From: Algiphilus aromaticivorans DG1253
Lineage (GTDB): Bacteria; Pseudomonadota; Gammaproteobacteria; Nevskiales; Nevskiaceae
Length of the DNA: 64,000 nt
Assembly (NCBI RefSeq): GCF_000733765.1
Contig: NZ_JPOG01000001.1
Span: forward strand, 434,001-498,000
Direction of reading: 5' to 3'
The notes under the pieces are model-generated. The model did no database searches, was not told where the DNA came from, and worked only from the letters and a program-made list of their open reading frames with translations. Made by a program: the position numbers and the translations under genes. This document shows, in pieces, positions 1 through 64,000 of the stretch; the first letter of the stretch is position 1, and each line of letters opens with the position of its first letter.

Positions 1-1166
1 GCCAGAGGCGCTGGGTGGTGATCGCCACCGACGAGGACAGCGGCGAGGAGCAGCGCTTTACCTCCGATTTCCTGATCGGCGCCACCGGCTACTACAACTA
101 CGATCAGGGCTATCTGCCCGAATTCCCCGGTGCTGAGCGTTTCCAGGGTCAGCAGATCCACCCGCAGCACTGGCCGGAGGATCTGGACTACAGCGGCAAG
201 CGCGTGGTGGTCATCGGCAGCGGCGCCACTGCCGTGACGCTGGTGCCGGCCATGATCGACAAGGCCGCGCACGTCACCATGCTGCAGCGCTCGCCGAGCT
301 ACATCTTCTCGGTGCCGGCCTACGACAAGCTCTCCGAGCTGCTCGGCCACGTGCTGCCGGAATCCTGGGTCTATTCGCTGGCGCGCAAGCGCAATGTCGT
401 GCTGCAGCGCTGGATCTACAAGGCCTCCAAACGCTGGCCCAAGGCCATGCGTCGCTTCTTCCTGAGGAATGTTGAGCGTCAGCTCGGCGATCAGGTCGAC
501 ATGCGCCACTTCAAGCCGGACTACAACCCCTGGGACGAGCGCCTCTGCGCCGTGCCGGACGGCGATCTTTTCACCGCCATCAAGGAAGGCAAGGCCTCGA
601 TCGTCACCGATCACATCGAGACCTTCACCGAGAGCGGTATCCGCCTGAAATCCGGCGAGGAGCTGGAGGCGGACATCATCGTGACGGCTACCGGCCTGCA
701 GATGCAGGTTCTGGGTGGCATGGAGCTGCGCGTCGACGGTCAGCAGATGCCGGTCAATCAGGGCATGAGCTACAAGGGGGTGCTGATGCAGGACATCCCC
801 AACATGGCCTGGATCTTCGGCTATATCAATGCGCCGTGGACGCTGAAAGCCGATATCGCCTCGCGCTACATCTGCCGCCTGCTCAATCACATGGATGCCA
901 AGGGGCATGCCGTCGTGACGCCGCGCGCACCTGCCGGCGAGAAGATCGAGGATGAAACCATCATGGATGCCCTGCAGTCAGGGTACGTGCAGCGCGGCCG
1001 CTCGCATCTGCCGCGGCAGGGCCGCGATTATCCCTGGCGCGTCGAGCATCACTACGAGCGTGACCTCAAGGAACTGCTTGAGGGGGCCATCGACGACGGG
1101 CATCTCGTCTTCGAGTCCACGGCGCAGAAGGCTTCGTCGCAGGCGCGGCCGGTCGCTGCCGCCTAG
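1..1166 (+). CDS. Flavin-containing / Baeyer-Villiger monooxygenase (5' end outside window)
   Basis: The reading frame is open from base 3 to the stop at 1166, with no start codon of its own, so the N-terminal FAD-binding part lies outside the window; about 387 residues of a family usually near 500 are visible. The Baeyer-Villiger fingerprint FxGxxxHxxxWP is present as FQGQQIHPQHWP. A second Rossmann motif (VVVIGSGATA) for NADPH follows, and an ATG motif (VTATGLQ) lies toward the C-terminus. Enzymes of this family use FAD, NADPH and O2 to insert oxygen next to a carbonyl or to oxygenate soft nucleophiles. The substrate cannot be read from the sequence. The GTG at 15 is internal, not a start. 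Confidence 0.88.
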   Translation, partial: QRRWVVIATDEDSGEEQRFTSDFLIGATGYYNYDQGYLPEFPGAERFQGQQIHPQHWPEDLDYSGKRVVVIGSGATAVTLVPAMIDKAAHVTMLQRSPSYIFSVPAYDKLSELLGHVLPESWVYSLARKRNVVLQRWIYKASKRWPKAMRRFFLRNVERQLGDQVDMRHFKPDYNPWDERLCAVPDGDLFTAIKEGKASIVTDHIETFTESGIRLKSGEELEADIIVTATGLQMQVLGGMELRVDGQQMPVNQGMSYKGVLMQDIPNMAWIFGYINAPWTLKADIASRYICRLLNHMDAKGHAVVTPRAPAGEKIEDETIMDALQSGYVQRGRSHLPRQGRDYPWRVEHHYERDLKELLEGAIDDGHLVFESTAQKASSQARPVAAA

Positions 1167-1197
1167 CGCGGCACGGTACTCGAAGCCGGGCAATCTT

Positions 1198-1230
1198 CGG
1201 CGTGGCGAGGGTCTCGTCCTCGCCGCGCCG
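1198..1230 (+). other. Stem-loop downstream of the monooxygenase
   Basis: A hairpin with arms GGCGAGG (1204-1210) and CCTCGCC (1218-1224) and a 7-nt loop is extended outward by CGGCG/CGCCG across one mismatch. It has no T-run, so it may be an mRNA-stabilising structure rather than a terminator. Confidence 0.4.
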
Positions 1231-1266
1231 ATGGGCCGGATTCCCGGATTTATCGCGTATACCGCT

Positions 1267-1285
1267 GATCCTGCAAGGATCTTTT
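1267..1285 (+). terminator. Short intrinsic-terminator-like hairpin
   Basis: A perfect 6-bp stem (GATCCT / AGGATC) with loop GCA is followed directly by TTTT. It sits 100 bp after the monooxygenase stop and 56 bp before the MgtC-like gene. The stem is short, so it may be a weak terminator or attenuator for the next gene. Confidence 0.35.
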
Positions 1286-1340
1286 GCGTCTTCCGGCGCG
1301 GTGGAAAGGCGCACCCTCTTACGGCAAGGGAACCGACTGC

Positions 1341-1778
1341 ATGACCATTCCCGACATCAATTGGTGGCTCATCGTCAATCATCTGACGCATATGCTCATC
1401 GCCTATGGGCTGGCACTGCCCATCGGCTGGGACAGCGAGCGCGAGGCACGCGGCGTCGGCCTGCGCACCTTCCCGCTGGTGGCGATGGCCTGCTGCGGCT
1501 ACATCCTGATCGGCAACGAGGTCCTGTCCGGCGATGCCGCCCAGGCGCGCATCCTCTACGGGCTGATGTCCGGCATCGGTTTTATTGGCGGCGGTGCCAT
1601 CCTGAAATCAGAGGGGAGTGTCTCCGGAACCTCCACCGCCGCGGCTATCTGGAGTACCGGCGCCATCGGTGCCGCCGTGGGCTGGAACCGCTACGAGATC
1701 GCTGTGGTGCTCGCCGTCATGACCCTGTTCACGCTGCGCGTCTTCCGGCAGGTTAAGCCGCGCCCCTCATCTGACTAG
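1341..1778 (+). CDS. MgtC/SapB family inner-membrane protein
   Basis: The 145-residue product has about four hydrophobic segments and the MgtC/SapB hallmarks: LPIGWDSEREARG near residue 30, GLRTFPLVAM, GIGFIGGGAIL and GTSTAAAIWSTGAIGAA. The position of the Arg/Glu pair and the Gly-rich third helix fit the family. The start is the ATG at 1341, preceded by an AAGGGA ribosome site; an upstream in-frame start at 1284 has no such site. MgtC proteins are linked to growth at low Mg2+ and to F1Fo-ATPase control in pathogens. The role of this short, MgtC-core-only form without the C-terminal ACT-like domain is inferred only from the family. Confidence 0.85.
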   Translation: MTIPDINWWLIVNHLTHMLIAYGLALPIGWDSEREARGVGLRTFPLVAMACCGYILIGNEVLSGDAAQARILYGLMSGIGFIGGGAILKSEGSVSGTSTAAAIWSTGAIGAAVGWNRYEIAVVLAVMTLFTLRVFRQVKPRPSSD

Positions 1779-1844
1779 TGATGCTCTACCATTTGCGCTC
1801 CCGTACCGGGAAATCACACCGGCCAAGGCCGGAGGAAGCTTTGC

Positions 1845-1946
1845 ATGAGCAAGTCCCTGGACAGCAAGAAGAACGTCAAGAAGAAGCCCTTGATGACCCT
1901 GCGCGAGAAGCGCGCCGCCAAGGCTGAGAAGGCAAGCAAGAAATAG
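1845..1946 (+). CDS. 33-residue Lys-rich basic peptide
   Basis: A very strong ribosome site (GGAGGAAG at 1831-1838) lies 6 bp before the ATG of a 33-codon frame that starts MSKSLDSKKNVKKKP and ends in KASKK. Roughly 40% of residues are Lys or Arg and there are no aromatic residues. Similar tiny lysine-rich proteins occur in Pseudomonas and relatives, as far as I remember. Nucleic-acid or ribosome binding is a guess from charge. It lies between the mgtC-like gene and the RIO kinase on the same strand. Confidence 0.7.
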   Translation: MSKSLDSKKNVKKKPLMTLREKRAAKAEKASKK

Positions 1947-1995
1947 TGTTCCTGCTCTCTCTCCGCATAGTCGGCGCTTCCCTGCGGGGCACGCC

Positions 1996-2853
1996 GTGAA
2001 GACACCCCGCGGCCTACAGCCGCTGCTGGACGATGGCGTCATCGACGAGGTGCTGCATCGCCTTCAGTCCGGCAAGGAAGCCGAGATCTTCGTCATCCGC
2101 CGCGGTGACACGGTCTGCTGCGCGAAGGTCTACAAGGATGTGGACCATCGCGGCTTTCATCGCCTGGCTGAATACCAAGAGGGGCGCCGCGCCCGCGGCA
2201 GCCGTGATGCGCGCGCCATGAACCGGCGCAGCAAGCGCGGCAGCAAGGTGCAGGAAAGCCAGTGGAAGAATGCCGAGGTCAGCGCGCTTTATCGCTTGGC
2301 CGAGGCCGGCGTGCGCGTGCCCGAGCCGATGGGTGTCTTCGACGGCGTGCTGCTGATGGAGCGCATCGTCGACGCCGAAGGCGACACCGCACCGCAACTC
2401 GGTCAGGTGGCGATGACGGCGGAACAGGCGCGCGAATGGCACGCCTTCCTGATTGGCGAGATCGTGCGCATGCTCTGCGCGGGCGTCATCCACGGCGATC
2501 TTTCCGAATACAACGTGCTGGTCGATGCCAACGGGCCGGTCATCATCGATCTGCCGCAGGCGGTGGACGCCGCCGGCAACAACAACGCCTTCCGCATGCT
2601 GGCGCGCGACGTCAACAATCTGCGCAGCACCTTCGGGCGCTTCGCGCCGGAGCTTCTCGCCAGCGAATACGCGCGCGAGATCTGGGCGCTCTACGAGGCC
2701 GGGGAGTTGACGCCGGAGGCGGTATTGACCGGCCGTTTCACGGTCGAGGAGCACGATGCCGATGTTGACGCCGTGCTTGATCAGATCGAGGAAGCCCGCC
2801 GCGAGGCCGAAGCGCGTCAGCGTGGGCGCGAGGAAGCCGAAGGCGAGGACTGA
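1996..2853 (+). CDS. RIO1-family atypical serine/threonine kinase
   Basis: The 285-residue protein has the RIO kinase core: SGKEAEIFVI (nucleotide-binding strand region), CAKVYK (ATP-binding Lys), the catalytic loop IHGDLSEYNVL (Asp and Asn), and the metal-binding loop IIDLPQAVD. A basic stretch with ARAMNRRSKRGSK follows the lysine motif, as in bacterial RIO proteins. Archaeal and eukaryotic RIO1 act as ATPases in small-subunit maturation; the bacterial role is not settled. The start is GTG at 1996 with a G-rich stretch upstream. The gene converges with the EAL gene, leaving only 7 bp between stops. Confidence 0.88.
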   Translation: MKTPRGLQPLLDDGVIDEVLHRLQSGKEAEIFVIRRGDTVCCAKVYKDVDHRGFHRLAEYQEGRRARGSRDARAMNRRSKRGSKVQESQWKNAEVSALYRLAEAGVRVPEPMGVFDGVLLMERIVDAEGDTAPQLGQVAMTAEQAREWHAFLIGEIVRMLCAGVIHGDLSEYNVLVDANGPVIIDLPQAVDAAGNNNAFRMLARDVNNLRSTFGRFAPELLASEYAREIWALYEAGELTPEAVLTGRFTVEEHDADVDAVLDQIEEARREAEARQRGREEAEGED

Positions 2854-2860
2854 AGACTGT

Positions 2861-3997
2861 TCAGGCAGCATCCTGCAGCGGTTCGGGCCAGCCCAGGTGA
2901 TAGCCCTGGCCGTAGAGCACACCGAGTTCGGCCAGAGCTTCGGCCTGCGTCTCCTCCTCGATGCCTTCGGCGATGCAATCCACGCCCAGGTCGCGCGCCA
3001 GTAGCGTGATCGTGCGCAGGATCTTCCGGCTGCCGCCGTCGACCAGCATCGTGCCGACGAAGCTTCGATCGATCTTCAGCGCGGTCAGTGGCAGGCGGTG
3101 TAGATAGGCGAGCGAGCTGTAGCCAGTGCCGAAATCGTCGAGCATTACGCCCATGCCCAGCGCGCGTGCGGTGTCGAGCCAGGCTATGGCAGCCTCCCAG
3201 TCGCCGAGCAGCTGCGTTTCGGTGATCTCCAGCCGCAGCGCCGACGCCGGCATGCCCAACTCGTCCAATTGGCTGGCCATGCTTTCGAGCAGCGTCGCGT
3301 CGCCGAACTGGTGCGTGGAGATATTGATGGAGATGTAGCCATCGGCGGCGCTCGCCGCCGCCAGCCGGGGCAGGCTGGCGCAGGCGGTTGCGGCCACCCA
3401 GCGGCCGAAGCGTGTCGCGAGCTGCGAGCGTTCCGTGACCGGGATGAACTCGCCGGGCGGGATCAGCGTTCCGTCGTGCCGCCACCGCGCCAGCGCCTCG
3501 TGCCCGACCGGCTGGCGGTCGGACAGGCGTAGAATCGGTTGGAAGTGCAGCTCGAACTCGCCGGCGTCCAGACCGTTGATGATGGCGTGCTCGCGCTGCA
3601 GCGCACGCAGCGCCTGCCGGGCATGCTGATCACGCCGCGCTTTTGGTGTCGGCGTGGCGGCCCGGTCGGTGGTTGCGCGCAGGCGCTCCATGACGCTGGA
3701 GAGCACGTGGCGCAGGAGCGGGTCAGTCACCTCCAGCCGCTCCTCGATATGCGAGCGGCTGATGGCGCGCAGCTGCGTCGGCTCCACCGCTGTCGCCCCT
3801 GCCATGCGCGGCGCGCGGCTGAACAGCGCCATCTCGCCGAAGATCTCGCCGGTGCCCAGTTGCGCTATTTCTTCGCCCGAGTCGCTGGCGATGCACACGC
3901 GTCCGCTCTCCACCACGAAGGCCTCGTCACCGGTTTCCCCCTGCCGGAAGATGGCTTCGCCGGGCGCGTAGGCGCGCACGAAAGTGCTTGATGCCAT
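2861..3997 (-). CDS. Cyclic-nucleotide-binding / EAL c-di-GMP phosphodiesterase
   Basis: The 378-residue protein joins an N-terminal cNMP-binding (CRP-like) domain (residues 1-120, with GEIFGEMALFSRAPR as the phosphate-binding cassette) to a C-terminal EAL domain (about 140-375). Catalytic EAL signatures are intact: HEALARW, LEITET, LDDFGTGYSS, LKIDRSFV and AEGIEEE. It has no membrane segment, so it should be a cytoplasmic c-di-GMP phosphodiesterase gated by a small ligand, most simply cAMP or cGMP. The ligand is inferred. The ATG at 3997 is the only good start. Confidence 0.88.
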   Translation of the reverse strand: MASSTFVRAYAPGEAIFRQGETGDEAFVVESGRVCIASDSGEEIAQLGTGEIFGEMALFSRAPRMAGATAVEPTQLRAISRSHIEERLEVTDPLLRHVLSSVMERLRATTDRAATPTPKARRDQHARQALRALQREHAIINGLDAGEFELHFQPILRLSDRQPVGHEALARWRHDGTLIPPGEFIPVTERSQLATRFGRWVAATACASLPRLAAASAADGYISINISTHQFGDATLLESMASQLDELGMPASALRLEITETQLLGDWEAAIAWLDTARALGMGVMLDDFGTGYSSLAYLHRLPLTALKIDRSFVGTMLVDGGSRKILRTITLLARDLGVDCIAEGIEEETQAEALAELGVLYGQGYHLGWPEPLQDAA

Positions 3998-4020
3998 GGA
4001 TGGAGCCGGGCAGGGTGCGC

Positions 4021-4533
4021 TCAGCGCACCAGCGTCCAGGCGAGGATGGCGGTAGTGACAGCAAGAAGCAGCAATCCCGCCATCAAACGCAGCTGCCGCC
4101 CGCCTGAAGCCGCGGGTAGCTGCTGCTCGGGTGCCTCGAAGACGAAGTCGATACGCCCGATGCGGAGATGATCGCCGTGTTGCAGCACGGCGCGCGTGGC
4201 GCGCTTGTCATTGACGAAAGTGCCGTTGGTGGACAGCAGATTGGCGAGATGCCAGCCGTCTGCCTCGCGTGTCAGCCGGGCGTGCTCGGCGGAGATGCTT
4301 GGCTCGTTGATGACGATGTCGCAGTGCTTGGCGCGGCCGATGAGCATCCGTTCCTTCTCCAACGGCACGACGCGGCCCGCTACCGATTCCGATGCGCCGC
4401 GCAGCGAGACCGGTGCGCGCGCGCCGGCGTCAGTGACCGACTCGGCGATCAATCGGTCGAGTTCGTCCTGCGAGAAGATCTGCGTGCCTTGAGGCCCCTT
4501 GCGTTCCGCAGCTTCGGACTTCGTTTCACCCAT
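4021..4533 (-). CDS. FHA-domain protein with C-terminal membrane anchor
   Basis: The 170-residue product has a forkhead-associated domain (about residues 55-135) with the phosphothreonine-binding signatures MLIGRAKHCDIVI, SISAEHARL and LLSTNGTFVN. One hydrophobic segment at the extreme C-terminus (GLLLLAVTTAILAW) would make it a tail-anchored protein with the FHA domain in the cytoplasm. The frame is open further upstream to 4689, but that would overlap the 3' end of the peroxiredoxin gene, so the ATG at 4533 is chosen. No Ser/Thr kinase of Hanks type is adjacent; the phosphopeptide partner is unknown. Confidence 0.85.
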   Translation of the reverse strand: MGETKSEAAERKGPQGTQIFSQDELDRLIAESVTDAGARAPVSLRGASESVAGRVVPLEKERMLIGRAKHCDIVINEPSISAEHARLTREADGWHLANLLSTNGTFVNDKRATRAVLQHGDHLRIGRIDFVFEAPEQQLPAASGGRQLRLMAGLLLLAVTTAILAWTLVR

Positions 4534-4603
4534 GCTCAGCGACCCCCCGGCGCAAGCTAGTTCGGCAGCATACACCGGCGGCGCAGACTTCGGGAGGTCC
4601 TTC

Positions 4604-5083
4604 TCAGAGCTTCTCGAGTACCGATTCGGCGGAGCTGACGGTGATCTCGCCTTTGGGCTCGACGGCCGCATGCGTGACCACACCGTCATCGACGATCATT
4701 GCGAAGCGCTGGCAGCGTGTTCCCAGGCCGAAGCCGCTGCCGTCCATCTCAAGGCCCATGGCCTTGGTGAATTCGGCGTTTCCGTCACCAACCATGAGCA
4801 GATTCTCGGCGTTCTGTGTCTTGCCCCAGGCATCCATGACGAAGGCGTCGTTGACGGCCATGCAGACGATGGTGTCGACGCCCTTGGCCTTGATGTCGTC
4901 GGCCTTGACGACGTAGCCGGGCAGATGCGCCTGTGAACAGCCGGGCGTGAAGGCGCCGGGCACGCCGAAGAGCACGACCTTCTTGCCCGCGAAGATATCG
5001 CTGGTCTGAATGGGCTTCGGACCCTCTGAACCCATCGTGAAGACCTTCGCTTCGGGAATCTTGTCGCCGGTGTTGATGGCCAT
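4604..5083 (-). CDS. Peroxiredoxin, Prx5-like
   Basis: The 159-residue thiol peroxidase carries the active-site motif PGAFTPGCS with the peroxidatic Cys at residue 49, and a second Cys in GTRCQRF late in the sequence that may act as resolving Cys. The length fits the Prx5 group. It reduces H2O2 and organic peroxides using thioredoxin, glutaredoxin or glutathione. The start is the ATG at 5083, 5 bp after an AGGAG site; the frame is open to 5116 but without support. It lies 70 bp upstream of the FHA gene on the same strand. Confidence 0.92.
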   Translation of the reverse strand: MAINTGDKIPEAKVFTMGSEGPKPIQTSDIFAGKKVVLFGVPGAFTPGCSQAHLPGYVVKADDIKAKGVDTIVCMAVNDAFVMDAWGKTQNAENLLMVGDGNAEFTKAMGLEMDGSGFGLGTRCQRFAMIVDDGVVTHAAVEPKGEITVSSAESVLEKL

Positions 5084-5545
5084 TGTTGGCTCCTGCTCGC
5101 GTGACTGGTTCGTCACTATGCCAGCCCGCAGGGGGCTATCGTTATCCCGTCGAGGTCACTTGCAATGGACCGACGGCTACCTGCACCCGGCTCAGCTTCT
5201 CCGGCCGGCCACCCAGTGAGCCAGCCCCGACTATTGAAGAGATTCCAGAAGCGCACTGTCCGGCCGCGGTCGTTAGTTTCCGGCAGCGAGCAGCCACGCT
5301 TTCCAAAGCCCTTGTCATGACCTCGTCAACATGTTCGGTTCTTCTGTCAACGGTGCAACGGCGCGTTCCTGCATTCCTACGATTGACGGCGGCAAAGCGA
5401 TAGCGCGGACTATGGAGCTTGCACGCGGTTGTGGGGTGACGTGTTTTCTGAGGGCCGGCAAGAGGCCGTGCCGGCGCGCAGCGACAGGCAGCGCGACCAA
5501 GGAGCCCGTAGCTATTGCCGTCAAAGGCGGGGAGAGGGGATATCG
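5084..5545. other. Non-coding divergent control region
   Basis: These 462 bases separate the leftward peroxiredoxin gene from the rightward phosphodiesterase gene. Frames that cross it have no ribosome site and no family motif, so I see no gene here. The only structured element I recognise is the Pho-box-like repeat at 5312-5329, with a further CTGTCAA at 5344-5350. Confidence 0.5.
5312..5329 (+). promoter_or_regulatory. Possible Pho box (PhoB site) before the PhoD-type gene
   Basis: Two heptamers, TTGTCAT and TCGTCAA, are separated by 4 bp, so their GTCA cores are 11 bp apart as in the PhoB consensus (CTGTCAT, 4 bp, CTGTCAT). A third CTGTCAA starts at 5344. The second heptamer is weak and the site is about 215 bp from the start codon, so this is a candidate only. 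Confidence 0.35.
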
Positions 5546-7186
5546 ATGGGCAAGCTTGATCCAAAGCGGCTATGGCGTCGAAACAGGGCAGCGCTTGGTG
5601 TGTCGCGACGCGGCTTTCTCGGCGCTGCCGCCGCTGCCAGCGCACTGCCGCTACTGAGCGGCTGCGACGACAGTGGAGGTCGCCAGGCGTCAGCACTGCA
5701 GTTCGACGGTATGGTGGAATTCCGGCACGGCGTTGCCTCCGGCGATCCGGAGCCGGATTCGGTCGTGCTCTGGACGCGAGTGACGCCTGGCGAGGATATG
5801 CCCGTGCCGGTGCGCTGGGAGATTGCCGAGGACGAGGCGATGGAGGAGGTCGTCGCCCACGGCACGGTCGTCACTGACGCCAGTCGTGACTACACCGTCA
5901 AGGTGGTTCCGCGTGGCTTGGAGCCGCACCGCCATTATTGGTATCGCTTCTCCGTCGGAGAAGCCCGGTCGATGTCCGGCCGTACGAAGACCGCGCCGGC
6001 CCCCGGCGCGGCGGTAGAGCGCGTGCGCTTCGCGATCACCTCGTGCGCGCTGTATTCCTTCGGCTATTTCAACGCCTATGGCGGAGTCGCGCGCCAGCCG
6101 GATCTGGATGTCGTCTTCAGTCTGGGCGACTACATCTACGAATACGGTGCCGATGATCTGGAAGGCACCAATTTGCTGCCGGAGCGGCACATGCCGCCGA
6201 GCCACGCTGCGGTCAGCCTGGATGACTATCGCACGCGGCACGCTGTCTACAAGACCGATCCGGATCTGCAGGCCGCTCACGCCGCGCATCCCTGGATCTG
6301 CACCTGGGACGACCACGAAACCGCGAACAACAGCTACGACGACGGTGCCGGTAATCACGACGAGGCGGTTGATGGCCCATGGCAGGACCGCAAGCGTGCC
6401 GGCATCCAGGCCTATTTCGAATGGCTGCCGGTGCGCGAGGAATACAACCCCAATCACGGCGCGGATTTCTATCGGCGCACGCGCTACGGCGACCTCGTCG
6501 AGTTCTTCGTGCTCGACACGCGCTTCGACGGCCGCTCCCCCCCGCCAGAGAACGCCGAGGAGGCGGTCGACCCGGATCGCATGATGATGAGTGCAGCGCA
6601 GGAGCGCTGGCTGATCGACGGCATGCGCCGCTCCGGTGCGCGCTGGAAGGTGGTCGCCCAGCAGACCATGCTCGCGCCCCTGGAATTGCTGCCTGGCGAG
6701 CCCTTTCTTGCCGATTCCTGGAGCGGCTACATCGCGCAGCGCAACCGGCTTTTCGAAGCCTTCGGCGGCAGCGACGGCGGTCCCGCCATCGACAATGTCG
6801 TGGTGGTCTCCGGCGATATTCACTCGACCTTCTGCAACGAACTGACGCCCGACTCGCGCGACCGCGAGAGCTACGTGCCCGGTGAACGCGGATCGGTGGG
6901 TGTCGAATTCGTCTGCCCTTCGGTGACTACGCCGCTGGCCATTCCCATCGGCGTAGGTGCCTACTTCCGGCTGTTGCATCCGCATATCCGGCACTCCGAG
7001 GGCACCAGTGACGGAGGGCACGGTTATGCCGTGCTCGATATCGACGCCCGGCGCTGCGAAGCAGCCTATTTCTATCCGCTCAGCGTCCTGCTCCCCAGCC
7101 AGCAGGAGCGCAGCGGGCGGGTGTTGCAGCTTCGCGAGGGCGAGACGGTGCTGCGGCTGATGCCGCTGCTCGCTGGTGATCCATGA
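5546..7186 (+). CDS. PhoD-like alkaline phosphatase / phosphodiesterase, Tat-exported lipoprotein
   Basis: The 546-residue protein begins with a twin-arginine signal (SRRGFLG, residues 20-26) that ends in a lipobox-like LLSGC with Cys40, so it is probably folded before export and lipid-anchored. PhoD family motifs are clear: GVASGDPEPDSVVLWTRV, FSLGDYIYEY, WDDHETANNSY, FFVLDTRF and VVVSGDIHSTF, which carry the Fe3+/Ca2+ ligands. It should release phosphate from phosphodiesters or monoesters. The ATG at 5546 follows GGGGAGAGGGG; the frame is open upstream but lacks a signal sequence in register. The candidate Pho box upstream fits phosphate-starvation control. Confidence 0.9.
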   Translation: MGKLDPKRLWRRNRAALGVSRRGFLGAAAAASALPLLSGCDDSGGRQASALQFDGMVEFRHGVASGDPEPDSVVLWTRVTPGEDMPVPVRWEIAEDEAMEEVVAHGTVVTDASRDYTVKVVPRGLEPHRHYWYRFSVGEARSMSGRTKTAPAPGAAVERVRFAITSCALYSFGYFNAYGGVARQPDLDVVFSLGDYIYEYGADDLEGTNLLPERHMPPSHAAVSLDDYRTRHAVYKTDPDLQAAHAAHPWICTWDDHETANNSYDDGAGNHDEAVDGPWQDRKRAGIQAYFEWLPVREEYNPNHGADFYRRTRYGDLVEFFVLDTRFDGRSPPPENAEEAVDPDRMMMSAAQERWLIDGMRRSGARWKVVAQQTMLAPLELLPGEPFLADSWSGYIAQRNRLFEAFGGSDGGPAIDNVVVVSGDIHSTFCNELTPDSRDRESYVPGERGSVGVEFVCPSVTTPLAIPIGVGAYFRLLHPHIRHSEGTSDGGHGYAVLDIDARRCEAAYFYPLSVLLPSQQERSGRVLQLREGETVLRLMPLLAGDP

Positions 7187-7483
7187 CGCCGAATCAGCGG
7201 TGCCCCTTGTTCTATCACGGGCACTGGGCAGCGTTTAGCGCCGTCGCGCGAACTGCGGTATCGCAGCGGCCCGAGAGTCTGCATTCTCAAGGGGCGTCCT
7301 GACCGCGCGAGTATGGCGGGAAGAGTCCAACGCTGGCTGGGAGAGCCGGAATGAGGTCCGATCCGCCGGCCGGGCCGTTGCGCCAGCTGTTGGTCGGCTC
7401 CGGGCCACCGCGTGTCGCCTTGGTGCTTCGCCGAGCCGATGTGTGCGTTCAGTGTGTGGAGGTCCCCATTTCGGGAGCCTGCC

Positions 7484-9160
7484 ATGTACAACAATACCCG
7501 CAATTTCATCTGCGCTCTGGCGCTCCTGCTGGCTCCGTCGTTGCTCGCTGCAGCAACGCCGTTACCAGCGGTTTCCAGCGCGCATCCGCTGGCCACTCAG
7601 GCCGGATCGGAAGTGCTCGAAGCAGGTGGTAACGCCTTCGATGCGGCGGTCGCCATGGCGGCCGTGCTCGCGGTCGTCGAGCCGCAGGAATCCGGGTTGG
7701 GCGGTGGCGGCTTCTTCCTTATGCACCGCGCGGCCGGCGGAAAGGATCTCGTCGTGGACGCGCGTGGAACAGCCCCCGACGCGGCCACCGGTGACATGTA
7801 TCTGGATGCCGACGGAAGGCCTGTGCCGCACTTCTCCCGGGACAGTCCGCTGGGCTCGGCCATTCCGGGCACGCCGGCTGCGCTGGCGCACATCAGCGAG
7901 CGGATGGGCAGCCGCAGCCTTGCCGACAATCTTGCGCCCGCGATCGAACTCGCCCGCAAGGGCTTCGCCGTGGATGCCAAGCTGGTCGGCGCCATCCGCG
8001 CCACCGCCGGCCGGCTGTCACCGGCGGCACGCGCGGTCTTCATGCCGGGCGGCCGTGTCCTGAAGCCGGGCGAGAGGCTGGTGCAGCGCGATCTGGCGCG
8101 AACGCTGCAAGCGCTGGCCGCCCACGGCGCCCAGGGTTTCTATGACGGTGAGGTCGCTGCGAGGCTGCGTCAGGGCGTCTTCAACGACGGTGGCATCTGG
8201 CGGCGGGACGACCTGCGCCGCTACCGCGTCGCCGAGCGCGAGCCGGCTCGTATTGCCTACCGTGGGCATCGCGTGACCACGGTGCCCTTGCCGGGCGCAG
8301 GTGGTGTGACCCTCGCGCAGATGTTGGGTGCGCTGGAGGCACGCGACTGGCCGCCATCCGACGATGCCACCGCCTGGCACGAGCTGATCGAGATCATGCG
8401 CTTGGCGCATCGCGACATGGCGGTGCATCTGGGCGACCCGGGCTTCGTCGACGTGCCGGCCGACCGCCTGACGAGCCCTTCCTATGTCGCGCAGATGGCC
8501 GACAGCGTCGGCCGTATGGCGGGGACAGTTCCGCGCACGGATGTGGCCCTGTTGCAGCAGCGCGAGAAGGGTCGCAACACGACACACTTCTCCATCATCG
8601 ATGCGGCCGGTAATCGCGTGTCGGCGACGCTGTCGATCAACAGTCTCTTCGGGTCCGGCTACATGCCGCCGGGCACCGGCGTGGTGCTGAACAATCAGAT
8701 GGACGACTTCGCGACCGCGCCGCTGGCACGCGACGTTTCGGGCCGTTTGCACGCCCGTGCCAATCACGTCCAGCCGCACAAGCGGCCACTGTCGACGATG
8801 ACCCCCATCTTCGTTGAAGGTCCGCGCGGCGTTTTCATCACGGGCACACCGGGTGGTAGTCGCACCCTCAACATGACCCTGCTGGCGGTGCTGCTGCACG
8901 TCAATGGCCTCGACGTCGACCAGATCGTCGCGGCGCCGCGCCTGCATCATCAGTATCTGCCCAATGTGGTGGAAATTGAGGCCAACACCCTGAGCGGCCG
9001 TCAGATGCAATCTCTCAAGCAGCGCGGGCACATGCTGCGCCCGCAGCGGGAGGCCTTCGGCGACATGCAGGCGATTCACTGGGACACCGAGCGCGGCGTC
9101 GTCGAGGCGGCATCGGATCCGCGTGGTCAGGGCGCGGCACGGGTACTGAGCGCGCACTAG
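7484..9160 (+). CDS. ggt: Gamma-glutamyltransferase (periplasmic)
   Basis: The 558-residue precursor has a signal peptide (about residues 1-24) followed by SAHPLATQAG and GGNAFDAAVA, the start of the large subunit. The autoprocessing site is NTTHFS, with Thr366 as the N-terminal nucleophile of the small subunit after self-cleavage. Downstream NSLFGSG and TPGGSRT complete the substrate and oxyanion site. It cleaves glutathione and transfers the glutamyl group. The start is the ATG at 7484, where the signal peptide begins. The 297 bases between the PhoD-type gene and this gene hold nothing I can name. Confidence 0.93.
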   Translation: MYNNTRNFICALALLLAPSLLAAATPLPAVSSAHPLATQAGSEVLEAGGNAFDAAVAMAAVLAVVEPQESGLGGGGFFLMHRAAGGKDLVVDARGTAPDAATGDMYLDADGRPVPHFSRDSPLGSAIPGTPAALAHISERMGSRSLADNLAPAIELARKGFAVDAKLVGAIRATAGRLSPAARAVFMPGGRVLKPGERLVQRDLARTLQALAAHGAQGFYDGEVAARLRQGVFNDGGIWRRDDLRRYRVAEREPARIAYRGHRVTTVPLPGAGGVTLAQMLGALEARDWPPSDDATAWHELIEIMRLAHRDMAVHLGDPGFVDVPADRLTSPSYVAQMADSVGRMAGTVPRTDVALLQQREKGRNTTHFSIIDAAGNRVSATLSINSLFGSGYMPPGTGVVLNNQMDDFATAPLARDVSGRLHARANHVQPHKRPLSTMTPIFVEGPRGVFITGTPGGSRTLNMTLLAVLLHVNGLDVDQIVAAPRLHHQYLPNVVEIEANTLSGRQMQSLKQRGHMLRPQREAFGDMQAIHWDTERGVVEAASDPRGQGAARVLSAH

Positions 9161-9169
9161 CCAGCGCTG

Positions 9170-9196
9170 CCGGGCGCCCGCTGTGGCGGCGCCCGG
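9170..9196 (+). terminator. GC-rich hairpin after ggt
   Basis: Inverted arms CCGGGCGCC (9170-9178) and GGCGCCCGG (9188-9196) form a 9-bp GC-only stem 10 bp after the ggt stop. There is no T-run, so termination by this element alone is uncertain. Confidence 0.4.
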
Positions 9197-9299
9197 CGCG
9201 CTGCAGAAGCCTCCTCGGCGGCACCGCTGGTCGCCCGCTGGCGCGGGACAGCGCAGAATAGGGGCTGTGTACGCCGCCATTCGACGAGGGGGAGCGCCC

Positions 9300-10511
9300 G
9301 TGCTGTTCCAGATTCAGACTCTGTTTTTCCGTTTCCTGCAGTTCCTGCTCAAGGTCGGGACTTTCATCTTGCCGATCCGTGTTCCCGAGACTTTCCGCGG
9401 CGCGGGGGCTGCGATGCAGCTCTGCGACGCCATCGCCGCCACGGGCGCGAAGAAGGTGCTGCTGGTGACCGACGCCATGCTGGTCGAGCTTGGCCTGGTC
9501 AAGCCCATTCAGGAGAAGCTGGAATCGCTGGGTGTGGGCGTCGTCACCTATGACGGCGTCAAGCCCGATCCGACTATCGAGCAGATCGAGACCGGCGTCG
9601 ACATCTACAAGGGGCAGGGCTGCGAGGCGATCATCGCCGTCGGTGGCGGCTCCTCCATCGATGCCGCCAAGGTCATCGCCGCGCGCGCCCGTAATCCGCA
9701 TGGTGTGCGCTGGATGGCCGGTCTGTTCCGGCTGCTGCGCAGCCCGGCGCCGCTCTACGCCGTGCCCACCACCGCCGGCACCGGCTCCGAGGTCACCATC
9801 GCCGCGGTGGTTTCCGATCCGGAGAAGGTGCGCAAGTTCGCGATCATGGATTTCCGCCTCGTGCCGCGCATGGCCGCGCTCGACGGCAGCCTGATGACGG
9901 GCGTGCCGGCGGCGATTACTGCTGCCACCGGCATGGACGCGCTGACGCACGCCGTCGAGGCCTTCATCTCGCGCAATGCCACCAAGGAAACCGACGCCGA
10001 GGCACGCGAGGCCGTGGCACTGATCATGGAGCACCTGCCGCGCGTCATGGCTGACGGCAAGGATCTGGAATCCCGCTCGCAGATGGCGGTGGCCTCCTAC
10101 AAGGCCGGTCTGGCCTTCACCAAGGCCGGTGTCGGCTATGTGCACGCCTTTGCGCATAACTTCGGTGCTCGATACCACATCCCTCACGGCAAGGCGAACG
10201 CCATCCTGTTGCCCTACGTGCTGGAGTATTCCAAGCACGCCAGTCGCTCTCGGCTGGCCGAGTTGGCGCGCATCGCCGGTGTCGGTGAGCAGAGTGCTTC
10301 CGAGGCAGCGCTGGCCGACGCTTTCATCGCGCACATCCGCGACCTCAATCAGCGCTTCGGCATCCCCGCGCGCGTCGACGAACTCGACGCTGCGGATATT
10401 CCGACCATCGCGACCAACGCGCGCTCGGAGGCCAACTGGTTCTACGCCGTGCCCCTCTACATGGATCGCGACACCAGCGAGCGCTTCCTGAAGCAGCTGC
10501 TACCAGCCTGA
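9300..10511 (+). CDS. Iron-containing alcohol dehydrogenase
   Basis: The 403-residue enzyme has the group III Fe-ADH features: KPDPT after the N-terminal strands, the NAD-binding GGGSSIDAAK, PTTAGTGSEVT, and metal-binding His residues in GMDALTHAVEAF and HAFAHNFG...IPHG. It oxidises an alcohol or reduces an aldehyde with NAD(P). The start is taken as GTG at 9300 behind GAGGGGGAG; the frame runs to 9183 but without a ribosome site. A hydrophobic, Phe-rich N-terminus (FQIQTLFFRFLQFLLK) precedes the catalytic domain, which is unusual and could tie it to a membrane. Confidence 0.9.
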   Translation: MLFQIQTLFFRFLQFLLKVGTFILPIRVPETFRGAGAAMQLCDAIAATGAKKVLLVTDAMLVELGLVKPIQEKLESLGVGVVTYDGVKPDPTIEQIETGVDIYKGQGCEAIIAVGGGSSIDAAKVIAARARNPHGVRWMAGLFRLLRSPAPLYAVPTTAGTGSEVTIAAVVSDPEKVRKFAIMDFRLVPRMAALDGSLMTGVPAAITAATGMDALTHAVEAFISRNATKETDAEAREAVALIMEHLPRVMADGKDLESRSQMAVASYKAGLAFTKAGVGYVHAFAHNFGARYHIPHGKANAILLPYVLEYSKHASRSRLAELARIAGVGEQSASEAALADAFIAHIRDLNQRFGIPARVDELDAADIPTIATNARSEANWFYAVPLYMDRDTSERFLKQLLPA

Positions 10512-10536
10512 CGCTGGCGGCTTCCGGGCGGCGGGT

Positions 10537-11232
10537 TCAGTCCCCGCCGCTGACCTCGGCGTGGAAGTCGCCGTCGAGCTGCGCGGCGTCGTTGCCCATC
10601 ATCTTCGGGTAGGCGGCGCGATAGGCGGCCATGACTTCCTCGTAGGGCAGGTCCCAGCGCCAGCCGTGGTCGGCGACGTATTCCATGTGGCGGTTGCCGC
10701 TGGCGTCGAAGGCGTGGAAGACCGAATCCTCGCGGCCGTCGAACTCCAGCGGCAGCGTGCCGGCCTTCTCGCAGAGTTCGCGGTTGAAGGCCGGCGTCGC
10801 CTTGATCCAGCGTCCGTCCAGAAAGACCTCGGTGTAGCCGTGATAGCGGAAGAGGTCGGTGCCCATGGCCGCGCGCAGCCGCGGCGAGCTCATGTGGTTG
10901 CGCACATCCGCGAAGCCAATGCGTGCGCCGATGCCGACCGCACGCAGCACTGCCGCGTAGAGTACGGCCTTGGTTACGCAGAAGCCGCGCCCGGCTTCCA
11001 GCACGGCGCTGGCACGCATGCCCTCCGGCGCCATATCGATGCGATAGGGGTCGTAGCGCAGGCCGTCGCGCACAGCGTAGTACAGCGCCACGGCGCGGGC
11101 GCGCGGCGCTGGATCATCGCCGCCGTTGCCCTCCGCGAAGGCGAGAATGCGCGGGTGGTCTGCGTCGATGTAGCGGCCGGGTGTCAGCGCTTCCTGTGGC
11201 GATGCGGGCCGGGTGTTTGTCTCGGAAATCAT
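10537..11232 (-). CDS. Transglutaminase-like cysteine protease-fold protein
   Basis: The 231-residue soluble protein has a transglutaminase-core arrangement: Cys in GRGFCVTKAVL, His in YHGYTEVFLDGRW, and the third-residue region KATPAFN where many relatives have Asp. Family members act as proteases, amidases or are inactive; substrate unknown. It has no signal peptide. It starts at the ATG at 11232 and converges with the alcohol dehydrogenase gene. Confidence 0.8.
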   Translation of the reverse strand: MISETNTRPASPQEALTPGRYIDADHPRILAFAEGNGGDDPAPRARAVALYYAVRDGLRYDPYRIDMAPEGMRASAVLEAGRGFCVTKAVLYAAVLRAVGIGARIGFADVRNHMSSPRLRAAMGTDLFRYHGYTEVFLDGRWIKATPAFNRELCEKAGTLPLEFDGREDSVFHAFDASGNRHMEYVADHGWRWDLPYEEVMAAYRAAYPKMMGNDAAQLDGDFHAEVSGGD

Positions 11233-11309
11233 CCCCGCATCCTACCCGCACGCGCTCGGGCGCTACGTCGATGTCGGTTTGGCGGGCAGACTCCAGCCAG
11301 TAGTAGGGA

Positions 11310-12401
11310 CTACTCGGACCGTGTCTCGCTTGATTCCCGAGCTAGCAGGACGCGCTTGCGCTCCACTCCCCAGCGATAGCCGGAGAGACTGGCATCCTGC
11401 CTAATCACCCGATGGCAGGGAATGGCCACCGCGAGCGGATTGCGGGCGCAGGCGCGGGCCACGGCCCGTGCCGCTTTGGGTGCACCGATGCGTTGTGCGA
11501 TCTCCGCATAGGTTGCCGTCTCGCCGGATGGGATCTCGCGCAGGGCCTGCCAAACGCGCTGCTGGAAGGCGGTGCCGCGAAGATCCAGTGGCAGGTCCAG
11601 GCCGATTCGCGGCGCTTCGACGAAGCCCACCACCTGCGCGACCAGAGCCTCGAATGCCTCGTCGCCGCCTACCAGAGCGGCATTGGGAAACTGGTCCTGC
11701 AGATCGCGGGCGAGGGTATCGGGGTCGTCACCAAGGAAAATGGCGCATACACCGCGCGCGCTCCGGGCGACAAGGATGGACCCGAGAGAGCATTCGCCCA
11801 CGGCGAAGTGGATGGTCGCACTGGCCCCGCCGTTGCGGTAATGCGCGGGGGGCATTCCGAGCAAGTCGTCGGCGTGTTCATAGAAGCGGCTGACGGTGCT
11901 GAAGCCCGCTTCGAATATGGCGTCCGTGACGTTCTTCGCGCGACGTAGCTCCTCCCGTAGCCGGCGGCCGCGGTGGGCGGCGCCGTACTGCCGCGGCGTC
12001 ACGCCGGTTATCTCGCGAAAAACGCGGTGGAAATGGGAACTGCTCATGCCGGCCTTCTGCGCGAGAGAGCTGACGCTCGGCATCGTCTCCGAAGCCTCAA
12101 TGCTTCGGCAGGCCGCGGCGATTGCTGCCGTGCGCCGCTCCGCGAGCGAAGCTCCGTCCGGACGGCAGCGTCGGCAGGGACGAAATCCCGCGCGCTCGGC
12201 GCTTTCCCGATTGGGATGGAAGCGTACGTTCTCGCGGCGCGCGAGCCGGGTAGGGCACGAAGGTCTGCAGTACACGCCGGTGGTGACAACCGCGTAGTAG
12301 AAGTGTCCGTCTGCGGCGGGGTCGCGTTCCACTACCGCCGCCCAGCGCGGATCATCGGTGGTGATATCGGTCTGGGGGCGAGTCTTCGATGCGGTATCCA
12401 T
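11310..12401 (-). CDS. ada: Bifunctional DNA alkylation-repair regulator Ada
   Basis: The 363-residue protein has all three Ada parts. The N-terminal zinc domain has YCRPSC and RPCRRC, giving four zinc Cys including the methyl-phosphotriester acceptor. An AraC-type HTH follows (about 90-180, SSHFHRVFREITGVTP). The C-terminal O6-methylguanine methyltransferase has the acceptor Cys in IPCHRVI. It repairs methylated DNA by suicidal transfer and, once methylated, activates the adaptive response. The ATG at 12401 is chosen because the zinc domain begins shortly after; the frame is open to 12566. No ada-box was identified. Confidence 0.94.
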   Translation of the reverse strand: MDTASKTRPQTDITTDDPRWAAVVERDPAADGHFYYAVVTTGVYCRPSCPTRLARRENVRFHPNRESAERAGFRPCRRCRPDGASLAERRTAAIAAACRSIEASETMPSVSSLAQKAGMSSSHFHRVFREITGVTPRQYGAAHRGRRLREELRRAKNVTDAIFEAGFSTVSRFYEHADDLLGMPPAHYRNGGASATIHFAVGECSLGSILVARSARGVCAIFLGDDPDTLARDLQDQFPNAALVGGDEAFEALVAQVVGFVEAPRIGLDLPLDLRGTAFQQRVWQALREIPSGETATYAEIAQRIGAPKAARAVARACARNPLAVAIPCHRVIRQDASLSGYRWGVERKRVLLARESSETRSE

Positions 12402-12510
12402 GACGCACGTTCTCCACCATTCGGTGTCTTGAACGGAGCGTAGCAACGGCCCAGGGGCGCCACACTCCGGATTCTGCTTTCGGGTTCGCCGGTTCCGGCG
12501 ATGGCGGTGC

Positions 12511-12541
12511 GAGCGGCCACCGGGAAACCCGGAGGCCGCTC
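12511..12541 (-). terminator. Hairpin after the SDR gene
   Basis: Arms GAGCGGCC (12511-12518) and GGCCGCTC (12534-12541), with an inner CCGGG/CCCGG stem, form a strong hairpin 3 bp beyond the stop of the leftward SDR gene. It lacks a T-run but its position fits a transcript end. Confidence 0.5.
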
Positions 12542-12543
12542 GC

Positions 12544-13314
12544 TCAGTTGCGGCTGATGGATACACCGCCGTCGACGCGATGGGCCTCTCCCGTCACAAA
12601 GCTCGAAGCGTCCGAGGCGAGGTACAGCACGGATTGCGCGATCTCTTCGGGCGACGCTATTCGCTTGACGGCATGAAGCCCGTTGACGAATTCCTGCACT
12701 TCCGGCCCGGCGTCGGGCGCATTCGCCATGTTCATCGGTGTGTCGACGCCGCCCGGGAGAATGGCGTTTGCGCGGATGCCCCGGTCACCCAGCTCGGCGG
12801 CAAGTACCTGCATGAGGCCGACGATGCCGGCCTTGCTTGCCGCATAGGCGCCTGCGCCGGGTAGGCCGATGCCGCAACCCACGAATGATGACGTAAAGAT
12901 TATCGAGCCACCGCCCCTCTGGAGCATGACCGGGATCTGGTGCTTGGCGCCGAGGAAGGCGCTGGTGAGGTTGGTGGCGAGAACGTCCTGCCAGTCCTCG
13001 ATGGACCTATCCAAGGTCGGCGTCAGCTCTCCGAACACGCCGGCATTGTTGAACGCGACATCGAGGCCGCCGAAGCGCTCCACCGCCGTCCCCGCCAAAC
13101 GTTTTGCGAATGCCTCATCGCGTACATCTCCGGCAAGGGCGACAGCTTCCGCGCCGGTGGCGGTGACCTCCGAAACCAGCGTGTCCAGTTCGTGCTGACG
13201 GCGCGCCGCGACCACTACCCGGGCCCCCTGCTCGGCGAACAGCCTGGCCGTAGCGCGGCCGATGCCGGAACTGGCACCGGTGACGATGGCAACTTTCCCT
13301 GCGAGTGCGAGCAT
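12544..13314 (-). CDS. Short-chain dehydrogenase/reductase
   Basis: The 256-residue classical SDR has TGASSGIG (cofactor loop), FNNAG, a catalytic Ser in the IIFTSSFVG strand, and YAASK (Tyr/Lys). Two Arg residues after the second beta strand (AARRQ) suggest NADPH preference. The C-terminal VTGEAHRVDGG is typical. Substrate unknown. The ATG at 13314 is 6 bp after AGGAG; a TTG two codons upstream (13320) overlaps that site and is less likely. Confidence 0.9.
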   Translation of the reverse strand: MLALAGKVAIVTGASSGIGRATARLFAEQGARVVVAARRQHELDTLVSEVTATGAEAVALAGDVRDEAFAKRLAGTAVERFGGLDVAFNNAGVFGELTPTLDRSIEDWQDVLATNLTSAFLGAKHQIPVMLQRGGGSIIFTSSFVGCGIGLPGAGAYAASKAGIVGLMQVLAAELGDRGIRANAILPGGVDTPMNMANAPDAGPEVQEFVNGLHAVKRIASPEEIAQSVLYLASDASSFVTGEAHRVDGGVSISRN

Positions 13315-13518
13315 CTCCAACTCCTGTCTTCATGATGAGAGGGGAGAAATCTGCCCGTGGCCAGGGTGCTTCGCTATCCGGTTCCTGCTCTCGAATTGCC
13401 GGGGCTGAGCGAACGGAATTCGAGCGGGGTCGGTGCGTGATCGACGGCGCTGCTACGGAGCTTGTCGCCGTGCTGTGCGCGGCTTGGGTGAGCTTCGTCG
13501 TAAGCACGCGGTGCCTCC

Positions 13519-13530
13519 GGGGGGGGGGGG
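13519..13530 (+). repeat. Homopolymer of 12 G in a divergent promoter region
   Basis: A run of 12 consecutive G lies 47 bp upstream of the yjbQ-like ATG, between it and the divergent SDR gene. Such tracts slip during replication and can alter promoter spacing, but they are also a common site of sequencing error. Confidence 0.9.
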
Positions 13531-13576
13531 CTGACGTGCGCACGCAAAAGTGCCAGTCGGCAATTATCCTGCGTTC

Positions 13577-13996
13577 ATGTGGTATCAGACCGAAACCCGC
13601 CTGCGGCCGCGTTCGCGCGGCTTCCATCTGATCACCGACGAGATCGTCTCGGCGCTGCCCGAGCTGGCCTCGGTGCAGGTCGGGTTGCTGCATCTCTTCC
13701 TGCAGCACACTTCGGCGGCGCTCAGCATCAACGAGAACGCCGATCCCACGGTCCGGGGCGACTTCGAGCGCTGGGTCAATCAGGCCGTGCCCGAGGACGC
13801 ACCCTACTTTGAGCACACCCTCGAGGGCAGCGAGGACATGCCGGCGCACATCAAGTCCAGCCTGCTGGGGTGCGAACTGACGATCCCCGTGCACCGCGGT
13901 GGGCTGCGGCTGGGCACATGGCAAGGGATCTATCTCTGCGAGCACCGTAACGATGGCGGTGCGCGCCGCGTCATCGCCACGGTCCAGGGCGAGTGA
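13577..13996 (+). CDS. YjbQ / UPF0047 family protein
   Basis: The 139-residue protein matches the YjbQ family along its whole length: [18 protein letters not shown], the acidic [15 protein letters not shown] segment, and [12 protein letters not shown] near the C-terminus. The conserved His and acidic residues line a putative metal site. Weak thiamin-phosphate-synthase activity has been reported for relatives, but the main role is unclear. The start is the ATG at 13577, where the family domain starts; an upstream in-frame start at 13550 adds nine unsupported residues. Confidence 0.9.
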
Positions 13997-14176
13997 GCGG
14001 CACTGCAAGCTCTGGAGCGCTCGGCCGGACAGATCGAAACCACCGATGGCGGGTGTGACCGGGCCGTCCACCGCCCATCCACTGCCCAACGATGGGTGTG
14101 GCCCCCGTTGCCGTGCCGGTCGCGGGCTGAGGCGTGGAACAATGGCCGTCTGTCCTGACCCGCCCGGTGACCGCTA

Positions 14177-15370
14177 GTGCTGGATCTGTCGACGGTGGTG
14201 CTGATGATCGGCATCACTGCCATCTTTGCCATGGTGGCCATGCTCTATGTCTGGCGCGTGCACCATCGTGAGGTGGCGGTTCGGTACTGGGCGCTGGCCT
14301 TCCTTGGCCTGGGGCTCGGGGTCATTCTTGTCGGCCTGCGCGCGCGACTTCCGGATTTGATCACGATTGTCGTCGGCAATGGCCTGATCATCAGTGGCTT
14401 GATGCTGATGTATGCCGCGACGGCGATATTCGTTGGACGCAGAATTTCATGGACAGTCGTCGTCGTGGTGCCGCTGGCAGCCAGTGCAGGATTCGCCTAC
14501 TGGAGCATGGTGGCGCCTTCCTTCGCCGCGCGCGTGGTCTTGTTCAGTCTTGTGGCATGTGTGCCCTGGATGCTGATGATGCGAGCGCTGCTCGCGGATT
14601 CTCACGCTGGGCAGCGTTTTGTCTATCGCTTCGTTGCCGCGGTTTGCGGAGTCTGCATCCTGGTCGCCGTCACACGGGCAGTGGCCACGGTTCTGAATCC
14701 CGACATCGCGCGTCTGTTCGACGGTGGGCGTATCGAAGCAATCTGGTTTGTCACTGCGCACGCGATCGTATTCTTCATGCCCTTCGGCTTCCTGCTCATG
14801 ACCAGCCAGCGACTCGAACTCCGACTTGAGCGGCTGGCGAGTGAAGACCTGCTCACCGGGACGCTGAATCGTCGTGCTTTTCTGTCCCGCGCGTGGGAGG
14901 CAAATCCGGGGTGGGAGCGGGGCGAGCCGGCAGCGGTTCTCGTCCTCGATATCGACGATTTCAAGTTATTCAACGACCAGCATGGCCACGATGCCGGAGA
15001 CGCGGTGCTGCAGCGCTTTGCGCAGACCGTGAAGCCGCATCTGCGCAACGATGATCTGTTTGCGCGCGCCGGCGGCGAGGAGTTCTGGCTGCTGCTGCCC
15101 GGAGTCGGCCTGGGCGCGGCGAAGGAGATCGGCGAACGGCTGCGTGCGGCGGTAGAGGCCGCCGAGGTGGTGTACGACGGCAAGCCGATGCGCGTGACCG
15201 TTAGCGTCGGCGTGGCCGGCTTGATGCACGGCAATATGTCCGGTGCCATCACGCACGCGGACCGAGCCCTCTATGTCGCAAAAGCGCAGGGCCGCAACCG
15301 GGTTGTGGTGTCAGACGAGCGCGTCGCAGCCGCAGCAGCGCCCGTTGATGGCGACGGTCTTCACGGCTGA
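14177..15370 (+). CDS. Membrane diguanylate cyclase (GGDEF)
   Basis: The 397-residue protein has about six or seven hydrophobic segments in residues 1-215, then a short coiled stretch (QRLELRLERLASED) and a GGDEF domain. The active-site signature is GGEEF, a common active variant. An RxxD inhibitory site (RNDD) lies five residues before it, so product feedback is likely. It makes c-di-GMP from two GTP. The membrane part resembles a sensor without an evident ligand motif. The start is GTG at 14177. Confidence 0.9.
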   Translation: MLDLSTVVLMIGITAIFAMVAMLYVWRVHHREVAVRYWALAFLGLGLGVILVGLRARLPDLITIVVGNGLIISGLMLMYAATAIFVGRRISWTVVVVVPLAASAGFAYWSMVAPSFAARVVLFSLVACVPWMLMMRALLADSHAGQRFVYRFVAAVCGVCILVAVTRAVATVLNPDIARLFDGGRIEAIWFVTAHAIVFFMPFGFLLMTSQRLELRLERLASEDLLTGTLNRRAFLSRAWEANPGWERGEPAAVLVLDIDDFKLFNDQHGHDAGDAVLQRFAQTVKPHLRNDDLFARAGGEEFWLLLPGVGLGAAKEIGERLRAAVEAAEVVYDGKPMRVTVSVGVAGLMHGNMSGAITHADRALYVAKAQGRNRVVVSDERVAAAAAPVDGDGLHG

Positions 15371-15427
15371 GGCCACCGAGCGTGCGGCACGATTCGCCGC
15401 CCTCCGCCGCTCCTGAAGCGGGACGCG

Positions 15428-16933
15428 CTACAGCGCCCGCGCCAGTGGTGCGTCAACCCGCACGGAAAAGGGCATCGTGATCTCGTAGATGACGCCGCCG
15501 CGGCCGAAGCTGGTCGGTGTGCCGTCGCGCATGGCGCGCTGGCTCGCCACGTAGAGGCGGCGTCCGTCCGGCGAGAATGCTGGGCCGGTGACCTCGGAGG
15601 GCAACGCTGCATCGGCCGGGCCGGGCAGACGCAGCAGCGGGATGGTGCGGCCATCGGGCAGCAGCACCATCGCGCGCATGTCGCCGCCGTCCTCGACGAC
15701 GATCATCTCGCCGTCCAGCGTCATGGCCAGGTTGTCGACGCCGGTCAGCGGTGGCTCGTCCGGGTCCACCGGTGATCCGACGGGGCCGTCTTTCGGGTTG
15801 TAGATGCTTTCGATGGTGCCGCCGACGGTGTCGATGGCCCAGACGTTGTTGTCGCCCTTGGTGGAGAAGAAGACGAAGCCCTTAAGGAACCACAGGCCTT
15901 CGTTTCCGGCGAAGACGGTGGTCTCGTTCTGATAGACCTGCGGCTGTGGCGTGCCGTCGTCGATGGCATCCACCCAGCGGATCGGCACCGGGCCCTGGCG
16001 CGCGGCGTCAAGGCCGTCGTCCACCGCCAGCACCTGCAGCACGCCCCGCTCGAAGTCCGGCGCGCCGCCGGCCGGCCAGGCGTCGGTCGGGAAGACCGTG
16101 CGGTAGAAGCGGTCGTCTCCGGTGATGTCCTCGGTGTGATAGATCGCGCGTGCGGCCTCGTCCACCGCCACTTGCTCGTGCGCCTTGCGGCCGAAGCGGT
16201 CCAGGCGCCGGGGCGTGCCTCCGTCGCGCAACGGGCTGGCCTCGAACATGAAGCCGTCCAGGATTTCCTCGCCGTTGATCCAGGTTCCCCAGGGCGTGGC
16301 GCCGCCTGAGCAGTTGGTGGAGGTGTTGCGCTGGATCGGATAGGCGTCGACCAGATTTCCATCGGCGTCGAAGCGCAGCGCGCTGACGCCGCCGGAGAAG
16401 GGCAGCACCAGCGGCACCGATCCCTTGAGCAGCCCGGTGATGGCGCCAATGCCCCCTTCGACGGCCTCCAGCGTATCGCGCGACAGCAGGTCCGAGAGCA
16501 GTGGCGTATCCGGAAGTGCCGAGAACAGCGTCGTGGCGTCGCGTGCCTCCGAGTTGGAGACGTAGATCCAGCCGCCGTCCTCTGTGCGGAAGACGCCGCC
16601 GCCGTCCGGGTCCGAATGCCAGACGAAGTCAGGCTGTTCGGGAATCGGCGCTTCGTTGACTACCGCCACGACGCGCGAGCTGAAGCCGGCGGGCAGCTGT
16701 ACGCCGTTGCCGTCGGCTGCCTGCAGTGGCCCCATGTCGGCGAAGGCGCTGCGAAAGCCCGGATCGCGCGCGGCATTCCCGCCGGTACCGGAGCCGGAGC
16801 CGCCGCAGGCGGTGAGCCAGCTGGCGACCGGCACGCTGCCGGCGGCGAAGAGCAGGTTGCGCAGAAAGACACGTCGCGGAAGGCCGCGCTGCTGGATATC
16901 GCTGAGGATCGGGTGCGTGGCCCTTTGGGTCAT
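15428..16933 (-). CDS. PhoX-like phosphatase (DUF839), Tat-exported lipoprotein
   Basis: The 501-residue protein starts with a twin-Arg signal (PRRVFLRN, Arg20-21) ending in LTAC with Cys43, so a Tat lipoprotein. The DUF839/PhoX region has NCSGGATPWGTW, a conserved PhoX segment, plus repeated beta-propeller strands with WIYVSNSE, GLWFLKG and GPAFSPDGRRLYV. PhoX enzymes are Ca/Fe alkaline phosphatases, but several DUF839 members have no shown activity. It is a paralogue of the gene at 52714. It converges with the diguanylate cyclase gene. I found only a single GTCA half-site upstream, not a full Pho box. Confidence 0.82.
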   Translation of the reverse strand: MTQRATHPILSDIQQRGLPRRVFLRNLLFAAGSVPVASWLTACGGSGSGTGGNAARDPGFRSAFADMGPLQAADGNGVQLPAGFSSRVVAVVNEAPIPEQPDFVWHSDPDGGGVFRTEDGGWIYVSNSEARDATTLFSALPDTPLLSDLLSRDTLEAVEGGIGAITGLLKGSVPLVLPFSGGVSALRFDADGNLVDAYPIQRNTSTNCSGGATPWGTWINGEEILDGFMFEASPLRDGGTPRRLDRFGRKAHEQVAVDEAARAIYHTEDITGDDRFYRTVFPTDAWPAGGAPDFERGVLQVLAVDDGLDAARQGPVPIRWVDAIDDGTPQPQVYQNETTVFAGNEGLWFLKGFVFFSTKGDNNVWAIDTVGGTIESIYNPKDGPVGSPVDPDEPPLTGVDNLAMTLDGEMIVVEDGGDMRAMVLLPDGRTIPLLRLPGPADAALPSEVTGPAFSPDGRRLYVASQRAMRDGTPTSFGRGGVIYEITMPFSVRVDAPLARAL

Positions 16934-17185
16934 GGCTTCGTCGCGCGAGTTAGGAAGAGGGTAATTAAAGCAACCGCGCCAATATTATGACCAGCGCGTT
17001 GCGTTTCGGTGTCAATCAGTCGCACCGTGGTCGAGTACAGCGCATGCTTTCGGGCTGCACATTGGCTGCATTCCCGCCGGTCGGATGCTTTCAGGCGCTT
17101 GTCGGAAGGCGGGGTATTCACCGTCGACAAGCACCAGTGCTGCGCCCAATATCGCTTCCTGCCTTCCGCTGCGAGGCGCAAGCCG

Positions 17186-19726
17186 ATGCCGACGTCCAGA
17201 AGCGATGCGGGGTTACATACGGCCGCTGCCGGCGCCCTCGCTGCAGCGCCGGCTGATCGCTCGAGCGGTGCAGTAAGTTTGTGGGTCACGCTGCGCACGG
17301 TGCTCTCCCCCGGCCGCCCGCTGTGGCCATTCGTGGCCCTGCTGCTGATCGTCTTCCTGCTGCTTGCGATGATGTACGGCGCTTTGGCATTGAACCAGGG
17401 CATTCGCGGCTTCTCGGCCGGGGAAAGCGAGTGGTCGAAGGGCCGCAAGGAAGCGGTACACCAGTTGGAACGCTATCTCCACACTGGTGACGAGCAAGCC
17501 TGGGCGCGCTTCACCGACGGCCTGAAGGTGCCCCTGGCCTATCACCGCGCGCGTCTGGAAATGGATGAACCTGATTTCCGCATGCCAGTGGCGGTCTCGC
17601 ATATTGTCGCGGGAGGCTCGCACTCTGAGGACGCGCCCCTGATGGTGCGGCTGTACCGCTGGTTTGGCTGGCAGAGTGAGTTCGCCCACGCCATCGACGC
17701 CTGGCGGGAGGCAGATACCCATATCGTCGCGCTGGAAGCGTTGGCACTGCAGATCCGAAGCGCGCGACGCAACGACGCGATGACACCCGCGGCTTCCGAG
17801 CGGCTGCTCGCCCAGCTGGACCGCATCGACCTGGAGCTGCTACCGCTGGAAAGGGCCTTCTCCGAGCGTCTTGGCGAGGCGGCGCGATCGATGCAGGCTG
17901 TGCTTGCCGTTGTGTTGTTGTCTTCGGCCGTACTGCTGTTGGCCATGGGGGCCTGTGTCGTGCGCAAGGTCACTGCTCGCATCTTCATCGCGCGCACCTA
18001 TGAGGCCGAGGAGCGCTTCCGCAAGACCTTCGATGTGGCGCCGGTGGGGATCGCCCACATTGCCCTCGACGGTCGCTGGACGCACGTGAATGACAGCCTG
18101 TGCCGCATGCTCGGTTATCCGCGCGAGCGCCTGATCGGCGCGCGCGAGGTGGATTTCCTCGCGCTCGACGCCGGCGCTCGCGCCCAGCGCCCGGCTACAC
18201 TGCCGGTTCCGGGGTTGGCGGATACCTCGCTGGGCGAACGGCGCTACCAGCGGGCCGACGGCCATGCCGTCGTCGCGCAGCTGAACGTGACGCTGGTGCG
18301 CGACATCAACGGCCAGCCCTTGAACTACGTCGCTATCGCGCACGACGTCACCGAATCGCGGCGTCTGGCGCAGGAGCTGTCTTTCCGCGCCAAGCATGAT
18401 CTGCTCACAGGCTTGCTCAACCGTTACGAGTTCGAGCGCCGGTTGAAGCAGGCTGTCGATCGGGTGGCGCCGGATGGCGCGCCCTCTATGTTGTTCTACC
18501 TCGACCTTGATCAGTTCAAGGTCGTCAACGACACCTGCGGGCATATGGCTGGTGACGCCATGCTCACCGAGCTGGCGGCGCTCATCCGTGGCTGCCTGCG
18601 CGCCGGCGATACGCTGGCACGCTTGGGAGGCGACGAGTTCGGCATCCTGCTGCAGGAATGCCCGGTCGGCACCGCCGAGTGCATCGCCGAGAAGATCCGC
18701 TCCGAGATTGCCGCTTTCCGCTTCAGCTGGGGTACGCGCAGTTTCAGCCTGGGCGTGAGCATCGGTATCGTGCCCTTCTCGGCCGGTGAGTACGACGTAG
18801 CGCGGCTGCTCAGTGTGGCCGACCACGCCTGCTATGCCGCCAAGGAGGCTGGCCGCAACCAACTGTACGTATCGCATCCGGACGATGACAGCATTACGCG
18901 CCATCACGAGGAGATGGACTGGCTCGGCCGCCTGCAGGATGCGCACGACGAGGATCGCTTCCACCTCGTCTGGCAGCCCATCCTGCCTCTGGATCTCGCC
19001 CGTGACAGCCCGCCACGTCGCTTCGAAGTCCTGCTGCGTATGCGCGACCCCGACGGTAGCGTGATTCTGCCCGGCTCCTTCCTCGCTGCGGCCGAGCGCT
19101 ACGGCAAGATCATCGAGCTGGATTCCTGGGTCGTTACTACGGTGCTGGACTGGCTGAACGATAACGTCGACTGCGCCGAGCGCATTGACCAGATCAACGT
19201 CAACGTCAGCGGCGCGGCCATGAGCGACCCGCGCTACATTGATCTCGTCACTGCCCGCATCGCCCGGTCAGCCTTTCCAGCAGACCGCCTCTGCTTCGAG
19301 GTCACCGAGACCATGGCGATCTCGAATATCGACGCGGCCATCGCCTTCATGAATCGCCTCAGCGGTTACGGCTGCAGCTTCGCCCTCGACGATTTCGGCA
19401 TCGGCAGCTCATCCTTTGCCTATCTCAACGCCTTGCCCGTCGACCACGTGAAGATCGACGGCGCCTTCGTGCACGACCTCGACAGCGACCCGGTGCACGA
19501 GGCCATCACCCGCTGCATCATCGAGGTCGCGCACTCCATGGGCAAGGGCACCATCGCCGAGTTCGTCGAAACCGAGGGCGTTCGCCGCCGGCTCAAGCAA
19601 CTCGGCTGCGATCAGGTCCAGGGCTTCGCCATCGGCGCCCCCACCGGTCTGGGCGACTTCACGCTCCGCCCGGCGCGAGTGGGGCGGCCGGTGCTCATCG
19701 ACGTGACGGAGCGCATGGCCGTATAG
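17186..19726 (+). CDS. Membrane PAS-GGDEF-EAL c-di-GMP turnover protein
   Basis: The 846-residue protein has two membrane segments (PLWPFVALLLIVFLLL near residue 45 and VLAVVLLSSAVLLLAMG near 240) around a helical periplasmic sensor, then PAS (AEERFRKTFDVAPVG onward), GGDEF with an intact LARLGGDEFG, and EAL with EVLLR in place of EALLR, FEVTET, LDDFGIGSSS and AEFVETEGV. Most phosphodiesterase residues are therefore present, so either or both activities may operate. The N-terminus is uncertain: the frame runs back to 17009 and the ATG at 17186 was chosen because it lies shortly before the first membrane segment. Confidence 0.87.
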   Translation: MPTSRSDAGLHTAAAGALAAAPADRSSGAVSLWVTLRTVLSPGRPLWPFVALLLIVFLLLAMMYGALALNQGIRGFSAGESEWSKGRKEAVHQLERYLHTGDEQAWARFTDGLKVPLAYHRARLEMDEPDFRMPVAVSHIVAGGSHSEDAPLMVRLYRWFGWQSEFAHAIDAWREADTHIVALEALALQIRSARRNDAMTPAASERLLAQLDRIDLELLPLERAFSERLGEAARSMQAVLAVVLLSSAVLLLAMGACVVRKVTARIFIARTYEAEERFRKTFDVAPVGIAHIALDGRWTHVNDSLCRMLGYPRERLIGAREVDFLALDAGARAQRPATLPVPGLADTSLGERRYQRADGHAVVAQLNVTLVRDINGQPLNYVAIAHDVTESRRLAQELSFRAKHDLLTGLLNRYEFERRLKQAVDRVAPDGAPSMLFYLDLDQFKVVNDTCGHMAGDAMLTELAALIRGCLRAGDTLARLGGDEFGILLQECPVGTAECIAEKIRSEIAAFRFSWGTRSFSLGVSIGIVPFSAGEYDVARLLSVADHACYAAKEAGRNQLYVSHPDDDSITRHHEEMDWLGRLQDAHDEDRFHLVWQPILPLDLARDSPPRRFEVLLRMRDPDGSVILPGSFLAAAERYGKIIELDSWVVTTVLDWLNDNVDCAERIDQINVNVSGAAMSDPRYIDLVTARIARSAFPADRLCFEVTETMAISNIDAAIAFMNRLSGYGCSFALDDFGIGSSSFAYLNALPVDHVKIDGAFVHDLDSDPVHEAITRCIIEVAHSMGKGTIAEFVETEGVRRRLKQLGCDQVQGFAIGAPTGLGDFTLRPARVGRPVLIDVTERMAV

Positions 19727-19754
19727 CCTGCGCGAGGTTCCGACGGTCGATGCT

Positions 19755-19771
19755 TTTCAGGCTGCCTGAAA
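19755..19771. terminator. Small hairpin between convergent genes
   Basis: TTTCAGG and CCTGAAA pair around the loop CTG, in the 92-bp gap between the convergent GGDEF-EAL gene and the small acidic gene. There is no clear T-run on either side. Confidence 0.3.
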
Positions 19772-19818
19772 GCGCATTCCGAGGAACGGCCGGCCTTCCG
19801 CACAGCGGGCAGCGGGCG

Positions 19819-20007
19819 CTAGTTCCCGCCTTCTTCCTTTTTCCTCTGCTCCCGCATGTCGTCCTGGTCATCGGTTGTGGTCGTCGAGCCAGGCGGATCG
19901 CTGGCCGGAAAGGTCTCGTCTAGGGATTCGTCGACGATCTCCTCCGTGTGCTTCTCGTCCCCGGTCTTTTCGCTCTCGCGATCCTGCTTCCGGTCCTTGG
20001 TGCTCAT
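19819..20007 (-). CDS. Small acidic hydrophilic protein (62 aa)
   Basis: The 62-residue product is almost wholly charged, with a central EEIVDESLDETFPASDPP. The DETFPASDPP core is a recurring motif of small bacterial proteins that I recognise but cannot assign a function to. It has no hydrophobic segment and is probably disordered. The ATG at 20007 is preceded by GGGAG. It is 82 bp downstream of the ECF41 gene on the same strand and might be read through from that operon. Confidence 0.75.
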   Translation of the reverse strand: MSTKDRKQDRESEKTGDEKHTEEIVDESLDETFPASDPPGSTTTTDDQDDMREQRKKEEGGN

Positions 20008-20089
20008 TCAGCGTCTCCCACAATTGGATGGACGTACCCAGCATGGGGCCGCGGCGGGCGGTGGGCAATAGCCTCCATCAATGCATGCC

Positions 20090-21025
20090 TTAAGCGCAGC
20101 CCGCGCCGGCCGGTAGATGCCCGGAGTCGCGTCCGTGCCGCGCGTCCAGATGCTGCAGCTTGTCAGGGTTGCGCACGATGAAGATGCCGCAGATGCAGCC
20201 GGCTTTGTCCGCCTCCAGGGCCACTGTCTGGATAGGCGTGCCGTCGGGGTAGTGCACCAGATAGCCGGGCAGCCCGTTGACAGTGCCGGGCGTGAAGCGC
20301 GCGTCGACCGGCGGCGGATACTTGCGCGCCAGGCCGTGCAGTACGCGCGCAACGCGATCGCGGCCGTGCACGGGGATGCCGATCGCGACGACGCGGCCGC
20401 CACCGTCGGAGACCAGGCGCGCGTCCTCGGCCAGCATCGCTTTCAGCGCGTCGAGCTCGCCGCTGCGCAGCGCCTGCAGAAAGGCCTCGGCCAGCCGTTG
20501 ACCGGACTCCCCGGAAACCCGGTAGCGCGGCCGTGCTTCGCGCACCCGCGCCCGCGCCCGCGCGGCAAGCTGGCGACAGGCCGCCGGTGAGCGCTCCAGG
20601 GCCCGCGCGACCTCCTCGAAATCGGTTTCGAAGACATCGTGCAGCAGAAAGGCCGCGCGCTCGGCCGGGGACAGGCGTTCCAGTGTAAGCATGAAGGCGT
20701 AGGAGATATCGTCGGCGAGTTCACCCACGGCCGCAGGGTCCTGCTGCTGCTCATCTCCATCCAGCACCGGCTCCGGTCGCCACGGCCCGACATAGACCTC
20801 GCGCCGTGCTTGCGCGGACTTCAGGCGGTCCAGGCTGAGGTGCGCCACGATCCGGCGCAGGAATGCACCCGGCTGCATTACGGAATCATGGTCGGCCTCG
20901 CGCCAGCGCAGCCAGGCCTCCTGAACGATGTCTTCGGCCTCTGCGTGGGAGCCGAGCATGCGGTAGGCCAGCCCGTGCAGATGCCGACGCTGGGCCTCGA
21001 AGGCGCTGGCCGCGGCGGGCTTCAT
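20090..21025 (-). CDS. ECF41-group RNA polymerase sigma factor with C-terminal regulatory domain
   Basis: The 311-residue protein has sigma region 2 (LAYRMLGSHAEAEDIVQEAWLR, residues 19-40) and region 4 (about 110-165), followed by a SnoaL-like C-terminal domain. The group signatures are all present: WRPEP (82-86; usually WLPEP) in the linker, DGGGR (207-211) and NPDKL (286-290). In ECF41 factors this fused domain replaces a separate anti-sigma factor and tunes activity. The ATG at 21025 overlaps the CMD gene's TGA (ATGA), so the two are translationally coupled. The in-frame extension to 21265 lies inside that gene and is not used. Confidence 0.92.
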   Translation of the reverse strand: MKPAAASAFEAQRRHLHGLAYRMLGSHAEAEDIVQEAWLRWREADHDSVMQPGAFLRRIVAHLSLDRLKSAQARREVYVGPWRPEPVLDGDEQQQDPAAVGELADDISYAFMLTLERLSPAERAAFLLHDVFETDFEEVARALERSPAACRQLAARARARVREARPRYRVSGESGQRLAEAFLQALRSGELDALKAMLAEDARLVSDGGGRVVAIGIPVHGRDRVARVLHGLARKYPPPVDARFTPGTVNGLPGYLVHYPDGTPIQTVALEADKAGCICGIFIVRNPDKLQHLDARHGRDSGHLPAGAGCA

Positions 21026-21588
21026 GCCGGGCTGGTTGCGCCCGTCAGCGTCGGTCGCGCCGGTGCGGCTTCCGCGTCGCCGATGCGCAGCCGCGTGCAT
21101 GTCCGGCCGTGTCCGAGGGCGTACTTCAGTGTTGGGAAGACGCGCGCGCTGGCGATAGCCAGCGCTAGCGAAGCGACGGCGCGATCGCCCCAGCGTTGCC
21201 GGATCGTGTCGCGCAGTGCGTCGGCCTCCGGATCGTGCGCCAGCACGGCCGTCGCAAAGCGCCATCCCAGGGCGGTGCTCTCGTCCATGCCGTCAGCATC
21301 GCCGGCCACCACGGCGCGCAGCAACTCGGGGGCAACCCCGTCGCGTTCGGCCATGGTGACCACCAGCTGGGCGCAGGGGCCGCAGTCCTCGGTCAGCGTT
21401 GCGGCAAGTCGTGCGGCGTGCCAGGCCGGCGCTGGCAGGTTCTCGCGGTAGCGCGCCATGCCCATGAATCGGGAAAAGCGCATAAAGGCGTCGCGACTGA
21501 TCTCCAGCAGCTCATGGGCGTAGCCCATGTCGTAATCGAAATCCGCCTCGAAGCGGCGCAGGCGTCGGTGCAGCAAGCGCTTGAGCAT
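21022..21588 (-). CDS. Carboxymuconolactone decarboxylase-like (AhpD-fold) protein, ECF41 partner
   Basis: The 188-residue helical protein has a CxxC pair in TEDCGPC (Cys69, Cys72) as in AhpD/CMD-fold redox proteins. ECF41 sigma factors are known to be linked to a CMD, oxidoreductase or epimerase gene that is their main target, so the context fits well. The ATG at 21588 lies 8 bp after GGAG; a GTG two codons upstream is too close to that site. The 3' end overlaps the sigma factor start by 4 bp. Confidence 0.85.
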   Translation of the reverse strand: MLKRLLHRRLRRFEADFDYDMGYAHELLEISRDAFMRFSRFMGMARYRENLPAPAWHAARLAATLTEDCGPCAQLVVTMAERDGVAPELLRAVVAGDADGMDESTALGWRFATAVLAHDPEADALRDTIRQRWGDRAVASLALAIASARVFPTLKYALGHGRTCTRLRIGDAEAAPARPTLTGATSPA

Positions 21589-21600
21589 CGTCACTTCTCC

Positions 21601-21993
21601 TTATCGTTGGGTAGGGGAGCGGGGCCACGCCAGCGCCAGTACCAGCGCCGGTACCAGGATCACGAGCGCGAAGTCCTGCGCCAGATGCGCCAATGAGGCG
21701 CGGCCGGCGGCGGCGTCCCAAAGGTGCACGAGGGCGTGCAGGGCGAGGAAGGCGCCACCTGCCAGCGCAGCCGGACGTCCGCCAGCGCGACCCAGCGCGA
21801 GCCAGATCAGCGCGCCGCCGGCCACCAGATAAGCCGCGCCGATGTCGCGCACGAAGTGCGCGTTGAAGGGCCCGGTGGCCCGCACGGTGGGCAGCGTGTG
21901 GTACCAGCTCTCCGGCCCGAGCAGCATGAACAGGCCGTTGCCGGCCAGCCCCAGCGCCAGCATCCACAGTGTTATCAATCGCATTCTCGTCAT
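21601..21993 (-). CDS. Four-helix membrane protein, first gene of the ECF41 operon
   Basis: The 130-residue protein has four hydrophobic segments with the motifs ESWYHTLPTVRATGPFNAHFVRDIG and ALHALVHLWD. The layout (short loops, Trp-Tyr after the first helix, His in the third) recalls small DoxX-like or DUF4345-like proteins, but I cannot assign a family firmly. AGGAG lies 8 bp before the ATG at 21993. Only 12 bp separate its stop from the CMD start. It is directly behind the ECF41-type promoter, so it should be part of the same response. Confidence 0.75.
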   Translation of the reverse strand: MTRMRLITLWMLALGLAGNGLFMLLGPESWYHTLPTVRATGPFNAHFVRDIGAAYLVAGGALIWLALGRAGGRPAALAGGAFLALHALVHLWDAAAGRASLAHLAQDFALVILVPALVLALAWPRSPTQR

Positions 21994-22016
21994 CGAAGGC
22001 AGCTCCTTGCCCTAAT

Positions 22017-22043
22017 GACGAGATGGCCGCGCGCCGTGTGACA
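22017..22043 (-). promoter_or_regulatory. ECF41-type promoter
   Basis: Read on the minus strand, TGTCACA (22043-22037) is followed after exactly 16 bp by CGTC (22020-22017). This is the motif reported for ECF41 sigma factors (TGTCACA, N16, CGTC), from memory. It lies 24 bp before the first ATG of the membrane protein-CMD-sigma operon, so the sigma factor probably drives its own operon. Confidence 0.8.
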
Positions 22044-22085
22044 TGCCCTTCCGGCTGAGTGCTCGCACGCCCGGTGGCGGTACGG

Positions 22086-22382
22086 TCAGTCCGTGCTGTC
22101 GAGCTCCGCGACGTAATCCGGCAGCTTCTCCGCGAATTCCGGAAAGTAGGTCGGAATCACGCTCAGATCGAAGCGCTTCAGAATTGATTGCCGCGGCTCG
22201 CGGTCCAGAAGGAAAGCGAAGGCTGCCTCGACGCAGCGCGCCGGTGGACAGTTCTGGCCGACGTAGCGCGCCATATCGGCCTGGCGCATCGTCACCTCGA
22301 AGCGGGCTTCGCCTGCGTCGTCACGCAGGGTGACCCGAAAGCGCTTCGGGTCGTCGTCGGAAAGCTGCTCGACTTCAATCAT
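22086..22382 (-). CDS. Conserved hypothetical protein (98 aa)
   Basis: The 98-residue soluble protein begins MIEVEQLSDDDPKRFRVTL and contains PPARCVEAAFAFLLDREP and DLSVIPTYFPEF, a pattern I associate with a small conserved proteobacterial family without a known role. A GAGG site lies 9 bp before the ATG at 22382. It is divergent from the GTPase gene across a 200-bp gap in which I identify no specific site. Confidence 0.7.
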   Translation of the reverse strand: MIEVEQLSDDDPKRFRVTLRDDAGEARFEVTMRQADMARYVGQNCPPARCVEAAFAFLLDREPRQSILKRFDLSVIPTYFPEFAEKLPDYVAELDSTD

Positions 22383-22582
22383 CGCTGTCGCCTCGGCATT
22401 TGTCCTGGGGCGTGGCTCAGCTTGCCGGATCCACTGCCAGAGTGCGTGCTCCTGCTCCGCGCGCAGCAGGGGCCGGTCTATGTCGCGAACATGCGTCGGC
22501 CGCGTGGTTCGGCTAGCGCGCGTGGCTTGACCGACCCAAGGGCCGGCGAGATACTGCGGTACAGCTGGTCGGATACCCTTAG

Positions 22583-23998
22583 TTGAATTCTTCCGCCGAA
22601 ACGCGCCATGCCGCTACTCTCGAGGAGCATCTGAAGCGCGAGAATCCGCTGCTGCTCGAGCCGCTGGCGGAGTTCCGAAAACTGGACCGCGTGGCTCGCG
22701 GCCTCGGCCTGCTGGCCCCTGACGACAGCTTCACACGGCGCGTGCCCTGGTGGCCGGTGATCTCTCTGTTGGGCACTTTCTCGGCGGGCAAGTCCACCTT
22801 CATCAACGGCTATCTGGGGCTGGAGCTACAACGCACCGGCAATCAGGCTGTGGACGATCGCTTCACGGTGATCTGTTACGGCGAGGAGGAAGAGCCGCGC
22901 ACTCTACCGGGCTCGGCGCTGGATGCTGATCCGCGCTTTCCCTTCTACCGGATCAGCGGAGACATCGACGAGGTCGCGGCCGGCGAGGGTCGGCGGATCA
23001 ATACCTACCTGCAATTGCGCGCCTGCAATTCCGAGGCCGTTCGCGGCAAGATTCTGCTGGACTCGCCGGGTTTCGACGCGGACAGCCAGCGCACCGCCAC
23101 GCTGCGCATCACTGATCGCATCATCGACCTTTCCGACCTGGTGCTGGTGTTCTTCGACGCGCGCCATCCCGAGCCGGGCTCGATGCGTGACACCCTCCAG
23201 CACCTGGTGGCCGGCACCATCGCCCGCGATGACGCCTCCAAGTTTGTGTTCGTCCTCAACCAGATCGACGCGGCCGCGGCCGAGGACAACCCGGAAGACT
23301 TGGTTGGCGCCTGGCAGCGGGCGCTGGCCTCTGCCGGCCTCACTGCGGGGCATTTCCTGCGTATCTACGACGAGCAGGCCGCCGCGCCGATTGCGGACGA
23401 GACTCTGGCAACGCGCTTCAAGGCCAAGAAGGATGAGGACATGGCCGAGATTCACCGGCGTATTCGCGCGGTGGAGGTGGACCGCACCTACCGTGTCGTG
23501 GAGTTGCTGCAAAGCGCCGCCGAGACGCTGCGCGGCGTCGGGGGCGCGCAGGATTTGCGCGAATACCGCCGGCAATGGCGCAGCCGCACCCTGCTGTATG
23601 ACGGGCTGGCGCTGGTGCCCGTGGTGTTGGCGCTGCTGGCCGGATTGTTCTGGGCCAATGACGGCACCCGCAGCCTGTTGAGCACCCTGTTTTCCGGCAC
23701 GATCATGGGCTGGATCCTCGTCGTAGGCGTTGCCGCCGTGGCGGTGGCCGCACACCTGAGCCTGCGCGAGTTCGCCGCCAAGGGAATCGCCAAGAAGATT
23801 CCGCCCGCTTGGCAGCAGCCCTTCCGGCTGGACATGCGTCGGGCCTTCAACAAGGGCAAGCCATGGTGGCGCAGCATGCTGCTGGCCAACCCCCCGGGCT
23901 GGAATCCGCTGGCGCGGCGCCGAGTGAATAAAGTCGTCGCCAACCGCGAAACCATGGTGCAGCGGCTCAATGACCGCTTCACCATGCCCTCGGGGTAG
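22583..23998 (+). CDS. Dynamin-like GTPase with C-terminal membrane segments
   Basis: The 471-residue protein has a G domain with P-loop GTFSAGKST (64-72), a G3-type DSPGFD, and G4 NQID, set as in bacterial dynamin-family proteins that start with FSAGKSTFIN. Two hydrophobic segments (VPVVLALLAGLFW and GWILVVGVAAVAVAAHLSL, about 340-395) suggest membrane anchoring. It may act in membrane remodelling or stress. The start is TTG at 22583; no in-frame ATG precedes the G domain. The short helical tail is smaller than in full BDLPs. Confidence 0.82.
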   Translation: MNSSAETRHAATLEEHLKRENPLLLEPLAEFRKLDRVARGLGLLAPDDSFTRRVPWWPVISLLGTFSAGKSTFINGYLGLELQRTGNQAVDDRFTVICYGEEEEPRTLPGSALDADPRFPFYRISGDIDEVAAGEGRRINTYLQLRACNSEAVRGKILLDSPGFDADSQRTATLRITDRIIDLSDLVLVFFDARHPEPGSMRDTLQHLVAGTIARDDASKFVFVLNQIDAAAAEDNPEDLVGAWQRALASAGLTAGHFLRIYDEQAAAPIADETLATRFKAKKDEDMAEIHRRIRAVEVDRTYRVVELLQSAAETLRGVGGAQDLREYRRQWRSRTLLYDGLALVPVVLALLAGLFWANDGTRSLLSTLFSGTIMGWILVVGVAAVAVAAHLSLREFAAKGIAKKIPPAWQQPFRLDMRRAFNKGKPWWRSMLLANPPGWNPLARRRVNKVVANRETMVQRLNDRFTMPSG

Positions 23999-24054
23999 CG
24001 TCGCTACGGCGGCCTGTTGGGAGCCCGGGGCGCGCGGTTCCCGGTGCCCTCCGG

Positions 24055-26811
24055 CTACAGCAGTCCGTTGCTCTGCGGAGCCGGCCCCTCGCAGGCAGGC
24101 AGCGGCTCGTTCCCGGGCATCAGCCAGATCGGGCTGGAGAATGCGATCGGCCGTCCCGTCTCCGCGTCCTTGATGCGCAGGAAGACGTAGCGCTCGGCGT
24201 CGGGCACGGTCACGTCCACTGCGAGATTGGCCGTTTCGCTCTGCATCATCGTGGTGTTGCCAGCGGTCACCAGCTCGATCACCGCTGGAAGGGCTGTGCC
24301 GCCGCGTTCCACCCAGGCTTCGAGCGCGAGCTCGCTGCCTGCCGGACGACGCAGGCGTGCACCCATGGGTGCACCGTCGATGGTGAACCCGATGCGCAGA
24401 TCGTCGTAGCGCTGGGCGACGGCGTACATGCGGCGGGCCAGCATGGCTTCGCGCAAGTCGTCGGCGGCCACCGAGCGGGCGATGAGGACCGTCTTGGGCA
24501 GGTTGGAGGCCCCCCAGTCAGTGCCGTGGTGGTCCTCTGAGCTGACTGCACCCACGTGCCAGCCCTTGTCCAGCGCATACGCCAGCCAGCTGCCGCCGGG
24601 GCCGCCGGAGTCGTACTCCGAGCCCTTGCCGAAGACTTCCAGACCCACGGTCCGGTAGTCGGCGCCCGGCACGAAGCGGAAGTCGTTGAAGGTGTAGGCC
24701 GGGTCACCGCCGATGGGGTCGAGGATGCCCTCGATGTCGTCCTCGCGGCCGGGGTGATTGAAGCTGATCAGCCCGTCGGCGCCGCCGCCGAACTGCGCCG
24801 GGTACAGCAGCCACTGCCAGAACTCGGTCATGGATACGGCGTAGCCCGAGGTGGTCTTGGCGTTGATGACATTGCGCGAGAACAGCACGTTGATGTGGCC
24901 GAAGCGGTCGGAGGTCCACTCGAAGCCGCGCAGGGCGGTGAAGGCATCCGTGGTCGCTGCTGCCGCCTGTTCCGCCGTGGCTTGCCACTTGAAGAAGGAG
25001 TCCACGGGGTTGTCGTCATCGGCGATCACGCACTCCAGCAGCTGCGCTGAGGCGCAGTCGCCGGTGACCGTCAGCGGCAGGCGCGTGTTGTCGGAATGCT
25101 CGGTGCTGAAGGCGAAGTCGTAGCCGCGCTCCGCCACCTTGGCGAAGACGTCTGCGGGACGGGTGTTGATCGTGCCGTCCGAGTAGCCGGTGTGTTCGTG
25201 CACCGCGCCGATGTAGGGCTCGAAGCTGGCGGCGTCGTACAACGGTGTGCAGGTGTTGGCGGGCGCATCCGGCGGAATCCGCTCCAGCAGATAACTGGGA
25301 TCGGTCAGGCTGGTGAGCAGCCCGATGCATCCGTCGGGGTCGAGATCGGTCAAGCAGGCCAGCAGTTGCGGGTCGGCGATGATGAGTTCGGAGAAGGGGC
25401 AGCCCGGCGTGAGAGGCCCGGCCGCGCACAGGGCGAAGGCGGCCGGGTCCAGCAGGTCGGCCGCCGGTGCCAGCGGGCAGCCGGGCTGCAGCGGATTGAA
25501 TAGGCAGGAGAGCGGATTCGGCTCGGCTTCCTCGCGGGCGGTGGCCTGTAGCGTGACCGTGCGGCTGGCGCTGTCGATGCCGTCGGAGGCGGTGATATCG
25601 AACTGGAAAGCCGTCTGCTCGTCCAATTTCGGCAGCGTGATGCCGGCATCCGCGGTGTTGGCGTCGCGAATGGCCACGCGCGGCGCGGCGTCCTCGACTT
25701 GGTTCCAGCTCAGGGCGATGGGGTCGGCGTCGGCGTCGCTGGCCTGCGCACGCAGCGCAGCGTTGTCTCCGGAAAAAGCGGTGGCCGGATCGGCCAGGGC
25801 TGAGTCGATGCTGGGCGGAGTGTTGGCGATCGGCAGCACGGTGACCACCGTCATGTCTTCGGCACGGCCGCCTTCGTTGTCGATGGCCACCAGGGCGAAG
25901 TTCAGCTCGGTCTGTTCAGAGAAATTGGGTGCGGTGAACACAGCTTCCAGGGTGTCGACGCCCAGCAGCTCGATGGCCGGATCGGTGAAACGCGGCTCCC
26001 AGCGCAGCTCGGCAATACTGCCGTCCGGATCGCCGGCGGTGCCGCGCAGCGTGACTTCGTCACCCGCAGTCACCGTTTGCCCGCTGCCGGCGTCGACAAT
26101 CGGCAGGGCGTTCGCCACCACATCGAGCACGGTGACGCGCACGGTGTCCGTGCCCTGGACACCGGCCGAGTCGGTGGCCGTCAGACGGAAGCTCAGCGGC
26201 GTGTCCTCGGCCACCTGCGGCAGAGTCAGCCGCAGGATGTTCTGGTCGGTGGCGCCGTCGACCTCTGCGGTCGGGCCGCTCAGCTGTGCCCATTCCAGCT
26301 CGCGAATGGAGCGTCCACCCTTGGCGGTGGCGGTACCGACCAGCTCCAGCGTGCTCGCTTCCTCGACCGAGCGGTCGGCGCCGGCGGAGACTTCCGGTGC
26401 TTCGGCCGGGTCGTCGTTGTCGAGCACGGTGACGTTGTAGACGGCAGAGGCGCTGGCGCCGGCATCGTCGACCACCGTGGCCGTCAGCTCGATGGTCTCG
26501 GGCTGGGATACGTCCGGGGCCCTAAAGCGGTACTCGTGCCTCGTGCTGGAGGGAGACTGCGGGGCAACGGTGCCGCTGCTGACGGTCCAATCGAAGCGGG
26601 TGATCGTGCCATCGGGGTCATCGGCGCTGGCCGAAACAAGCACGTCGTCGCCTTCCACGACCTGAGAGGGGCCCGAGAGTTCGACTGTGGGGGCGATGTT
26701 GGCTGAGTCGGTCGGGCTGCTGGTGCTGCGGTCGTCCCCGCCGCCGCACGCGGTAACAAGCCAGGCCGACGCACAGATGGCGTGAAGCGCGAGTGAGCGT
26801 TGCAAGATCAT
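24055..26811 (-). CDS. PKD-repeat lipoprotein with C-terminal PHP-type (DUF3604-like) domain
   Basis: The 918-residue precursor has a lipoprotein signal (LVTAC, Cys22), four Ig/PKD-like modules (about 35-430, each with DPDG or DxDxD turns), a Cys-rich linker with repeated PGCP/PLxPGCP, and a C-terminal region that starts GAVHEHTGYSDG. That HxH motif, with STEHSD, SFNHPG and SSEDHHG, matches PHP-type metal phosphoesterases of the DUF3604 group. It is probably a surface or periplasmic hydrolase displayed on a beta stalk. The substrate is unknown. Confidence 0.8.
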   Translation of the reverse strand: MILQRSLALHAICASAWLVTACGGGDDRSTSSPTDSANIAPTVELSGPSQVVEGDDVLVSASADDPDGTITRFDWTVSSGTVAPQSPSSTRHEYRFRAPDVSQPETIELTATVVDDAGASASAVYNVTVLDNDDPAEAPEVSAGADRSVEEASTLELVGTATAKGGRSIRELEWAQLSGPTAEVDGATDQNILRLTLPQVAEDTPLSFRLTATDSAGVQGTDTVRVTVLDVVANALPIVDAGSGQTVTAGDEVTLRGTAGDPDGSIAELRWEPRFTDPAIELLGVDTLEAVFTAPNFSEQTELNFALVAIDNEGGRAEDMTVVTVLPIANTPPSIDSALADPATAFSGDNAALRAQASDADADPIALSWNQVEDAAPRVAIRDANTADAGITLPKLDEQTAFQFDITASDGIDSASRTVTLQATAREEAEPNPLSCLFNPLQPGCPLAPAADLLDPAAFALCAAGPLTPGCPFSELIIADPQLLACLTDLDPDGCIGLLTSLTDPSYLLERIPPDAPANTCTPLYDAASFEPYIGAVHEHTGYSDGTINTRPADVFAKVAERGYDFAFSTEHSDNTRLPLTVTGDCASAQLLECVIADDDNPVDSFFKWQATAEQAAAATTDAFTALRGFEWTSDRFGHINVLFSRNVINAKTTSGYAVSMTEFWQWLLYPAQFGGGADGLISFNHPGREDDIEGILDPIGGDPAYTFNDFRFVPGADYRTVGLEVFGKGSEYDSGGPGGSWLAYALDKGWHVGAVSSEDHHGTDWGASNLPKTVLIARSVAADDLREAMLARRMYAVAQRYDDLRIGFTIDGAPMGARLRRPAGSELALEAWVERGGTALPAVIELVTAGNTTMMQSETANLAVDVTVPDAERYVFLRIKDAETGRPIAFSSPIWLMPGNEPLPACEGPAPQSNGLL

Positions 26812-26826
26812 TATCCGGTCAAGAAT

Positions 26827-26856
26827 CTGTCACACGGTATCGGTTCTGCGTGACAG
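26827..26856 (-). promoter_or_regulatory. Palindrome upstream of the PKD-PHP gene
   Basis: CTGTCAC (26827-26833) and GTGACAG (26850-26856) are perfect inverted copies with a 16-bp gap, 15 bp before the start codon of the leftward lipoprotein gene. It could be a two-turn operator or an mRNA hairpin that covers the start region. Confidence 0.35.
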
Positions 26857-26957
26857 CCTTGTTGCCCCGCCGGTCGCTCCGGATGGACGGCGCATTGCCA
26901 CGGCCAGAAGGAATTCGCCCGCGGAGGGCGCGTTCGCGAGCTTCCCTTATTGATCCA

Positions 26958-27431
26958 TCAGTCGATGCGCTCGCCCAATAGCAGCACGATCAATGCCACC
27001 GTCAGCGCCACCGCACCGACAATGGCGGGGATGAAGGCTAGGGCGCCAGCGAGGCTGGGATCGCCTAGCGGCGACTCGTGCAGGGAAAGCCCATGGTTTT
27101 GGGCGAACATGCCGAAGAGATAGAACATGCCATTGCCCCACACGGCGATGATGACGCCCCAGCTGACGAGTGCGGCGCCGGTGGCCGTGACGGTGACAGC
27201 GCGCAGGGCGAAGGCCAGTGCGATGGCCATGATGCCGTTCATCAGCATGCCGATATGAAAGATGCGCCAGCCGCGTGTACTGCCGGGGATCTCGACATCC
27301 AGAAAGACTGGTATGGGGGAGAGGGAAACGCCCTGCAGCATGGAGAAGGCGAGGGCGAAGCCGCCAACCAGGGCGACGAGCATCGCCGCCACCCCGTGCT
27401 TAATCATTCGGTTCGCGTGCAGGCCATTCAT
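26958..27431 (-). CDS. Styrene-oxide-isomerase-like membrane protein
   Basis: The 157-residue protein has four hydrophobic helices. From memory it follows StyC-type styrene oxide isomerase closely: a His-Gly near the start, EIPGSTRGWRIFHIG, LMNGIMAIALAF and NGMFYLFGMFAQNHGLSL correspond to the segments bearing the conserved Asn and Tyr of that enzyme. SOI is a membrane haem protein that isomerises aryl epoxides to aldehydes. No styrene monooxygenase genes are adjacent, so the substrate is open. The ATG at 27431 is the likely start. Confidence 0.65.
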   Translation of the reverse strand: MNGLHANRMIKHGVAAMLVALVGGFALAFSMLQGVSLSPIPVFLDVEIPGSTRGWRIFHIGMLMNGIMAIALAFALRAVTVTATGAALVSWGVIIAVWGNGMFYLFGMFAQNHGLSLHESPLGDPSLAGALAFIPAIVGAVALTVALIVLLLGERID

Positions 27432-27606
27432 GAGGTGTCTCCCTTGCGTTGTACTGAGTAATGGCGCGATAGTAGTCGTTGAACGATCGTACGGGTAGTG
27501 TTCCCGCCGGTCCTGTATCGCGGAATGCGAGTCGCGGAAGCCCCGCCAGAGAAGGGAAATAACCTTCGGCAGGGACGATCACCCGCTTCGGGTGAGGAGG
27601 AGACAA

Positions 27607-28524
27607 ATGGATGCTGCGCCGATTCACCCCATGTCGGACTTTCCGGTCCGACAACTGAAGTTCAGTGTTGAGGCCCTGTCGCCCGACGAACTGGTGTGGA
27701 GCCGGAGCTCTCCGATCTTCTCCGTATTCCTGAATGCCTTCGGGGTGCATGTGCCGTACTTCGAGCGCTATCTGGTGCATTCCATGCGCCAGGCGCGGCC
27801 CCATATTCGGGACCCGAAGCTACAGCGCGACGTCACGGCCATCATCGGGCAGGAAGCGCATCACGCGCGCAACTTCGTTGCGTTAAATGAAATGTTCGCC
27901 AAGCGCTACCCGAAGATCGCCGACTGCGATGCCCGAGCGCGTGATTACTTTGCCGAGCGCGCCCAGAAGGACGATCTGCGCCGACTCGTGGGCTTCACGG
28001 CCGGCTACGAGACCTTCACCTTCCTCGCCGGGGCGATCGTCCTGCAGAATCACCCGCGCTGGCTGGCGGATTCGCACCCGGTCATTAATGCCATGTGGGT
28101 GTGGCACCAGGTGGAGGAGGTCGAGCACGGCGCAGTGGCGATCGACGTCTACCGGCACCTCTACGGCGAGCACGAGTGGTATCGCAAGTGGATGGTGCTG
28201 GTGGCGCTGCGGCACATCGTTGAGGAAACGGTGCGGGCCTATGTGCACATGTGCCGTGTCGAAGGCTGGATGCGCGGGCCGCTCAAGGCGGCACGCAGTC
28301 TCGGCTTTCTGGTGCGCATCCTCGCGCAGCTTCTGCGCAACGCCGCACCGGCCATGCGCCGCTCATATGATCCACGTCGGCATCCCATCGTGACCAATCG
28401 GCAAAGCCCGATCCAGATTGCCTGGCGGCGCTACGAGAAGAGCGGTGGCGATGTCCTGGAGATCGACCGGGAGAAGATGGCGCGCATTCTGCGCATGCCG
28501 GCGCCGTCCGCGCAGGCATCCTAA
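27607..28524 (+). CDS. PF10118-type metal-dependent hydrolase (paralogue 1)
   Basis: The 305-residue protein has the paired helix motifs of the PF10118 family: IIGQEAHHARNF (about 80-90) and HQVEEVEHGAVAIDVY, which offer Glu and His residues as in diiron or similar metal sites. A moderately hydrophobic helix follows. The ATG at 27607 is 4 bp after GAGGAGGAGA. A paralogue sits in the bufferin-like cluster at 57336. Family members are named predicted metal-dependent hydrolases; the reaction is not known to me. Confidence 0.82.
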   Translation: MDAAPIHPMSDFPVRQLKFSVEALSPDELVWSRSSPIFSVFLNAFGVHVPYFERYLVHSMRQARPHIRDPKLQRDVTAIIGQEAHHARNFVALNEMFAKRYPKIADCDARARDYFAERAQKDDLRRLVGFTAGYETFTFLAGAIVLQNHPRWLADSHPVINAMWVWHQVEEVEHGAVAIDVYRHLYGEHEWYRKWMVLVALRHIVEETVRAYVHMCRVEGWMRGPLKAARSLGFLVRILAQLLRNAAPAMRRSYDPRRHPIVTNRQSPIQIAWRRYEKSGGDVLEIDREKMARILRMPAPSAQAS

Positions 28525-28561
28525 GCCGCATCGCCCGATCGCCCGCAACCAACGAGCAGAC

Positions 28562-29047
28562 GTGCCCCAGCACGCGGACTTTCACCAGCAGTGCCAATGC
28601 CAGTGCGGTGCGGCGGCCTTCAGCGTGCAGCGCCCCCCGCTGATGCGCTTTATCTGTCACTGCACGGTCTGCCAGCGTTTCAACGACGCGCCCCTTGCCG
28701 ATATGGTGGTGCTGTTGACCAAGGGTGTCGTACCGCCTCCGGAAGGCACCGTGCATTTCGACACCTACCGGCCACCGCCAGCGGTGCAGCGGGGTAAATG
28801 TGCTTCCTGTGACAAGCCGGCCGTCGAGTTCATGCGCCTGCCGCTCTATCCGGGCCTGACCTTCGTGCCGACTGCGAACTTCGCGGGTGATGCGCTACTG
28901 CCCGAACCGTGCATGCATGTGTTCTATGAAAAGCGCATGGTCGACGTCGACGATGCCTTGCCCAAGTACCAGGGCTACCTGAAGAGCCAGCTCGCCTTCG
29001 CGCGCGCCATATATCCCGCATGGTGGCGGAATCGGGGCGTCGCTTAG
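28562..29047 (+). CDS. GFA/CENP-V family zinc protein
   Basis: The 161-residue protein has the Cys pattern of the GFA (Mss4-like) fold: CQCQCGAAAF, ICHCTVC and CASCDKP, which bind two zinc ions. Relatives include S-(hydroxymethyl)glutathione synthase, though most members have other or unknown roles. The start is GTG at 28562, just before the Cys-rich region; the frame is open to 28418 inside the previous gene. It converges with the DedA gene. Confidence 0.8.
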   Translation: MPQHADFHQQCQCQCGAAAFSVQRPPLMRFICHCTVCQRFNDAPLADMVVLLTKGVVPPPEGTVHFDTYRPPPAVQRGKCASCDKPAVEFMRLPLYPGLTFVPTANFAGDALLPEPCMHVFYEKRMVDVDDALPKYQGYLKSQLAFARAIYPAWWRNRGVA

Positions 29048-29101
29048 CGGCATTGCTGACTTCGGCACGGGGCTACGATCGGCGTGCCGCGTGCACTGAA
29101 C

Positions 29102-29608
29102 TCATGGCAGGAAAAGATGATGCGCGCCCTGCACGATGGCGACCAGTCCCAGCGCCCACAGGCTGCAGGCCATCACATCGAACATCGTGTAACGCGCGCG
29201 CTCGAATTCGGTGATGCCCATCATCGCGGGCACCAGGCTGCGGATGGCGGGGATGAAGCGGCCGATGAAGATGGCCCAGGGACCGAAGCGGCGCACCATG
29301 GCCTCGGTGCGCTCCCAGCGCTGCTGATTGCGGCGGATGATGCGCCAGCCATGCACCCGGTGGCCGATCGCCCGACCGGCGTAATAACCGACATGGTCAC
29401 CCAGTGACGAGCCCACCATCGCCATGCCTGCCATCAGCCAGAGATTGGCCCAGTCGTTGGCGTAGAACACCGAAGTAACCACCACCAGCATCAGGCTGGG
29501 CACGAAGAGGCCGATGCCCACGCAGGTCTCCATGAAGGCGAGTAGTGGAACCAGCCACAGCGCCTGGTCGCGGTGCTCGCTGGCCCAGGCGAGGATGGAT
29601 TCGATCAT
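29102..29608 (-). CDS. DedA-family (VTT-domain) membrane protein
   Basis: The 168-residue protein has the DedA hallmarks: an N-terminal FMETCVGIGLFVPS, GSSLGDHVGYYAGR, and FIGRFIPAIRSLVPAMMGI with the conserved Arg residues, followed by a terminal helix. DedA proteins support polyprenyl-phosphate or phospholipid flipping and envelope stress tolerance. The length is slightly short of the usual 200 residues but the core is complete. Confidence 0.9.
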   Translation of the reverse strand: MIESILAWASEHRDQALWLVPLLAFMETCVGIGLFVPSLMLVVVTSVFYANDWANLWLMAGMAMVGSSLGDHVGYYAGRAIGHRVHGWRIIRRNQQRWERTEAMVRRFGPWAIFIGRFIPAIRSLVPAMMGITEFERARYTMFDVMACSLWALGLVAIVQGAHHLFLP

Positions 29609-29645
29609 GGCTTAGAGACGTTCTGATTCATGTCGCGAGCGAAGG

Positions 29646-29728
29646 CATCTTGGCCGCCGCCGGAGCGTGGGAAGCGCAGTGTATGGGGTAATACATGAGC
29701 ATTTCGAGCACCGCCGGCGGCCAAGATG
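29646..29728. repeat. Long-spaced inverted repeat (14-bp arms)
   Basis: CATCTTGGCCGCCG (29646-29659) is repeated as its exact complement at 29715-29728, with a 55-bp centre. It fills the 148-bp gap between the DedA gene and the DUF1295 gene. It could be a small mobile palindromic unit or a transcript hairpin. Confidence 0.7.
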
Positions 29729-29756
29729 TCGAGCGCAGCAAGAAATCTGAGCTTTC

Positions 29757-30623
29757 CTAGTGCCGCGGTGGGCGCGGAAACAGCACCGGTGTGCTGGCCT
29801 TGTACGCCTCGTACTCTGGATCGCCGCCCCAGCTCTTGTCGGCACGCTTCTCCAGCATCGGGATGCCGCTGACCTTGTTCAGCAGCCAGAAGACGAACAG
29901 CGGCGAGGCCCATCCCAGCCACTGCCAACCGGCCATTGCCGGCGTTGCCATGATGGCGATGCCCGTCCACAGCAAGATCTCGCCAAAGTAATTCGGATGC
30001 CGCGACCAAGCCCAGAGACCGTGCCGGATGAAGTGTCCGCGGTTGGCTGGTTCTGCCCGGAAGGCCGACTTCTGGCGATCCGCAATCGCCTCGATCGCGA
30101 AGCCCGCGACCCAGACCGCCAGGCCCAGCGTCGCCCACACGTCCCAGTTTGATGCGGCCGGGCTGGTGACCGCGATCAGTGCAGCCAGCAGCGTCATGAA
30201 GACCCAGAGCCCCTGGAAAGTCCACGCCATGAAGAAGCGGCCCCAGTGCGGCTTGATGTCATCGAAGCGACCGTCCTTGCCACTGCGCTTGACGCGGCGG
30301 AACAGGAAGCTGCCCAGCCGACCGCACCACATCAGCACCAGCGCTGCGATCACCCCGCCGCGCGCATCCGGCGCGCCGAGGCCCGCTGCCAGCAGGATCA
30401 CGCTGGCGTAGGTGAGCGAGCCGGCCAGATCGTAGTAGTGCTCGGTCTGGCGCAGGAAGGAGGGGATGAAGACCAGCCACTGCACCGCAAAGGCGAACAG
30501 TGCGAGCGCGGCCAGCAAGGGCAGCCCGGCGAGGTGCTGCGCACCATCGTCGAGTAACACGGCCAGCCCCAGCGCGAGCAGGGTTACGAGCAGGCTGATG
30601 ACAAAGGCAACGCTGTTGCGCAA
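29757..30623 (-). CDS. DUF1295 / isoprenylcysteine-methyltransferase-like membrane protein
   Basis: The 288-residue protein has about seven membrane segments and a C-terminal methyltransferase-like stretch GLWAWSRHPNYFGEILLW followed by EYEAYKASTPVLFP, as in DUF1295 and ICMT-type proteins. These act on lipids or steroids (5-alpha-reductase-like) or as membrane methyltransferases. The start is TTG at 30623, 5 bp after GGAG; an in-frame ATG at 30776 would add a Cys-rich unsupported leader. Confidence 0.82.
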   Translation of the reverse strand: MRNSVAFVISLLVTLLALGLAVLLDDGAQHLAGLPLLAALALFAFAVQWLVFIPSFLRQTEHYYDLAGSLTYASVILLAAGLGAPDARGGVIAALVLMWCGRLGSFLFRRVKRSGKDGRFDDIKPHWGRFFMAWTFQGLWVFMTLLAALIAVTSPAASNWDVWATLGLAVWVAGFAIEAIADRQKSAFRAEPANRGHFIRHGLWAWSRHPNYFGEILLWTGIAIMATPAMAGWQWLGWASPLFVFWLLNKVSGIPMLEKRADKSWGGDPEYEAYKASTPVLFPRPPRH

Positions 30624-30798
30624 AGGAAACTCCGGGGCGACGGCGCCGAGCGCCGGGCAGTGGTTAGTCAGAGTGTGACCTATGCCGGCGCTGCAACAAA
30701 GCCTGTCGCAGCACACGTCACAAAGAAGCTGCGCGCCGGGGCGCATATTCCTGCAAGAATGGCTGCCCGCCGTCATCTATAAGCACTGAGACCCCATC

Positions 30799-31437
30799 AT
30801 GGGCCTACGCCTGCTCAACCGCGTCATCTATCGCATCGTTCGGCTGATGCAGACGAGTTATCGCTTTCGCTTTGACGGTCAAGCTGCCGTGTCCGCGCCG
30901 CCGGACGCAAGCCACTGCATCCTGGCGATCTGGCATCAGAACCTGTTCGCCGGCATCCTCGCGCAGACCGGCCGGCGTCACGTGGTCATCATCTCGCGTT
31001 CGCGTGATGGCGACCCCGTGACGAAAGTGTGCGAGGGCCTCGGGCACATGGTCTGTCGCGGCAGTTCCAGAAAGGGTGACGCCGACAAGGGTGGCAAGGC
31101 GGCCAAGGATGAAATGATTGCCGAACTCAATGGCGGCCTATCAGGCGCGGTGACAGTCGACGGGCCGAAGGGCCCCGCGTTCGAGGTCAAGCCCGGGATT
31201 ATCGAGATGGCGCGCCAGACCGGCATTCCCATCGTCCCCTATTTGCCATTGCCAAGACGCTTCTGGTCCTGTCGCAGTTGGGATGCCTTCCGCATTCCCA
31301 AGCCATTTACCCGGATCGACGTGTATTACGGGGCGCCGATCCGTGTTGCGAATGACACGCCCTTCGCGGACTTTCCTCTATTCCAGGAGCAAATTGCCCG
31401 CAGCCTGGTGCAGATGGAAGAACGCTTCGGCAGATAA
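30799..31437 (+). CDS. DUF374 lysophospholipid-acyltransferase-like protein
   Basis: The 212-residue protein has the DUF374 layout: IWHQNLFAGI near residue 45, SRSRDGD, and TVDGPKGPAFEVKPG. These correspond to the acyltransferase His and substrate loops of the PlsC-like fold. It may add an acyl chain to lipid A or a lysophospholipid. It is 21 bp upstream of the DUF2855 gene, so the two probably share a transcript. Confidence 0.82.
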   Translation: MGLRLLNRVIYRIVRLMQTSYRFRFDGQAAVSAPPDASHCILAIWHQNLFAGILAQTGRRHVVIISRSRDGDPVTKVCEGLGHMVCRGSSRKGDADKGGKAAKDEMIAELNGGLSGAVTVDGPKGPAFEVKPGIIEMARQTGIPIVPYLPLPRRFWSCRSWDAFRIPKPFTRIDVYYGAPIRVANDTPFADFPLFQEQIARSLVQMEERFGR

Positions 31438-31458
31438 CCACAACCACCGGAGGAGACC

Positions 31459-32556
31459 ATGTCCCTGCAAAGCGCCCGCCGTTTGCTGGTCAATAAACAC
31501 GATCTGACAAAGAGCCGCGTCGAGGAGCAGGCGCCGCCTGCAGAGCCGGCCGCGGGCGAGGCGCTGCTCGCGCCCGACCTCTTCTCGCTGACCACCAACA
31601 ACGTCACCTACGCGGCCTACGGTGAGGCCATGCGCTACTGGGAGTTCTTTCCCACCGGCGAGGACGAGTGGGGCCAGGTGCCGGTCTGGGGCTTCGCCAA
31701 TGTGGTCGCCTCGAAGGTCGAGGGCCTCAGCGCAGGCGACCGCTTCTACGGCTATTTCCCGCCGGCCAGCGTGCTGCGCGTGCAGCCGGTGAAGGTCGGC
31801 GATCACGGCTTCCGCGACGGCACCGCCCACCGGCAGCCGCTGCCCCCGGCCTACAACCAGTACTTCCGCTGCCAGCACGACCCGCTGTACACCCCGGACA
31901 GCGAGGCCTTCCAGGCCATCTACCGACCGCTGTTCATCACCTCCTTCACGCTGGCCGATTTCCTGGCCGACAACGACTGGTTCGGCGCCGAGCGCGTCCT
32001 GCTATCCAGCGCCTCCAGCAAGACCGCCTATGGCACGGCCTTCTGCATTGGCGATGCGGTGGAGACGATCGGGCTGACCTCCGCGCCCAATCGCGAATTC
32101 GTCACGGGCTCCGGCTGCTACCAGCGCACCCTGATCTATCCCGAGCTGGAGAGCCTGGACGCGAAGATTCCTACGCTCTACGTGGATTTCTCCGGCGACC
32201 GCGAACTGCGCAGCCGCATTCACCATCACTGCAGCCAGCTCAAGCACAGCTGCGTGGTGGGCTCCGCCCAGACCGTCGAGCTGCCGCAGAAGCAGGAACT
32301 GCCCGGCCCGCCGCCGAAGTTCTTCTTCGCGCCGGACCAGATCGGCAAGCGTATCGGCGAGTGGGGCCCGCAGGGATTCGGGGAACAGCTCGGCGGCGCC
32401 TGGTCGCGCTTCCACGCCCACGTCGATGACGCACAACGCGATCTGCTTGAGGTGGTCGAAGGCCAGGGGCTCGAGGATGCCCGGCAAGTCTTCGAGCAGT
32501 TGCTGGCCGGTCGCGTGCCACCACGCGACGGCCATGTGATTCGTCTGGATCGATAG
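31459..32556 (+). CDS. DUF2855 family protein
   Basis: The 365-residue protein matches the DUF2855 family: DLFSLTTNNVTYAAYG, a WGFANVVAS segment, and LSSASSKTAYGTAF. The last is a Rossmann-like loop, so a distant relation to medium-chain reductases is plausible. Function unknown. The ribosome site GGAGGAG (in the linker after the acyltransferase) precedes the ATG at 31459. It ends convergently with the secreted protein gene. Confidence 0.75.
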   Translation: MSLQSARRLLVNKHDLTKSRVEEQAPPAEPAAGEALLAPDLFSLTTNNVTYAAYGEAMRYWEFFPTGEDEWGQVPVWGFANVVASKVEGLSAGDRFYGYFPPASVLRVQPVKVGDHGFRDGTAHRQPLPPAYNQYFRCQHDPLYTPDSEAFQAIYRPLFITSFTLADFLADNDWFGAERVLLSSASSKTAYGTAFCIGDAVETIGLTSAPNREFVTGSGCYQRTLIYPELESLDAKIPTLYVDFSGDRELRSRIHHHCSQLKHSCVVGSAQTVELPQKQELPGPPPKFFFAPDQIGKRIGEWGPQGFGEQLGGAWSRFHAHVDDAQRDLLEVVEGQGLEDARQVFEQLLAGRVPPRDGHVIRLDR

Positions 32557-32634
32557 GCTGCACGCGGCGACGGTTAGCGCCGGATTGCCGTAGTGCCAGC
32601 ACCGTGCTCAGTCGCCGATGGCTAGCGTGACGAC

Positions 32635-34230
32635 TCAGCGCTTGTAGGCGTGCGGCGTGGCCTGGGAGAAGTTCCGGGACGGGTCGCCGAAATCCCGGAG
32701 CTTGAACACGAAGCCGGTCGCCGCGCGCCGCGTTGTCAGACCAGCCTCCGGGGCGATGCGGTAGCGGAGCCAGCCGTTAGATGCGCCGCCGCCGAGTGCG
32801 CCGGTATCGATGAATAAGGGCACTGCGGAGCGCAGGGCAGATTCGGCCGTTCCACTGCCGATGCTGATGACGTTGGCGGCATAGGGTGGAATCGCCGCCG
32901 AGCCCGGGGCGGGCTCGATCCACGGGCTGTGACCGGTCTCCCGGTCAAGGATGCGGTAAGCCACCGAATAGATCTCAGCCCTGCCGTCGTTATCCTGCTG
33001 GAAAGGGATGTGTCCGAGCCTGGGGCAGAGATGCTCGCGCAGTCCGGTGACCTCGAACCTGGAGAGAACCTCTCGCGGCGAATCCGGATCGTCTTCCGGC
33101 CATCCATCGAAGACTTCACCGGCCACAGCGTCCGGCCCTCCGTCCCTGGAACCCTTGTGGCGCCAGGCGCTGCAGCCCGCCGCGACATTGGCGACGTGCT
33201 CGTCGCTCTGATAGCGCTTGGTGGGGAAGGTGAGCACCCAGTCGGACGATGCACCGGTGGCCGGGTTGCGCGTCCATTCGTTGCCGACCTCAACAGCTTT
33301 GAGCGCTTCGTCGACCGCGCCCAGTCCACCGGTGCTCCATAGACCTTCATGTGCGGCCAGAGTGGGTTCCAGGCGCCACGGGTAAGCCGTGGCCGTGACG
33401 AGGTTCTGCCCCAGGCCCCAGCCAGCAAGATGCGTTGACGGGATGCCGGCGGCGAAGCCCCCCGCCTTGTTGACGAGCGAGACGTTGACCCGCAAGGGCT
33501 GCGCGCTCTGCAGGGCGCGATAGTTGCCTTCCTCGCGCGCTACCGGGTCCCCGGAGCCGGCCTCTCCTGGAATAGCGCTGATGCCGCCTTCCCAGCTATC
33601 GGTTTGATTGCCGAAGGCGGCCTCGACGCGCGCGCAGTCGCGCGGCTCGCCGTCCACGGGGCTGGCGTACCACGGGATGGTCTCCTCCGCGCCGTGGCGC
33701 TGCGCTTCGCCCATCGTCACGATCTCGATGTAGCCCTCGGACATGCGCGAAGGATCGCCGTTGGTGGCGGTGTGATCGGTGAAGCGCCCCGGTTCGCCCG
33801 GCGGCAGCAGCTGGTTCAGGCTCGTGGAATAGGCCAGCTCGTCGGCGGTCAGGGCGTCGTCGCGCAGCTGCAGCGGCACGGTGCAGCTGCGGTCGTTGGT
33901 GCGGACCACCGGGCGGCCCATCGCGTCGGCTGTCAGCCATCCGGCCCATACGTCGGTGGGCGCGAGCAGCACGGTGAAGTTCAGAACATCGCGCCCATTC
34001 CGGGCTTCGAGCAGGCGCAGCTTCACGGCGAGGCTGTTGCGCGACGTGTTGGTGAGGTTGATCAGCGTCGACCAGCCGTCATTCACCGTGTAGTACGGCA
34101 CGACGACGGCGCTGCCGCCCTCGCTCGTCGATGCCGTGATGGCTGCCTGGCTGATGGCCGGCGCGGAATGCAGCAGGGCAAGACCCAGCCACACGAGGCA
34201 TAACCCCGCTCCCCTTCGGTGGTTCCACAT
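32635..34230 (-). CDS. Secreted protein of unknown function (531 aa)
   Basis: The 531-residue precursor has a signal peptide (about 1-30) and no membrane segment afterward. The mature part begins STSEGGSAVVVPYYTVNDGW, then LINLTNTSRNSLAVKLRLLE, which looks like a beta-sandwich start. Only four Cys occur after the signal peptide. I do not recognise a family with a known role; I recall similar proteins from other gammaproteobacteria as hypothetical. It could be a cell-surface or extracellular protein. Confidence 0.7.
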   Translation of the reverse strand: MWNHRRGAGLCLVWLGLALLHSAPAISQAAITASTSEGGSAVVVPYYTVNDGWSTLINLTNTSRNSLAVKLRLLEARNGRDVLNFTVLLAPTDVWAGWLTADAMGRPVVRTNDRSCTVPLQLRDDALTADELAYSTSLNQLLPPGEPGRFTDHTATNGDPSRMSEGYIEIVTMGEAQRHGAEETIPWYASPVDGEPRDCARVEAAFGNQTDSWEGGISAIPGEAGSGDPVAREEGNYRALQSAQPLRVNVSLVNKAGGFAAGIPSTHLAGWGLGQNLVTATAYPWRLEPTLAAHEGLWSTGGLGAVDEALKAVEVGNEWTRNPATGASSDWVLTFPTKRYQSDEHVANVAAGCSAWRHKGSRDGGPDAVAGEVFDGWPEDDPDSPREVLSRFEVTGLREHLCPRLGHIPFQQDNDGRAEIYSVAYRILDRETGHSPWIEPAPGSAAIPPYAANVISIGSGTAESALRSAVPLFIDTGALGGGASNGWLRYRIAPEAGLTTRRAATGFVFKLRDFGDPSRNFSQATPHAYKR

Positions 34231-34475
34231 CTCCGCCCCCTACGCTCCCATGCAGGAGCTTTCTGTTTGCGGGCAGCATACTACCGCGGTGACCGGGTGG
34301 CTATCCGCGCGGCTGTCGGGCTTGTCCCCACGATCCGGTATACGCGCTTCGCCAACCCGGGTCGCTTGGGCGGCTGCGTCCCTGGCTGCCAGGGCCTACC
34401 CGCTTAGGCAGGGCGCTGCAGGCGGCCTTGCGCGCACAATCCGACGAAGTTGCAAGAAAAACGGAGGAGACACCT

Positions 34476-34937
34476 TTGAAACTCGAAAAACTGTTGACCT
34501 ATCACGCCGAGCTCAGAGCCCCGCAACCCGTGGGCGAGGGGCCATTCGGCAATCGCATGATCGTGGAAGTCACCGGCGGCTGGTTCGAAGGCCCCAAGCT
34601 GAAGGGCAAGCTCCTGAGCTGCGGCGGCGACTGGCTGCTGGCCCATCCCGACGGCTACGGCCGGATCGACGTGCGCGGCACGCTACTCACCGACGACGGC
34701 GCGCATATCTACATGCAGTACCAGGGCGTGCTGCAGCTCACCGAAGGGGTCATGGCCATTCTCGGCGGCGGCGACACGCCCACCCAGTACGGCGACCAGA
34801 ATTTCTTCACCGCCCCGCGCTTCGAGACCGGCGACGAGCGCTACCAATGGCTCAACCAGCTCCAGTGCGTCAGCGAAGGCCGCGCGGTGCCGGGTCCCGG
34901 GGTGGAGTACAACGTCTATCAGTGCGTCAACGACTGA
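34476..34937 (+). CDS. DUF3237 family protein
   Basis: The 153-residue protein follows the DUF3237 pattern: GNRMIVEVTGGWFEGPKLKG, DWLLAHPDGYGRIDVRGTL, TDDGAHIYMQYQG and PRFETGDERYQWLN. It is a small beta-barrel-like soluble protein of unknown function. The start is TTG at 34476, 5 bp after GGAGGAGA; no ATG fits. It is isolated, with a structured spacer downstream. Confidence 0.8.
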   Translation: MKLEKLLTYHAELRAPQPVGEGPFGNRMIVEVTGGWFEGPKLKGKLLSCGGDWLLAHPDGYGRIDVRGTLLTDDGAHIYMQYQGVLQLTEGVMAILGGGDTPTQYGDQNFFTAPRFETGDERYQWLNQLQCVSEGRAVPGPGVEYNVYQCVND

Positions 34938-34945
34938 TTTCAGGC

Positions 34946-35017
34946 TGCCCCAGCCTTATCCGACCCCGCGGCGTGCGCAGCCACCGAGCAGGCCGCACGG
35001 CAGGCAGGGCTGGGGCA
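34946..35017 (+). terminator. Stem-loop downstream of the DUF3237 gene
   Basis: TGCCCCAGCC (34946-34955) pairs with GGCTGGGGCA (35008-35017) across 52 bases, starting 8 bp after the stop. There is no T-run. It could end the transcript or protect the mRNA 3' end. Confidence 0.4.
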
Positions 35018-35145
35018 ACACCTATATTGCTGGGCCGGAAAGAATCCGCGCCCGATTCCTTGGTTGGACCAGCTGGCCCGCGACACTACGCGAAGGTTAG
35101 TGTACAGTTGTGCACTTCGTCCTCCGCACGCCGTGGGGAGCAGCT

Positions 35146-36311
35146 ATGCGTATTGCACAAAGCGTACAGGGCGCCGCCCGCCTGGGCTTCGATACCGTCG
35201 ACGGCGTCACGAATATCGTCGAAGGGATGTACCGCAACATCTCGGCCTTCCCGCTGCCCTTCGGCCGCGCGCCGGAAGGCGGTGCCCGGGGCATCGCCGG
35301 CCTGGTGCACGAGGCCGTGCGGCAGGTCAACGGCGCGGTGCGCCAGGGCGTGGACGCCACGCTGACGCAGGTGGCCGAGCACCTGGAGTATGAGGCGCCG
35401 GATTCCCCCGCCGCGCTCGCCCTCGTCTCCGCCCTCAACGGCGTGGTCGGTGATCACCTGGAAGCCACGGACAATCCGCTGGCCATTCCCATGGAACTGG
35501 TCAGCGAGCCCGCCGACGCCGGCCCGGACATTCTGGTCATGGTCCACGGCCTGGCGATGCATCACAGCTTCTTCACCTGGAAGGGGCACAACCATGGCGA
35601 AGCCGTGGCACGCAGCCATGGCTACAGCCCGGTCTGGGCGCACTACAACTCGGGCCGGCATATCGCCGTCAACGGCCACGAGCTGGCCGACAAGCTGGAA
35701 CAGCTCGTCGACGACTGGCCCGTGCCGGTGCGTTCCATCCGTTTCATCGGTTTCAGCATGGGGGGGGGCTGGTCACCCGCAGCGCCCTGCATGCCGCCGG
35801 CAAGCGCGGCCACCGCTGGCCGGCGCTGACCCGGCAGGCCGTCTACCTCGCCTCGCCGCATCACGGCTCCGCCGTCGAGCGCGGCGGCAACTGGTTCCAG
35901 GCCGCCTTCCAGATCAGTCCCTATTCCGCGCCCCTGGCCGCACTGGGCATGATCCGAAGCGCCGGTATCACGGACCTGCGTCACGGCAACGTCGTCGACG
36001 AAGACTGCCATCCGGAGCGCTTCGCGTATCACGACGACCGCCGGCAGATCACGCCGCTGGCGCCGAACATCGAGCACTTCGCGGTCGCCGCGTCATTGGC
36101 AACGGATCGCAACGACCACTTGCGCCGGCCCCTGGGCGACGGCCTGGTCGCGCCACGCAGTGCCCTGGGCGATCACCGCGACCCCGCGCGCTCCCTGGGT
36201 ATTCCAGCGGCCAACCGCCTGCTCGTCACGGGCGTCGGCCACCTGCAGCTGCTCGCCCACCCCGAGGTCCACGCCTGCCTGGACCGCTGGCTGGCGCCTG
36301 ACCGTACTTAG
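35146..36311 (+). pseudogene. Alpha/beta hydrolase (PGAP1/lipase-like), frameshifted at a 9-G run
   Basis: The first frame (35146-35829) codes for a lipase-like hydrolase up to the nucleophile elbow GFSMGG. At 35760-35768 a run of nine G shifts the frame. The correct continuation lies in another frame, reading LVTRSALHAAGKRG, then YLASPHHGSAV and a C-terminal region with DGLVAPRSALG and VTGVGHLQLL (catalytic His) up to the stop at 36311. Seven or ten G would restore one frame of about 388 residues. The GGGGAG site precedes the ATG at 35146. Either a slippage mutant, a phase-variable gene or a sequencing error. Confidence 0.85.
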
Positions 36312-36622
36312 ATCGCGGCCAGTCGCTTCACGGTGTCGGGATACTTCTCGACCAAACGAATCAGGAGCGCTGCCTGCTGGTTCGGTTTTGCGCGTCCCTG
36401 CTCCCAATTCTCCAGGGTGCGCTCCTTCGTTCGAAGATAGTCCGCGAACACCGGGCGGGACAGATTGAGCTGTGTCCGCAATGCGATCAGCTCTTCCGGG
36501 GTGATGTCTTGAGCAGGCCGTGCTTTCCGTGTGTGGGTGCGCAGCGTGCGTTTGCCGGTGCGCTGCTTCTCAAGCGCATCCAGGCCCTCGTTGATTTCGT
36601 CGAACAGATTTCGCTTCGTCAT
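36308..36622 (-). CDS. HigA-type antitoxin (HTH)
   Basis: The 104-residue protein has an XRE-like HTH in its second half (ALRTQLNLSRPVFADYL, then TLENWEQGRAKPN) after a charged N-terminal arm. It is the second gene of a toxin-antitoxin pair: its ATG overlaps the toxin's TGA by 4 bp (36619-36622). It should neutralise the toxin and bind the palindrome upstream of it. Its 3' end overlaps the stop of the broken hydrolase gene by 4 bp on the other strand. Confidence 0.88.
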   Translation of the reverse strand: MTKRNLFDEINEGLDALEKQRTGKRTLRTHTRKARPAQDITPEELIALRTQLNLSRPVFADYLRTKERTLENWEQGRAKPNQQAALLIRLVEKYPDTVKRLAAI

Positions 36623-36966
36623 CTTCGCTTGCTCCGCGCGGTGACCTCCGCCTTGACCCGCCTTCCGATGGCTTTCCTCTGGTCTGCGGTCAGATCGCTC
36701 GCTTCATTCTTGTCATAGAGCGTAAACAGCCAGAACTCTGGGCCGCCGCTCCACCAGTAATAGATCACCCGCAGCCCACCGCGCTTCCCTTTACCTCGAC
36801 GGGGATCTGCGTACCGCAGCTTTCGGACACCGCCAGCACCTGGAACGAGATCTCCAGCCTCTGGGTCATCCATAAGCATGCTCTGCAATTCAGAGAACTG
36901 CCCCTCAGTCATGTAGTCGGCGCGTCGACTCTCGAAAGCTGGCAGTTCAATGAACACGGCCTTCAT
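36619..36966 (-). CDS. HigB-2/RelE-type toxin
   Basis: The 115-residue basic protein matches HigB-2-type RelE-fold toxins: VFIELPAFESRRADYM, GVRKLRY, RGGLRVIYYWW and FWLFTLYDKNE. The toxin is the first gene, as in higBA order. Such toxins cleave mRNA at the ribosome A site. The ATG at 36966 lies 9 bp after the palindromic operator. Confidence 0.9.
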   Translation of the reverse strand: MKAVFIELPAFESRRADYMTEGQFSELQSMLMDDPEAGDLVPGAGGVRKLRYADPRRGKGKRGGLRVIYYWWSGGPEFWLFTLYDKNEASDLTADQRKAIGRRVKAEVTARSKRR

Positions 36967-36974
36967 GCGAGCAA

Positions 36975-36999
36975 AAAGGTACGCAATCTGCGTACCTTT
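36975..36999 (-). promoter_or_regulatory. Palindromic operator of the toxin-antitoxin operon
   Basis: AAAGGTACGCA (36975-36985) and TGCGTACCTTT (36989-36999) are perfect 11-bp inverted arms around a 3-bp centre. The site is 9 bp upstream of the toxin start codon, as expected for autorepression by the antitoxin or the complex. Confidence 0.85.
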
Positions 37000-37141
37000 G
37001 TCAATGCCGCCCTATGACCGGATCGCGCTCACAGCAGTTAGCCAGGGACCTTGGTAGGCGCCTCTGTCTTCAGCCACCAGAATGGACACGGCCGTGATCA
37101 TTACGCTTCGGCCAATGGCCCGCCGTTGCTAAGCTGATGGG

Positions 37142-38035
37142 ATGGTGGCATCGACGGTAACCGTATTCGGGGGCACCGGCTTTCTCGGCCGCAGGATCGT
37201 GTCGACGCTGCTTGAGGCCGGCCATGCGGTGCGCGTAGCCACCAGAAACCCGGAGCGGGGTAACCCCGCATGGGCGGACCGCGTAGAGCCCATCACCGCC
37301 GACGTGCGCGACCCCGCAGCGGTTGCCCGAGCCGTGGAAGGCGCGGACGCCGTGGTGAACGCCGTCGCCCTCTACGTCGAAGCGCCGGGGCTGGACTTCG
37401 AGAGCGTGCATGTCGAAGGCGCCCGGAACGTAGCTGAGGCTGCCCAGGTACAGGACGAGCGAAAGCTGATCCATATCTCCGGCATCGGCGCCAGCGAATC
37501 CTCCCCCTCGGCCTATGTCCGTGCCCGTGCCCGTGGAGAGCACGCCGTGCGCGAGGCATGCGGCAACGCCGTCATCCTGCAGCCCGGCGTGCTCTTCGGG
37601 CCGAATGATTCCTTCGTAAGCACGCTAACGGCCGTTACCCGTCTGCCGCTGGTGCCGCTGTTCGGGTGGGGCGAAACCCGCCTGCATCCCGTGCATGTGG
37701 ATGACGTCGCCAGTGCAGTGCGGCGTGCAATTGAATATCCGGCGACCGCCGGCCGTACCTTCGAGCTGGGTGGTGCGGGCACCTACCGCTATCGCGAGAT
37801 CCTGGTTCAGGTGCTCGCCGCAACTGGCCGCCGGCGGTTGCTGGTGCCGGTGCCTTTCGCTGTCTGGCATCTGCTCGCAGCGATGGCTGCATGTTTGCCT
37901 AGCCCGCCGCTGACCCGTGACCAGGTGCTGCTGATGCGTCAGGACAATGTGGTCGGTCTTGGCGCCGCCGGATTCGCGGAATTGGGCATCACGCCGCGGG
38001 ACTTCGCAGCCACGCTGTCCGAGTGCCTGCGCTGA
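37142..38035 (+). CDS. NAD(P)-binding epimerase-like protein (NDUFA9 type)
   Basis: The 297-residue atypical extended SDR has the N-terminal TVFGGTGFLGRRIV (GxxGxxG), then ALYVE, HISGIGAS and the ILQPGVLFGPND segment. The active-site Tyr/Lys pair of true epimerases is replaced by YVRARARGE, as in the complex I NDUFA9-like and quinone-linked group. It may bind NADPH structurally or act on a quinone or nucleotide sugar. The start is the ATG at 37142 with a weak ribosome site. It is the last gene before the accessory region. Confidence 0.82.
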   Translation: MVASTVTVFGGTGFLGRRIVSTLLEAGHAVRVATRNPERGNPAWADRVEPITADVRDPAAVARAVEGADAVVNAVALYVEAPGLDFESVHVEGARNVAEAAQVQDERKLIHISGIGASESSPSAYVRARARGEHAVREACGNAVILQPGVLFGPNDSFVSTLTAVTRLPLVPLFGWGETRLHPVHVDDVASAVRRAIEYPATAGRTFELGGAGTYRYREILVQVLAATGRRRLLVPVPFAVWHLLAAMAACLPSPPLTRDQVLLMRQDNVVGLGAAGFAELGITPRDFAATLSECLR

Positions 38036-38059
38036 GGCGTGAGTGCATAGTCACTGAAC

Positions 38060-38203
38060 TTGCGAGCCTATGAGTCTCTTTTCGGGCGTGCACTGCGGCG
38101 GTCTGCCGAGGGAGTGCGTTGTCTGCTTCGTGCTGCGGACTCAACCGAAACCGTGGTCTACGCGTACATAGGGAAGATCGAGCGTGGTCTCTCTAACTCC
38201 TGA
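38060..38203 (+). pseudogene. Decayed XRE-type regulator fragment
   Basis: In frame from 38060 to a TGA at 38201 one reads SLFGRALRR near the start and YIGKIERGLSNS at the end. These are the first helix and recognition-helix edge of an XRE HTH, while the middle has lost the usual SQEELA-type helix. No ribosome site is evident. It marks the left edge of the accessory region and precedes the lower-GC stretch. Confidence 0.4.
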
Positions 38204-38232
38204 GTCTCTAAAAGATCTCCAAGTGACAAAAT

Positions 38233-38261
38233 TTGCTCGCAAGCAATTAAAGGGCTATAGT
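38233..38261 (+). promoter_or_regulatory. Sigma-70-like promoter of the RHH-RAMA gene
   Basis: TTGCTC (38233-38238) and TATAGT (38256-38261) are 17 bp apart. The -35 region overlaps a small inverted repeat (TTGCT, 4 bp, AGCAA). Transcription should begin near 38268, which puts the ATG at 38264 outside the message and supports the start at 38291. Confidence 0.5.
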
Positions 38262-38290
38262 GCATGAACGATCCTAAGAGGAGACGTGCG

Positions 38291-38683
38291 ATGTACAGCA
38301 TTGATGTTGACTTTGACGTTTATAAGCAGCTCACGGTGCGGAGAACGACAGAGGACGTTAGTTACAACGACGTCATCCGTGATTTGCTTGGTCTTGGCGC
38401 AGCTTCTGAGAGCAAGGAGCGAGATGCTGAACGAACAGCTTCGGGCGGTTGGATAGCTAAAGGCGTGCGATTCCCAAAAGGCACGGAGTTCAGAAGTTCC
38501 TATAAAGGGATAGTTCATACCGGTCACGTCGAGGATGGAGGGCTTATCGTTAATGGCAAGCGCTATACGTCGCCTTCTTCAGCGGCAGTCGCCATCACTG
38601 GAAGCGCTGTAAACGGGTGGCGCTTCTGGGAATGCCGGTTCCCGGGAAAGGTGGGCTGGCAATCTATCGAAGCGCTACGTTGA
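38291..38683 (+). CDS. RHH-RAMA protein, probable regulator of the adjacent restriction-modification genes
   Basis: The 130-residue protein joins a short N-terminal ribbon-helix-helix-like segment (YSIDVDFDVYKQL, then SYNDVIRDLL) to a C-terminal RAMA-type module (about 60-115: FPKGTEFRSSYKG, then the hallmark GWRFW at 109-113). RAMA modules occur with restriction enzymes and methyltransferases and are thought to recognise modified DNA. GAGGAGA lies 6 bp before the ATG at 38291. It is 84 bp upstream of the methyltransferase. The controller role is inferred from the domains and position. GC content is lower than in its neighbours. Confidence 0.7.
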   Translation: MYSIDVDFDVYKQLTVRRTTEDVSYNDVIRDLLGLGAASESKERDAERTASGGWIAKGVRFPKGTEFRSSYKGIVHTGHVEDGGLIVNGKRYTSPSSAAVAITGSAVNGWRFWECRFPGKVGWQSIEALR

Positions 38684-38767
38684 GTGGCCGTTCACGGGCG
38701 AACTCGCCACGCTTGCGTCCATGTCCAGGCATCGCGAGGCTCGCCTCGACGGCGGTAAACTAACTCG

Positions 38768-40018
38768 ATGACGCGCGACGGCAGATTTACCGCTATCAGC
38801 TTGTACACCGGGGCCGGCGGGCTAGATCTCGGCTTCGAGGCGGCGGGCTTCGATACGCGCGTGGCGGTGGAGATGGATAGCCCGTGCGTCGAGACCCTTC
38901 GCGCCAACCGTGAATGGCCGGTCATCGACCGCTCCATTCACGCTGTTTCCTCGGACGAGCTGCTGAGAACGGCTGGCCTGGAAGTGGGCGAGGCCGATGT
39001 TCTTATCGGCGGTCCACCTTGCCAGCCCTTTTCTAAGGCCGGTTACTGGGCTTCCGGCGATGCGCGTCGACTGGATGATCCGCGCGCGGACACAGTCGCC
39101 GCCTTCCTGCGCGTGGTTCGGGACACGCAGCCGCGCGCTTTCCTCATGGAGAACGTCGCCGGTCTCGCCTATCGCGGCAAAGACGAAGGCTTTCGCCTGA
39201 TTCAGAGCACGCTCGAGTCCATCAACCAAGCCTGCGGTACAAACTATAAGGCTGATTTGCTTGTGCTGAACGCGGCGGACTATGGGGTTCCCCAGATCCG
39301 TGAGCGTGCTCTGCTGATAGCCAGCCGCGACGGCGTTTCGATTGGGAGCTTTCCCGCCACGTACGCGCCAGCGAGCCTAGAAGCGCAGCGCGCCTTACCG
39401 TTGGACACACGGCTGCCGCCGTATCGCACCGCCTGGGACGCGCTGTGGGATCTGCAGGACGACGACAGCCCCGAGCTGGCAATGCGCGGGAAGTGGGGTG
39501 ATCTACTGCCCTCCATTCCCGAGGGAGCGAACTACCTCCACCACACCGAGCGTGGCGAGGGTATGCCGCTATTCGGTTGGCGTCGGCGCTTCTGGAACTT
39601 CCTGCTCAAGCTCGCCAAGGATCAACCATCCTGGACGCTGACTGCCCAGCCCGGGCCAGCGACGGGGCCCTTTCATTGGAAGAGCCGGCGGTTATCGGGT
39701 CGTGAGCTATGCCGGTTGCAGACCATGCCCGACAGCTTCGAGGTGATTGGCTCCCTCGGCGCGGTCCAGAAACAGGTTGGCAACGCCGTGCCCTCCGCTC
39801 TGGCGGAGATGCTCGCGTTGGGTATTCGGCAGCGACTTCTCGGCGATGGCACGGTCGATGCGGTGGCGCCTACCCTGATCCCGGAGCGGCGTGATGATGT
39901 GCCGCCACCGGAGCCGGTGCAGCCCGTGGCGGAGAAGTATCTTCACCTCGTCGGCGAGCACCAGGCGCACCCGGGAACCGGTAAGGGATATCGCGCCGTG
40001 GCCCGTAGCGCCGTGTAG
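38768..40018 (+). CDS. DNA cytosine-5 methyltransferase
   Basis: The 416-residue enzyme has the m5C motifs in order: I (SLYTGAGGLDLGF), IV (GGPPCQPFS with nucleophile Cys85), VI (MENV at 127-130), VIII (in the YGVPQIRERALLI region) and X (QVGNAVP). The variable target-recognition region lies about 215-310, with TGPFHW. It methylates cytosine in an unknown site. The ATG at 38768 directly precedes motif I. The next gene starts 2 bp after its stop. Confidence 0.95.
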   Translation: MTRDGRFTAISLYTGAGGLDLGFEAAGFDTRVAVEMDSPCVETLRANREWPVIDRSIHAVSSDELLRTAGLEVGEADVLIGGPPCQPFSKAGYWASGDARRLDDPRADTVAAFLRVVRDTQPRAFLMENVAGLAYRGKDEGFRLIQSTLESINQACGTNYKADLLVLNAADYGVPQIRERALLIASRDGVSIGSFPATYAPASLEAQRALPLDTRLPPYRTAWDALWDLQDDDSPELAMRGKWGDLLPSIPEGANYLHHTERGEGMPLFGWRRRFWNFLLKLAKDQPSWTLTAQPGPATGPFHWKSRRLSGRELCRLQTMPDSFEVIGSLGAVQKQVGNAVPSALAEMLALGIRQRLLGDGTVDAVAPTLIPERRDDVPPPEPVQPVAEKYLHLVGEHQAHPGTGKGYRAVARSAV

Positions 40019-40020
40019 TT

Positions 40021-41202
40021 ATGGAGTACCACCGTTACGGCGTTAGTCGTGCGCAGAAGGCGCCATTGCTTGCCTACATGCGCGAGGCGCTCGAGACGTG
40101 CGGCTGCCGCATCCTTCGTTGCTCCGCTTCCGGTGAGGCGCCATTTCGCATCAGCTTCGAAGCACCTGACGGCGAGCGAATGGGCATCATTGCCTACGCC
40201 TTCTTCGCCAACAGCCAACGTACGCGGAATCGGCCGGACGACGAGCACCGATTCCAGGTCAAATACGGTCAGGACAACAAGCAGGAGCACGAGCTGTGGC
40301 AGGACCCATACGAGGTCTACACAACGCTCTTTCTCGGTATTGATCCGGAGCGCGGCGTTTTCGTAGGCGCCGACCCAGTGCTGCACAGTCCGACCCGTTT
40401 CTTCATCTCCGTCGAGTACAAGGAGGAACACGTCCGGCAGATTCAGGAGGACGGCTGGGCAGCGTGGGAGCGGATACGGCGCGGCCAGCGCGGCGAGCAG
40501 CCCATCGAGATACTGGTCGGTGGCGTGCGCGAGAGCTTTCTACGCTACGTCCGCTTCGAGCGCGCGGCCAAGGGCATGGACCCCGGTCATCGACAGCTTC
40601 TGGCTGAGAAGATTGCGGACCTTGGCGCACTGGAGCGCTCCGGATTCGCGGTCGCGCAGGCAGTGCCCAATCCGGACAAGCTTCACCAGCTCTCCGAAGA
40701 GCTGCAGCTGACGCATAGCGAGATCCTCGACCTCATAGAGAGTGCGCCGCGGCTCAAGATGGCGGTGCGGGGCTGGGTGGCGGAAGTGCATCTCGAACGC
40801 GAACTACAGCACGCGATGGCCGGTATTGCCGAGTGCTATCGCGTCGAGGAAGAAGGCCGCCCGGATATCGAAGTACGTTTCCCCGGGGCGCCGCGTCCGA
40901 TATACATCGAGTGCAAGAACGTCCTGCGCAAGACGATGGCCGATGGCACGCCGCGGCTGGATTTCCAGCGCACCCGTGCGTCAAAGGGGGATCCCTGCTC
41001 ACGCTACTATCGGCCCGAGGATTTCGACGTCGTAGCCGCGTGCCTGCACCCGATAACCGAAGACTGGTCATTCCAGTACGTTGTCACTAGCCAACTTGAT
41101 GCGCACAAGAACTGCGTGGGCCGGCTGAACAACAACGTGCGCATCGACCAGCGCTGGTCGAGCCAGGCGAGGGAGATTCTTAGCCGTGTCGCGTCAGCCT
41201 AG
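40021..41202 (+). CDS. Probable restriction endonuclease partner (PD-(D/E)XK)
   Basis: The 393-residue soluble protein is unrecognised as a named enzyme. Its C-terminal part has a PD-(D/E)XK nuclease pattern: Glu in GWVAEVHLERELQ, Asp282 in RPDIEVRF, and Glu297-x-Lys299 in YIECKN. The N-terminal 190 residues (with HRFQVKYGQDNK and LFLGIDPERGVFVGADP) look like a substrate- or DNA-binding module. It follows the cytosine methyltransferase by 2 bp, which is classic for a type II restriction pair. Cleavage site unknown. Confidence 0.65.
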   Translation: MEYHRYGVSRAQKAPLLAYMREALETCGCRILRCSASGEAPFRISFEAPDGERMGIIAYAFFANSQRTRNRPDDEHRFQVKYGQDNKQEHELWQDPYEVYTTLFLGIDPERGVFVGADPVLHSPTRFFISVEYKEEHVRQIQEDGWAAWERIRRGQRGEQPIEILVGGVRESFLRYVRFERAAKGMDPGHRQLLAEKIADLGALERSGFAVAQAVPNPDKLHQLSEELQLTHSEILDLIESAPRLKMAVRGWVAEVHLERELQHAMAGIAECYRVEEEGRPDIEVRFPGAPRPIYIECKNVLRKTMADGTPRLDFQRTRASKGDPCSRYYRPEDFDVVAACLHPITEDWSFQYVVTSQLDAHKNCVGRLNNNVRIDQRWSSQAREILSRVASA

Positions 41203-41373
41203 GGCAAAGCCGTAAGGAGGGCTACTGCTCCAAGCCTCAAGGGGCGCCCACTAACATCGCAGGCGGCCTCTAAGGTCGCGCGCTGGGCGGGGTGGCTCTG
41301 GAAGAGCGTGAGTTGTTCCCGATAAGTAGTTCTTGTGCTAAGAACGCCAGTGAATCCATCCGGTGGAAAGCGC
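41203..41373 (+). other. Spacer before the Mrr-type gene
   Basis: These 171 bases between the putative nuclease and the Mrr-type gene hold no frame with a ribosome site. I see no promoter that stands out; transcription may start here or continue from the restriction-modification genes. Confidence 0.4.
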
Positions 41374-42210
41374 ATGGCGCGGCGACGCAAAAGAAAATCC
41401 GAGCTTGAGGACTGGATCAGCGTTCTCGCGAAACTGCCGTGGCAGTTTTGCGTCGCCTTGATCCCGGTGGCCTATATCGGTTTCGCTGCTCTGGCTCGCA
41501 TTTCCGTGCCGAAGGCCGACGCTCTCGATGGCTTGGGAGTGGTTTTTGCCAGTCAGATCGCGCAAACGGCGGGTATGTTTCTTCAATATCTGGTGCCCGC
41601 GGTTCTGGCGATCGCGGCACTGGTGTCTTGGTTGGCCAAGCGGCGTCGCCGGAAGCTGCTTTCAGAGGCGGAATCCCGCGCCGGTGCTGCCGGGCTGCTG
41701 GATATCAGCTGGAAGGAGTTCGAGCAACTCGTTCGCGCCGGTTTCGAACGCGATGGGTACGCAGTCAGGCCAACTGCCGATGGCGCGGATGGCGGTGTCG
41801 ATCTTGTCCTGAGCCGCAACGGCGAAAGCTTTCTCGTGCAGTGCAAGCAGTGGCGCGCGAGCAAGATCGGTGTCGGAGTGGTCCGCGAGTTGTTCGGTGT
41901 TATGGCCGCGCGTGGCGCGGTCGGCGGCTTCGTCGTGGGTGTGGGCGAGTTCACTCGCGCGGCGCATGAATTCGCCGAGGGCCGCAACATCACGCTCTTG
42001 AACGCGCGCGACATGCTGGAGCGCGCCCCGGAGCAGCCGCGAAGTGAGCCGGCCGTGTCTGCCGAAGGGAGGCCCCAGCCCGACTGTCCTCGTTGTGGCG
42101 CAGCGATGATTCTGCGCACGGCGAAGCGTGGCGCCAACGCGGGCCGCACCTTCTACGGGTGCAGCAAATACCCTGCTTGCAAGCAGACCGTGGAGGCCGC
42201 CCAGTCATGA
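41374..42210 (+). CDS. Membrane-anchored Mrr-type restriction endonuclease with zinc finger
   Basis: The 278-residue protein has two N-terminal membrane segments (WQFCVALIPVAYIGFAAL and FLQYLVPAVLAIAALVSW, about 23-88), a basic linker (KRRRRK), and an Mrr-type PD-(D/E)XK domain (about 110-225). In that domain are WKEFEQLV, Asp143 in GGVDLVL, and QCKQW (156-160). A C4 topoisomerase-type zinc finger follows (CPRCG, then YGCSKYPACK). Mrr enzymes cut methylated or otherwise modified DNA; membrane anchoring would place cutting at the envelope. The ATG at 41374 follows GGTGGAAAG. Confidence 0.85.
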   Translation: MARRRKRKSELEDWISVLAKLPWQFCVALIPVAYIGFAALARISVPKADALDGLGVVFASQIAQTAGMFLQYLVPAVLAIAALVSWLAKRRRRKLLSEAESRAGAAGLLDISWKEFEQLVRAGFERDGYAVRPTADGADGGVDLVLSRNGESFLVQCKQWRASKIGVGVVRELFGVMAARGAVGGFVVGVGEFTRAAHEFAEGRNITLLNARDMLERAPEQPRSEPAVSAEGRPQPDCPRCGAAMILRTAKRGANAGRTFYGCSKYPACKQTVEAAQS

Positions 42211-42272
42211 GCATTTGCGAGAATCGTGTAGACGCGCGCACGCAGGCCAAGGTTTTGGTGCGTCGTTAAGCG

Positions 42273-43115
42273 ATGGCGGAAGTGACGCCATGGAGCCGTG
42301 AGGAAGTCGAGGCGATCGTCGCCGACTATCTCCATATGCTGACGCTGGAGTACTCGGGTCAACATTATGTGAAAGCTCAGCACCGAAAGCGCCTGAAAGG
42401 CCTGCTCCAGGGTCGCTCGGACGCCTCTATCGAGCGCAAGCACCAGAACATCAGCGCAATCATGCTTGAACTGGGGTGCCACGCGGTGCCGGGTTACAAG
42501 CCGCTATCGAATTACCAGAGACTGCTGTTCGACGTGCTCACCGAGCGCATGGCGGTGTCCCGCGAATTGGATGCTTCGGCCGAAGCTGCCGCTAAGCAAC
42601 CCGCTGTCAAGCCGCTGGAACCGGACTTCGAGACTTTGCTGGCTGATGCGCCGGAAGCCACGGGGGTGGGCGTACGCGAGCAGCCGCCGGAATATGCGGG
42701 ACGTAGGCTGGCGGTGAAGCGGGACTACCTTGCACTGGAAGCGAGCAATCGATCGCTTGGCAAAGCCGGTGAGGAGTTAGTGGTTAGCTATGAGCATGAT
42801 CGGCTGCACCGTGCGGGCAAGCGGCGCCTGAGCGAACGGGTAGAGCATGTCGCGGTGACGCGAGGCGACGGCCTCGGCTATGACGTGCTCTCCTTCGATC
42901 TCGATGGGCGGGAGCGGCTTATCGAGGTCAAGACCACCGCCTTCGCCAAGGAGACGCCATTCTTCCTCAGCCGTAATGAGCTGGCCCTATCCCGACAGGA
43001 GGCGGAAGCCTTCCACTTGTACCGGGTCTTCGCGTTTCGCAGGCGCCCGCAGCTATTCGATTTGCCGGGACGCCTGGAATGTCAGGTCCCGGATGATTGC
43101 GAACAGCTTTTTTGA
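42273..43115 (+). CDS. DUF3883 nuclease-fold protein, 3' end replaced by IS481
   Basis: The 280-residue frame has a C-terminal DUF3883 domain: NRSLGKAGEELVVSYE, then GLGYDVLSFDL and IEVKTT (217-222), a PD-(D/E)XK-like core with FFLSRNEL. The N-terminal half resembles a small domain found on HNH-type proteins (GRSDASIERKHQNISAIM). Native sequence ends at about 43079; the last 12 codons are IS481 inverted repeat. So perhaps the final 15 to 20 native residues are lost. DUF3883 proteins recur in defence loci; activity here may or may not survive. Confidence 0.78.
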   Translation: MAEVTPWSREEVEAIVADYLHMLTLEYSGQHYVKAQHRKRLKGLLQGRSDASIERKHQNISAIMLELGCHAVPGYKPLSNYQRLLFDVLTERMAVSRELDASAEAAAKQPAVKPLEPDFETLLADAPEATGVGVREQPPEYAGRRLAVKRDYLALEASNRSLGKAGEELVVSYEHDRLHRAGKRRLSERVEHVAVTRGDGLGYDVLSFDLDGRERLIEVKTTAFAKETPFFLSRNELALSRQEAEAFHLYRVFAFRRRPQLFDLPGRLECQVPDDCEQLF

Positions 43116-44043
43116 ATATCTCCGGCTTATGGGCTTGCCAATCCTTCATGGTTTGGATGGGCGTGCGATGACTGATCGCTTTCTGGGGCAGGTGCTGGTT
43201 GTAGAGCCAGACATAGCGCTTGAGTGTGGCTTCCAGGTCGTCTCTGCTTCGGAAGTGATGCGTGCGCAGGACCTCGGCAATGCGGCCGTTGAAGCGCTCG
43301 ACCATGCCGTTGGTTTGGGGCCGACCCGGTGGGATGAGGCGATGTTCGATACCCAGCTCGTCACAGCGCTGATCAAAGCCGTGCGCCCCGGTCGGCTGAC
43401 GCTGGCCGTTGGCGGTGAAGCGGTCGGTGAATTCCTTGGCGTTGTCGGTCAGGATCGTGTGGATCTTGAACGGAGCCGCCTCGTGCAGCGCCTTGAGAAA
43501 ACGCTCAGCCGAGCGTGTGCTCTTGTCGGCCATCAGCTGCACGTAGACCCAGCGCGTGGCGCGGTCGATGGCCACGAAGGCGTAGCGTCGCTTGTCCTCG
43601 TCGCGCATCTGCGGCAGGTACTTGATATCGATGTGCACGAAGCCGGGCTCGTAGGTCTTGAAGGGCTTGCTGTTGCGCACCTCGGCATCGGCTTCCTTCG
43701 GCAGCTTCGACACGCCGTGGCGCCGCAGCATCCGGTCCAGCGCCGAGCGGCTCATCTGCGGGGCAATGAACTCCCGCGTTACCGCCAACAGATCGTCCAG
43801 AGGCAGACGCAGCGTGGTGCGCAAATACAGCACCAGCGCTTCCTGCCCGTCGTTCAGCGTTTTACGCAGCCGATGCGGCGTATGACTGCGATCCGCCGTC
43901 GACTCTCGGCGGCGCCACTTCATGATGGTGTCCCGCGACTGACCGAAGCGCACCGCCAACTCGTCAACGGTGCCTTCGGCTTCCCGAATCGCTTGGCGCA
44001 TCGCCGGCGTGGTGGTCGCGTTCTTATGCAAGCTCAGGAGCAT
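42967..44043 (-). CDS. IS481-family transposase
   Basis: The 358-residue frame has an N-terminal HTH (VDELAVRFGQSRDTIMKWRRR) and the DDE core: HIDIKYLP, LTDNAKEF and RPQTNGMVERFNG. AGGA lies 6 bp before the ATG at 44043. The frame has no stop inside the element: it runs through the left inverted repeat and 113 bp into the DUF3883 gene. A one-base slip at the six-A run just before the repeat would give a TGA inside the repeat, so the natural C-terminus is uncertain. Confidence 0.88.
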   Translation of the reverse strand: MLLSLHKNATTTPAMRQAIREAEGTVDELAVRFGQSRDTIMKWRRRESTADRSHTPHRLRKTLNDGQEALVLYLRTTLRLPLDDLLAVTREFIAPQMSRSALDRMLRRHGVSKLPKEADAEVRNSKPFKTYEPGFVHIDIKYLPQMRDEDKRRYAFVAIDRATRWVYVQLMADKSTRSAERFLKALHEAAPFKIHTILTDNAKEFTDRFTANGQRQPTGAHGFDQRCDELGIEHRLIPPGRPQTNGMVERFNGRIAEVLRTHHFRSRDDLEATLKRYVWLYNQHLPQKAISHRTPIQTMKDWQAHKPEIFKKAVRNHPGPDIPGVPANRIAAGACETRRPGTSGRLPPPVGIGPAHYG

Positions 44044-44144
44044 TCCGGATCCTTCTCCCATCGTGCCAAAACACCCGCCAGGGCCTCACGGCCCATCAGC
44101 AGCGGACACCTATTGTGAAGAAGGTGATCATCCGGGACCTGACA
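43080..44144 (-). mobile_element. IS481-family insertion sequence
   Basis: An 18-bp perfect terminal inverted repeat (TGTCAGGTCCCGGATGAT) occupies 43080-43097 and, inverted, 44127-44144; two further bases (AA) also match outside. The 1,065-bp element contains one leftward transposase. I find no target duplication at the ends, and the two flanks belong to different convergent genes, so a deletion or recombination probably accompanied it. Confidence 0.85.
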
Positions 44145-44161
44145 TTTAGTTCTGCAGTTAA

Positions 44162-45323
44162 GGAATGTCTGATCAAAGTCGGATGAGTGACCGCGAAGAC
44201 ATTGCAGGCTGCACACCGGGTGAAATGAAGGCTGTTTCGGGGGCTTCAGCCTCTGCAGAAGCCCGATTTCGTTGTCATTGGACGCACCTATCCTGCCGCC
44301 AGCAGCTGTCTTCGGGCCGCCACGAGGTTGGCCATGGCAAACAGGCTGTGCAGGTGCGCGGTGTTCTTGGTCAGGCCGCGATAGCGGACCTTGGTGTAGC
44401 CGAACTGGCATTTGACAATCCGAAACGGATGCTCGACCCGGGCTCTCAGAGACGCCAGACGTCGGTTGGCGGCGCGCTGCCATTCCAGCAGCGCCTTGCC
44501 GGCACTGCGCACGTAAGGCGTGACGATGCGCGGTCCACTATCGGGCGCCGGGGCATCCAGGCTGCGGCCCGTGCGTCGATAGCCGGCATCGCCCAGCACG
44601 ATGCGTTCTTCGCCGTGCAGCAGGGCTTCGGTCTGGGTGATGTCGGCGACTTTGGCCGTTGTGCCGATAACGGTGTGCACGAGGCCACTGTGGGCATCGG
44701 CGCCGATATGCGCCTTGCAGCCGAAGTACCACTGGTTGCCCTTGCGCGTCTGACTCATGTCGGGATCCCGCGTACCGCTCTGGTTCTTCGTCGAGCTGGG
44801 CGCGTGGATCAGCGTGGCGTCCACCAGCGTGCCTTCGCGCAGCATCAGGCCCCGCTCGCGCAGGTGGGCATTGACCTCGGCAAAGATCTGCTCGGCCAGC
44901 CCGTGCCGCTCCAACAGCCGCCGGAACTGCAGGATCGTGCTCTCGTCAGGCACCGCCTCATCCGTCAGCGTGATGCCGGCAAAGCGGCGCATGGCATCGG
45001 AGTCGTAAAGCGCCTCTTCGGCGCCTGGATCCGACAGCCCGTAGAACTGCTGCAGGCAGTAGATGCGCAGCTTGGTGGCCAGCGACAGCGGCCGGCGCCC
45101 CGGCTTGCCCGCCTTGGGCTTCGGGTAGTGCGGCGCAATCAACGCCTCCAGGCGCGACCACGGAATAACCGCATCCATCTCCGCCAGAAACTTCTCGCGG
45201 CGCGTCACCTTCTTCTTGTGCGCCTGCTCAAGATCCGCGAACGTCCGCTGCTTCATCGACTGGCTCACCATCGTCTCCGTGCCCCGGCATCATCCCAGAT
45301 CGGGGCGATTGATCAGAGTTTCC
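44162..45323 (-). mobile_element. IS5-family insertion sequence with TTAA target duplication
   Basis: Imperfect terminal repeats, GGAATGTCTGATCAA at the left and GGAAACTCTGATCAA (inverted) at the right, match at 13 of 15 positions. TTAA flanks both ends (44158-44161 and 45324-45327), a 4-bp target duplication that fits the IS5 rule (YTAR). The 1,162-bp element lies inside the 3' part of a DUF4062 gene and 17 bp from the IS481 end, so it arrived after IS481. Confidence 0.88.
44288..45271 (-). CDS. IS5-family transposase
   Basis: The 327-residue protein has the IS4-superfamily DDE layout of IS5: YGLSDPGAEEALYDS, DESTILQFRRLLERHGL, LVDATLIHAPSSTKN, YFGCKAHIGAD, VLGDAGY, and a terminal RVEHPFRIVKCQFGYTKVRYRGL with the third acidic residue. 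It is full length and looks intact. GGAG lies just before the ATG at 45271. Confidence 0.92.
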   Translation of the reverse strand: MVSQSMKQRTFADLEQAHKKKVTRREKFLAEMDAVIPWSRLEALIAPHYPKPKAGKPGRRPLSLATKLRIYCLQQFYGLSDPGAEEALYDSDAMRRFAGITLTDEAVPDESTILQFRRLLERHGLAEQIFAEVNAHLRERGLMLREGTLVDATLIHAPSSTKNQSGTRDPDMSQTRKGNQWYFGCKAHIGADAHSGLVHTVIGTTAKVADITQTEALLHGEERIVLGDAGYRRTGRSLDAPAPDSGPRIVTPYVRSAGKALLEWQRAANRRLASLRARVEHPFRIVKCQFGYTKVRYRGLTKNTAHLHSLFAMANLVAARRQLLAAG

Positions 45324-46358
45324 TTAAGCGCGGCAGCCCTTCAACTGAATCTCGATAAGTGGATAAACTGTGGAGCGATTCGTCGAGGTTATCAAATAGC
45401 TGGTCCAAGCTCCCCGATAGTTCATTTAGGGTGCTCTTGTCATCTGCCCCAAACTCCTCATAAACTGTAAGCGCCATACTGAGCGACTGCAGTGCTTCCT
45501 GGCGCGACTTGTTCATGGGCTGTATTTGTCGCTCTATAGTTTCAGCATAGCTATTCATGTCGCCGGCAGTCTTCGTTATGACGCGTTTTGCGGATGCAGC
45601 ATCAGGCTGCTCTTTGGTGACGGATCTTATTTCATCCGCCCTTTGATTTAATTTGCCTGCGATGCTTGATGTGGCTTCTTCAATTGTTTTCACGACCGAG
45701 GTTAGCTCCGCCATCTTCAACTCGTAAAAGTCGATGTAGTCAAAAAAGCCAAGTTCTCCGTCATCGTTCGATTCGGGTTGACGTTTCGCTATGAAATCGC
45801 CGCTCTTTTGAGCGGTTTTGTCTTTTTGGTCCGCAGAGAACTTTTGTGCAAGTGCTGCTAAGTGGGATCTCAGAGAACTCTGAAAGCCTGCCCCATCTTC
45901 GAAGGTTCCGTAAAGCCCGCCTTTCTCTGGAAGCGATGCCTTAAAGTCTTGCACTAATTGGAGCTGGGCTGGGTTGATTGTGCTTGGTGGCAAGGGGCTT
46001 CTTTGAAGTAGAACATTACTTCAGGCGCTCCTGTTTCTCGGAACCTCTGATATGCGTTGTGAAACTCTTCCTGGGTTCCGGACTGCGCGCGGGGCGTCTT
46101 TGTCCCAAAACGCCCCCAAAGTATTCCTATAAAAACGTCGAAGCTATCCCCAATTTGAGAGGTTATGACATTTTGCGGGTCCGTCCCGAATGCGGGCCTT
46201 GTGTCGTTTTCCCATCTTTTTAGTTCGAACGTTATACCGAGTTGCGCGCTCCAAGTTGCGTTATGCTCGTCTACTATTGATTCTAGTAGGTCGCGTTCGT
46301 GCTGAACGTCAGATGGGGATGAAACGAAAACTTGAATAATTGTGGTGTTTCTTGGCAT
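45313..46358 (-). pseudogene. DUF4062-domain protein, frameshifted and truncated by IS5
   Basis: The first frame (46358-45954) starts with the DUF4062 signature IQVFVSSPSDVQHERDLL and FIGILWGRFG. At 45994-45997 a run of four C (G on the plus strand) puts it out of frame; five C would continue as FYFKEAPLPPSTIN into the second frame (LYGTFEDGAGFQSSLRSHL, then helices). That frame is cut at LPRL by the IS5 element. Beyond IS5 the remaining bases continue TAELN before IS481, so both elements hit this gene. DUF4062 is TIR-like in position and occurs at the start of sensor NTPases and defence proteins. The region is AT-rich against the rest. Confidence 0.75.
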
Positions 46359-46422
46359 AAATGAAATTTACTTCTCTCTTCTAGAGGTGTGGCGCCCGGA
46401 GCGGCGGCCCTCTTCAAACAAT

Positions 46423-46449
46423 AAGGGCCGCAGTGTTTGCGGCCCTTTT
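46423..46449. terminator. Bidirectional intrinsic terminator
   Basis: AAGGGCCGC (46423-46431) and GCGGCCCTT (46439-46447) form a 9-bp stem with a 7-nt loop, with T-rich sequence on both sides. It lies 27 bp beyond the nrdB stop and before the DUF4062 gene, so it should end the nrdAB message. Confidence 0.8.
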
Positions 46450-46475
46450 CGCAGTAGCTTGTGCGTAGTTTTTGT

Positions 46476-47651
46476 TTAATCCCAGCTCAACGCTCCACCC
46501 GTCTGATACTCGGTCACACGGGTCTCGAAGAAGTTTTTCTCCTTCTTGAGATCCATGGCCTCGCTCATCCAGGGGAAGGGGTTGGTGGCGCCGGGGTAGA
46601 GCTGCTTGATGCCGATCTGGCTGCAGCGACGGTTGCAGATGTACTTGAGGTACTCGTTGAACTGGCTGGCATTCAGGCCGAGCACGCCTCTTGGCATGGT
46701 GTCGTGGGCGTACTTGATTTCCAGCTCGGTCGCCTCACGCAGCATCTGGGCGATTTCTTCCTGGAACTTCTCGGTCCAGAGGTGCGGGTTCTCGTACTTG
46801 ATCTGGTTGATGACGTCGATGCCGAAGTTCATGTGCATCGACTCGTCGCGCATGATGTACTGGATCTGTTCGGCGGTGCCCACCATCTTGTTGCGGCGGC
46901 CGAAGCTCAGCAGCTGCACGAAGCCGACGTAGAAGAAGATGCCTTCGAAGACGACGTAGAAGGCGATCATGTCGCGCAGGAAGCGCTGGTCGTCCTCGGG
47001 GGTGCCGGTCTTGAAGCTGGAATCGGCCAGCGACTGCGTGTAGGGCAGGGACCAGGCGGCCTTGTCGTGGATGCTCGGGATCTCCCGGTACATGTTGAAG
47101 ACTTCGGCCTCGTCCAGGCCCAGGCTTTCGATGCAGTACTGGTAGGCGTGCGTGTGCAGCGCTTCCTCGAAGGCCTGGCGCAGCAGGTACTGGCGGCACT
47201 CGGGGTTGGTCAGGTGCTTGTAGACGGCCAGCACCAGGTTGTTGGCCACCAGGGAGTCAGCCGTGGAGAAGAAGCCGAGGCTGCGCTTGATGATGGTGCG
47301 CTCGTCCTCGGTCAGGCCGTTGGGGTCCGCCCACAGCGCGATGTCCGCGGCCATGGAGATTTCCTGCGGCATCCAGTGGTTGTTGCAGGCGGACAGGTAC
47401 TTCTCCCAGGCCCAGGTGTACTTGAAGGGCACCAGCTGGTTGAGGTCAGCCTTGCAGTTGATGATCTTCTTGTCGTCGACCTGGATGCGCGATGCGCCCA
47501 TCTCCAAGTCTTCGAGGCCGGTGGCGCCGGCTTCTTCAGCCTGCGGCGCGCCGGCGCCGGGGTGCACCGGCGGGTGCGTGACGTTGTCCGGCTTGACGGT
47601 CTGCAGGCCGGGCTGCGGCTGCGGCGTGGAAGGGGTGTCCCATTCAAGCAT
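46476..47651 (-). CDS. nrdB: Class Ia ribonucleotide reductase beta subunit
   Basis: The 391-residue subunit has the diiron ligands in the expected order: Asp132 in STADSLV, Glu163 and His166 in FEEALH, Glu in VVFEGIFF, then Glu and His in DESMH. The radical Tyr is Tyr170 (HTHAY), four residues after His166 as in E. coli NrdB. It supplies the tyrosyl radical to NrdA for dNTP synthesis. An N-terminal 50-residue Pro-rich extension precedes the core. AGGAG precedes the ATG at 47651; nrdA ends 57 bp upstream. Confidence 0.96.
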
Positions 47652-47708
47652 TGCGGTACTCCTGAAATTGGTGTCGCTTAAGTCGGCTTAGGTGCTGCGG
47701 GCCTGTGC

Positions 47709-50675
47709 TTACTGGCAGGCCTCGCAGTCGGGATCGAGGATCGAGCAGGCGGCCGGCATCTGGCCGCCGTTGGCTTCGGCGGAGGCGTCGGCGTCCGGGG
47801 TGACGGGCGGGCGGCTGGATTCGCCCGCGCCGGTGACGCCGGTGGTGGTGACGCCGCCGCCGCCATTGCCGCCGGAGCCGGCCACCTTGTTGAGGCGGCT
47901 GTCGCTGATGGTGGTCTTCTCGGCGTGGGTGGCGCCCATCGTGCGCAGGTAGTAGGTCGTCTTCAGGCCCGAGGTCCAGGCGTGCTTGTAGAGCTCGTCC
48001 AGCTTCCGGCCGTTCGGCTCGGACATGTAGAGGTTCAGGCTCTGCGACTGGTCGATCCACTTCTGGCGGCGGCTGCCGGCGTCGACCAGGCGCTTGGGGT
48101 CGACCTCGAAGGCGCATTTGTAGATGGCCTTGATCTCCTCCGGCACGCGGTCGATGGCCTGCACGGAGCCGTCGAAGTACTTCAGGTCGTGGACCATGAC
48201 CTCGTCCCACAGGTCGAGCTTCTTGAGGTCGTCGACGAGATAGGTGTTGACCACCGTGAAGTCGCCCGAGAGGTTCGACTTGACGAAGAGGTTCTGGTAG
48301 GTCGGCTCGATGGACTGGGACACGCCGGTGATGTTGGCGATGGTCGCGGTCGGGGCGATGGCCATGGTGTTGGAGTTGCGCATGCCGATGGTCTTGACGC
48401 GCTCGCGCAGGGTCTCCCAGTCGTACTCGCCGGAGGCGCTCTCGTCCTGCTCCAGGTAGCCGCCGCGCTCTTCACGCAGCAGGCGGATGGAGTCGATGGG
48501 CAGGATGCCCTGGCTCCACAGCGAGCCCTCGAAGCTCTGGTACTTGCCGCGCTCTTCGGCCAGATCGGTGCTGGCCTGGATGGCGTGGTAGCTGACGGCC
48601 TCCATGGACTCATCGGCGAAGCGGATGGCTTCCTCGCTGTCGTAGGGCAGGCGCAGCTTGTAGAGGGCGTCCTGGAAGCCCATCACGCCCATGCCCACCG
48701 GACGGTGGCGCAGGTTGGAATTGCGCGCGGTGGTCACCGAGTAGTAGTTGTACTCGATGACGTTGTCGAGCATGCGCATGGCCGTGTTGACGGTCTTGGC
48801 CAGCTTGACGCGGTCGAGCTTGCCGTCCTCGGTGATGTGCGCCGGCAGGTTGACGCTGCCCAGGTTGCAGACGGCGATCTCGTGACCCGGCTTGGTGTTG
48901 AGCGTGATCTCGGTGCAGAGGTTGGAGCTGTGCACGACGCCGGCGTGCTGCTGCGGGCTGCGCAGGTTGCAGGGGTCCTTGAAGGTCACCCAGGGGTGGC
49001 CCGTCTCGAAGAGCATCGACAGCATCTTGCGCCACAGCTGCACGGCCGGGATGCGCTTGTGGTTGGGGATGCGGCCTTCGTCGGCCTCGCGCTCGTAGGC
49101 GAGGTAGCGCTGCTCGAAGGCGGCACCGGTCAGGTCGTGCAGGTCCGGCGCGTCCTCGGGGGAGAACAGCGTCCACTGGCCCTCTTCCATGACGCGCTTC
49201 ATGAACAGGTCCGGCACCCAGTTGGCGGTGTTCATGTCGTGCGTGCGGCGGCGGTCGTCGCCGGTGTTCTTGCGCAGGTCGACGAATTCCTCGATGTCGC
49301 GGTGCCAGGTCTCCAGATAGGCGCAGACCGCGCCCTTGCGCTTGCCGCCCTGGTTGACCGCCACGGCGGTGTCGTTGGCCACCTTGAGGAAGGGCACGAC
49401 GCCGTTGGACTTGCCGTTGGTGCCCTTGATGTAGGCGCCCATGCCGCGCACCGGCGTCCAGTCGTTGCCCAGGCCGCCGGCAAACTTGGAGAGCAGGGCG
49501 TTGTCCTTGATGGCGCCGAAGATGCCGTCGAGGTCATCCGGCACGGTGGTCAGGTAGCAGCTGGACAGCTGCGGGCGCAGCGTGCCGCTGTTGAACAGCG
49601 TCGGCGTGCTGCTCATGAAGTCGAAGGAGGACAGCAGCTGGTAGAACTCGATGGCGCGCGCCTCGCGCTCCACCTCGTTGATCGCCAGGCCCATAGCCAC
49701 GCGCATGAAGAAGGCCTGCGGTAGCTCGAAGCGCGTCTTGTTGCTGTGGATGAAGTAGCGGTCGTAGAGGGTCTGCAGGCCCAGGTAGTCGAACTTCATG
49801 TCGCGCTCGGGCAGCAGGGCCTTGCCCAGCTGATCGAGATCGAAGAGGCAGAGCTTGGGGTCGACCAGCTCCAGTTCCGCGGCGCGGTGGATGTAGCTGC
49901 GGAAGTAGTCGCCGTAGAGCGCGGTCATCTGCTCGTGGGTGGGGCGCGTTTCCGGGGCATCGAGGAAGCTCAGCGCCTCGTGGCGCAGCGCGTCCATCAG
50001 CAGGCGTGCGGAGACGTAGCTGTAGTTCGGCTCGTCCTCGATGCGGGTGCGCGCGGCCATGACCAGCGCCTGTGCCAGCTGCGACTCGGGGATCTCGTCG
50101 TAGATGTCGCGCATGGCCGACTCCAGAACGGAGTTCGGGTCGACGCCGGTGAGGCCGGTGCAGGCCTCGGTGACCAGCGTGCGCATGCGCTCGGTGTCCA
50201 CCGGCACCAGGGAGCCGTCGTCGCGCGTCATGCGCAGCTCGGTGGCTGGCGCGGCCGGCTGGCTGGCGGCTTCCTCGGCGCGCTCGCGGGCACGCTGCTC
50301 GCGGTACAGCACGTAGGAGCGGGCGACCTTGTGCTCGTCGGCGCGCATCAGCGCCAGCTCGACCTGATCCTGGATGTCCTCGATGTGGATGGTGCCGCCG
50401 CCGTGCTGGTTGCGGGTCACGGCGGCCACCACCTGGTCGGTGACGCCGGCCACGCGCTCGCGGATGCGCGAGCTGGCGGCGGCCGAACCGCCCTCGACGG
50501 CGAGGAAGGCCTTGGTGATGGCGATGCTGATCTTCTCGGGCTCGAAGCCGGTCACCTTGCCGTTGCGGCGGATGACGCGCATGCCGCCCGGGGCGGTGCT
50601 CTGGACCTCGGCGGCGCTGTAGCTTTCGGAGGGCGGAATCGTGACGGCTTCGGCGCTTGTGGTTTGTGTCTGCAT
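47709..50675 (-). CDS. nrdA: Ribonucleotide reductase alpha subunit with two ATP-cones
   Basis: The 988-residue catalytic subunit starts with two ATP-cone domains (about 30-130, from MRVIRRNGKVTGFEPEKIS, and about 145-235), as in Pseudomonas-type NrdA. The catalytic barrel has SSCYLTTVPDD, GGLGNDW, a Cys in SSNLCTEI, and the glycyl-free class I pattern. The C-terminus ends in a low-complexity Gly/Thr linker and DPDCEACQ, whose CxxC pair re-reduces the active site. GGGGAGG precedes the ATG at 50675; the frame is open to 50816 across the regulatory sites. Confidence 0.97.
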   Translation of the reverse strand: MQTQTTSAEAVTIPPSESYSAAEVQSTAPGGMRVIRRNGKVTGFEPEKISIAITKAFLAVEGGSAAASSRIRERVAGVTDQVVAAVTRNQHGGGTIHIEDIQDQVELALMRADEHKVARSYVLYREQRARERAEEAASQPAAPATELRMTRDDGSLVPVDTERMRTLVTEACTGLTGVDPNSVLESAMRDIYDEIPESQLAQALVMAARTRIEDEPNYSYVSARLLMDALRHEALSFLDAPETRPTHEQMTALYGDYFRSYIHRAAELELVDPKLCLFDLDQLGKALLPERDMKFDYLGLQTLYDRYFIHSNKTRFELPQAFFMRVAMGLAINEVEREARAIEFYQLLSSFDFMSSTPTLFNSGTLRPQLSSCYLTTVPDDLDGIFGAIKDNALLSKFAGGLGNDWTPVRGMGAYIKGTNGKSNGVVPFLKVANDTAVAVNQGGKRKGAVCAYLETWHRDIEEFVDLRKNTGDDRRRTHDMNTANWVPDLFMKRVMEEGQWTLFSPEDAPDLHDLTGAAFEQRYLAYEREADEGRIPNHKRIPAVQLWRKMLSMLFETGHPWVTFKDPCNLRSPQQHAGVVHSSNLCTEITLNTKPGHEIAVCNLGSVNLPAHITEDGKLDRVKLAKTVNTAMRMLDNVIEYNYYSVTTARNSNLRHRPVGMGVMGFQDALYKLRLPYDSEEAIRFADESMEAVSYHAIQASTDLAEERGKYQSFEGSLWSQGILPIDSIRLLREERGGYLEQDESASGEYDWETLRERVKTIGMRNSNTMAIAPTATIANITGVSQSIEPTYQNLFVKSNLSGDFTVVNTYLVDDLKKLDLWDEVMVHDLKYFDGSVQAIDRVPEEIKAIYKCAFEVDPKRLVDAGSRRQKWIDQSQSLNLYMSEPNGRKLDELYKHAWTSGLKTTYYLRTMGATHAEKTTISDSRLNKVAGSGGNGGGGVTTTGVTGAGESSRPPVTPDADASAEANGGQMPAACSILDPDCEACQ

Positions 50676-50750
50676 TGGGTGATTGCCTCCCCGGCGGTGT
50701 CGAAATCTGGGCTGGTGCAGGGCCCCGGCGCGGGCCTCGCGGCCAACATT

Positions 50751-50798
50751 GCACCAGATGTAGTGTTCTGTCGAGGGGGTGAACGCAAGATGCTGTGT
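50751..50798 (-). promoter_or_regulatory. Tandem NrdR boxes upstream of nrdA
   Basis: On the minus strand ACACTACATCTGGTGC (50766-50751) and ACACAGCATCTTGCGT (50798-50783) both resemble the NrdR palindrome (acaCwAtATaTwGtgt); the first matches better. Their starts are 32 bp apart, about three helical turns, which is the usual arrangement for repression by NrdR. They lie 76-123 bp before the nrdA ATG. Confidence 0.72.
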
Positions 50799-50829
50799 GC
50801 ATGATCGGGTGCACAAACCTGGGAGAAGC

Positions 50830-50838
50830 TGTGTATAA
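50830..50838 (-). promoter_or_regulatory. DnaA box upstream of nrdA
   Basis: On the minus strand TTATACACA is a perfect match to the DnaA box consensus (TTATNCACA). It lies 31 bp upstream of the distal NrdR box. DnaA control of nrd is known in E. coli. A single 9-mer can occur by chance, but the place is apt. Confidence 0.55.
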
Positions 50839-51052
50839 GTGCCCGCGCGATGCGCGTGATCGGCGCCAAATCAGCAACTTGCGGACCCCGACCCGGCCGC
50901 CGCGACCGCCGCGCGATGTGCAGTGCAGCAATGGGCGTCGGTCACAAAAAAATATTGATAATCAGAAGCTTGGTTCCCGTACGCGCGGCTTGCTGTCGAA
51001 GGCCGTCGGCGGTGGGGGCGCAGGCCTGTGGCAAACTGCCGCTTTGCCTTCG
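50839..51052. other. Spacer between nrdA control region and the next gene
   Basis: These 214 bases between the DnaA box and the rightward gene hold an A-rich patch (CACAAAAAAATATTGATAATC at 50943-50963, AT-rich) that could carry a promoter for either direction. I see no gene here. Confidence 0.35.
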
Positions 51053-51655
51053 ATGAAGCCCGTGCGCAACGAGCGTCCCAACAGCCTCATTCCCTTTCAG
51101 GGCGGGCATTTGCCGACCTGGCCGGAGGATGCGGCCATCGATCTTTTCAACACCAAGCCGACCATTGGTGCGATCGGCTTCAGCGACAGCGCGCGCTACC
51201 TTGAGCCGCTGCGCGAACTGCTGGAGGAAGCCGCGGCCGATCGCGGGCGTACGCAGCCCATCGCCGGCGGCGCCTTCGCGGTGGAGGACATCCTGAGCTG
51301 GGACAGCGACGCGCTGGAGGTGGCGGACGCGCGCGCCTGGAAGCTGGTGACCTCCATGCTGGGCAGCAATGTCCGCACCGAGGCGGCCCAGGCCATTCTG
51401 GTGCCGCCGCAGCGCGAACTGCCGCTGCGCCCGCACGCGGTGGGCACGGCCTCGGTCGTCATGCTGGTGGCCGGCGATGGCCTCGAGCTGCGCCACCACA
51501 ATCTGCAGATGGATCCCGTCCGGCCGCCGCTACGCTTCGCCGCCGGCGGCATGCTGGCGCACCCCTCGACGATGCGCCCCTGCGTGACCGACAACACCAG
51601 CGGCGAGCCGGTCTGGCTGCTGTGCTGGGATTACCGGCCGCGGGGCGGTGGCTGA
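51053..51655 (+). CDS. Hypothetical protein (200 aa), coupled to a hydrolase gene
   Basis: The 200-residue protein is not recognised. It has no signal or membrane segment. Features include PFQGGHLPTWPEDAAIDLF near the start and a C-terminal half with ILVPPQRELPLRPHAVGTAS and GMLAHPSTMRPCVTDNTSGE, which could be a cupin-like beta fold. The ATG at 51053 is the best start. Its 3' end overlaps the hydrolase start by 8 bp, so they are probably translated together. Confidence 0.7.
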   Translation: MKPVRNERPNSLIPFQGGHLPTWPEDAAIDLFNTKPTIGAIGFSDSARYLEPLRELLEEAAADRGRTQPIAGGAFAVEDILSWDSDALEVADARAWKLVTSMLGSNVRTEAAQAILVPPQRELPLRPHAVGTASVVMLVAGDGLELRHHNLQMDPVRPPLRFAAGGMLAHPSTMRPCVTDNTSGEPVWLLCWDYRPRGGG

Positions 51656-52556
51656 GATGGCCGACAGCGGCAGTATCGGCGACTACCGCGAGCTCGCGGC
51701 CTGGCAGTGGACGGACAGCGACGGCATCACCATCCGCGGCCGCCGTCGCGAGGCCGCCGACGGTGCGGCGACGCTGCACTGGCTGTCCGGCAATGGCTTC
51801 TGCGGCGGTGTCTACTGGCCCTTTCTGCGCCAGCTGGATGCGCGCTTCGGGCTGATCACGCACGACATGGGCGGCCACGGCGAGTCGGATCCCGTGGAGC
51901 AGTTCGTCGGCGTATCGCGGACGGTGGAGCGCGTGCAGGCCGGTTTCGGGCAGCTGGCGCCGTCCAAGCCGCGCGTGGCCATCGGTCACAGCTTCGGCGC
52001 CGCGCTGTCGCTGCGCAGCGTGGCGCGTGGCCTCATCGACTGCGATGCGCTGGTGCTGCTGGATCCCATCATCCTGCCGACGCGCTACTGGCTGGCCACC
52101 AAGGCCAGCGGCAAGCTCCGTCGCAACCCCATGGCGCAGGCCGCGCGCCGGCGCCGGGCCGTCTGGGAGAGCGCCGACGCGGCGCGCGAGCGTCTGCGCG
52201 GCCGCGGCATCTACAAGGGCTGGCGCGACGAGGCGCTGGATGCCTTCATCAGCCACGCCACCTGCGATACGGCGGAGGGGCGCGCGCTGGTCTGCGCCCC
52301 CGAGCTGGAGGCGCAGATCTTCGAGAATCCGCTCTATCTCTGGCGCGACATTCCGAAGCTGGATGTGCCCACGCTCTATGTCTACGGCGAGAAGAGCTAC
52401 TTCTTCCTGGCGCCCTCGGCGCGGCGGGTTCGGAAGCGGCATGCGCAGACCACGGTCCAAGCCCTGCCCGGTGGGCACTGCTTCATGCTGGAGGATCCGG
52501 AGAGCAGCGCGCAGTTCGTGAGCGACTGGCTGGGCGAGGTGCTGCCCTCGGGCTAA
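51648..52556 (+). CDS. Alpha/beta hydrolase
   Basis: The 302-residue protein has the alpha/beta hydrolase frame: LSGNGFCGGVYWPFL (oxyanion region), DMGGHGES, the nucleophile elbow AIGHSFGAALS, and a terminal GGHCFMLEDPE with the catalytic His. Substrate unknown; the sequence has the look of esterases that follow a helix-rich lid. The GTG at 51648 overlaps the upstream stop; an ATG at 51657 directly after that stop is an equal alternative. Confidence 0.85.
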   Translation: MAEMADSGSIGDYRELAAWQWTDSDGITIRGRRREAADGAATLHWLSGNGFCGGVYWPFLRQLDARFGLITHDMGGHGESDPVEQFVGVSRTVERVQAGFGQLAPSKPRVAIGHSFGAALSLRSVARGLIDCDALVLLDPIILPTRYWLATKASGKLRRNPMAQAARRRRAVWESADAARERLRGRGIYKGWRDEALDAFISHATCDTAEGRALVCAPELEAQIFENPLYLWRDIPKLDVPTLYVYGEKSYFFLAPSARRVRKRHAQTTVQALPGGHCFMLEDPESSAQFVSDWLGEVLPSG

Positions 52557-52651
52557 AGCCCGGTCCGCGGTCCCCGGCGGCTCGAACATCGGGCCGGTCT
52601 TCTCCCTGTCCACCGCGTCGCGCCGCTTGCTGAATTTCTCCGAGTGACGGG

Positions 52652-52669
52652 CCGTCACGAGGCTGTCAT
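52652..52669 (+). promoter_or_regulatory. Pho box (PhoB site) before the PhoX-like gene
   Basis: CCGTCAC, 4 bp, CTGTCAT: the two GTCA cores are exactly 11 bp apart and the second heptamer is a perfect consensus. A possible -10 (AAGAAT at 52680-52685) lies 10 bp further on, which is the usual spacing when PhoB replaces the -35. The start codon is 44 bp beyond the box. Confidence 0.68.
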
Positions 52670-52713
52670 CTTGGGCGGCAAGAATCCCGCGCCGCCCGTT
52701 GCCAGAGCTATCC

Positions 52714-54000
52714 ATGACCGTACGCCAAGCCATTCCCCTCAGTCGCCGCCGCCTGCTACAGGGCGCCGCGGCCAGCGCCTCCGTCGCCGCCTTCGCCCAG
52801 GCGCTGTCCGGTTGTAGTAGCGACGGCGGAATCGATACCGGAACGGGTGGCGGGGACGGCCCGTCGCTGGCGCGCCTTGGTCCGCTGCAGGAAGCGGACG
52901 AGAACGGCTTGATGCTGCCGGAGGGCTTCACCGCCACGGCCATCGCCACTGCCAACCGGCTGGTGCCGGGTACGAATCTGCTGTGGCATACCGATCCCGA
53001 CGGCGGCGCCACCTACGCCACTGACGACGGTGGCTGGATCTACGTCTGCAACCGCGAGTTCCTGCCCGGCGGCGTCAACGCGCTGCGTTTCAACGCCGAG
53101 GGCGAGGTGGTCGACGGCTACAACATCCTCTCGGGTTTACGCAGCCGCATCAATTGCGCCGGCGGCAAGACGCCCTGGAACACCTGGCTGTCGGGTGAGG
53201 AATACGGCCTTGGCAATCTCTGGGAGTGCGATCCCTTCGGTGAGGAAGGCGCCACGCGCCTGCGTGCGCTGGGCACCTTCAAGCACGAGGCCGCGGCGGT
53301 CGACCCCGCCACCAATATCGTCTACGAGACCGAGGACGAGTCCGACGGTCGCTTCTATCGCTTCATTCCGGACAGCCCCAATGTCGGTGGGCGGCCGGAT
53401 TTGTCGAGCGGGCGGCTGCAGGTCATGCGCGTGCTGATCGACGTCGACACCCTCGGTTCGCCGGAGCGCGACGTGACCTCGAAGCCTTTCGCCGTGGACT
53501 GGCTGGATGTGCCGAACCCGAATCCGGTGCTTGGCGGCGTGCTCGTCGGCGCGCCGACGCGCGAACAGGTGCCGGAATCGACGCGCTTCCGTGGCGGCGA
53601 GGGCATCTGGTATCACAACGGCCAGATCTTTTTCACGACCAAGAGCGACCGCCGCGTCTGGGCGCACGATATTGCCTCGGAAAGCGTCCGCGTCATCTAC
53701 GACGACGACTGGTTCGAAGACCCCATTCTCGACTCCGTGGACAACATCGTTGTCACGCCGGGCGGCGACGTCGTGGTGGCCGAGGACAAGACGGGCGAGC
53801 AGGACATGGTCGCCATTCGCCCGAATGGCGAGCTCGTGCACATGCTGCGGCTGACGGGTCATGACGCCAGCGAGCTCACCGGCCCGGCCTTTTCACCGGA
53901 CGGTCGACACTTCTTCTTCAACTCGCAGCGCGGCACCAGCGCCAGCGGGCCGGGGCAGGGGGGTATCACCTATCGCGTATCCGGCCTCTGGTTCGGCTGA
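52714..54000 (+). CDS. PhoX-like phosphatase (DUF839), Tat-exported lipoprotein
   Basis: The 428-residue protein starts with a Tat signal (SRRRLLQ, residues 10-16) ending in LSGC (Cys34). The PhoX/DUF839 region has INCAGGKTPWNTWLSGEE, KHEAAAVDP, GGEGIWYHNGQIFFTTKSD and GPAFSPDGRHFFF. It is shorter than classical PhoX and is a paralogue of the gene at 15428. The likely role is phosphate release from organic esters. The ATG at 52714 is preferred to a TTG at 52699. The Pho box in front supports control by PhoB. Confidence 0.85.
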   Translation: MTVRQAIPLSRRRLLQGAAASASVAAFAQALSGCSSDGGIDTGTGGGDGPSLARLGPLQEADENGLMLPEGFTATAIATANRLVPGTNLLWHTDPDGGATYATDDGGWIYVCNREFLPGGVNALRFNAEGEVVDGYNILSGLRSRINCAGGKTPWNTWLSGEEYGLGNLWECDPFGEEGATRLRALGTFKHEAAAVDPATNIVYETEDESDGRFYRFIPDSPNVGGRPDLSSGRLQVMRVLIDVDTLGSPERDVTSKPFAVDWLDVPNPNPVLGGVLVGAPTREQVPESTRFRGGEGIWYHNGQIFFTTKSDRRVWAHDIASESVRVIYDDDWFEDPILDSVDNIVVTPGGDVVVAEDKTGEQDMVAIRPNGELVHMLRLTGHDASELTGPAFSPDGRHFFFNSQRGTSASGPGQGGITYRVSGLWFG

Positions 54001-54246
54001 GCCTCGGCCCTCTCCCCGGCCCCTCTCCCTGGGGGAGAGGGGGTCTCTCTAGGGCGATTGCGCCCCGTCCCCCTCTCCCGCTTGCGGCAGAGCGGTCCGG
54101 TCCGGGGCAGGGGGGCAGACCTTCCGAGTCAGTCGACCGTGGTTCGGCTGAGCCTCTGCCCTCTCCCTTGCCCCTCTTCCTGAGGGAGAGGGGTTCTCTC
54201 TACGGTGATTGCGCCACGTTCCCCTCTCCCGCTTGCGGGAGAGGGG
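53989..54246. repeat. Tandem duplication at the 3' end of the PhoX-like gene, with palindromes
   Basis: A unit that begins TGGTTCGGCTGA (the last codons of the PhoX-like gene) at 53989-54087 is repeated at 54141-54238, offset about 152 bp, with about 15% differences. Each copy holds a CCCCTCTCC/GGAGAGGGG palindrome. The clearest, CCCCTCTCCCGC and its complement with a TT loop, is at 54221-54246. They lie between convergent genes, so they may serve as terminators. Confidence 0.8.
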
Positions 54247-54297
54247 TTAGGGGAGAGGGCAGAGGGCGAGGGGCGCCGCAGCGCCGCCTTCAGGCCT

Positions 54298-55233
54298 TCA
54301 GCCCCCGGCAGCGCGCCGGAACAGCCGCCGCAGCCTGCCCGGCCCGTAGCCGTGCACGCGCTTGAAGGCCTTCCGGAAGGCGGCTTCGGTCTGGTAGCCG
54401 ACTTCCTCCATGACGCCGGCAACGCTGGCGCGCGGGTCGCGCAGCATGCGCTCGGCCTGGACCATGCGCCAGCGCGTCAGATAGTCGATGGGGGTGCTGC
54501 CGACGACCTCGTTGAAGCGCTGCGCGAAGACGCTGCGTGACATCGCGGCCTCGCTCGCCAGACGCTCCAGGGTCCAGCTCTCTGCCGGTCGCTGATGCAT
54601 GGCGTCCAGCGCTTTGCGCAGCCTGGGATCTGCCAGTGCCGCGATCAGCCCACGCTGCTCGGCGCCGGAGAAGTAGACGTGGTGGCGCACGACCATGACA
54701 AAGAGCGTGTCGGCCAGCCGGTCGAGCACGGGCGCGTGGCCCGGGTCGTGGGTTTCCACTTCGATGAGCATCAGTCGCGCCAGATGCTTGAGTCGGTCGC
54801 CGGCGTCTGCGGCGCGGATCACTACCGTCTCCGGCAGTGCATCCAGGATGGGGTTGCGGCGCCCGGAATCAAAGTCAAAGTGCCCGCAGAGCAGCGAAGT
54901 GAACACGCCATCGCCGTCCTGCGTCTGGCGCATGCCGCGGTCGTCCGGTGGCTCGTCGTTCGGCCGCAGCACGTGCCAGCTGTCGTGCGGCAGAACGATC
55001 AGGTCACCCGCATGCAGCTGTATCGGCTCACCCTGCGTCAGGTGCACCCAGCAGCTGCCGCTGCCGAGGAGGTGGAAGCCTGCGTTTCCATCACCGGCGG
55101 TGCCGAATTGATAGTCGCCGCAGACCGAGGGGTGCTCGTAAATGCCCGCGCGCAGGTTATAAGCGCGCAGGATCGTCGAGAGAAGATCCTCTGCCGGGCG
55201 ATGCGCAACAGCCGCTTGGGTGTCGTCAGCCAT
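54298..55233 (-). CDS. AraC-family transcriptional regulator with cupin sensor
   Basis: The 311-residue protein has an N-terminal cupin-type sensor (GSGSCWVHL, then GDLIVLPHDSWHVL, a possible metal site) and a C-terminal double HTH (about 210-305: MSRSVFAQRFNEVVGSTPIDYL, and GYQTEAAFRKAFKRVHG). It is divergent from the doxX gene of the bufferin-like cluster, so it may control that cluster. The ATG at 55233 follows GAGG; an ATG at 55251 is the alternative. Confidence 0.87.
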   Translation of the reverse strand: MADDTQAAVAHRPAEDLLSTILRAYNLRAGIYEHPSVCGDYQFGTAGDGNAGFHLLGSGSCWVHLTQGEPIQLHAGDLIVLPHDSWHVLRPNDEPPDDRGMRQTQDGDGVFTSLLCGHFDFDSGRRNPILDALPETVVIRAADAGDRLKHLARLMLIEVETHDPGHAPVLDRLADTLFVMVVRHHVYFSGAEQRGLIAALADPRLRKALDAMHQRPAESWTLERLASEAAMSRSVFAQRFNEVVGSTPIDYLTRWRMVQAERMLRDPRASVAGVMEEVGYQTEAAFRKAFKRVHGYGPGRLRRLFRRAAGG

Positions 55234-55390
55234 GGCGGGATATTGCCTCATCTACTGCGCGCCGAGGGCATGCGGCATGGCGCTGAGTGTCAGGGACGGA
55301 CGCGCGGACATGGATGCGAGTCGCCAGCCACTGTGCAAGGCCCGCTCGCGGCACTAAATTGCTGTGCATGCCCACAGCAAAAGCGTGCCA

Positions 55391-56005
55391 ATGACGTTAC
55401 TCCGGAAGCTGCAGTCCCTGCCGGATGCCACGCGCGGTCTCGATTTTCTCGCGCCGCTGGCGCTGCGTCTCTATCTGGCGCCGGTGTTCTGGATGGCGGG
55501 TACCAACAAGCTCGACGGCTTGTTGCCCAACGAGAATGCCGTGGCCTGGTTCGGCAACCCGGATTGGGGGCTGGGGCTTCCGGCGCCCTTCCTGATGGCC
55601 TTTCTGGCCGCCTGGACGGAGGTGCTCGGCGCGCTCGCCCTGCTCGTTGGTCTGGCGGTGCGCTGGTTCGCCATGCCGCTGATGGCGGTGATGCTGGTGG
55701 CGGCCTTCGCCGTGCACTGGGAGAACGGCTGGCAGGCCGTGGCCGATCCCGCGCTGTGTCTATTCAACTGCGAGGCCGCGCAGGAAGCGGTCACGCGTCT
55801 CGACGCAGCCAAGAGCATCCTGCGCGAGCACGGCAATTACAGCTGGCTCACTGGGCAAGGGAATTTCGTCATCAGCAATAACGGCATAGAGTGGGCGGCA
55901 ACCTACTTTGCGATGCTGCTGAGTCTCTTCTTCATGGGTGCCGGCCGCTATCTGAGTGTCGATTACTACATCCGCAAGTCCGTGGGGCACGTATCTGAGT
56001 ATTAG
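55391..56005 (+). CDS. DoxX-family membrane protein of the bufferin-like cluster
   Basis: The 204-residue protein has four to five membrane segments with the DoxX signatures LRLYLAPVFWMAGTNKL and FLMAFLAAWTEVLGALALL. The C-terminal part has NGIEWAATYFAMLLSLFFMGAG and YLSVDYYI. DoxX proteins (the D gene) accompany bufferin operons and are linked to redox or sulphur handling at the membrane. The start is uncertain: a GTG at 55364 or the ATG at 55391. The precursor gene follows after 64 bp. Confidence 0.85.
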   Translation: MTLLRKLQSLPDATRGLDFLAPLALRLYLAPVFWMAGTNKLDGLLPNENAVAWFGNPDWGLGLPAPFLMAFLAAWTEVLGALALLVGLAVRWFAMPLMAVMLVAAFAVHWENGWQAVADPALCLFNCEAAQEAVTRLDAAKSILREHGNYSWLTGQGNFVISNNGIEWAATYFAMLLSLFFMGAGRYLSVDYYIRKSVGHVSEY

Positions 56006-56069
56006 AAGCTGCTCCAGCAGACGTTTTATCGAGGCAGACCCTCGTTTCACCATCAACAGGAGCAACATC

Positions 56070-56399
56070 ATGAGCAACAAGACGCATTCCCGCCTTTCGA
56101 GCTTCGCCGCCACCGTCGGCGGTGCCGCATTCCTGGCCAGCACGGCAGCATCCGCCGGCGTGAGCTTCCAGTCCACCGAGCTCGGCAGCGGCTATCAGAA
56201 CGGCAGCGCGCCCATCGAACTCGCGGATGCCCACGGCAAGTCCGGCGAGGGCAAGTGCGGTGAAGGCAAATGCGGCGAGTCCAAGGGCCACGACAAGGGT
56301 GCCGAAGGCAAGTGCGGTGAAGGTAAGTGTGGCGAATCCAAGGGCGCCGACAAGAAGAGCGGTGAAGGCAAGTGCGGCGAGGGCAAGTGCGGCAGCTGA
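56070..56399 (+). CDS. Bufferin-like precursor with EGKCG repeats
   Basis: The 109-residue precursor has a signal peptide (about 1-29, cut after TAASA) and a mature part with three near-identical units, each holding GEGKCGEGKCG or AEGKCGEGKCG. All six Cys (63, 68, 82, 87, 102, 107) sit in EGKCG motifs. In bufferins the DUF692 enzyme converts Cys in such motifs to thiooxazole groups that bind copper. The AGGAG site is 7 bp before the ATG. The TGA overlaps the ATG of the next gene (TGATG). Confidence 0.85.
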   Translation: MSNKTHSRLSSFAATVGGAAFLASTAASAGVSFQSTELGSGYQNGSAPIELADAHGKSGEGKCGEGKCGESKGHDKGAEGKCGEGKCGESKGADKKSGEGKCGEGKCGS

Positions 56400-57256
56400 T
56401 GCCTAAGTCGTTACATCACGCCTCCGTGCAGGGCACGGGGGTAGGTCTGCGGCGGGCCCTTATGGGCCCGCTGGCAGACGCTACAACCGATGCGCCGGCC
56501 TTTCTCGAGACCGCGCCGGAAAACTGGATGGGCATCGGTGGCGCGCTGGGACGCAAGTTCCGCAGCTTTACCGAGCGCTATCCCTTCGTCACGCACGGGC
56601 TGTCGCTGGATATCGGCGGGCCGCGCGCGCTGGACGAGGGCCACGTTCGTGGCATCCGGGATTTCCTGGATACGCACGGTATCGCTGACTACAGCGAGCA
56701 TCTTTCCTATACCGGCGATCACGGTCACCTCTACGACCTGATGCCAATCCCCTTTACCGAGGAGGCCGTGGACTACGTCGCCGCACGCGTGCGGCGGGTC
56801 CAGGAGCTTCTCGACCGGCGCATCGCGCTGGAGAACGTTTCCTACTACGCCGCACCGGGCGCCGACATGGCCGAGCACGAGTTCATCACGGCCGTGCTGG
56901 AGCGCGCGGACTGCGATCTGCTGCTCGACGTCAACAATGTTTTCGTCAACAGCATCAACGCCGGCTACGACCCGGTCGCCTTCCTGGACCGCCTGCCGCT
57001 GGAGCGGGTGCGCTATCTGCACGTCGCCGGGCACTGGACGGAGGACGACAACCTGCGCATCGACACACACGGCGCGCCAGTCTGCGACGAGGTCTTCGCC
57101 CTTCTGGACGCGGTCTACGCCCGTCTCGGGCCGGTGCCGACGCTGCTGGAGCGCGACTTCAACATCCCGCCCTGGCCGGAGCTGCATGCGGAGATGATGG
57201 CCATCGAGGCCCGCCGTCGCGCGGTGCTTCCCGAAGCTGAAAAACTGGCCCGCTAG
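56399..57256 (+). CDS. DUF692 multinuclear non-haem iron oxygenase (MNIO) for precursor modification
   Basis: The 285-residue TIM-barrel enzyme has the DUF692 motifs GLRRALMGPL, LETAPENWM, THGLSLDIGG, YSEHLSYTG, IALENVSYY, LLLDVNNVFVNS, YLHVAGHW, DTHGAPVCDEVF and LLERDFNIPP, which supply the His, Asp and Glu iron ligands. It should oxidise Cys residues of the precursor to 5-thiooxazoles with O2. Its ATG overlaps the precursor's stop by one base, so translation is coupled. Confidence 0.92.
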   Translation: MPKSLHHASVQGTGVGLRRALMGPLADATTDAPAFLETAPENWMGIGGALGRKFRSFTERYPFVTHGLSLDIGGPRALDEGHVRGIRDFLDTHGIADYSEHLSYTGDHGHLYDLMPIPFTEEAVDYVAARVRRVQELLDRRIALENVSYYAAPGADMAEHEFITAVLERADCDLLLDVNNVFVNSINAGYDPVAFLDRLPLERVRYLHVAGHWTEDDNLRIDTHGAPVCDEVFALLDAVYARLGPVPTLLERDFNIPPWPELHAEMMAIEARRRAVLPEAEKLAR

Positions 57257-57335
57257 ACGCTGCCAGCGGCTTGCATTGTGCGCTGCACCACGGTACGGTG
57301 TCATCATCTGATGTCACTATCGTGTGGAGCCCATC

Positions 57336-58184
57336 ATGGCCACCAATATCATGCCCGAGCGGCGCGATCTCGATTTCTCCCTGCCGGCCGAGCGCATCTC
57401 GGACTGGAACGGCGGCAGCGTCCATCTCTCCCAGTTCATGAACACCTTGTCGCTCTTCTTCCCGGAAGGCGAGCGCATGTTCATCGAGGCCGTCCGCGCT
57501 CAGCGCGACCGCATCACCGATCCCGAGCTGCGCAAGGCCGTGACGGCCTTCATCGGCCAGGAAGCCATGCACGGGCGCGAGCACGAGGCCTACAACGAGG
57601 CGATCTTTGCCGCCGTGCCCGCAGCCCATGGCATGGAGCGTTTCGTGAGCCGCTTCCTGATGCGGCTGCGAGGCCGGGCGTCGAACACCCATCTGCTCTC
57701 GGTCACCATCGCGCTGGAGCACTTCACCGCCATCATGGCGCATGGTCTGCTGAGCGAGCCGCGCATTCTGGAGAATGCCGAGCCGCACTTTGCGGCGATC
57801 TGGAACTGGCACGCGCTGGAGGAAACCGAGCACAAGGCGGTGGCCTTCGATGTCTGGGACAGCGTCATGGGTCGCGGCCCGCGCGCCTATCTGCATCGCG
57901 CCGCCGGCATGCTGCTGGCGTCGATCCTGTTCTGGGCGCTGGTGACGGTGTTCTATGCCCGCATTCTGCGCGCCGAGGGCAAGCTGACGGACCTGCGCGG
58001 CTGGGGCCGCATGTGGCAGGTGCATTTCGGCCGCATCGGTTTCATGCGCAAGATGATCCTGCCCTGGGCCGACTACTTCCGGCCCGGCTTCCACCCCTGG
58101 GATCACGACAACAGCCACTTCCTCGAGCAGATGGAAGAATTCGTCGTCGAAGTCGAGCGGCGCAGCGAGACCGCCGCCGCCTGA
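57336..58184 (+). CDS. PF10118-type metal-dependent hydrolase inside the bufferin-like cluster (paralogue 2)
   Basis: The 282-residue protein has the PF10118 motifs FIGQEAMHGREH (72-83) and HALEETEHKAVAFDVW (162-166 carry EETEH), giving Glu and His ligands of a likely metal site, and one hydrophobic helix (about 185-205, MLLASILFWALVTVFYA). GGAG lies 6 bp before the ATG at 57336. It is not a usual bufferin gene. Its place between the MNIO and DUF2063 genes suggests a role in the same pathway or a recent insertion. Substrate unknown. Confidence 0.85.
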   Translation: MATNIMPERRDLDFSLPAERISDWNGGSVHLSQFMNTLSLFFPEGERMFIEAVRAQRDRITDPELRKAVTAFIGQEAMHGREHEAYNEAIFAAVPAAHGMERFVSRFLMRLRGRASNTHLLSVTIALEHFTAIMAHGLLSEPRILENAEPHFAAIWNWHALEETEHKAVAFDVWDSVMGRGPRAYLHRAAGMLLASILFWALVTVFYARILRAEGKLTDLRGWGRMWQVHFGRIGFMRKMILPWADYFRPGFHPWDHDNSHFLEQMEEFVVEVERRSETAAA

Positions 58185-58238
58185 GGCAAGCATCGGCCGG
58201 CGGTTCCCGCCGCCGGTCCTTCGGGGTAGGCTGAGCGG

Positions 58239-59033
58239 ATGATGGAGAGGGAGTTCCAGCATCTGCAGCATGCCTTTGCGGCGCATATCCGCGCGCCCGG
58301 CGAGCATGCGCGGCCGGAGCAGGTCGAAGAGCGCCGCATGCGCGTCTACCGCGAACTCGTGCACAGCACCGTATCCGGGCTGGTGGAGAATGCCTTCCCG
58401 GTGCTGCGAAGCATCCTGGGCGAAGAACGGTGGGAGGCGCTGATGCGTGCCTTCGTCGCGCAGCACGTGTGCAGCACCCCGCTCTTCCACGAGGTGCCCG
58501 GCGAGCTCGTCGCCTTCCTGGAGGCCGGCGAGGGCCTGCCCGCAGGCCTGCCCGATTTCACCACGGAACTGGCCCACTACGAGTGGGTGGAGCTGGCGCT
58601 GGCCGTCGATCCCGCCGAGGCCGAGCCGGCATTGGCGGATCCCAACGGCGATCTGCTTGCCGGTGTGCCGGTGCTGTCGCCGCTGGCCTGGCCGCTGGCC
58701 TACCGCTATCCCGTGCATCGCATCGCGCTCGACTTCCAGCCGGAAGCCCCGCCCGAGCAGCCGAGCTGGCTGCTGGCCCATCGCACGCGGGGCGACGAGG
58801 TGCGCTTCAATGTGCTCAACGCCGTGTCGGCGCGCCTGATCGCGCTGATCGCGACCGCCCCGGCGCCGGGGCGGTCGCTGCTGGAAGGAATCGCCACCGA
58901 GGCGGGACAGGCCGACAGCGCCCCCATTGTCGCGGAGGGCGCGAAGCAACTGCGCGCCTGGCGCGAGGCCGACATCCTGCTCGGTACGCGCCACGCCGAG
59001 CCCGAGCAGAAGATCCCCGGAGAAGATTCATGA
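58239..59033 (+). CDS. DUF2063 partner protein of the MNIO
   Basis: The 264-residue protein has an N-terminal DUF2063 domain (EREFQHLQHAFAAHIR, then RMRVYRELVHSTVSGLVENAFPVLRSILGEERW), followed by a PNGDLLAGVP segment and a C-terminal winged-helix-like part (GDEVRFNVLNAVSARLIALI). DUF2063 proteins bind the precursor and present it to the DUF692 enzyme. Start ATG 58239. The 3' end overlaps the next ATG by 4 bp. Confidence 0.88.
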   Translation: MMEREFQHLQHAFAAHIRAPGEHARPEQVEERRMRVYRELVHSTVSGLVENAFPVLRSILGEERWEALMRAFVAQHVCSTPLFHEVPGELVAFLEAGEGLPAGLPDFTTELAHYEWVELALAVDPAEAEPALADPNGDLLAGVPVLSPLAWPLAYRYPVHRIALDFQPEAPPEQPSWLLAHRTRGDEVRFNVLNAVSARLIALIATAPAPGRSLLEGIATEAGQADSAPIVAEGAKQLRAWREADILLGTRHAEPEQKIPGEDS

Positions 59034-60490
59034 AGGCGAATCGCGAGACACGTATCGGCATTCCGGGCATCGTCGCCACGGTGCTTGCCCTCGGCGTGGT
59101 TCCCGCCGCTGCATTGACGCCCTGCGGCGTGGAGGAGATCAGTTGGACCGCCCACGGCCAGAACTTCGATCCCAGCCAGACCCACGCCCCGGGCGGGCCA
59201 TCACGCCCTGTTTCGGAAGATCGCGTGGCCGTGCGCTGGTGGCCCGACAGGGGGCAGGCCGAACTGCGATGGCAGCTTGGCACGCACTATCCCTTCGCCG
59301 CGGATTTCGAGTACCTGGAGCAGCTCAGCCTCGAGGACAGCGTGGTGACCGGTGTCGACGGCTTCCGCGCCCGCGAGGACAGTCTGCCGCCGGCGCGCCG
59401 TGCGGCGCGCTTCGCCGATCTGTGGCTGCGCGCGCCGCTGCTCTGGACCGGCGAGGAAGGCGGTCGCAGTCGCGAGATCAGCCTGGCCGGCACGCGCTGG
59501 ACGCTGTCGGTGGCGCGCGATGCCGCCATGGGCGGCGACAGCGTGCCGCTGGTGGCGCGCGCCCGGGTGAGGAATCCGCCGGGCGGCACCGTGGAGCAGC
59601 GCGTGGCCTACGCCGACTGGCGCGACGTCGAGGGCCTGAGCATGCCGACGCGCGTGGAGGTCCGCCTCGACGGCAAGCTGCTGCGCCGCGAGCGGCTCGG
59701 CGACATTCGCGTGCGCCGCGCAGAGGTGGTGTCCGAGGATTGCGAACCGCCGCTGCGCCCGGAGTCGGCCGAGGCGCCTGTGTGGGTGCGCGGCCTGACG
59801 CACTGGGTGACGCGCCGGTTGGCCATGGGCGCCGGCGCCGAGGCGGATCAGACCGATAATGTCGCGTTGGAGCCGCTCGGTGAAGGAATCTTTCATGTAG
59901 TCGGCGGTAGCCACCACGCGCTGCTGATTGTCGACGAAGCGCAGCTGAGCCTGGTAGGTGCGCCGCTGCACCCGGGGCGCAGCGAGAAGCTGCTGCGCGA
60001 GCTCGGCGAGCGCTGGCCGGATCGGCCGTTGACGCGCGTCGTCGTCACGCACCATCACAACGACCACAGCGCGGGTCTGCGACCGCTGCTGGGTGAAGGC
60101 GTCACCCTCTATGTCGGCGCCGAGGCCGAAGCTTTCTTCGCCGAGGCGCTCGCTGACTTTCCCGACGATGCGGGCTTCAGCATGCAGGCGGTGGGGGCGC
60201 GTGAGCGCCTGGACGAGACGGAACGCAGCCTCACCCTGATCAACATCCCCAACGATCACGCCGCCGGTATGCTGGCCGTCCGCGTGGACGACGCCGGCCT
60301 GACCTATGTTTCGGATCTGTACTCGCCGGGGCGCGATGTGCAGAATCCGCTGCTGGCGCGACAGTTCCTGCGCGCGCTGGAGTGGCACGGACTGGCCAGC
60401 GGCACGCTGGTGGGCGCCCACGGCAGCGGCACCGAGCCCGTATCGGCGCTGGTGGAGTGGGTGAGGGCGCAGCAGGAGAGCGCCGACTAG
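59030..60490 (+). CDS. Secreted metallo-beta-lactamase-fold protein coupled to the bufferin-like genes
   Basis: The 486-residue precursor has a signal peptide (about 1-29, VLALGVVPAAALT). The first 270 residues have no family I recognise. The last 220 form an MBL fold with TDNVALEPLGEGIFHVVGG and THHHNDHSAG (His341, His343, Asp345, His346), then SDLYSP and VGAHGSGT, which finish a two-metal site. The ATG overlaps the DUF2063 stop (ATGA), so it is made together with that protein. A periplasmic hydrolase with a link to copper or the RiPP is plausible. Confidence 0.82.
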   Translation: MKANRETRIGIPGIVATVLALGVVPAAALTPCGVEEISWTAHGQNFDPSQTHAPGGPSRPVSEDRVAVRWWPDRGQAELRWQLGTHYPFAADFEYLEQLSLEDSVVTGVDGFRAREDSLPPARRAARFADLWLRAPLLWTGEEGGRSREISLAGTRWTLSVARDAAMGGDSVPLVARARVRNPPGGTVEQRVAYADWRDVEGLSMPTRVEVRLDGKLLRRERLGDIRVRRAEVVSEDCEPPLRPESAEAPVWVRGLTHWVTRRLAMGAGAEADQTDNVALEPLGEGIFHVVGGSHHALLIVDEAQLSLVGAPLHPGRSEKLLRELGERWPDRPLTRVVVTHHHNDHSAGLRPLLGEGVTLYVGAEAEAFFAEALADFPDDAGFSMQAVGARERLDETERSLTLINIPNDHAAGMLAVRVDDAGLTYVSDLYSPGRDVQNPLLARQFLRALEWHGLASGTLVGAHGSGTEPVSALVEWVRAQQESAD

Positions 60491-60592
60491 GCCTTCGGCT
60501 CGGACGATTGGGCACGCGCGGCGGCCGAATGCAACTGGGCGGGGCACGCGGGACGTAATAGGCTCGCCTTCATCATTCAGAGGATCCCGCCG

Positions 60593-61633
60593 ATGGCCGA
60601 TTCCCAGCCGATTCACGACGCCGTGCGCGACTACTACAGCCGCGTGCTGTCCTCCTCCGCCGATCTGAAGACCAGCGCCTGCTGCACGGCCGACGCCATG
60701 CCGGGGTATCTGCGCGCGCTGCTGGCCAATGTCCACGACGAGGTCAAGGATCGTTACTACGGCTGTGGCACACCGGTGCCGCCGGCGCTGGCTGGTGCCA
60801 CCGTGCTCGATCTCGGCTGCGGCACGGGGCGCGACGTCTACATGCTCGCCCAGCTTGTCGGGCCGGAAGGGCGCGTCATCGGTGTCGACATGACCGAGGA
60901 GCAGCTGGCCGTCGCGCGCCGCCATCAGGCCTGGCATGCGGACGCGCTGGGCTACGACAGTGTCGCATTCCACTACGGCACCATCGAGGATCTGGCCGCG
61001 GCCGGCATCAAGGACGCCTAGGTGGACCTGATTGTCAGCAACTGCGTGGTGAATCTCTCACCGGACAAGCCGCGCGTGCTGGCCGAGGCCTTCCGCGTGC
61101 TCAAGCCCGGTGGCGAGCTGTATTTCTCCGATGTGTTCGCTGATCGCCGCGTGCCGGAGCATCTCGCGGCTGATCCGGTGCTGCTCGGAGAATGCCTGGG
61201 CGGGGCGCTCTACGGCGAGGACTTCCGCCGCATCATGGCCGGCATCGGCTGTGCTGACGTGCGCACCGTGTCGAGCACGCCCATCGAGCTGCACGACGAG
61301 GCCATTCACCACAAGATCGGTCACGTCGGCCTCAGCTCGCGCACCATTCGCGCCTTCAAGCTGGATCTCGAGGACCGCTGCGAGGACTACGGCCAGGTGG
61401 CCACCTACAAGGGCACCATCAGCGAAGCCCCGCACGCCTTCGTCCTCGACGACCATCACCGCCTGGAGGCGGGGCGGCCCATGCTCGTCTGCGGCAACAC
61501 CGCCGACATGCTGGCCAGGACCCGCTACGCCCCGCACTTCGAGGTAACCGGCGACAAGTCCGTGCATTTCGGGCTCTTCGACTGCGCCAGCCCGGCACCG
61601 ACAACGGCCAGCAGCGGCGCCGCCTGCTGCTAG
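60593..61633 (+). pseudogene. arsM: Arsenite S-adenosylmethionine methyltransferase, interrupted by an in-frame TAG
   Basis: The frame is ArsM-like throughout: TSACCTAD at the start, VLDLGCGTGRDVYML (SAM motif I), VIGVDMTEEQL, then after the stop VDLIVSNCVVNLSPDKP and LGECLGGALYG with the arsenic-binding Cys, and a C-terminal extension. A TAG at 61019-61021 cuts it at residue 143, exactly between the two conserved blocks; both halves remain in the same frame. An AAGGA lies 7 bp before a GTG that follows the stop, so a separate C-terminal piece could be made. GAGGA precedes the ATG at 60593. Confidence 0.88.
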
Positions 61634-61640
61634 GGCGTCA

Positions 61641-62492
61641 TCAGCGCGCCAGTTCGGGGAAGTTCTCCGGGCGATTGAGGCGCCAGTCGTATTCGATGAA
61701 GTCGATGGCGCTGGTGCTGCGGATCTTCTCGGCGGTGGGGGCATCGGCAAAGCGCAGCAGCCAGTCGCGGATAGCGTCGGCCTCGGCGCGATAGTCCGCC
61801 GCGTACCACTCGAAGAGCTGCGTCAGCAGCAGCGTGTCGCCGTCGCGCTGCAGGTGATAGGGCGTGCTCAGCGCGCGGCGGGTGTTCTCGTCCAGCAGGG
61901 CATCGACGTTGTCGGCCGTGTAGATTCCGCTTCGCAGCGGCGGGCAGCCGACCGAAGCGCAGTTGACGGCGAAGTGCACGCGCGCGTCCTTCCAGCCGCG
62001 CTCGGCATAGTCGTCGCCGAGCAGGACCCCCTTCTCGATGTTGTCGAGGCTGTAGTTTCGCCCGCCGACGGCGAACAGTTTGCGGCTGAAGACCTTGTAG
62101 GGATTGAAGAAGCTGCCGTATTCCTTGACGCTATCTACCGGGGCGCCGTTGATCGGATTCTCCAGAATGTGCTGGAGCATGAAGAAGTTGTAGGCGTTGA
62201 TCCAGAAGGCGGTGGCGGCCAGGCGGTCTTCCAGCTGCTCGGGATCAAATTCAGCCAGCGCTTCCTTTTGCTTCCCGAGCCGCTCGTCGGTAGCCGGGTC
62301 GGCCATCGCCGCGTCGTAGTCGAAGGCAGAGACCAGTCCGCCACCGTCCAACTTCTTTTCGATGAGATGGGCATCGAGGATCTGTTGGTAGGGCGCGTAC
62401 AAGCCTTCGAGATCGGGGGCGTCGGCGGCCGGAAGTGTTGTCGGCAGAAGCAGGGCCGTCGTCAAGCCGGTGGAGCGAAGAAAAGCGCGCAT
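61641..62492 (-). CDS. Secreted DUF547 protein
   Basis: The 283-residue precursor has a signal peptide (about 1-23) and the DUF547 domain: AFWINAYNFFMLQHIL, the FAVNCASVGCPPLRSGIYT Cys segment, and LFEWYAADYRAEA. The fold is thought to be papain-like; no reaction is established. It converges with the arsM gene, leaving 7 bp between stops. Confidence 0.85.
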   Translation of the reverse strand: MRAFLRSTGLTTALLLPTTLPAADAPDLEGLYAPYQQILDAHLIEKKLDGGGLVSAFDYDAAMADPATDERLGKQKEALAEFDPEQLEDRLAATAFWINAYNFFMLQHILENPINGAPVDSVKEYGSFFNPYKVFSRKLFAVGGRNYSLDNIEKGVLLGDDYAERGWKDARVHFAVNCASVGCPPLRSGIYTADNVDALLDENTRRALSTPYHLQRDGDTLLLTQLFEWYAADYRAEADAIRDWLLRFADAPTAEKIRSTSAIDFIEYDWRLNRPENFPELAR

Positions 62493-62694
62493 AGATATCT
62501 TCCCTTTGGAACCACCTTGCAGTGTGTGCTCGCCCGGGCGACTTCACCAGCGGTGACGATCCGTGTTTCATGCGCGTATGGCTGTTCGCCTACGGCATTG
62601 GCATCCGGAAAGCATGTGCAATCGTCTGGACTGGTGGCGACACGCGGATCGGGGCCCCAAGCTTTCCGGCCTATCAAGAAAAGGGGATCATCGA

Positions 62695-63114
62695 ATGCAG
62701 GCACGAATGCAGGATATCTGGAAGAGTTATCGCAGCCTCCCGACGTGGGTGCAGATCTGGGTGGCGCTGATCCTGGTGCCGGTCAACGCCGCCGCCTTCT
62801 TCCTGCTCGATACCTGGCTCGGCGTGGCCACAGCGATTGCCGCGATCTTCGTCGTGCTGACGAACGCGCCCATCATGTGGGTCTGTCGCGGCATGAGCCG
62901 GCTGATGTCGGTGCCGCACCTCTTTGCCTGGATTCCGCTGCAGATCCTCATCCCCATTCGCCTGGCCGAGATGGTGGGCAGCCGACCCGTCTCCGATGCG
63001 GAATGGGCCTTCGGCATCGCTCTTTTCGTGATCAACGGCATCTCGCTGGTCTTCGATGTGATCGATTCCTTCCGTTGGCTGCGTGGTGAGCGTGAGGTGC
63101 CAGGCCTGGAGTGA
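62695..63114 (+). CDS. Small membrane protein (139 aa), unknown
   Basis: The 139-residue protein has four hydrophobic segments (WVQIWVALILVPVNAAAFFLL; VATAIAAIFVVLTNAPIMW; LFAWIPLQILIPIRL; FGIALFVINGISLVFDV) and little else. I do not recognise a named family. The ATG at 62695 follows AAGGGGA; an in-frame ATG at 62563 has no support. The 202 bases between it and the DUF547 start hold no site I can name. Confidence 0.72.
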   Translation: MQARMQDIWKSYRSLPTWVQIWVALILVPVNAAAFFLLDTWLGVATAIAAIFVVLTNAPIMWVCRGMSRLMSVPHLFAWIPLQILIPIRLAEMVGSRPVSDAEWAFGIALFVINGISLVFDVIDSFRWLRGEREVPGLE

Positions 63115-63144
63115 CGGGCGATTCGGCAGTGGGCTGCCCAGCGC

Positions 63145-63363
63145 TCATTGATCGCGCGACAGCAGCCCGAGGTTGGCGACCACGAAGGGTGTGACGATGT
63201 TCATCGCCACCTGCAGCCAGGTCAGCCCGCCGAAACTGCCCGACACTAGCGCCGGACCCTGGTTGACGGCGGTCAACCAGGTACCGACGGCCAGTGCGAT
63301 CGCGCCCGTACGCCGCAGATGCGGCGGGTGCAGCATCCGCCCAATGGTGCGCCGCGCGCTCAC
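63145..63363 (-). CDS. NrtS-like small nitrate/nitrite transporter
   Basis: The 72-residue protein has two hydrophobic helices: IALAVGTWLTAVNQGPAL and WLQVAMNIVTPFVVANLGLL. The VGTWLTAVNQG and MNIVTPFVVAN patterns match the NrtS family of tiny nitrate/nitrite channels, as I recall it. Its GTG overlaps the stop of the preceding gene (GTGA), so translation is coupled. Family assignment rests on memory of a short motif. Confidence 0.6.
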   Translation of the reverse strand: MSARRTIGRMLHPPHLRRTGAIALAVGTWLTAVNQGPALVSGSFGGLTWLQVAMNIVTPFVVANLGLLSRDQ

Positions 63364-63782
63364 CCCGCGGACTTGCGACCGTCCCAGGCCAGCAGTGTGT
63401 CGTGCTTACGCAGCCAGAAAAGCGCGATGCAGGCTGCCAGCATCGGCCAGGCGGCGAAGAAGAGCAGGTTGTTGAAGGCGTCGAAGTACTGAGCGTAGCT
63501 CGACAGCGTCGATACGGCGTGCATCGCCAGCACGAGGCCGTAGGTCACGGTCCGGAAGGCTCCGGCCAGGAAAGCCAGCACGACCACGAGCTGTAGCAGG
63601 CCGATCATCATGAGCGCCGCAGCGCCGGCGCCTTCGATGCCGTAGAAATTCGCAAATACCGCACCGGCGTGGTCCGGGTTGATCAGCTTGTCGATGGTCC
63701 ACATGACCATCACGATGAATATGCCGAGGCGCAGCAGCAGCAGGCTGCCGCGCAGCGCGGTGGCATCGACTTCGATCTTCAA
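63360..63782 (-). CDS. Four-helix DoxX/MauE-like membrane protein
   Basis: The 140-residue protein has four hydrophobic segments, with LLRLGIFIVMVMWTIDKLINPDHA near the start and NLLFFAAWPMLAACIALFW at the end. The size and layout fit the DoxX or MauE-type group. The start is TTG at 63782, 5 bp after GAGGA; the in-frame ATG at 63998 would add a Pro-rich leader with no support. It is coupled to the NrtS-like gene by a 4-bp overlap. Confidence 0.75.
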   Translation of the reverse strand: MKIEVDATALRGSLLLLRLGIFIVMVMWTIDKLINPDHAGAVFANFYGIEGAGAAALMMIGLLQLVVVLAFLAGAFRTVTYGLVLAMHAVSTLSSYAQYFDAFNNLLFFAAWPMLAACIALFWLRKHDTLLAWDGRKSAG

Positions 63783-64000
63783 AGTTTGTCCTCGCGGCGG
63801 TTTTCTGGCTTTGTACTGCGAAACCCAGGCTGGCCCCTCTGCGCCCGGCTGACCAGTGCTGAGCGTACGACCCGTATGCGCCGGCGTCCCGGGAAATCGT
63901 CGGGGGGCGCGCGGGGACTTCGGACGCGTGGGCAGCTTCGACGGACGCCCGGCAGTGGGTTTGCCGGCAGCCGCCGGGTAGCATGCTGGCAATTGCACGC
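63783..64000. other. Non-coding end of window
   Basis: These 218 bases upstream of the leftward membrane protein gene have no frame with both a ribosome site and a family motif. A promoter for the two-gene operon should lie here but I cannot point to it. Confidence 0.35.

Follow-up and report, generated by a model that had tools for sequence, protein, structure and literature searches.

The oxazolin hvf operon of Haemophilus influenzae has been described as comprising HvfB, HvfC, HvfX and an HvfA precursor with three double cassettes and six cysteines (PMC13419390). In the available part of that report, the HvfA repeats are three AEGKCGEGKCG motifs, the full-length peptide is favoured, and the operon as described contains no PF10118 or MBL gene. 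The fontiphorin cluster, fonABC of Fontimonas thermophila, likewise combines a precursor of EGKCG repeats with an MNIO enzyme and a DUF2063 partner, and its product carries seven 5-thiooxazoles; DoxX proteins and transcriptional regulators are given as frequent neighbours in the class to which this cluster belongs (PMC13097082, from the sections available). Microbulbifer mmr clusters share the EGKCG precursor and the MNIO/DUF2063 pair, and the portions of the report at hand give the mmr precursors five to eight cysteines across the genus (PMC12538549).

These clusters have been placed in a wider frame in which the Buf_EGKCG/oxazolin and bufferin families have in common a RiPP precursor, MNIO, DUF2063 and DoxX (PMC12452194). 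According to the accessible sections of that survey, EGKCG clusters are accompanied by accessory oxidored_molybd and ferric reductase genes, and Antoine et al. assign Lactamase_B_2 genes to another MNIO cluster type, that of the CxxxxC precursor group. The main text of the fontiphorin paper does not contain the words "hydrolase", "lactamase" or "AraC" (PMC13097082), nor does the main text of the Microbulbifer paper contain "lactamase", "AraC" or "DoxX" (PMC12538549).

The window (the whole stretch of Algiphilus aromaticivorans DG1253 DNA that was analysed, 64,000 nucleotides) carries a locus with the same core and two further genes. Its features are as follows.

54298-55251, minus strand: AraC-type regulator with Cupin_6 and HTH_18 domains (Pfam)
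55391-56005, plus strand: HvfX, a DoxX-family membrane protein (NF050144; the scan began at 55394)
56070-56399, plus strand: HvfA-type precursor, 109 aa (NF050137)
56399-57256, plus strand: HvfB, an MNIO (DUF692) maturase (NF003818; alignment to 3bww)
57336-58184, plus strand: PF10118 protein, probably a passenger, predicted to adopt a ferritin-like diiron fold (Pfam PF10118, 275.6 bits)
58242-59033, plus strand, alternative ATG at 58239: HvfC, the DUF2063 / NGO1945_C partner (NF050145; match to 3dee)
59030-60490, plus strand: MBL-fold protein with an N-terminal beta domain, probably secreted (PF00753, 28.3 bits)

All of the features that had been listed for this locus in the earlier note were present on re-examination, including the single base shared by the precursor stop and the DUF692 start (TGATG) and the four-base overlap of the DUF2063 stop and the MBL start (ATGA). 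The remaining intergenic gaps are 64 bases (HvfX to HvfA), 79 bases (HvfB to PF10118) and 57 bases (PF10118 to HvfC). Because the six plus-strand genes are so closely packed, the PF10118 and MBL genes are likely to be co-expressed with the hvf genes. A scan of the locus for promoters and terminators performed no better than chance, and PADLOC returned no matches.

The core proteins were assigned with curated models. The DUF692 protein scores 398.6 bits against the HvfB model NF003818 (cut-off 360), the DUF2063 protein 286.3 bits against the HvfC model NF050145 (cut-off 142), the DoxX protein 231.6 bits against the HvfX model NF050144 (cut-off 80), and the precursor 67.2 bits against NF050137, which describes the HvfA-type KCGExKCG domain (cut-off 19.5). 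Against the narrower equivalog NF050188, the precursor scores 47.6 bits, below the cut-off of 95. The HvfC partner expected in HvfA-type captophorin clusters is also known as PME1 (DUF2063, RRE). The locus is not a chance arrangement: its proteins exceed the cut-offs of four curated NCBIfam models, and other genomes show the same core neighbourhood. The DUF692 gene is the only one in the genome; its product has the motifs RR (18-19), DVNN (177), DTHG (222) and ERDF (251), with FonB/HvfB residue numbering mapped through these motifs rather than through an alignment to FonB.

The precursor, also the only EGKCG precursor gene in the genome, has six cysteines (63, 68, 82, 87, 102 and 107), every one of them within an EGKCG motif. 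The motifs are paired into three EGKCGEGKCG cassettes, an arrangement that matches H. influenzae HvfA (PMC13419390) and a Microbulbifer MmrA with three two-cysteine cassettes (PMC12538549) and resembles the first Buf_EGKCG type (PMC12452194), as these are presented in the available text of each source. The hydrophobic N-terminus, judged by eye, makes the precursor a putative secreted protein. To judge from its gene and protein sequences, this set of DoxX protein, EGKCG precursor, DUF692 and DUF2063 proteins belongs to the EGKCG class of copper peptides (oxazolin/fontiphorin, "captophorins"), which places the locus in a large and recently named class of copper-binding peptides. Our main reading, to which we give a probability of roughly 80%, is that of a captophorin operon of the HvfABCX/fontiphorin kind with a cysteine-triad AraC regulator, in which the PF10118 protein is likely a passenger and the MBL protein has no demonstrated role.

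Under this reading, the divergent AraC protein would respond to stress, in the form of Cu(I) or thiol oxidants. By analogy with H. influenzae HvfA, the precursor would be modified while its signal peptide remains, and, as in the characterised relatives, HvfC and the iron enzyme HvfB would convert the six EGKCG cysteines to 5-thiooxazoles. The product would then be exported and bind copper, with HvfX in an accessory role.

HvfB neighbourhoods were surveyed in the host order and in the class. In the host order, 85 genomes were searched and 37, the window's own included, had an HvfB match above the cut-off; the loci examined were G003 (the same contig as L002), which comes from the second genome of the window's genus, and 39 others, consisting of 35 above the cut-off and 4 below it, with other below-cut-off matches left out. 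In the class, a search of 232 genomes gave 81 above-cut-off HvfB places besides that of the window. Eighty of these were examined in stretches of about 5 kb on each side, and the remaining one was excluded because a contig end truncates its match. In the surveys, contig ends also shorten some of the stretches. By our own profiles, HvfC was found at all 39 order loci, the EGKCG precursor at 29, a divergent AraC gene at 23 and HvfX at 19, so the core layout, often with divergent AraC, is common in the host order.

The two additional genes behave differently. PF10118 and MBL genes were found beside hvf genes at none of the 39 order loci and none of the 80 class loci, a count in which remote MBL genes might escape a profile built from close sequences. 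Among the loci examined, they accompany hvf genes only in the window and G003. By the same counts, a conserved partnership between PF10118 and DUF692 is rejected for the surveyed HvfB loci outside the genus. In the second genome, 7 kb and a gene on the reverse strand separate the hvfB-PF10118 pair from the hvfC-MBL pair, and both extra genes would already have been in the neighbourhood in the ancestor of the two genomes. The earlier note had proposed the two proteins as added maturation or handling enzymes; their absence from the surveyed hvf loci outside the genus, and the likely PF10118 orthologues elsewhere, including in two genomes that have no HvfB match, speak against that proposal and weaken the case for a tempting pair of "new maturation enzymes". 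The same note took occurrence beside DUF692 in this genome only, together with a lack of joint response, as a sign against its idea, and the situation found is close to the first of these, with the pair present in two genomes of a single genus.

The divergent regulator offers a new lead. Cys44, Cys67 and Cys122 are invariant in the alignment of 25 of 25 hvf-flanking AraC regulators, and all three occur together in just 1 of 12 unlinked Cupin_6 paralogues used as a control (23 Cupin_6 matches were found, and one partial, below-cut-off match was left out). Because the triad marks hvf-linked regulators and is rare in unlinked paralogues, the AraC protein may be a thiol-based sensor of Cu(I) or oxidants. 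The suggestion that the cupin AraC protein senses the metal thus gains circumstantial support, with ligand and target remaining putative. The protein scores 135.7 bits against the RclR equivalog model, below its cut-off of 400. Counting against the regulator part of our reading, of the 29 order loci that have an EGKCG precursor, 9 lack a divergent AraC gene by our own profile. With a profile from the hvf-linked AraC set (E <= 1e-20), no divergent AraC gene was found at the 80 class loci, so its link to hvf is a lineage trait. A motif search in 15 of 21 AraC/HvfX or AraC/HvfA intergenic regions outscored 8 resampled sets (run with fewer starts), but what it recovered is mainly the AraC start codon region again, and no operator is proposed. 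The main texts of the cluster papers that were searched name no AraC regulator, and the available text of published papers that mention AraC, DUF692 and copper has no passage connecting the three. The kind of cluster is already described, and what may be new is the cysteine triad in an AraC lineage that flanks many clusters of the order.

An unlikely alternative for the MBL protein is a dedicated periplasmic zinc hydrolase, translated with HvfC and acting in the trimming, release or recycling of the copper-loaded peptide. The protein has an HHHNDH motif (H341, H343, D345, H346) plus H410, D429 and H464, all of them unchanged across the 10 aligned rows; its sequence thus has the HxHxDH motif and additional H, D and H ligands of an MBL-fold zinc hydrolase. 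Its predicted model matches the MBL fold in Foldseek (E 1.2e-9), with no matches in a PDB sequence search, and its hydrophobic N-terminus, read by eye, indicates that it is probably secreted. The hvfC and MBL genes overlap in both genomes, by 4 bases in the window and by 26 bases in L066 if the start is the ATG at 17879, and in L066 they remain together although hvfC is separated from hvfB. This is suggestive, yet it concerns one lineage. Also, eight other MBL homologues, 15-28% identical over the alignment, lie at loci with no HvfB, HvfC, HvfX, AraC or PF10118 gene in the examined stretches, so at these loci the gene does not travel with hvf, and fontiphorin maturation was reconstituted from FonB and FonC (PMC13097082, available sections). 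The MBL protein may instead be a co-transcribed periplasmic hydrolase without a demonstrated role in the pathway. We consider quite improbable the broader proposal that, in this genus, the pathway gained an HvfC-co-translated periplasmic zinc hydrolase for processing or unloading the copper-bound thiooxazole peptide, together with an AraC switch sensing Cu(I) or oxidants by its three-cysteine site.

Very doubtful is the view of the PF10118 protein as an extra oxidative enzyme that makes a second modification of the peptide. Its gene is positioned between hvfB and hvfC, and PF10118 proteins have invariant E46, E76xxH79, E128 and E163xxH166 (25 of 25 alignment rows). The structure model (pLDDT 93) is helical and resembles AurF/CmlI and R2-like diiron oxygenases, with a best Z of 12.8 (rmsd 4.4, 236 aligned), although helical matches below about 13 may reflect merely a common arrangement. 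However, Foldseek gave nothing at E <= 0.001 (best 0.017), a PDB sequence search gave no matches, and the gene adjoins hvf in a single genus. Likely orthologues (54-67% identity) are located apart from hvf across the order, beside TetR and FMO-like genes, and G044 and G051 have one without an HvfB match; deeper forks of the PF10118 tree have only moderate support (84/82 to 87/94). Because likely orthologues occur away from hvf and in genomes without HvfB matches, the likeliest reading is an unrelated passenger of diiron oxygenase-like type that shares the transcript by chance.

That the cluster is a DUF2282/Buf-type bufferin is hardly credible, since, although those bufferins share the core gene types and the likely role in copper handling (PMC12452194, in part), the precursor is recognised by HvfA-type models and by no Pfam family (E <= 0.001), and the maturase scores 256.9 bits against the BufB model, below its cut-off of 310. 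Accordingly, of the earlier designation "bufferin-type copper RiPP", the copper-RiPP part agrees with the curated models and with the available text of two reports (PMC13097082, PMC12452194), and the name gives way to the HvfA/oxazolin (EGKCG) branch.

Some observations run against the passenger view. In both genomes of the genus (2 of 2), the two extra genes adjoin hvf genes and have kept their motifs, and likely co-expression with hvf can signal co-function. Moreover, for the Pep4 cluster of the Pseudomonas fluorescens group, two "hydrolase" genes of unstated type are listed next to DUF692 and DUF2063 (PMC8719888). As far as the available text describes it, Pep4 has DoxX, DUF692, DUF2063 and "hydrolase" genes, as does the window, with the hydrolase types unnamed and a DUF2282 precursor in place of the EGKCG one; accessory hydrolases therefore have a precedent in a DUF2282-type Pseudomonas cluster.

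Every gene that the earlier note named in this locus was found where it had been placed; the observation was sound, and the cluster is of an already known kind.

Genes of the locus in window positions, with model scores and cut-offs (the four passing models are curated NCBIfam models).
54298-55251, reverse strand: AraC regulator
55391-56005, forward strand: HvfX (DoxX); 231.6, passing the cut-off of 80
56070-56399, forward strand: HvfA-type precursor; KCGExKCG domain 67.2, passing 19.5; narrower HvfA equivalog model 47.6, below 95
56399-57256, forward strand: HvfB (DUF692/PF05114); 398.6, passing 360; BufB model 256.9, below 310
57336-58184, forward strand: PF10118 protein
58242-59033, forward strand: HvfC (DUF2063); 286.3, passing 142
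59030-60490, forward strand: MBL protein

Because the HvfX, KCGExKCG, HvfB and HvfC cut-offs are passed and the BufB score falls below its own, the cluster is assigned by these models to the EGKCG branch. The proposal of a bufferin-type copper RiPP locus therefore holds as to the kind of cluster, but not as to the bufferin label. Antoine et al. call this branch Buf_EGKCG/oxazolin (PMC12452194), and Gadgil et al. place it within the captophorins, describing 5-thiooxazoles that FonB and FonC put on EGKCG cysteines to give a product that binds Cu (PMC13097082). By analogy, the window's cluster may also form thiooxazoles and bind copper.

All six cysteines of the precursor lie within EGKCG, arranged as three EGKCGEGKCG cassettes. 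The precursor stop shares one base with the HvfB start (TGATG), and the DUF2063 stop and MBL start overlap by four (ATGA). In G003, the second genome of the genus, TAATG precedes HvfB, with the same one-base overlap. HvfB, the product of the only PF05114 gene in the window's genome, aligns with 3bww (E 8.1e-63), and HvfC aligns with 3dee (E 5e-9). HvfB contains the motifs RR (18-19), ERDF (251-254), DVNN (177-180) and DTHG (222-225), which were equated with FonB Arg15/Arg16 and Asp249/Phe250 and with HvfB N175, D242 and H244 by motif, not by alignment to FonB. The NF050137 model found no second EGKCG precursor in the window's genome. Second short EGKCG-type frames lie beyond the AraC gene in genomes G059 (stretch L104, 5040) and G058 (L070, 9865).

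The HvfB model has matches in 53 of 85 Nevskiales genomes and passes its cut-off in 37. Genes were called with our own profiles in 39 loci fetched from the order, the window and G003 being left out. HvfC is present in all 39, with HvfB and HvfC frames at most 300 bases apart in 38; the EGKCG precursor is present in 29, HvfX in 19 and a divergent AraC gene in 23. Precursor and divergent AraC occur together in 20 loci, the precursor only in nine, AraC only in three and neither in seven. Among 80 gammaproteobacterial loci, HvfC (80), the precursor (54) and HvfX (42) recur, and our AraC profile found no divergent AraC gene. Since this gene accompanies 23/39 order loci versus 0/80 class loci, it is a lineage trait and not class-wide.

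The PF10118 and MBL proteins had been proposed as added maturation or handling enzymes. This proposal is unsupported: neither was found near HvfB in any of the 39 order or 80 class loci, but both recur beside hvf genes in G003, the sole other genus genome in the order search. In that genome, patatin, PLD-like and DUF547 genes, a fourth same-strand ORF and a reverse-strand TonB receptor come after HvfX-HvfA-HvfB-PF10118, with HvfC-MBL only beyond them. Therefore, the genus keeps the pairs hvfB-PF10118 and hvfC-MBL, not the whole arrangement. One ORF in the stretch that splits the pairs (L066, 9976-17093) encodes a cysteine cluster, CPYRCEDC, and has no Pfam match at E <= 1e-5.

We consider the PF10118 protein a passenger, with a probability of about 0.8. 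The family is abundant, occurring in 79 of the 85 genomes searched in the order. Seven matches in the window's genome and as many as 14 in relatives amount to an expansion; a second, very distant match lies at window 27499-28521. In the tree, the copies from the two genus genomes pair as sisters (98/97), nested in a larger set of likely orthologues; deeper in this set the branching is moderately supported (84/82 to 87/94). Elsewhere in the set the gene is distant from HvfB, as in G050 and G052, with some 230 kb between them, and it is also found in G044 and G051, which gave no HvfB match. Among 11 contexts, eight include a divergent TetR-regulator-related gene (named from one representative) and five include FMO-like monooxygenase genes (named from two), four of them related at at least 59% and one at about 26%. 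Across all 25 aligned rows, residues E46, E76, H79, E128, E163 and H166 do not vary. The helical model, predicted with confidence (pLDDT 93), is similar to CmlI/AurF and R2-like oxidases, although no Foldseek match reached E 0.001 (best, 0.017) and the best structural match (Z 12.8, rmsd 4.4, 236 aligned) falls short of the score that a helical match needs to be informative. Our reading is of a diiron oxygenase-like protein from another pathway, set beside hvfB in this genus, and "metal-dependent hydrolase" is probably a misleading name.

The MBL protein is also a probable passenger. The main argument for a role is that its gene overlaps hvfC in each of the two genus genomes, which represent a single lineage, and participation in the hvf pathway appears quite unlikely. 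Matches of some kind occur in 17 of 85 order genomes, but only that in G003 is close and full-length (60%); the next-best covers about 100 residues at 35%, and the best-scoring match outside the window's genome among 370 class genomes is 27% identical. No hvf genes were found in stretches fetched around eight homologues. The model (pLDDT 79) combines an N-terminal beta domain with an MBL domain, and seven metal-ligand positions are invariant in 10/10 rows. Foldseek matches it to VIM-type enzymes (E 1.2e-9, 17% identity); this likeness to beta-lactamases is one of fold, uninformative on substrate. Accessory "hydrolase" genes adjoin a DUF2282-type Pseudomonas cluster, their type unnamed in that description (PMC8719888).

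A better lead is the AraC regulator. Cys44, Cys67 and Cys122 are kept in all 25 hvf-locus rows, which come from the window, G003 and 23 other loci of the order. As a control, we used 22 of 23 Cupin_6 matches from 18 genomes: all three cysteines occur in 10/10 hvf-linked rows, the window's gene included, versus one of 12 unlinked paralogues (L267), the other 11 lacking the full triad. L267 groups with the hvf set, and together they form one group with support of 91/93, short of the strict mark. A search for an operator gave nothing usable. Because the three cysteines mark hvf-linked rows, it is plausible that they form a thiol site at which Cu(I) or oxidants act, and AraC may sense through these residues. 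Beyond the locus, an ArsM-like arsenite methyltransferase frame (60593-61633) is broken by an in-frame TAG at 61019-61021, which could reflect gene decay, an error in sequencing or read-through.
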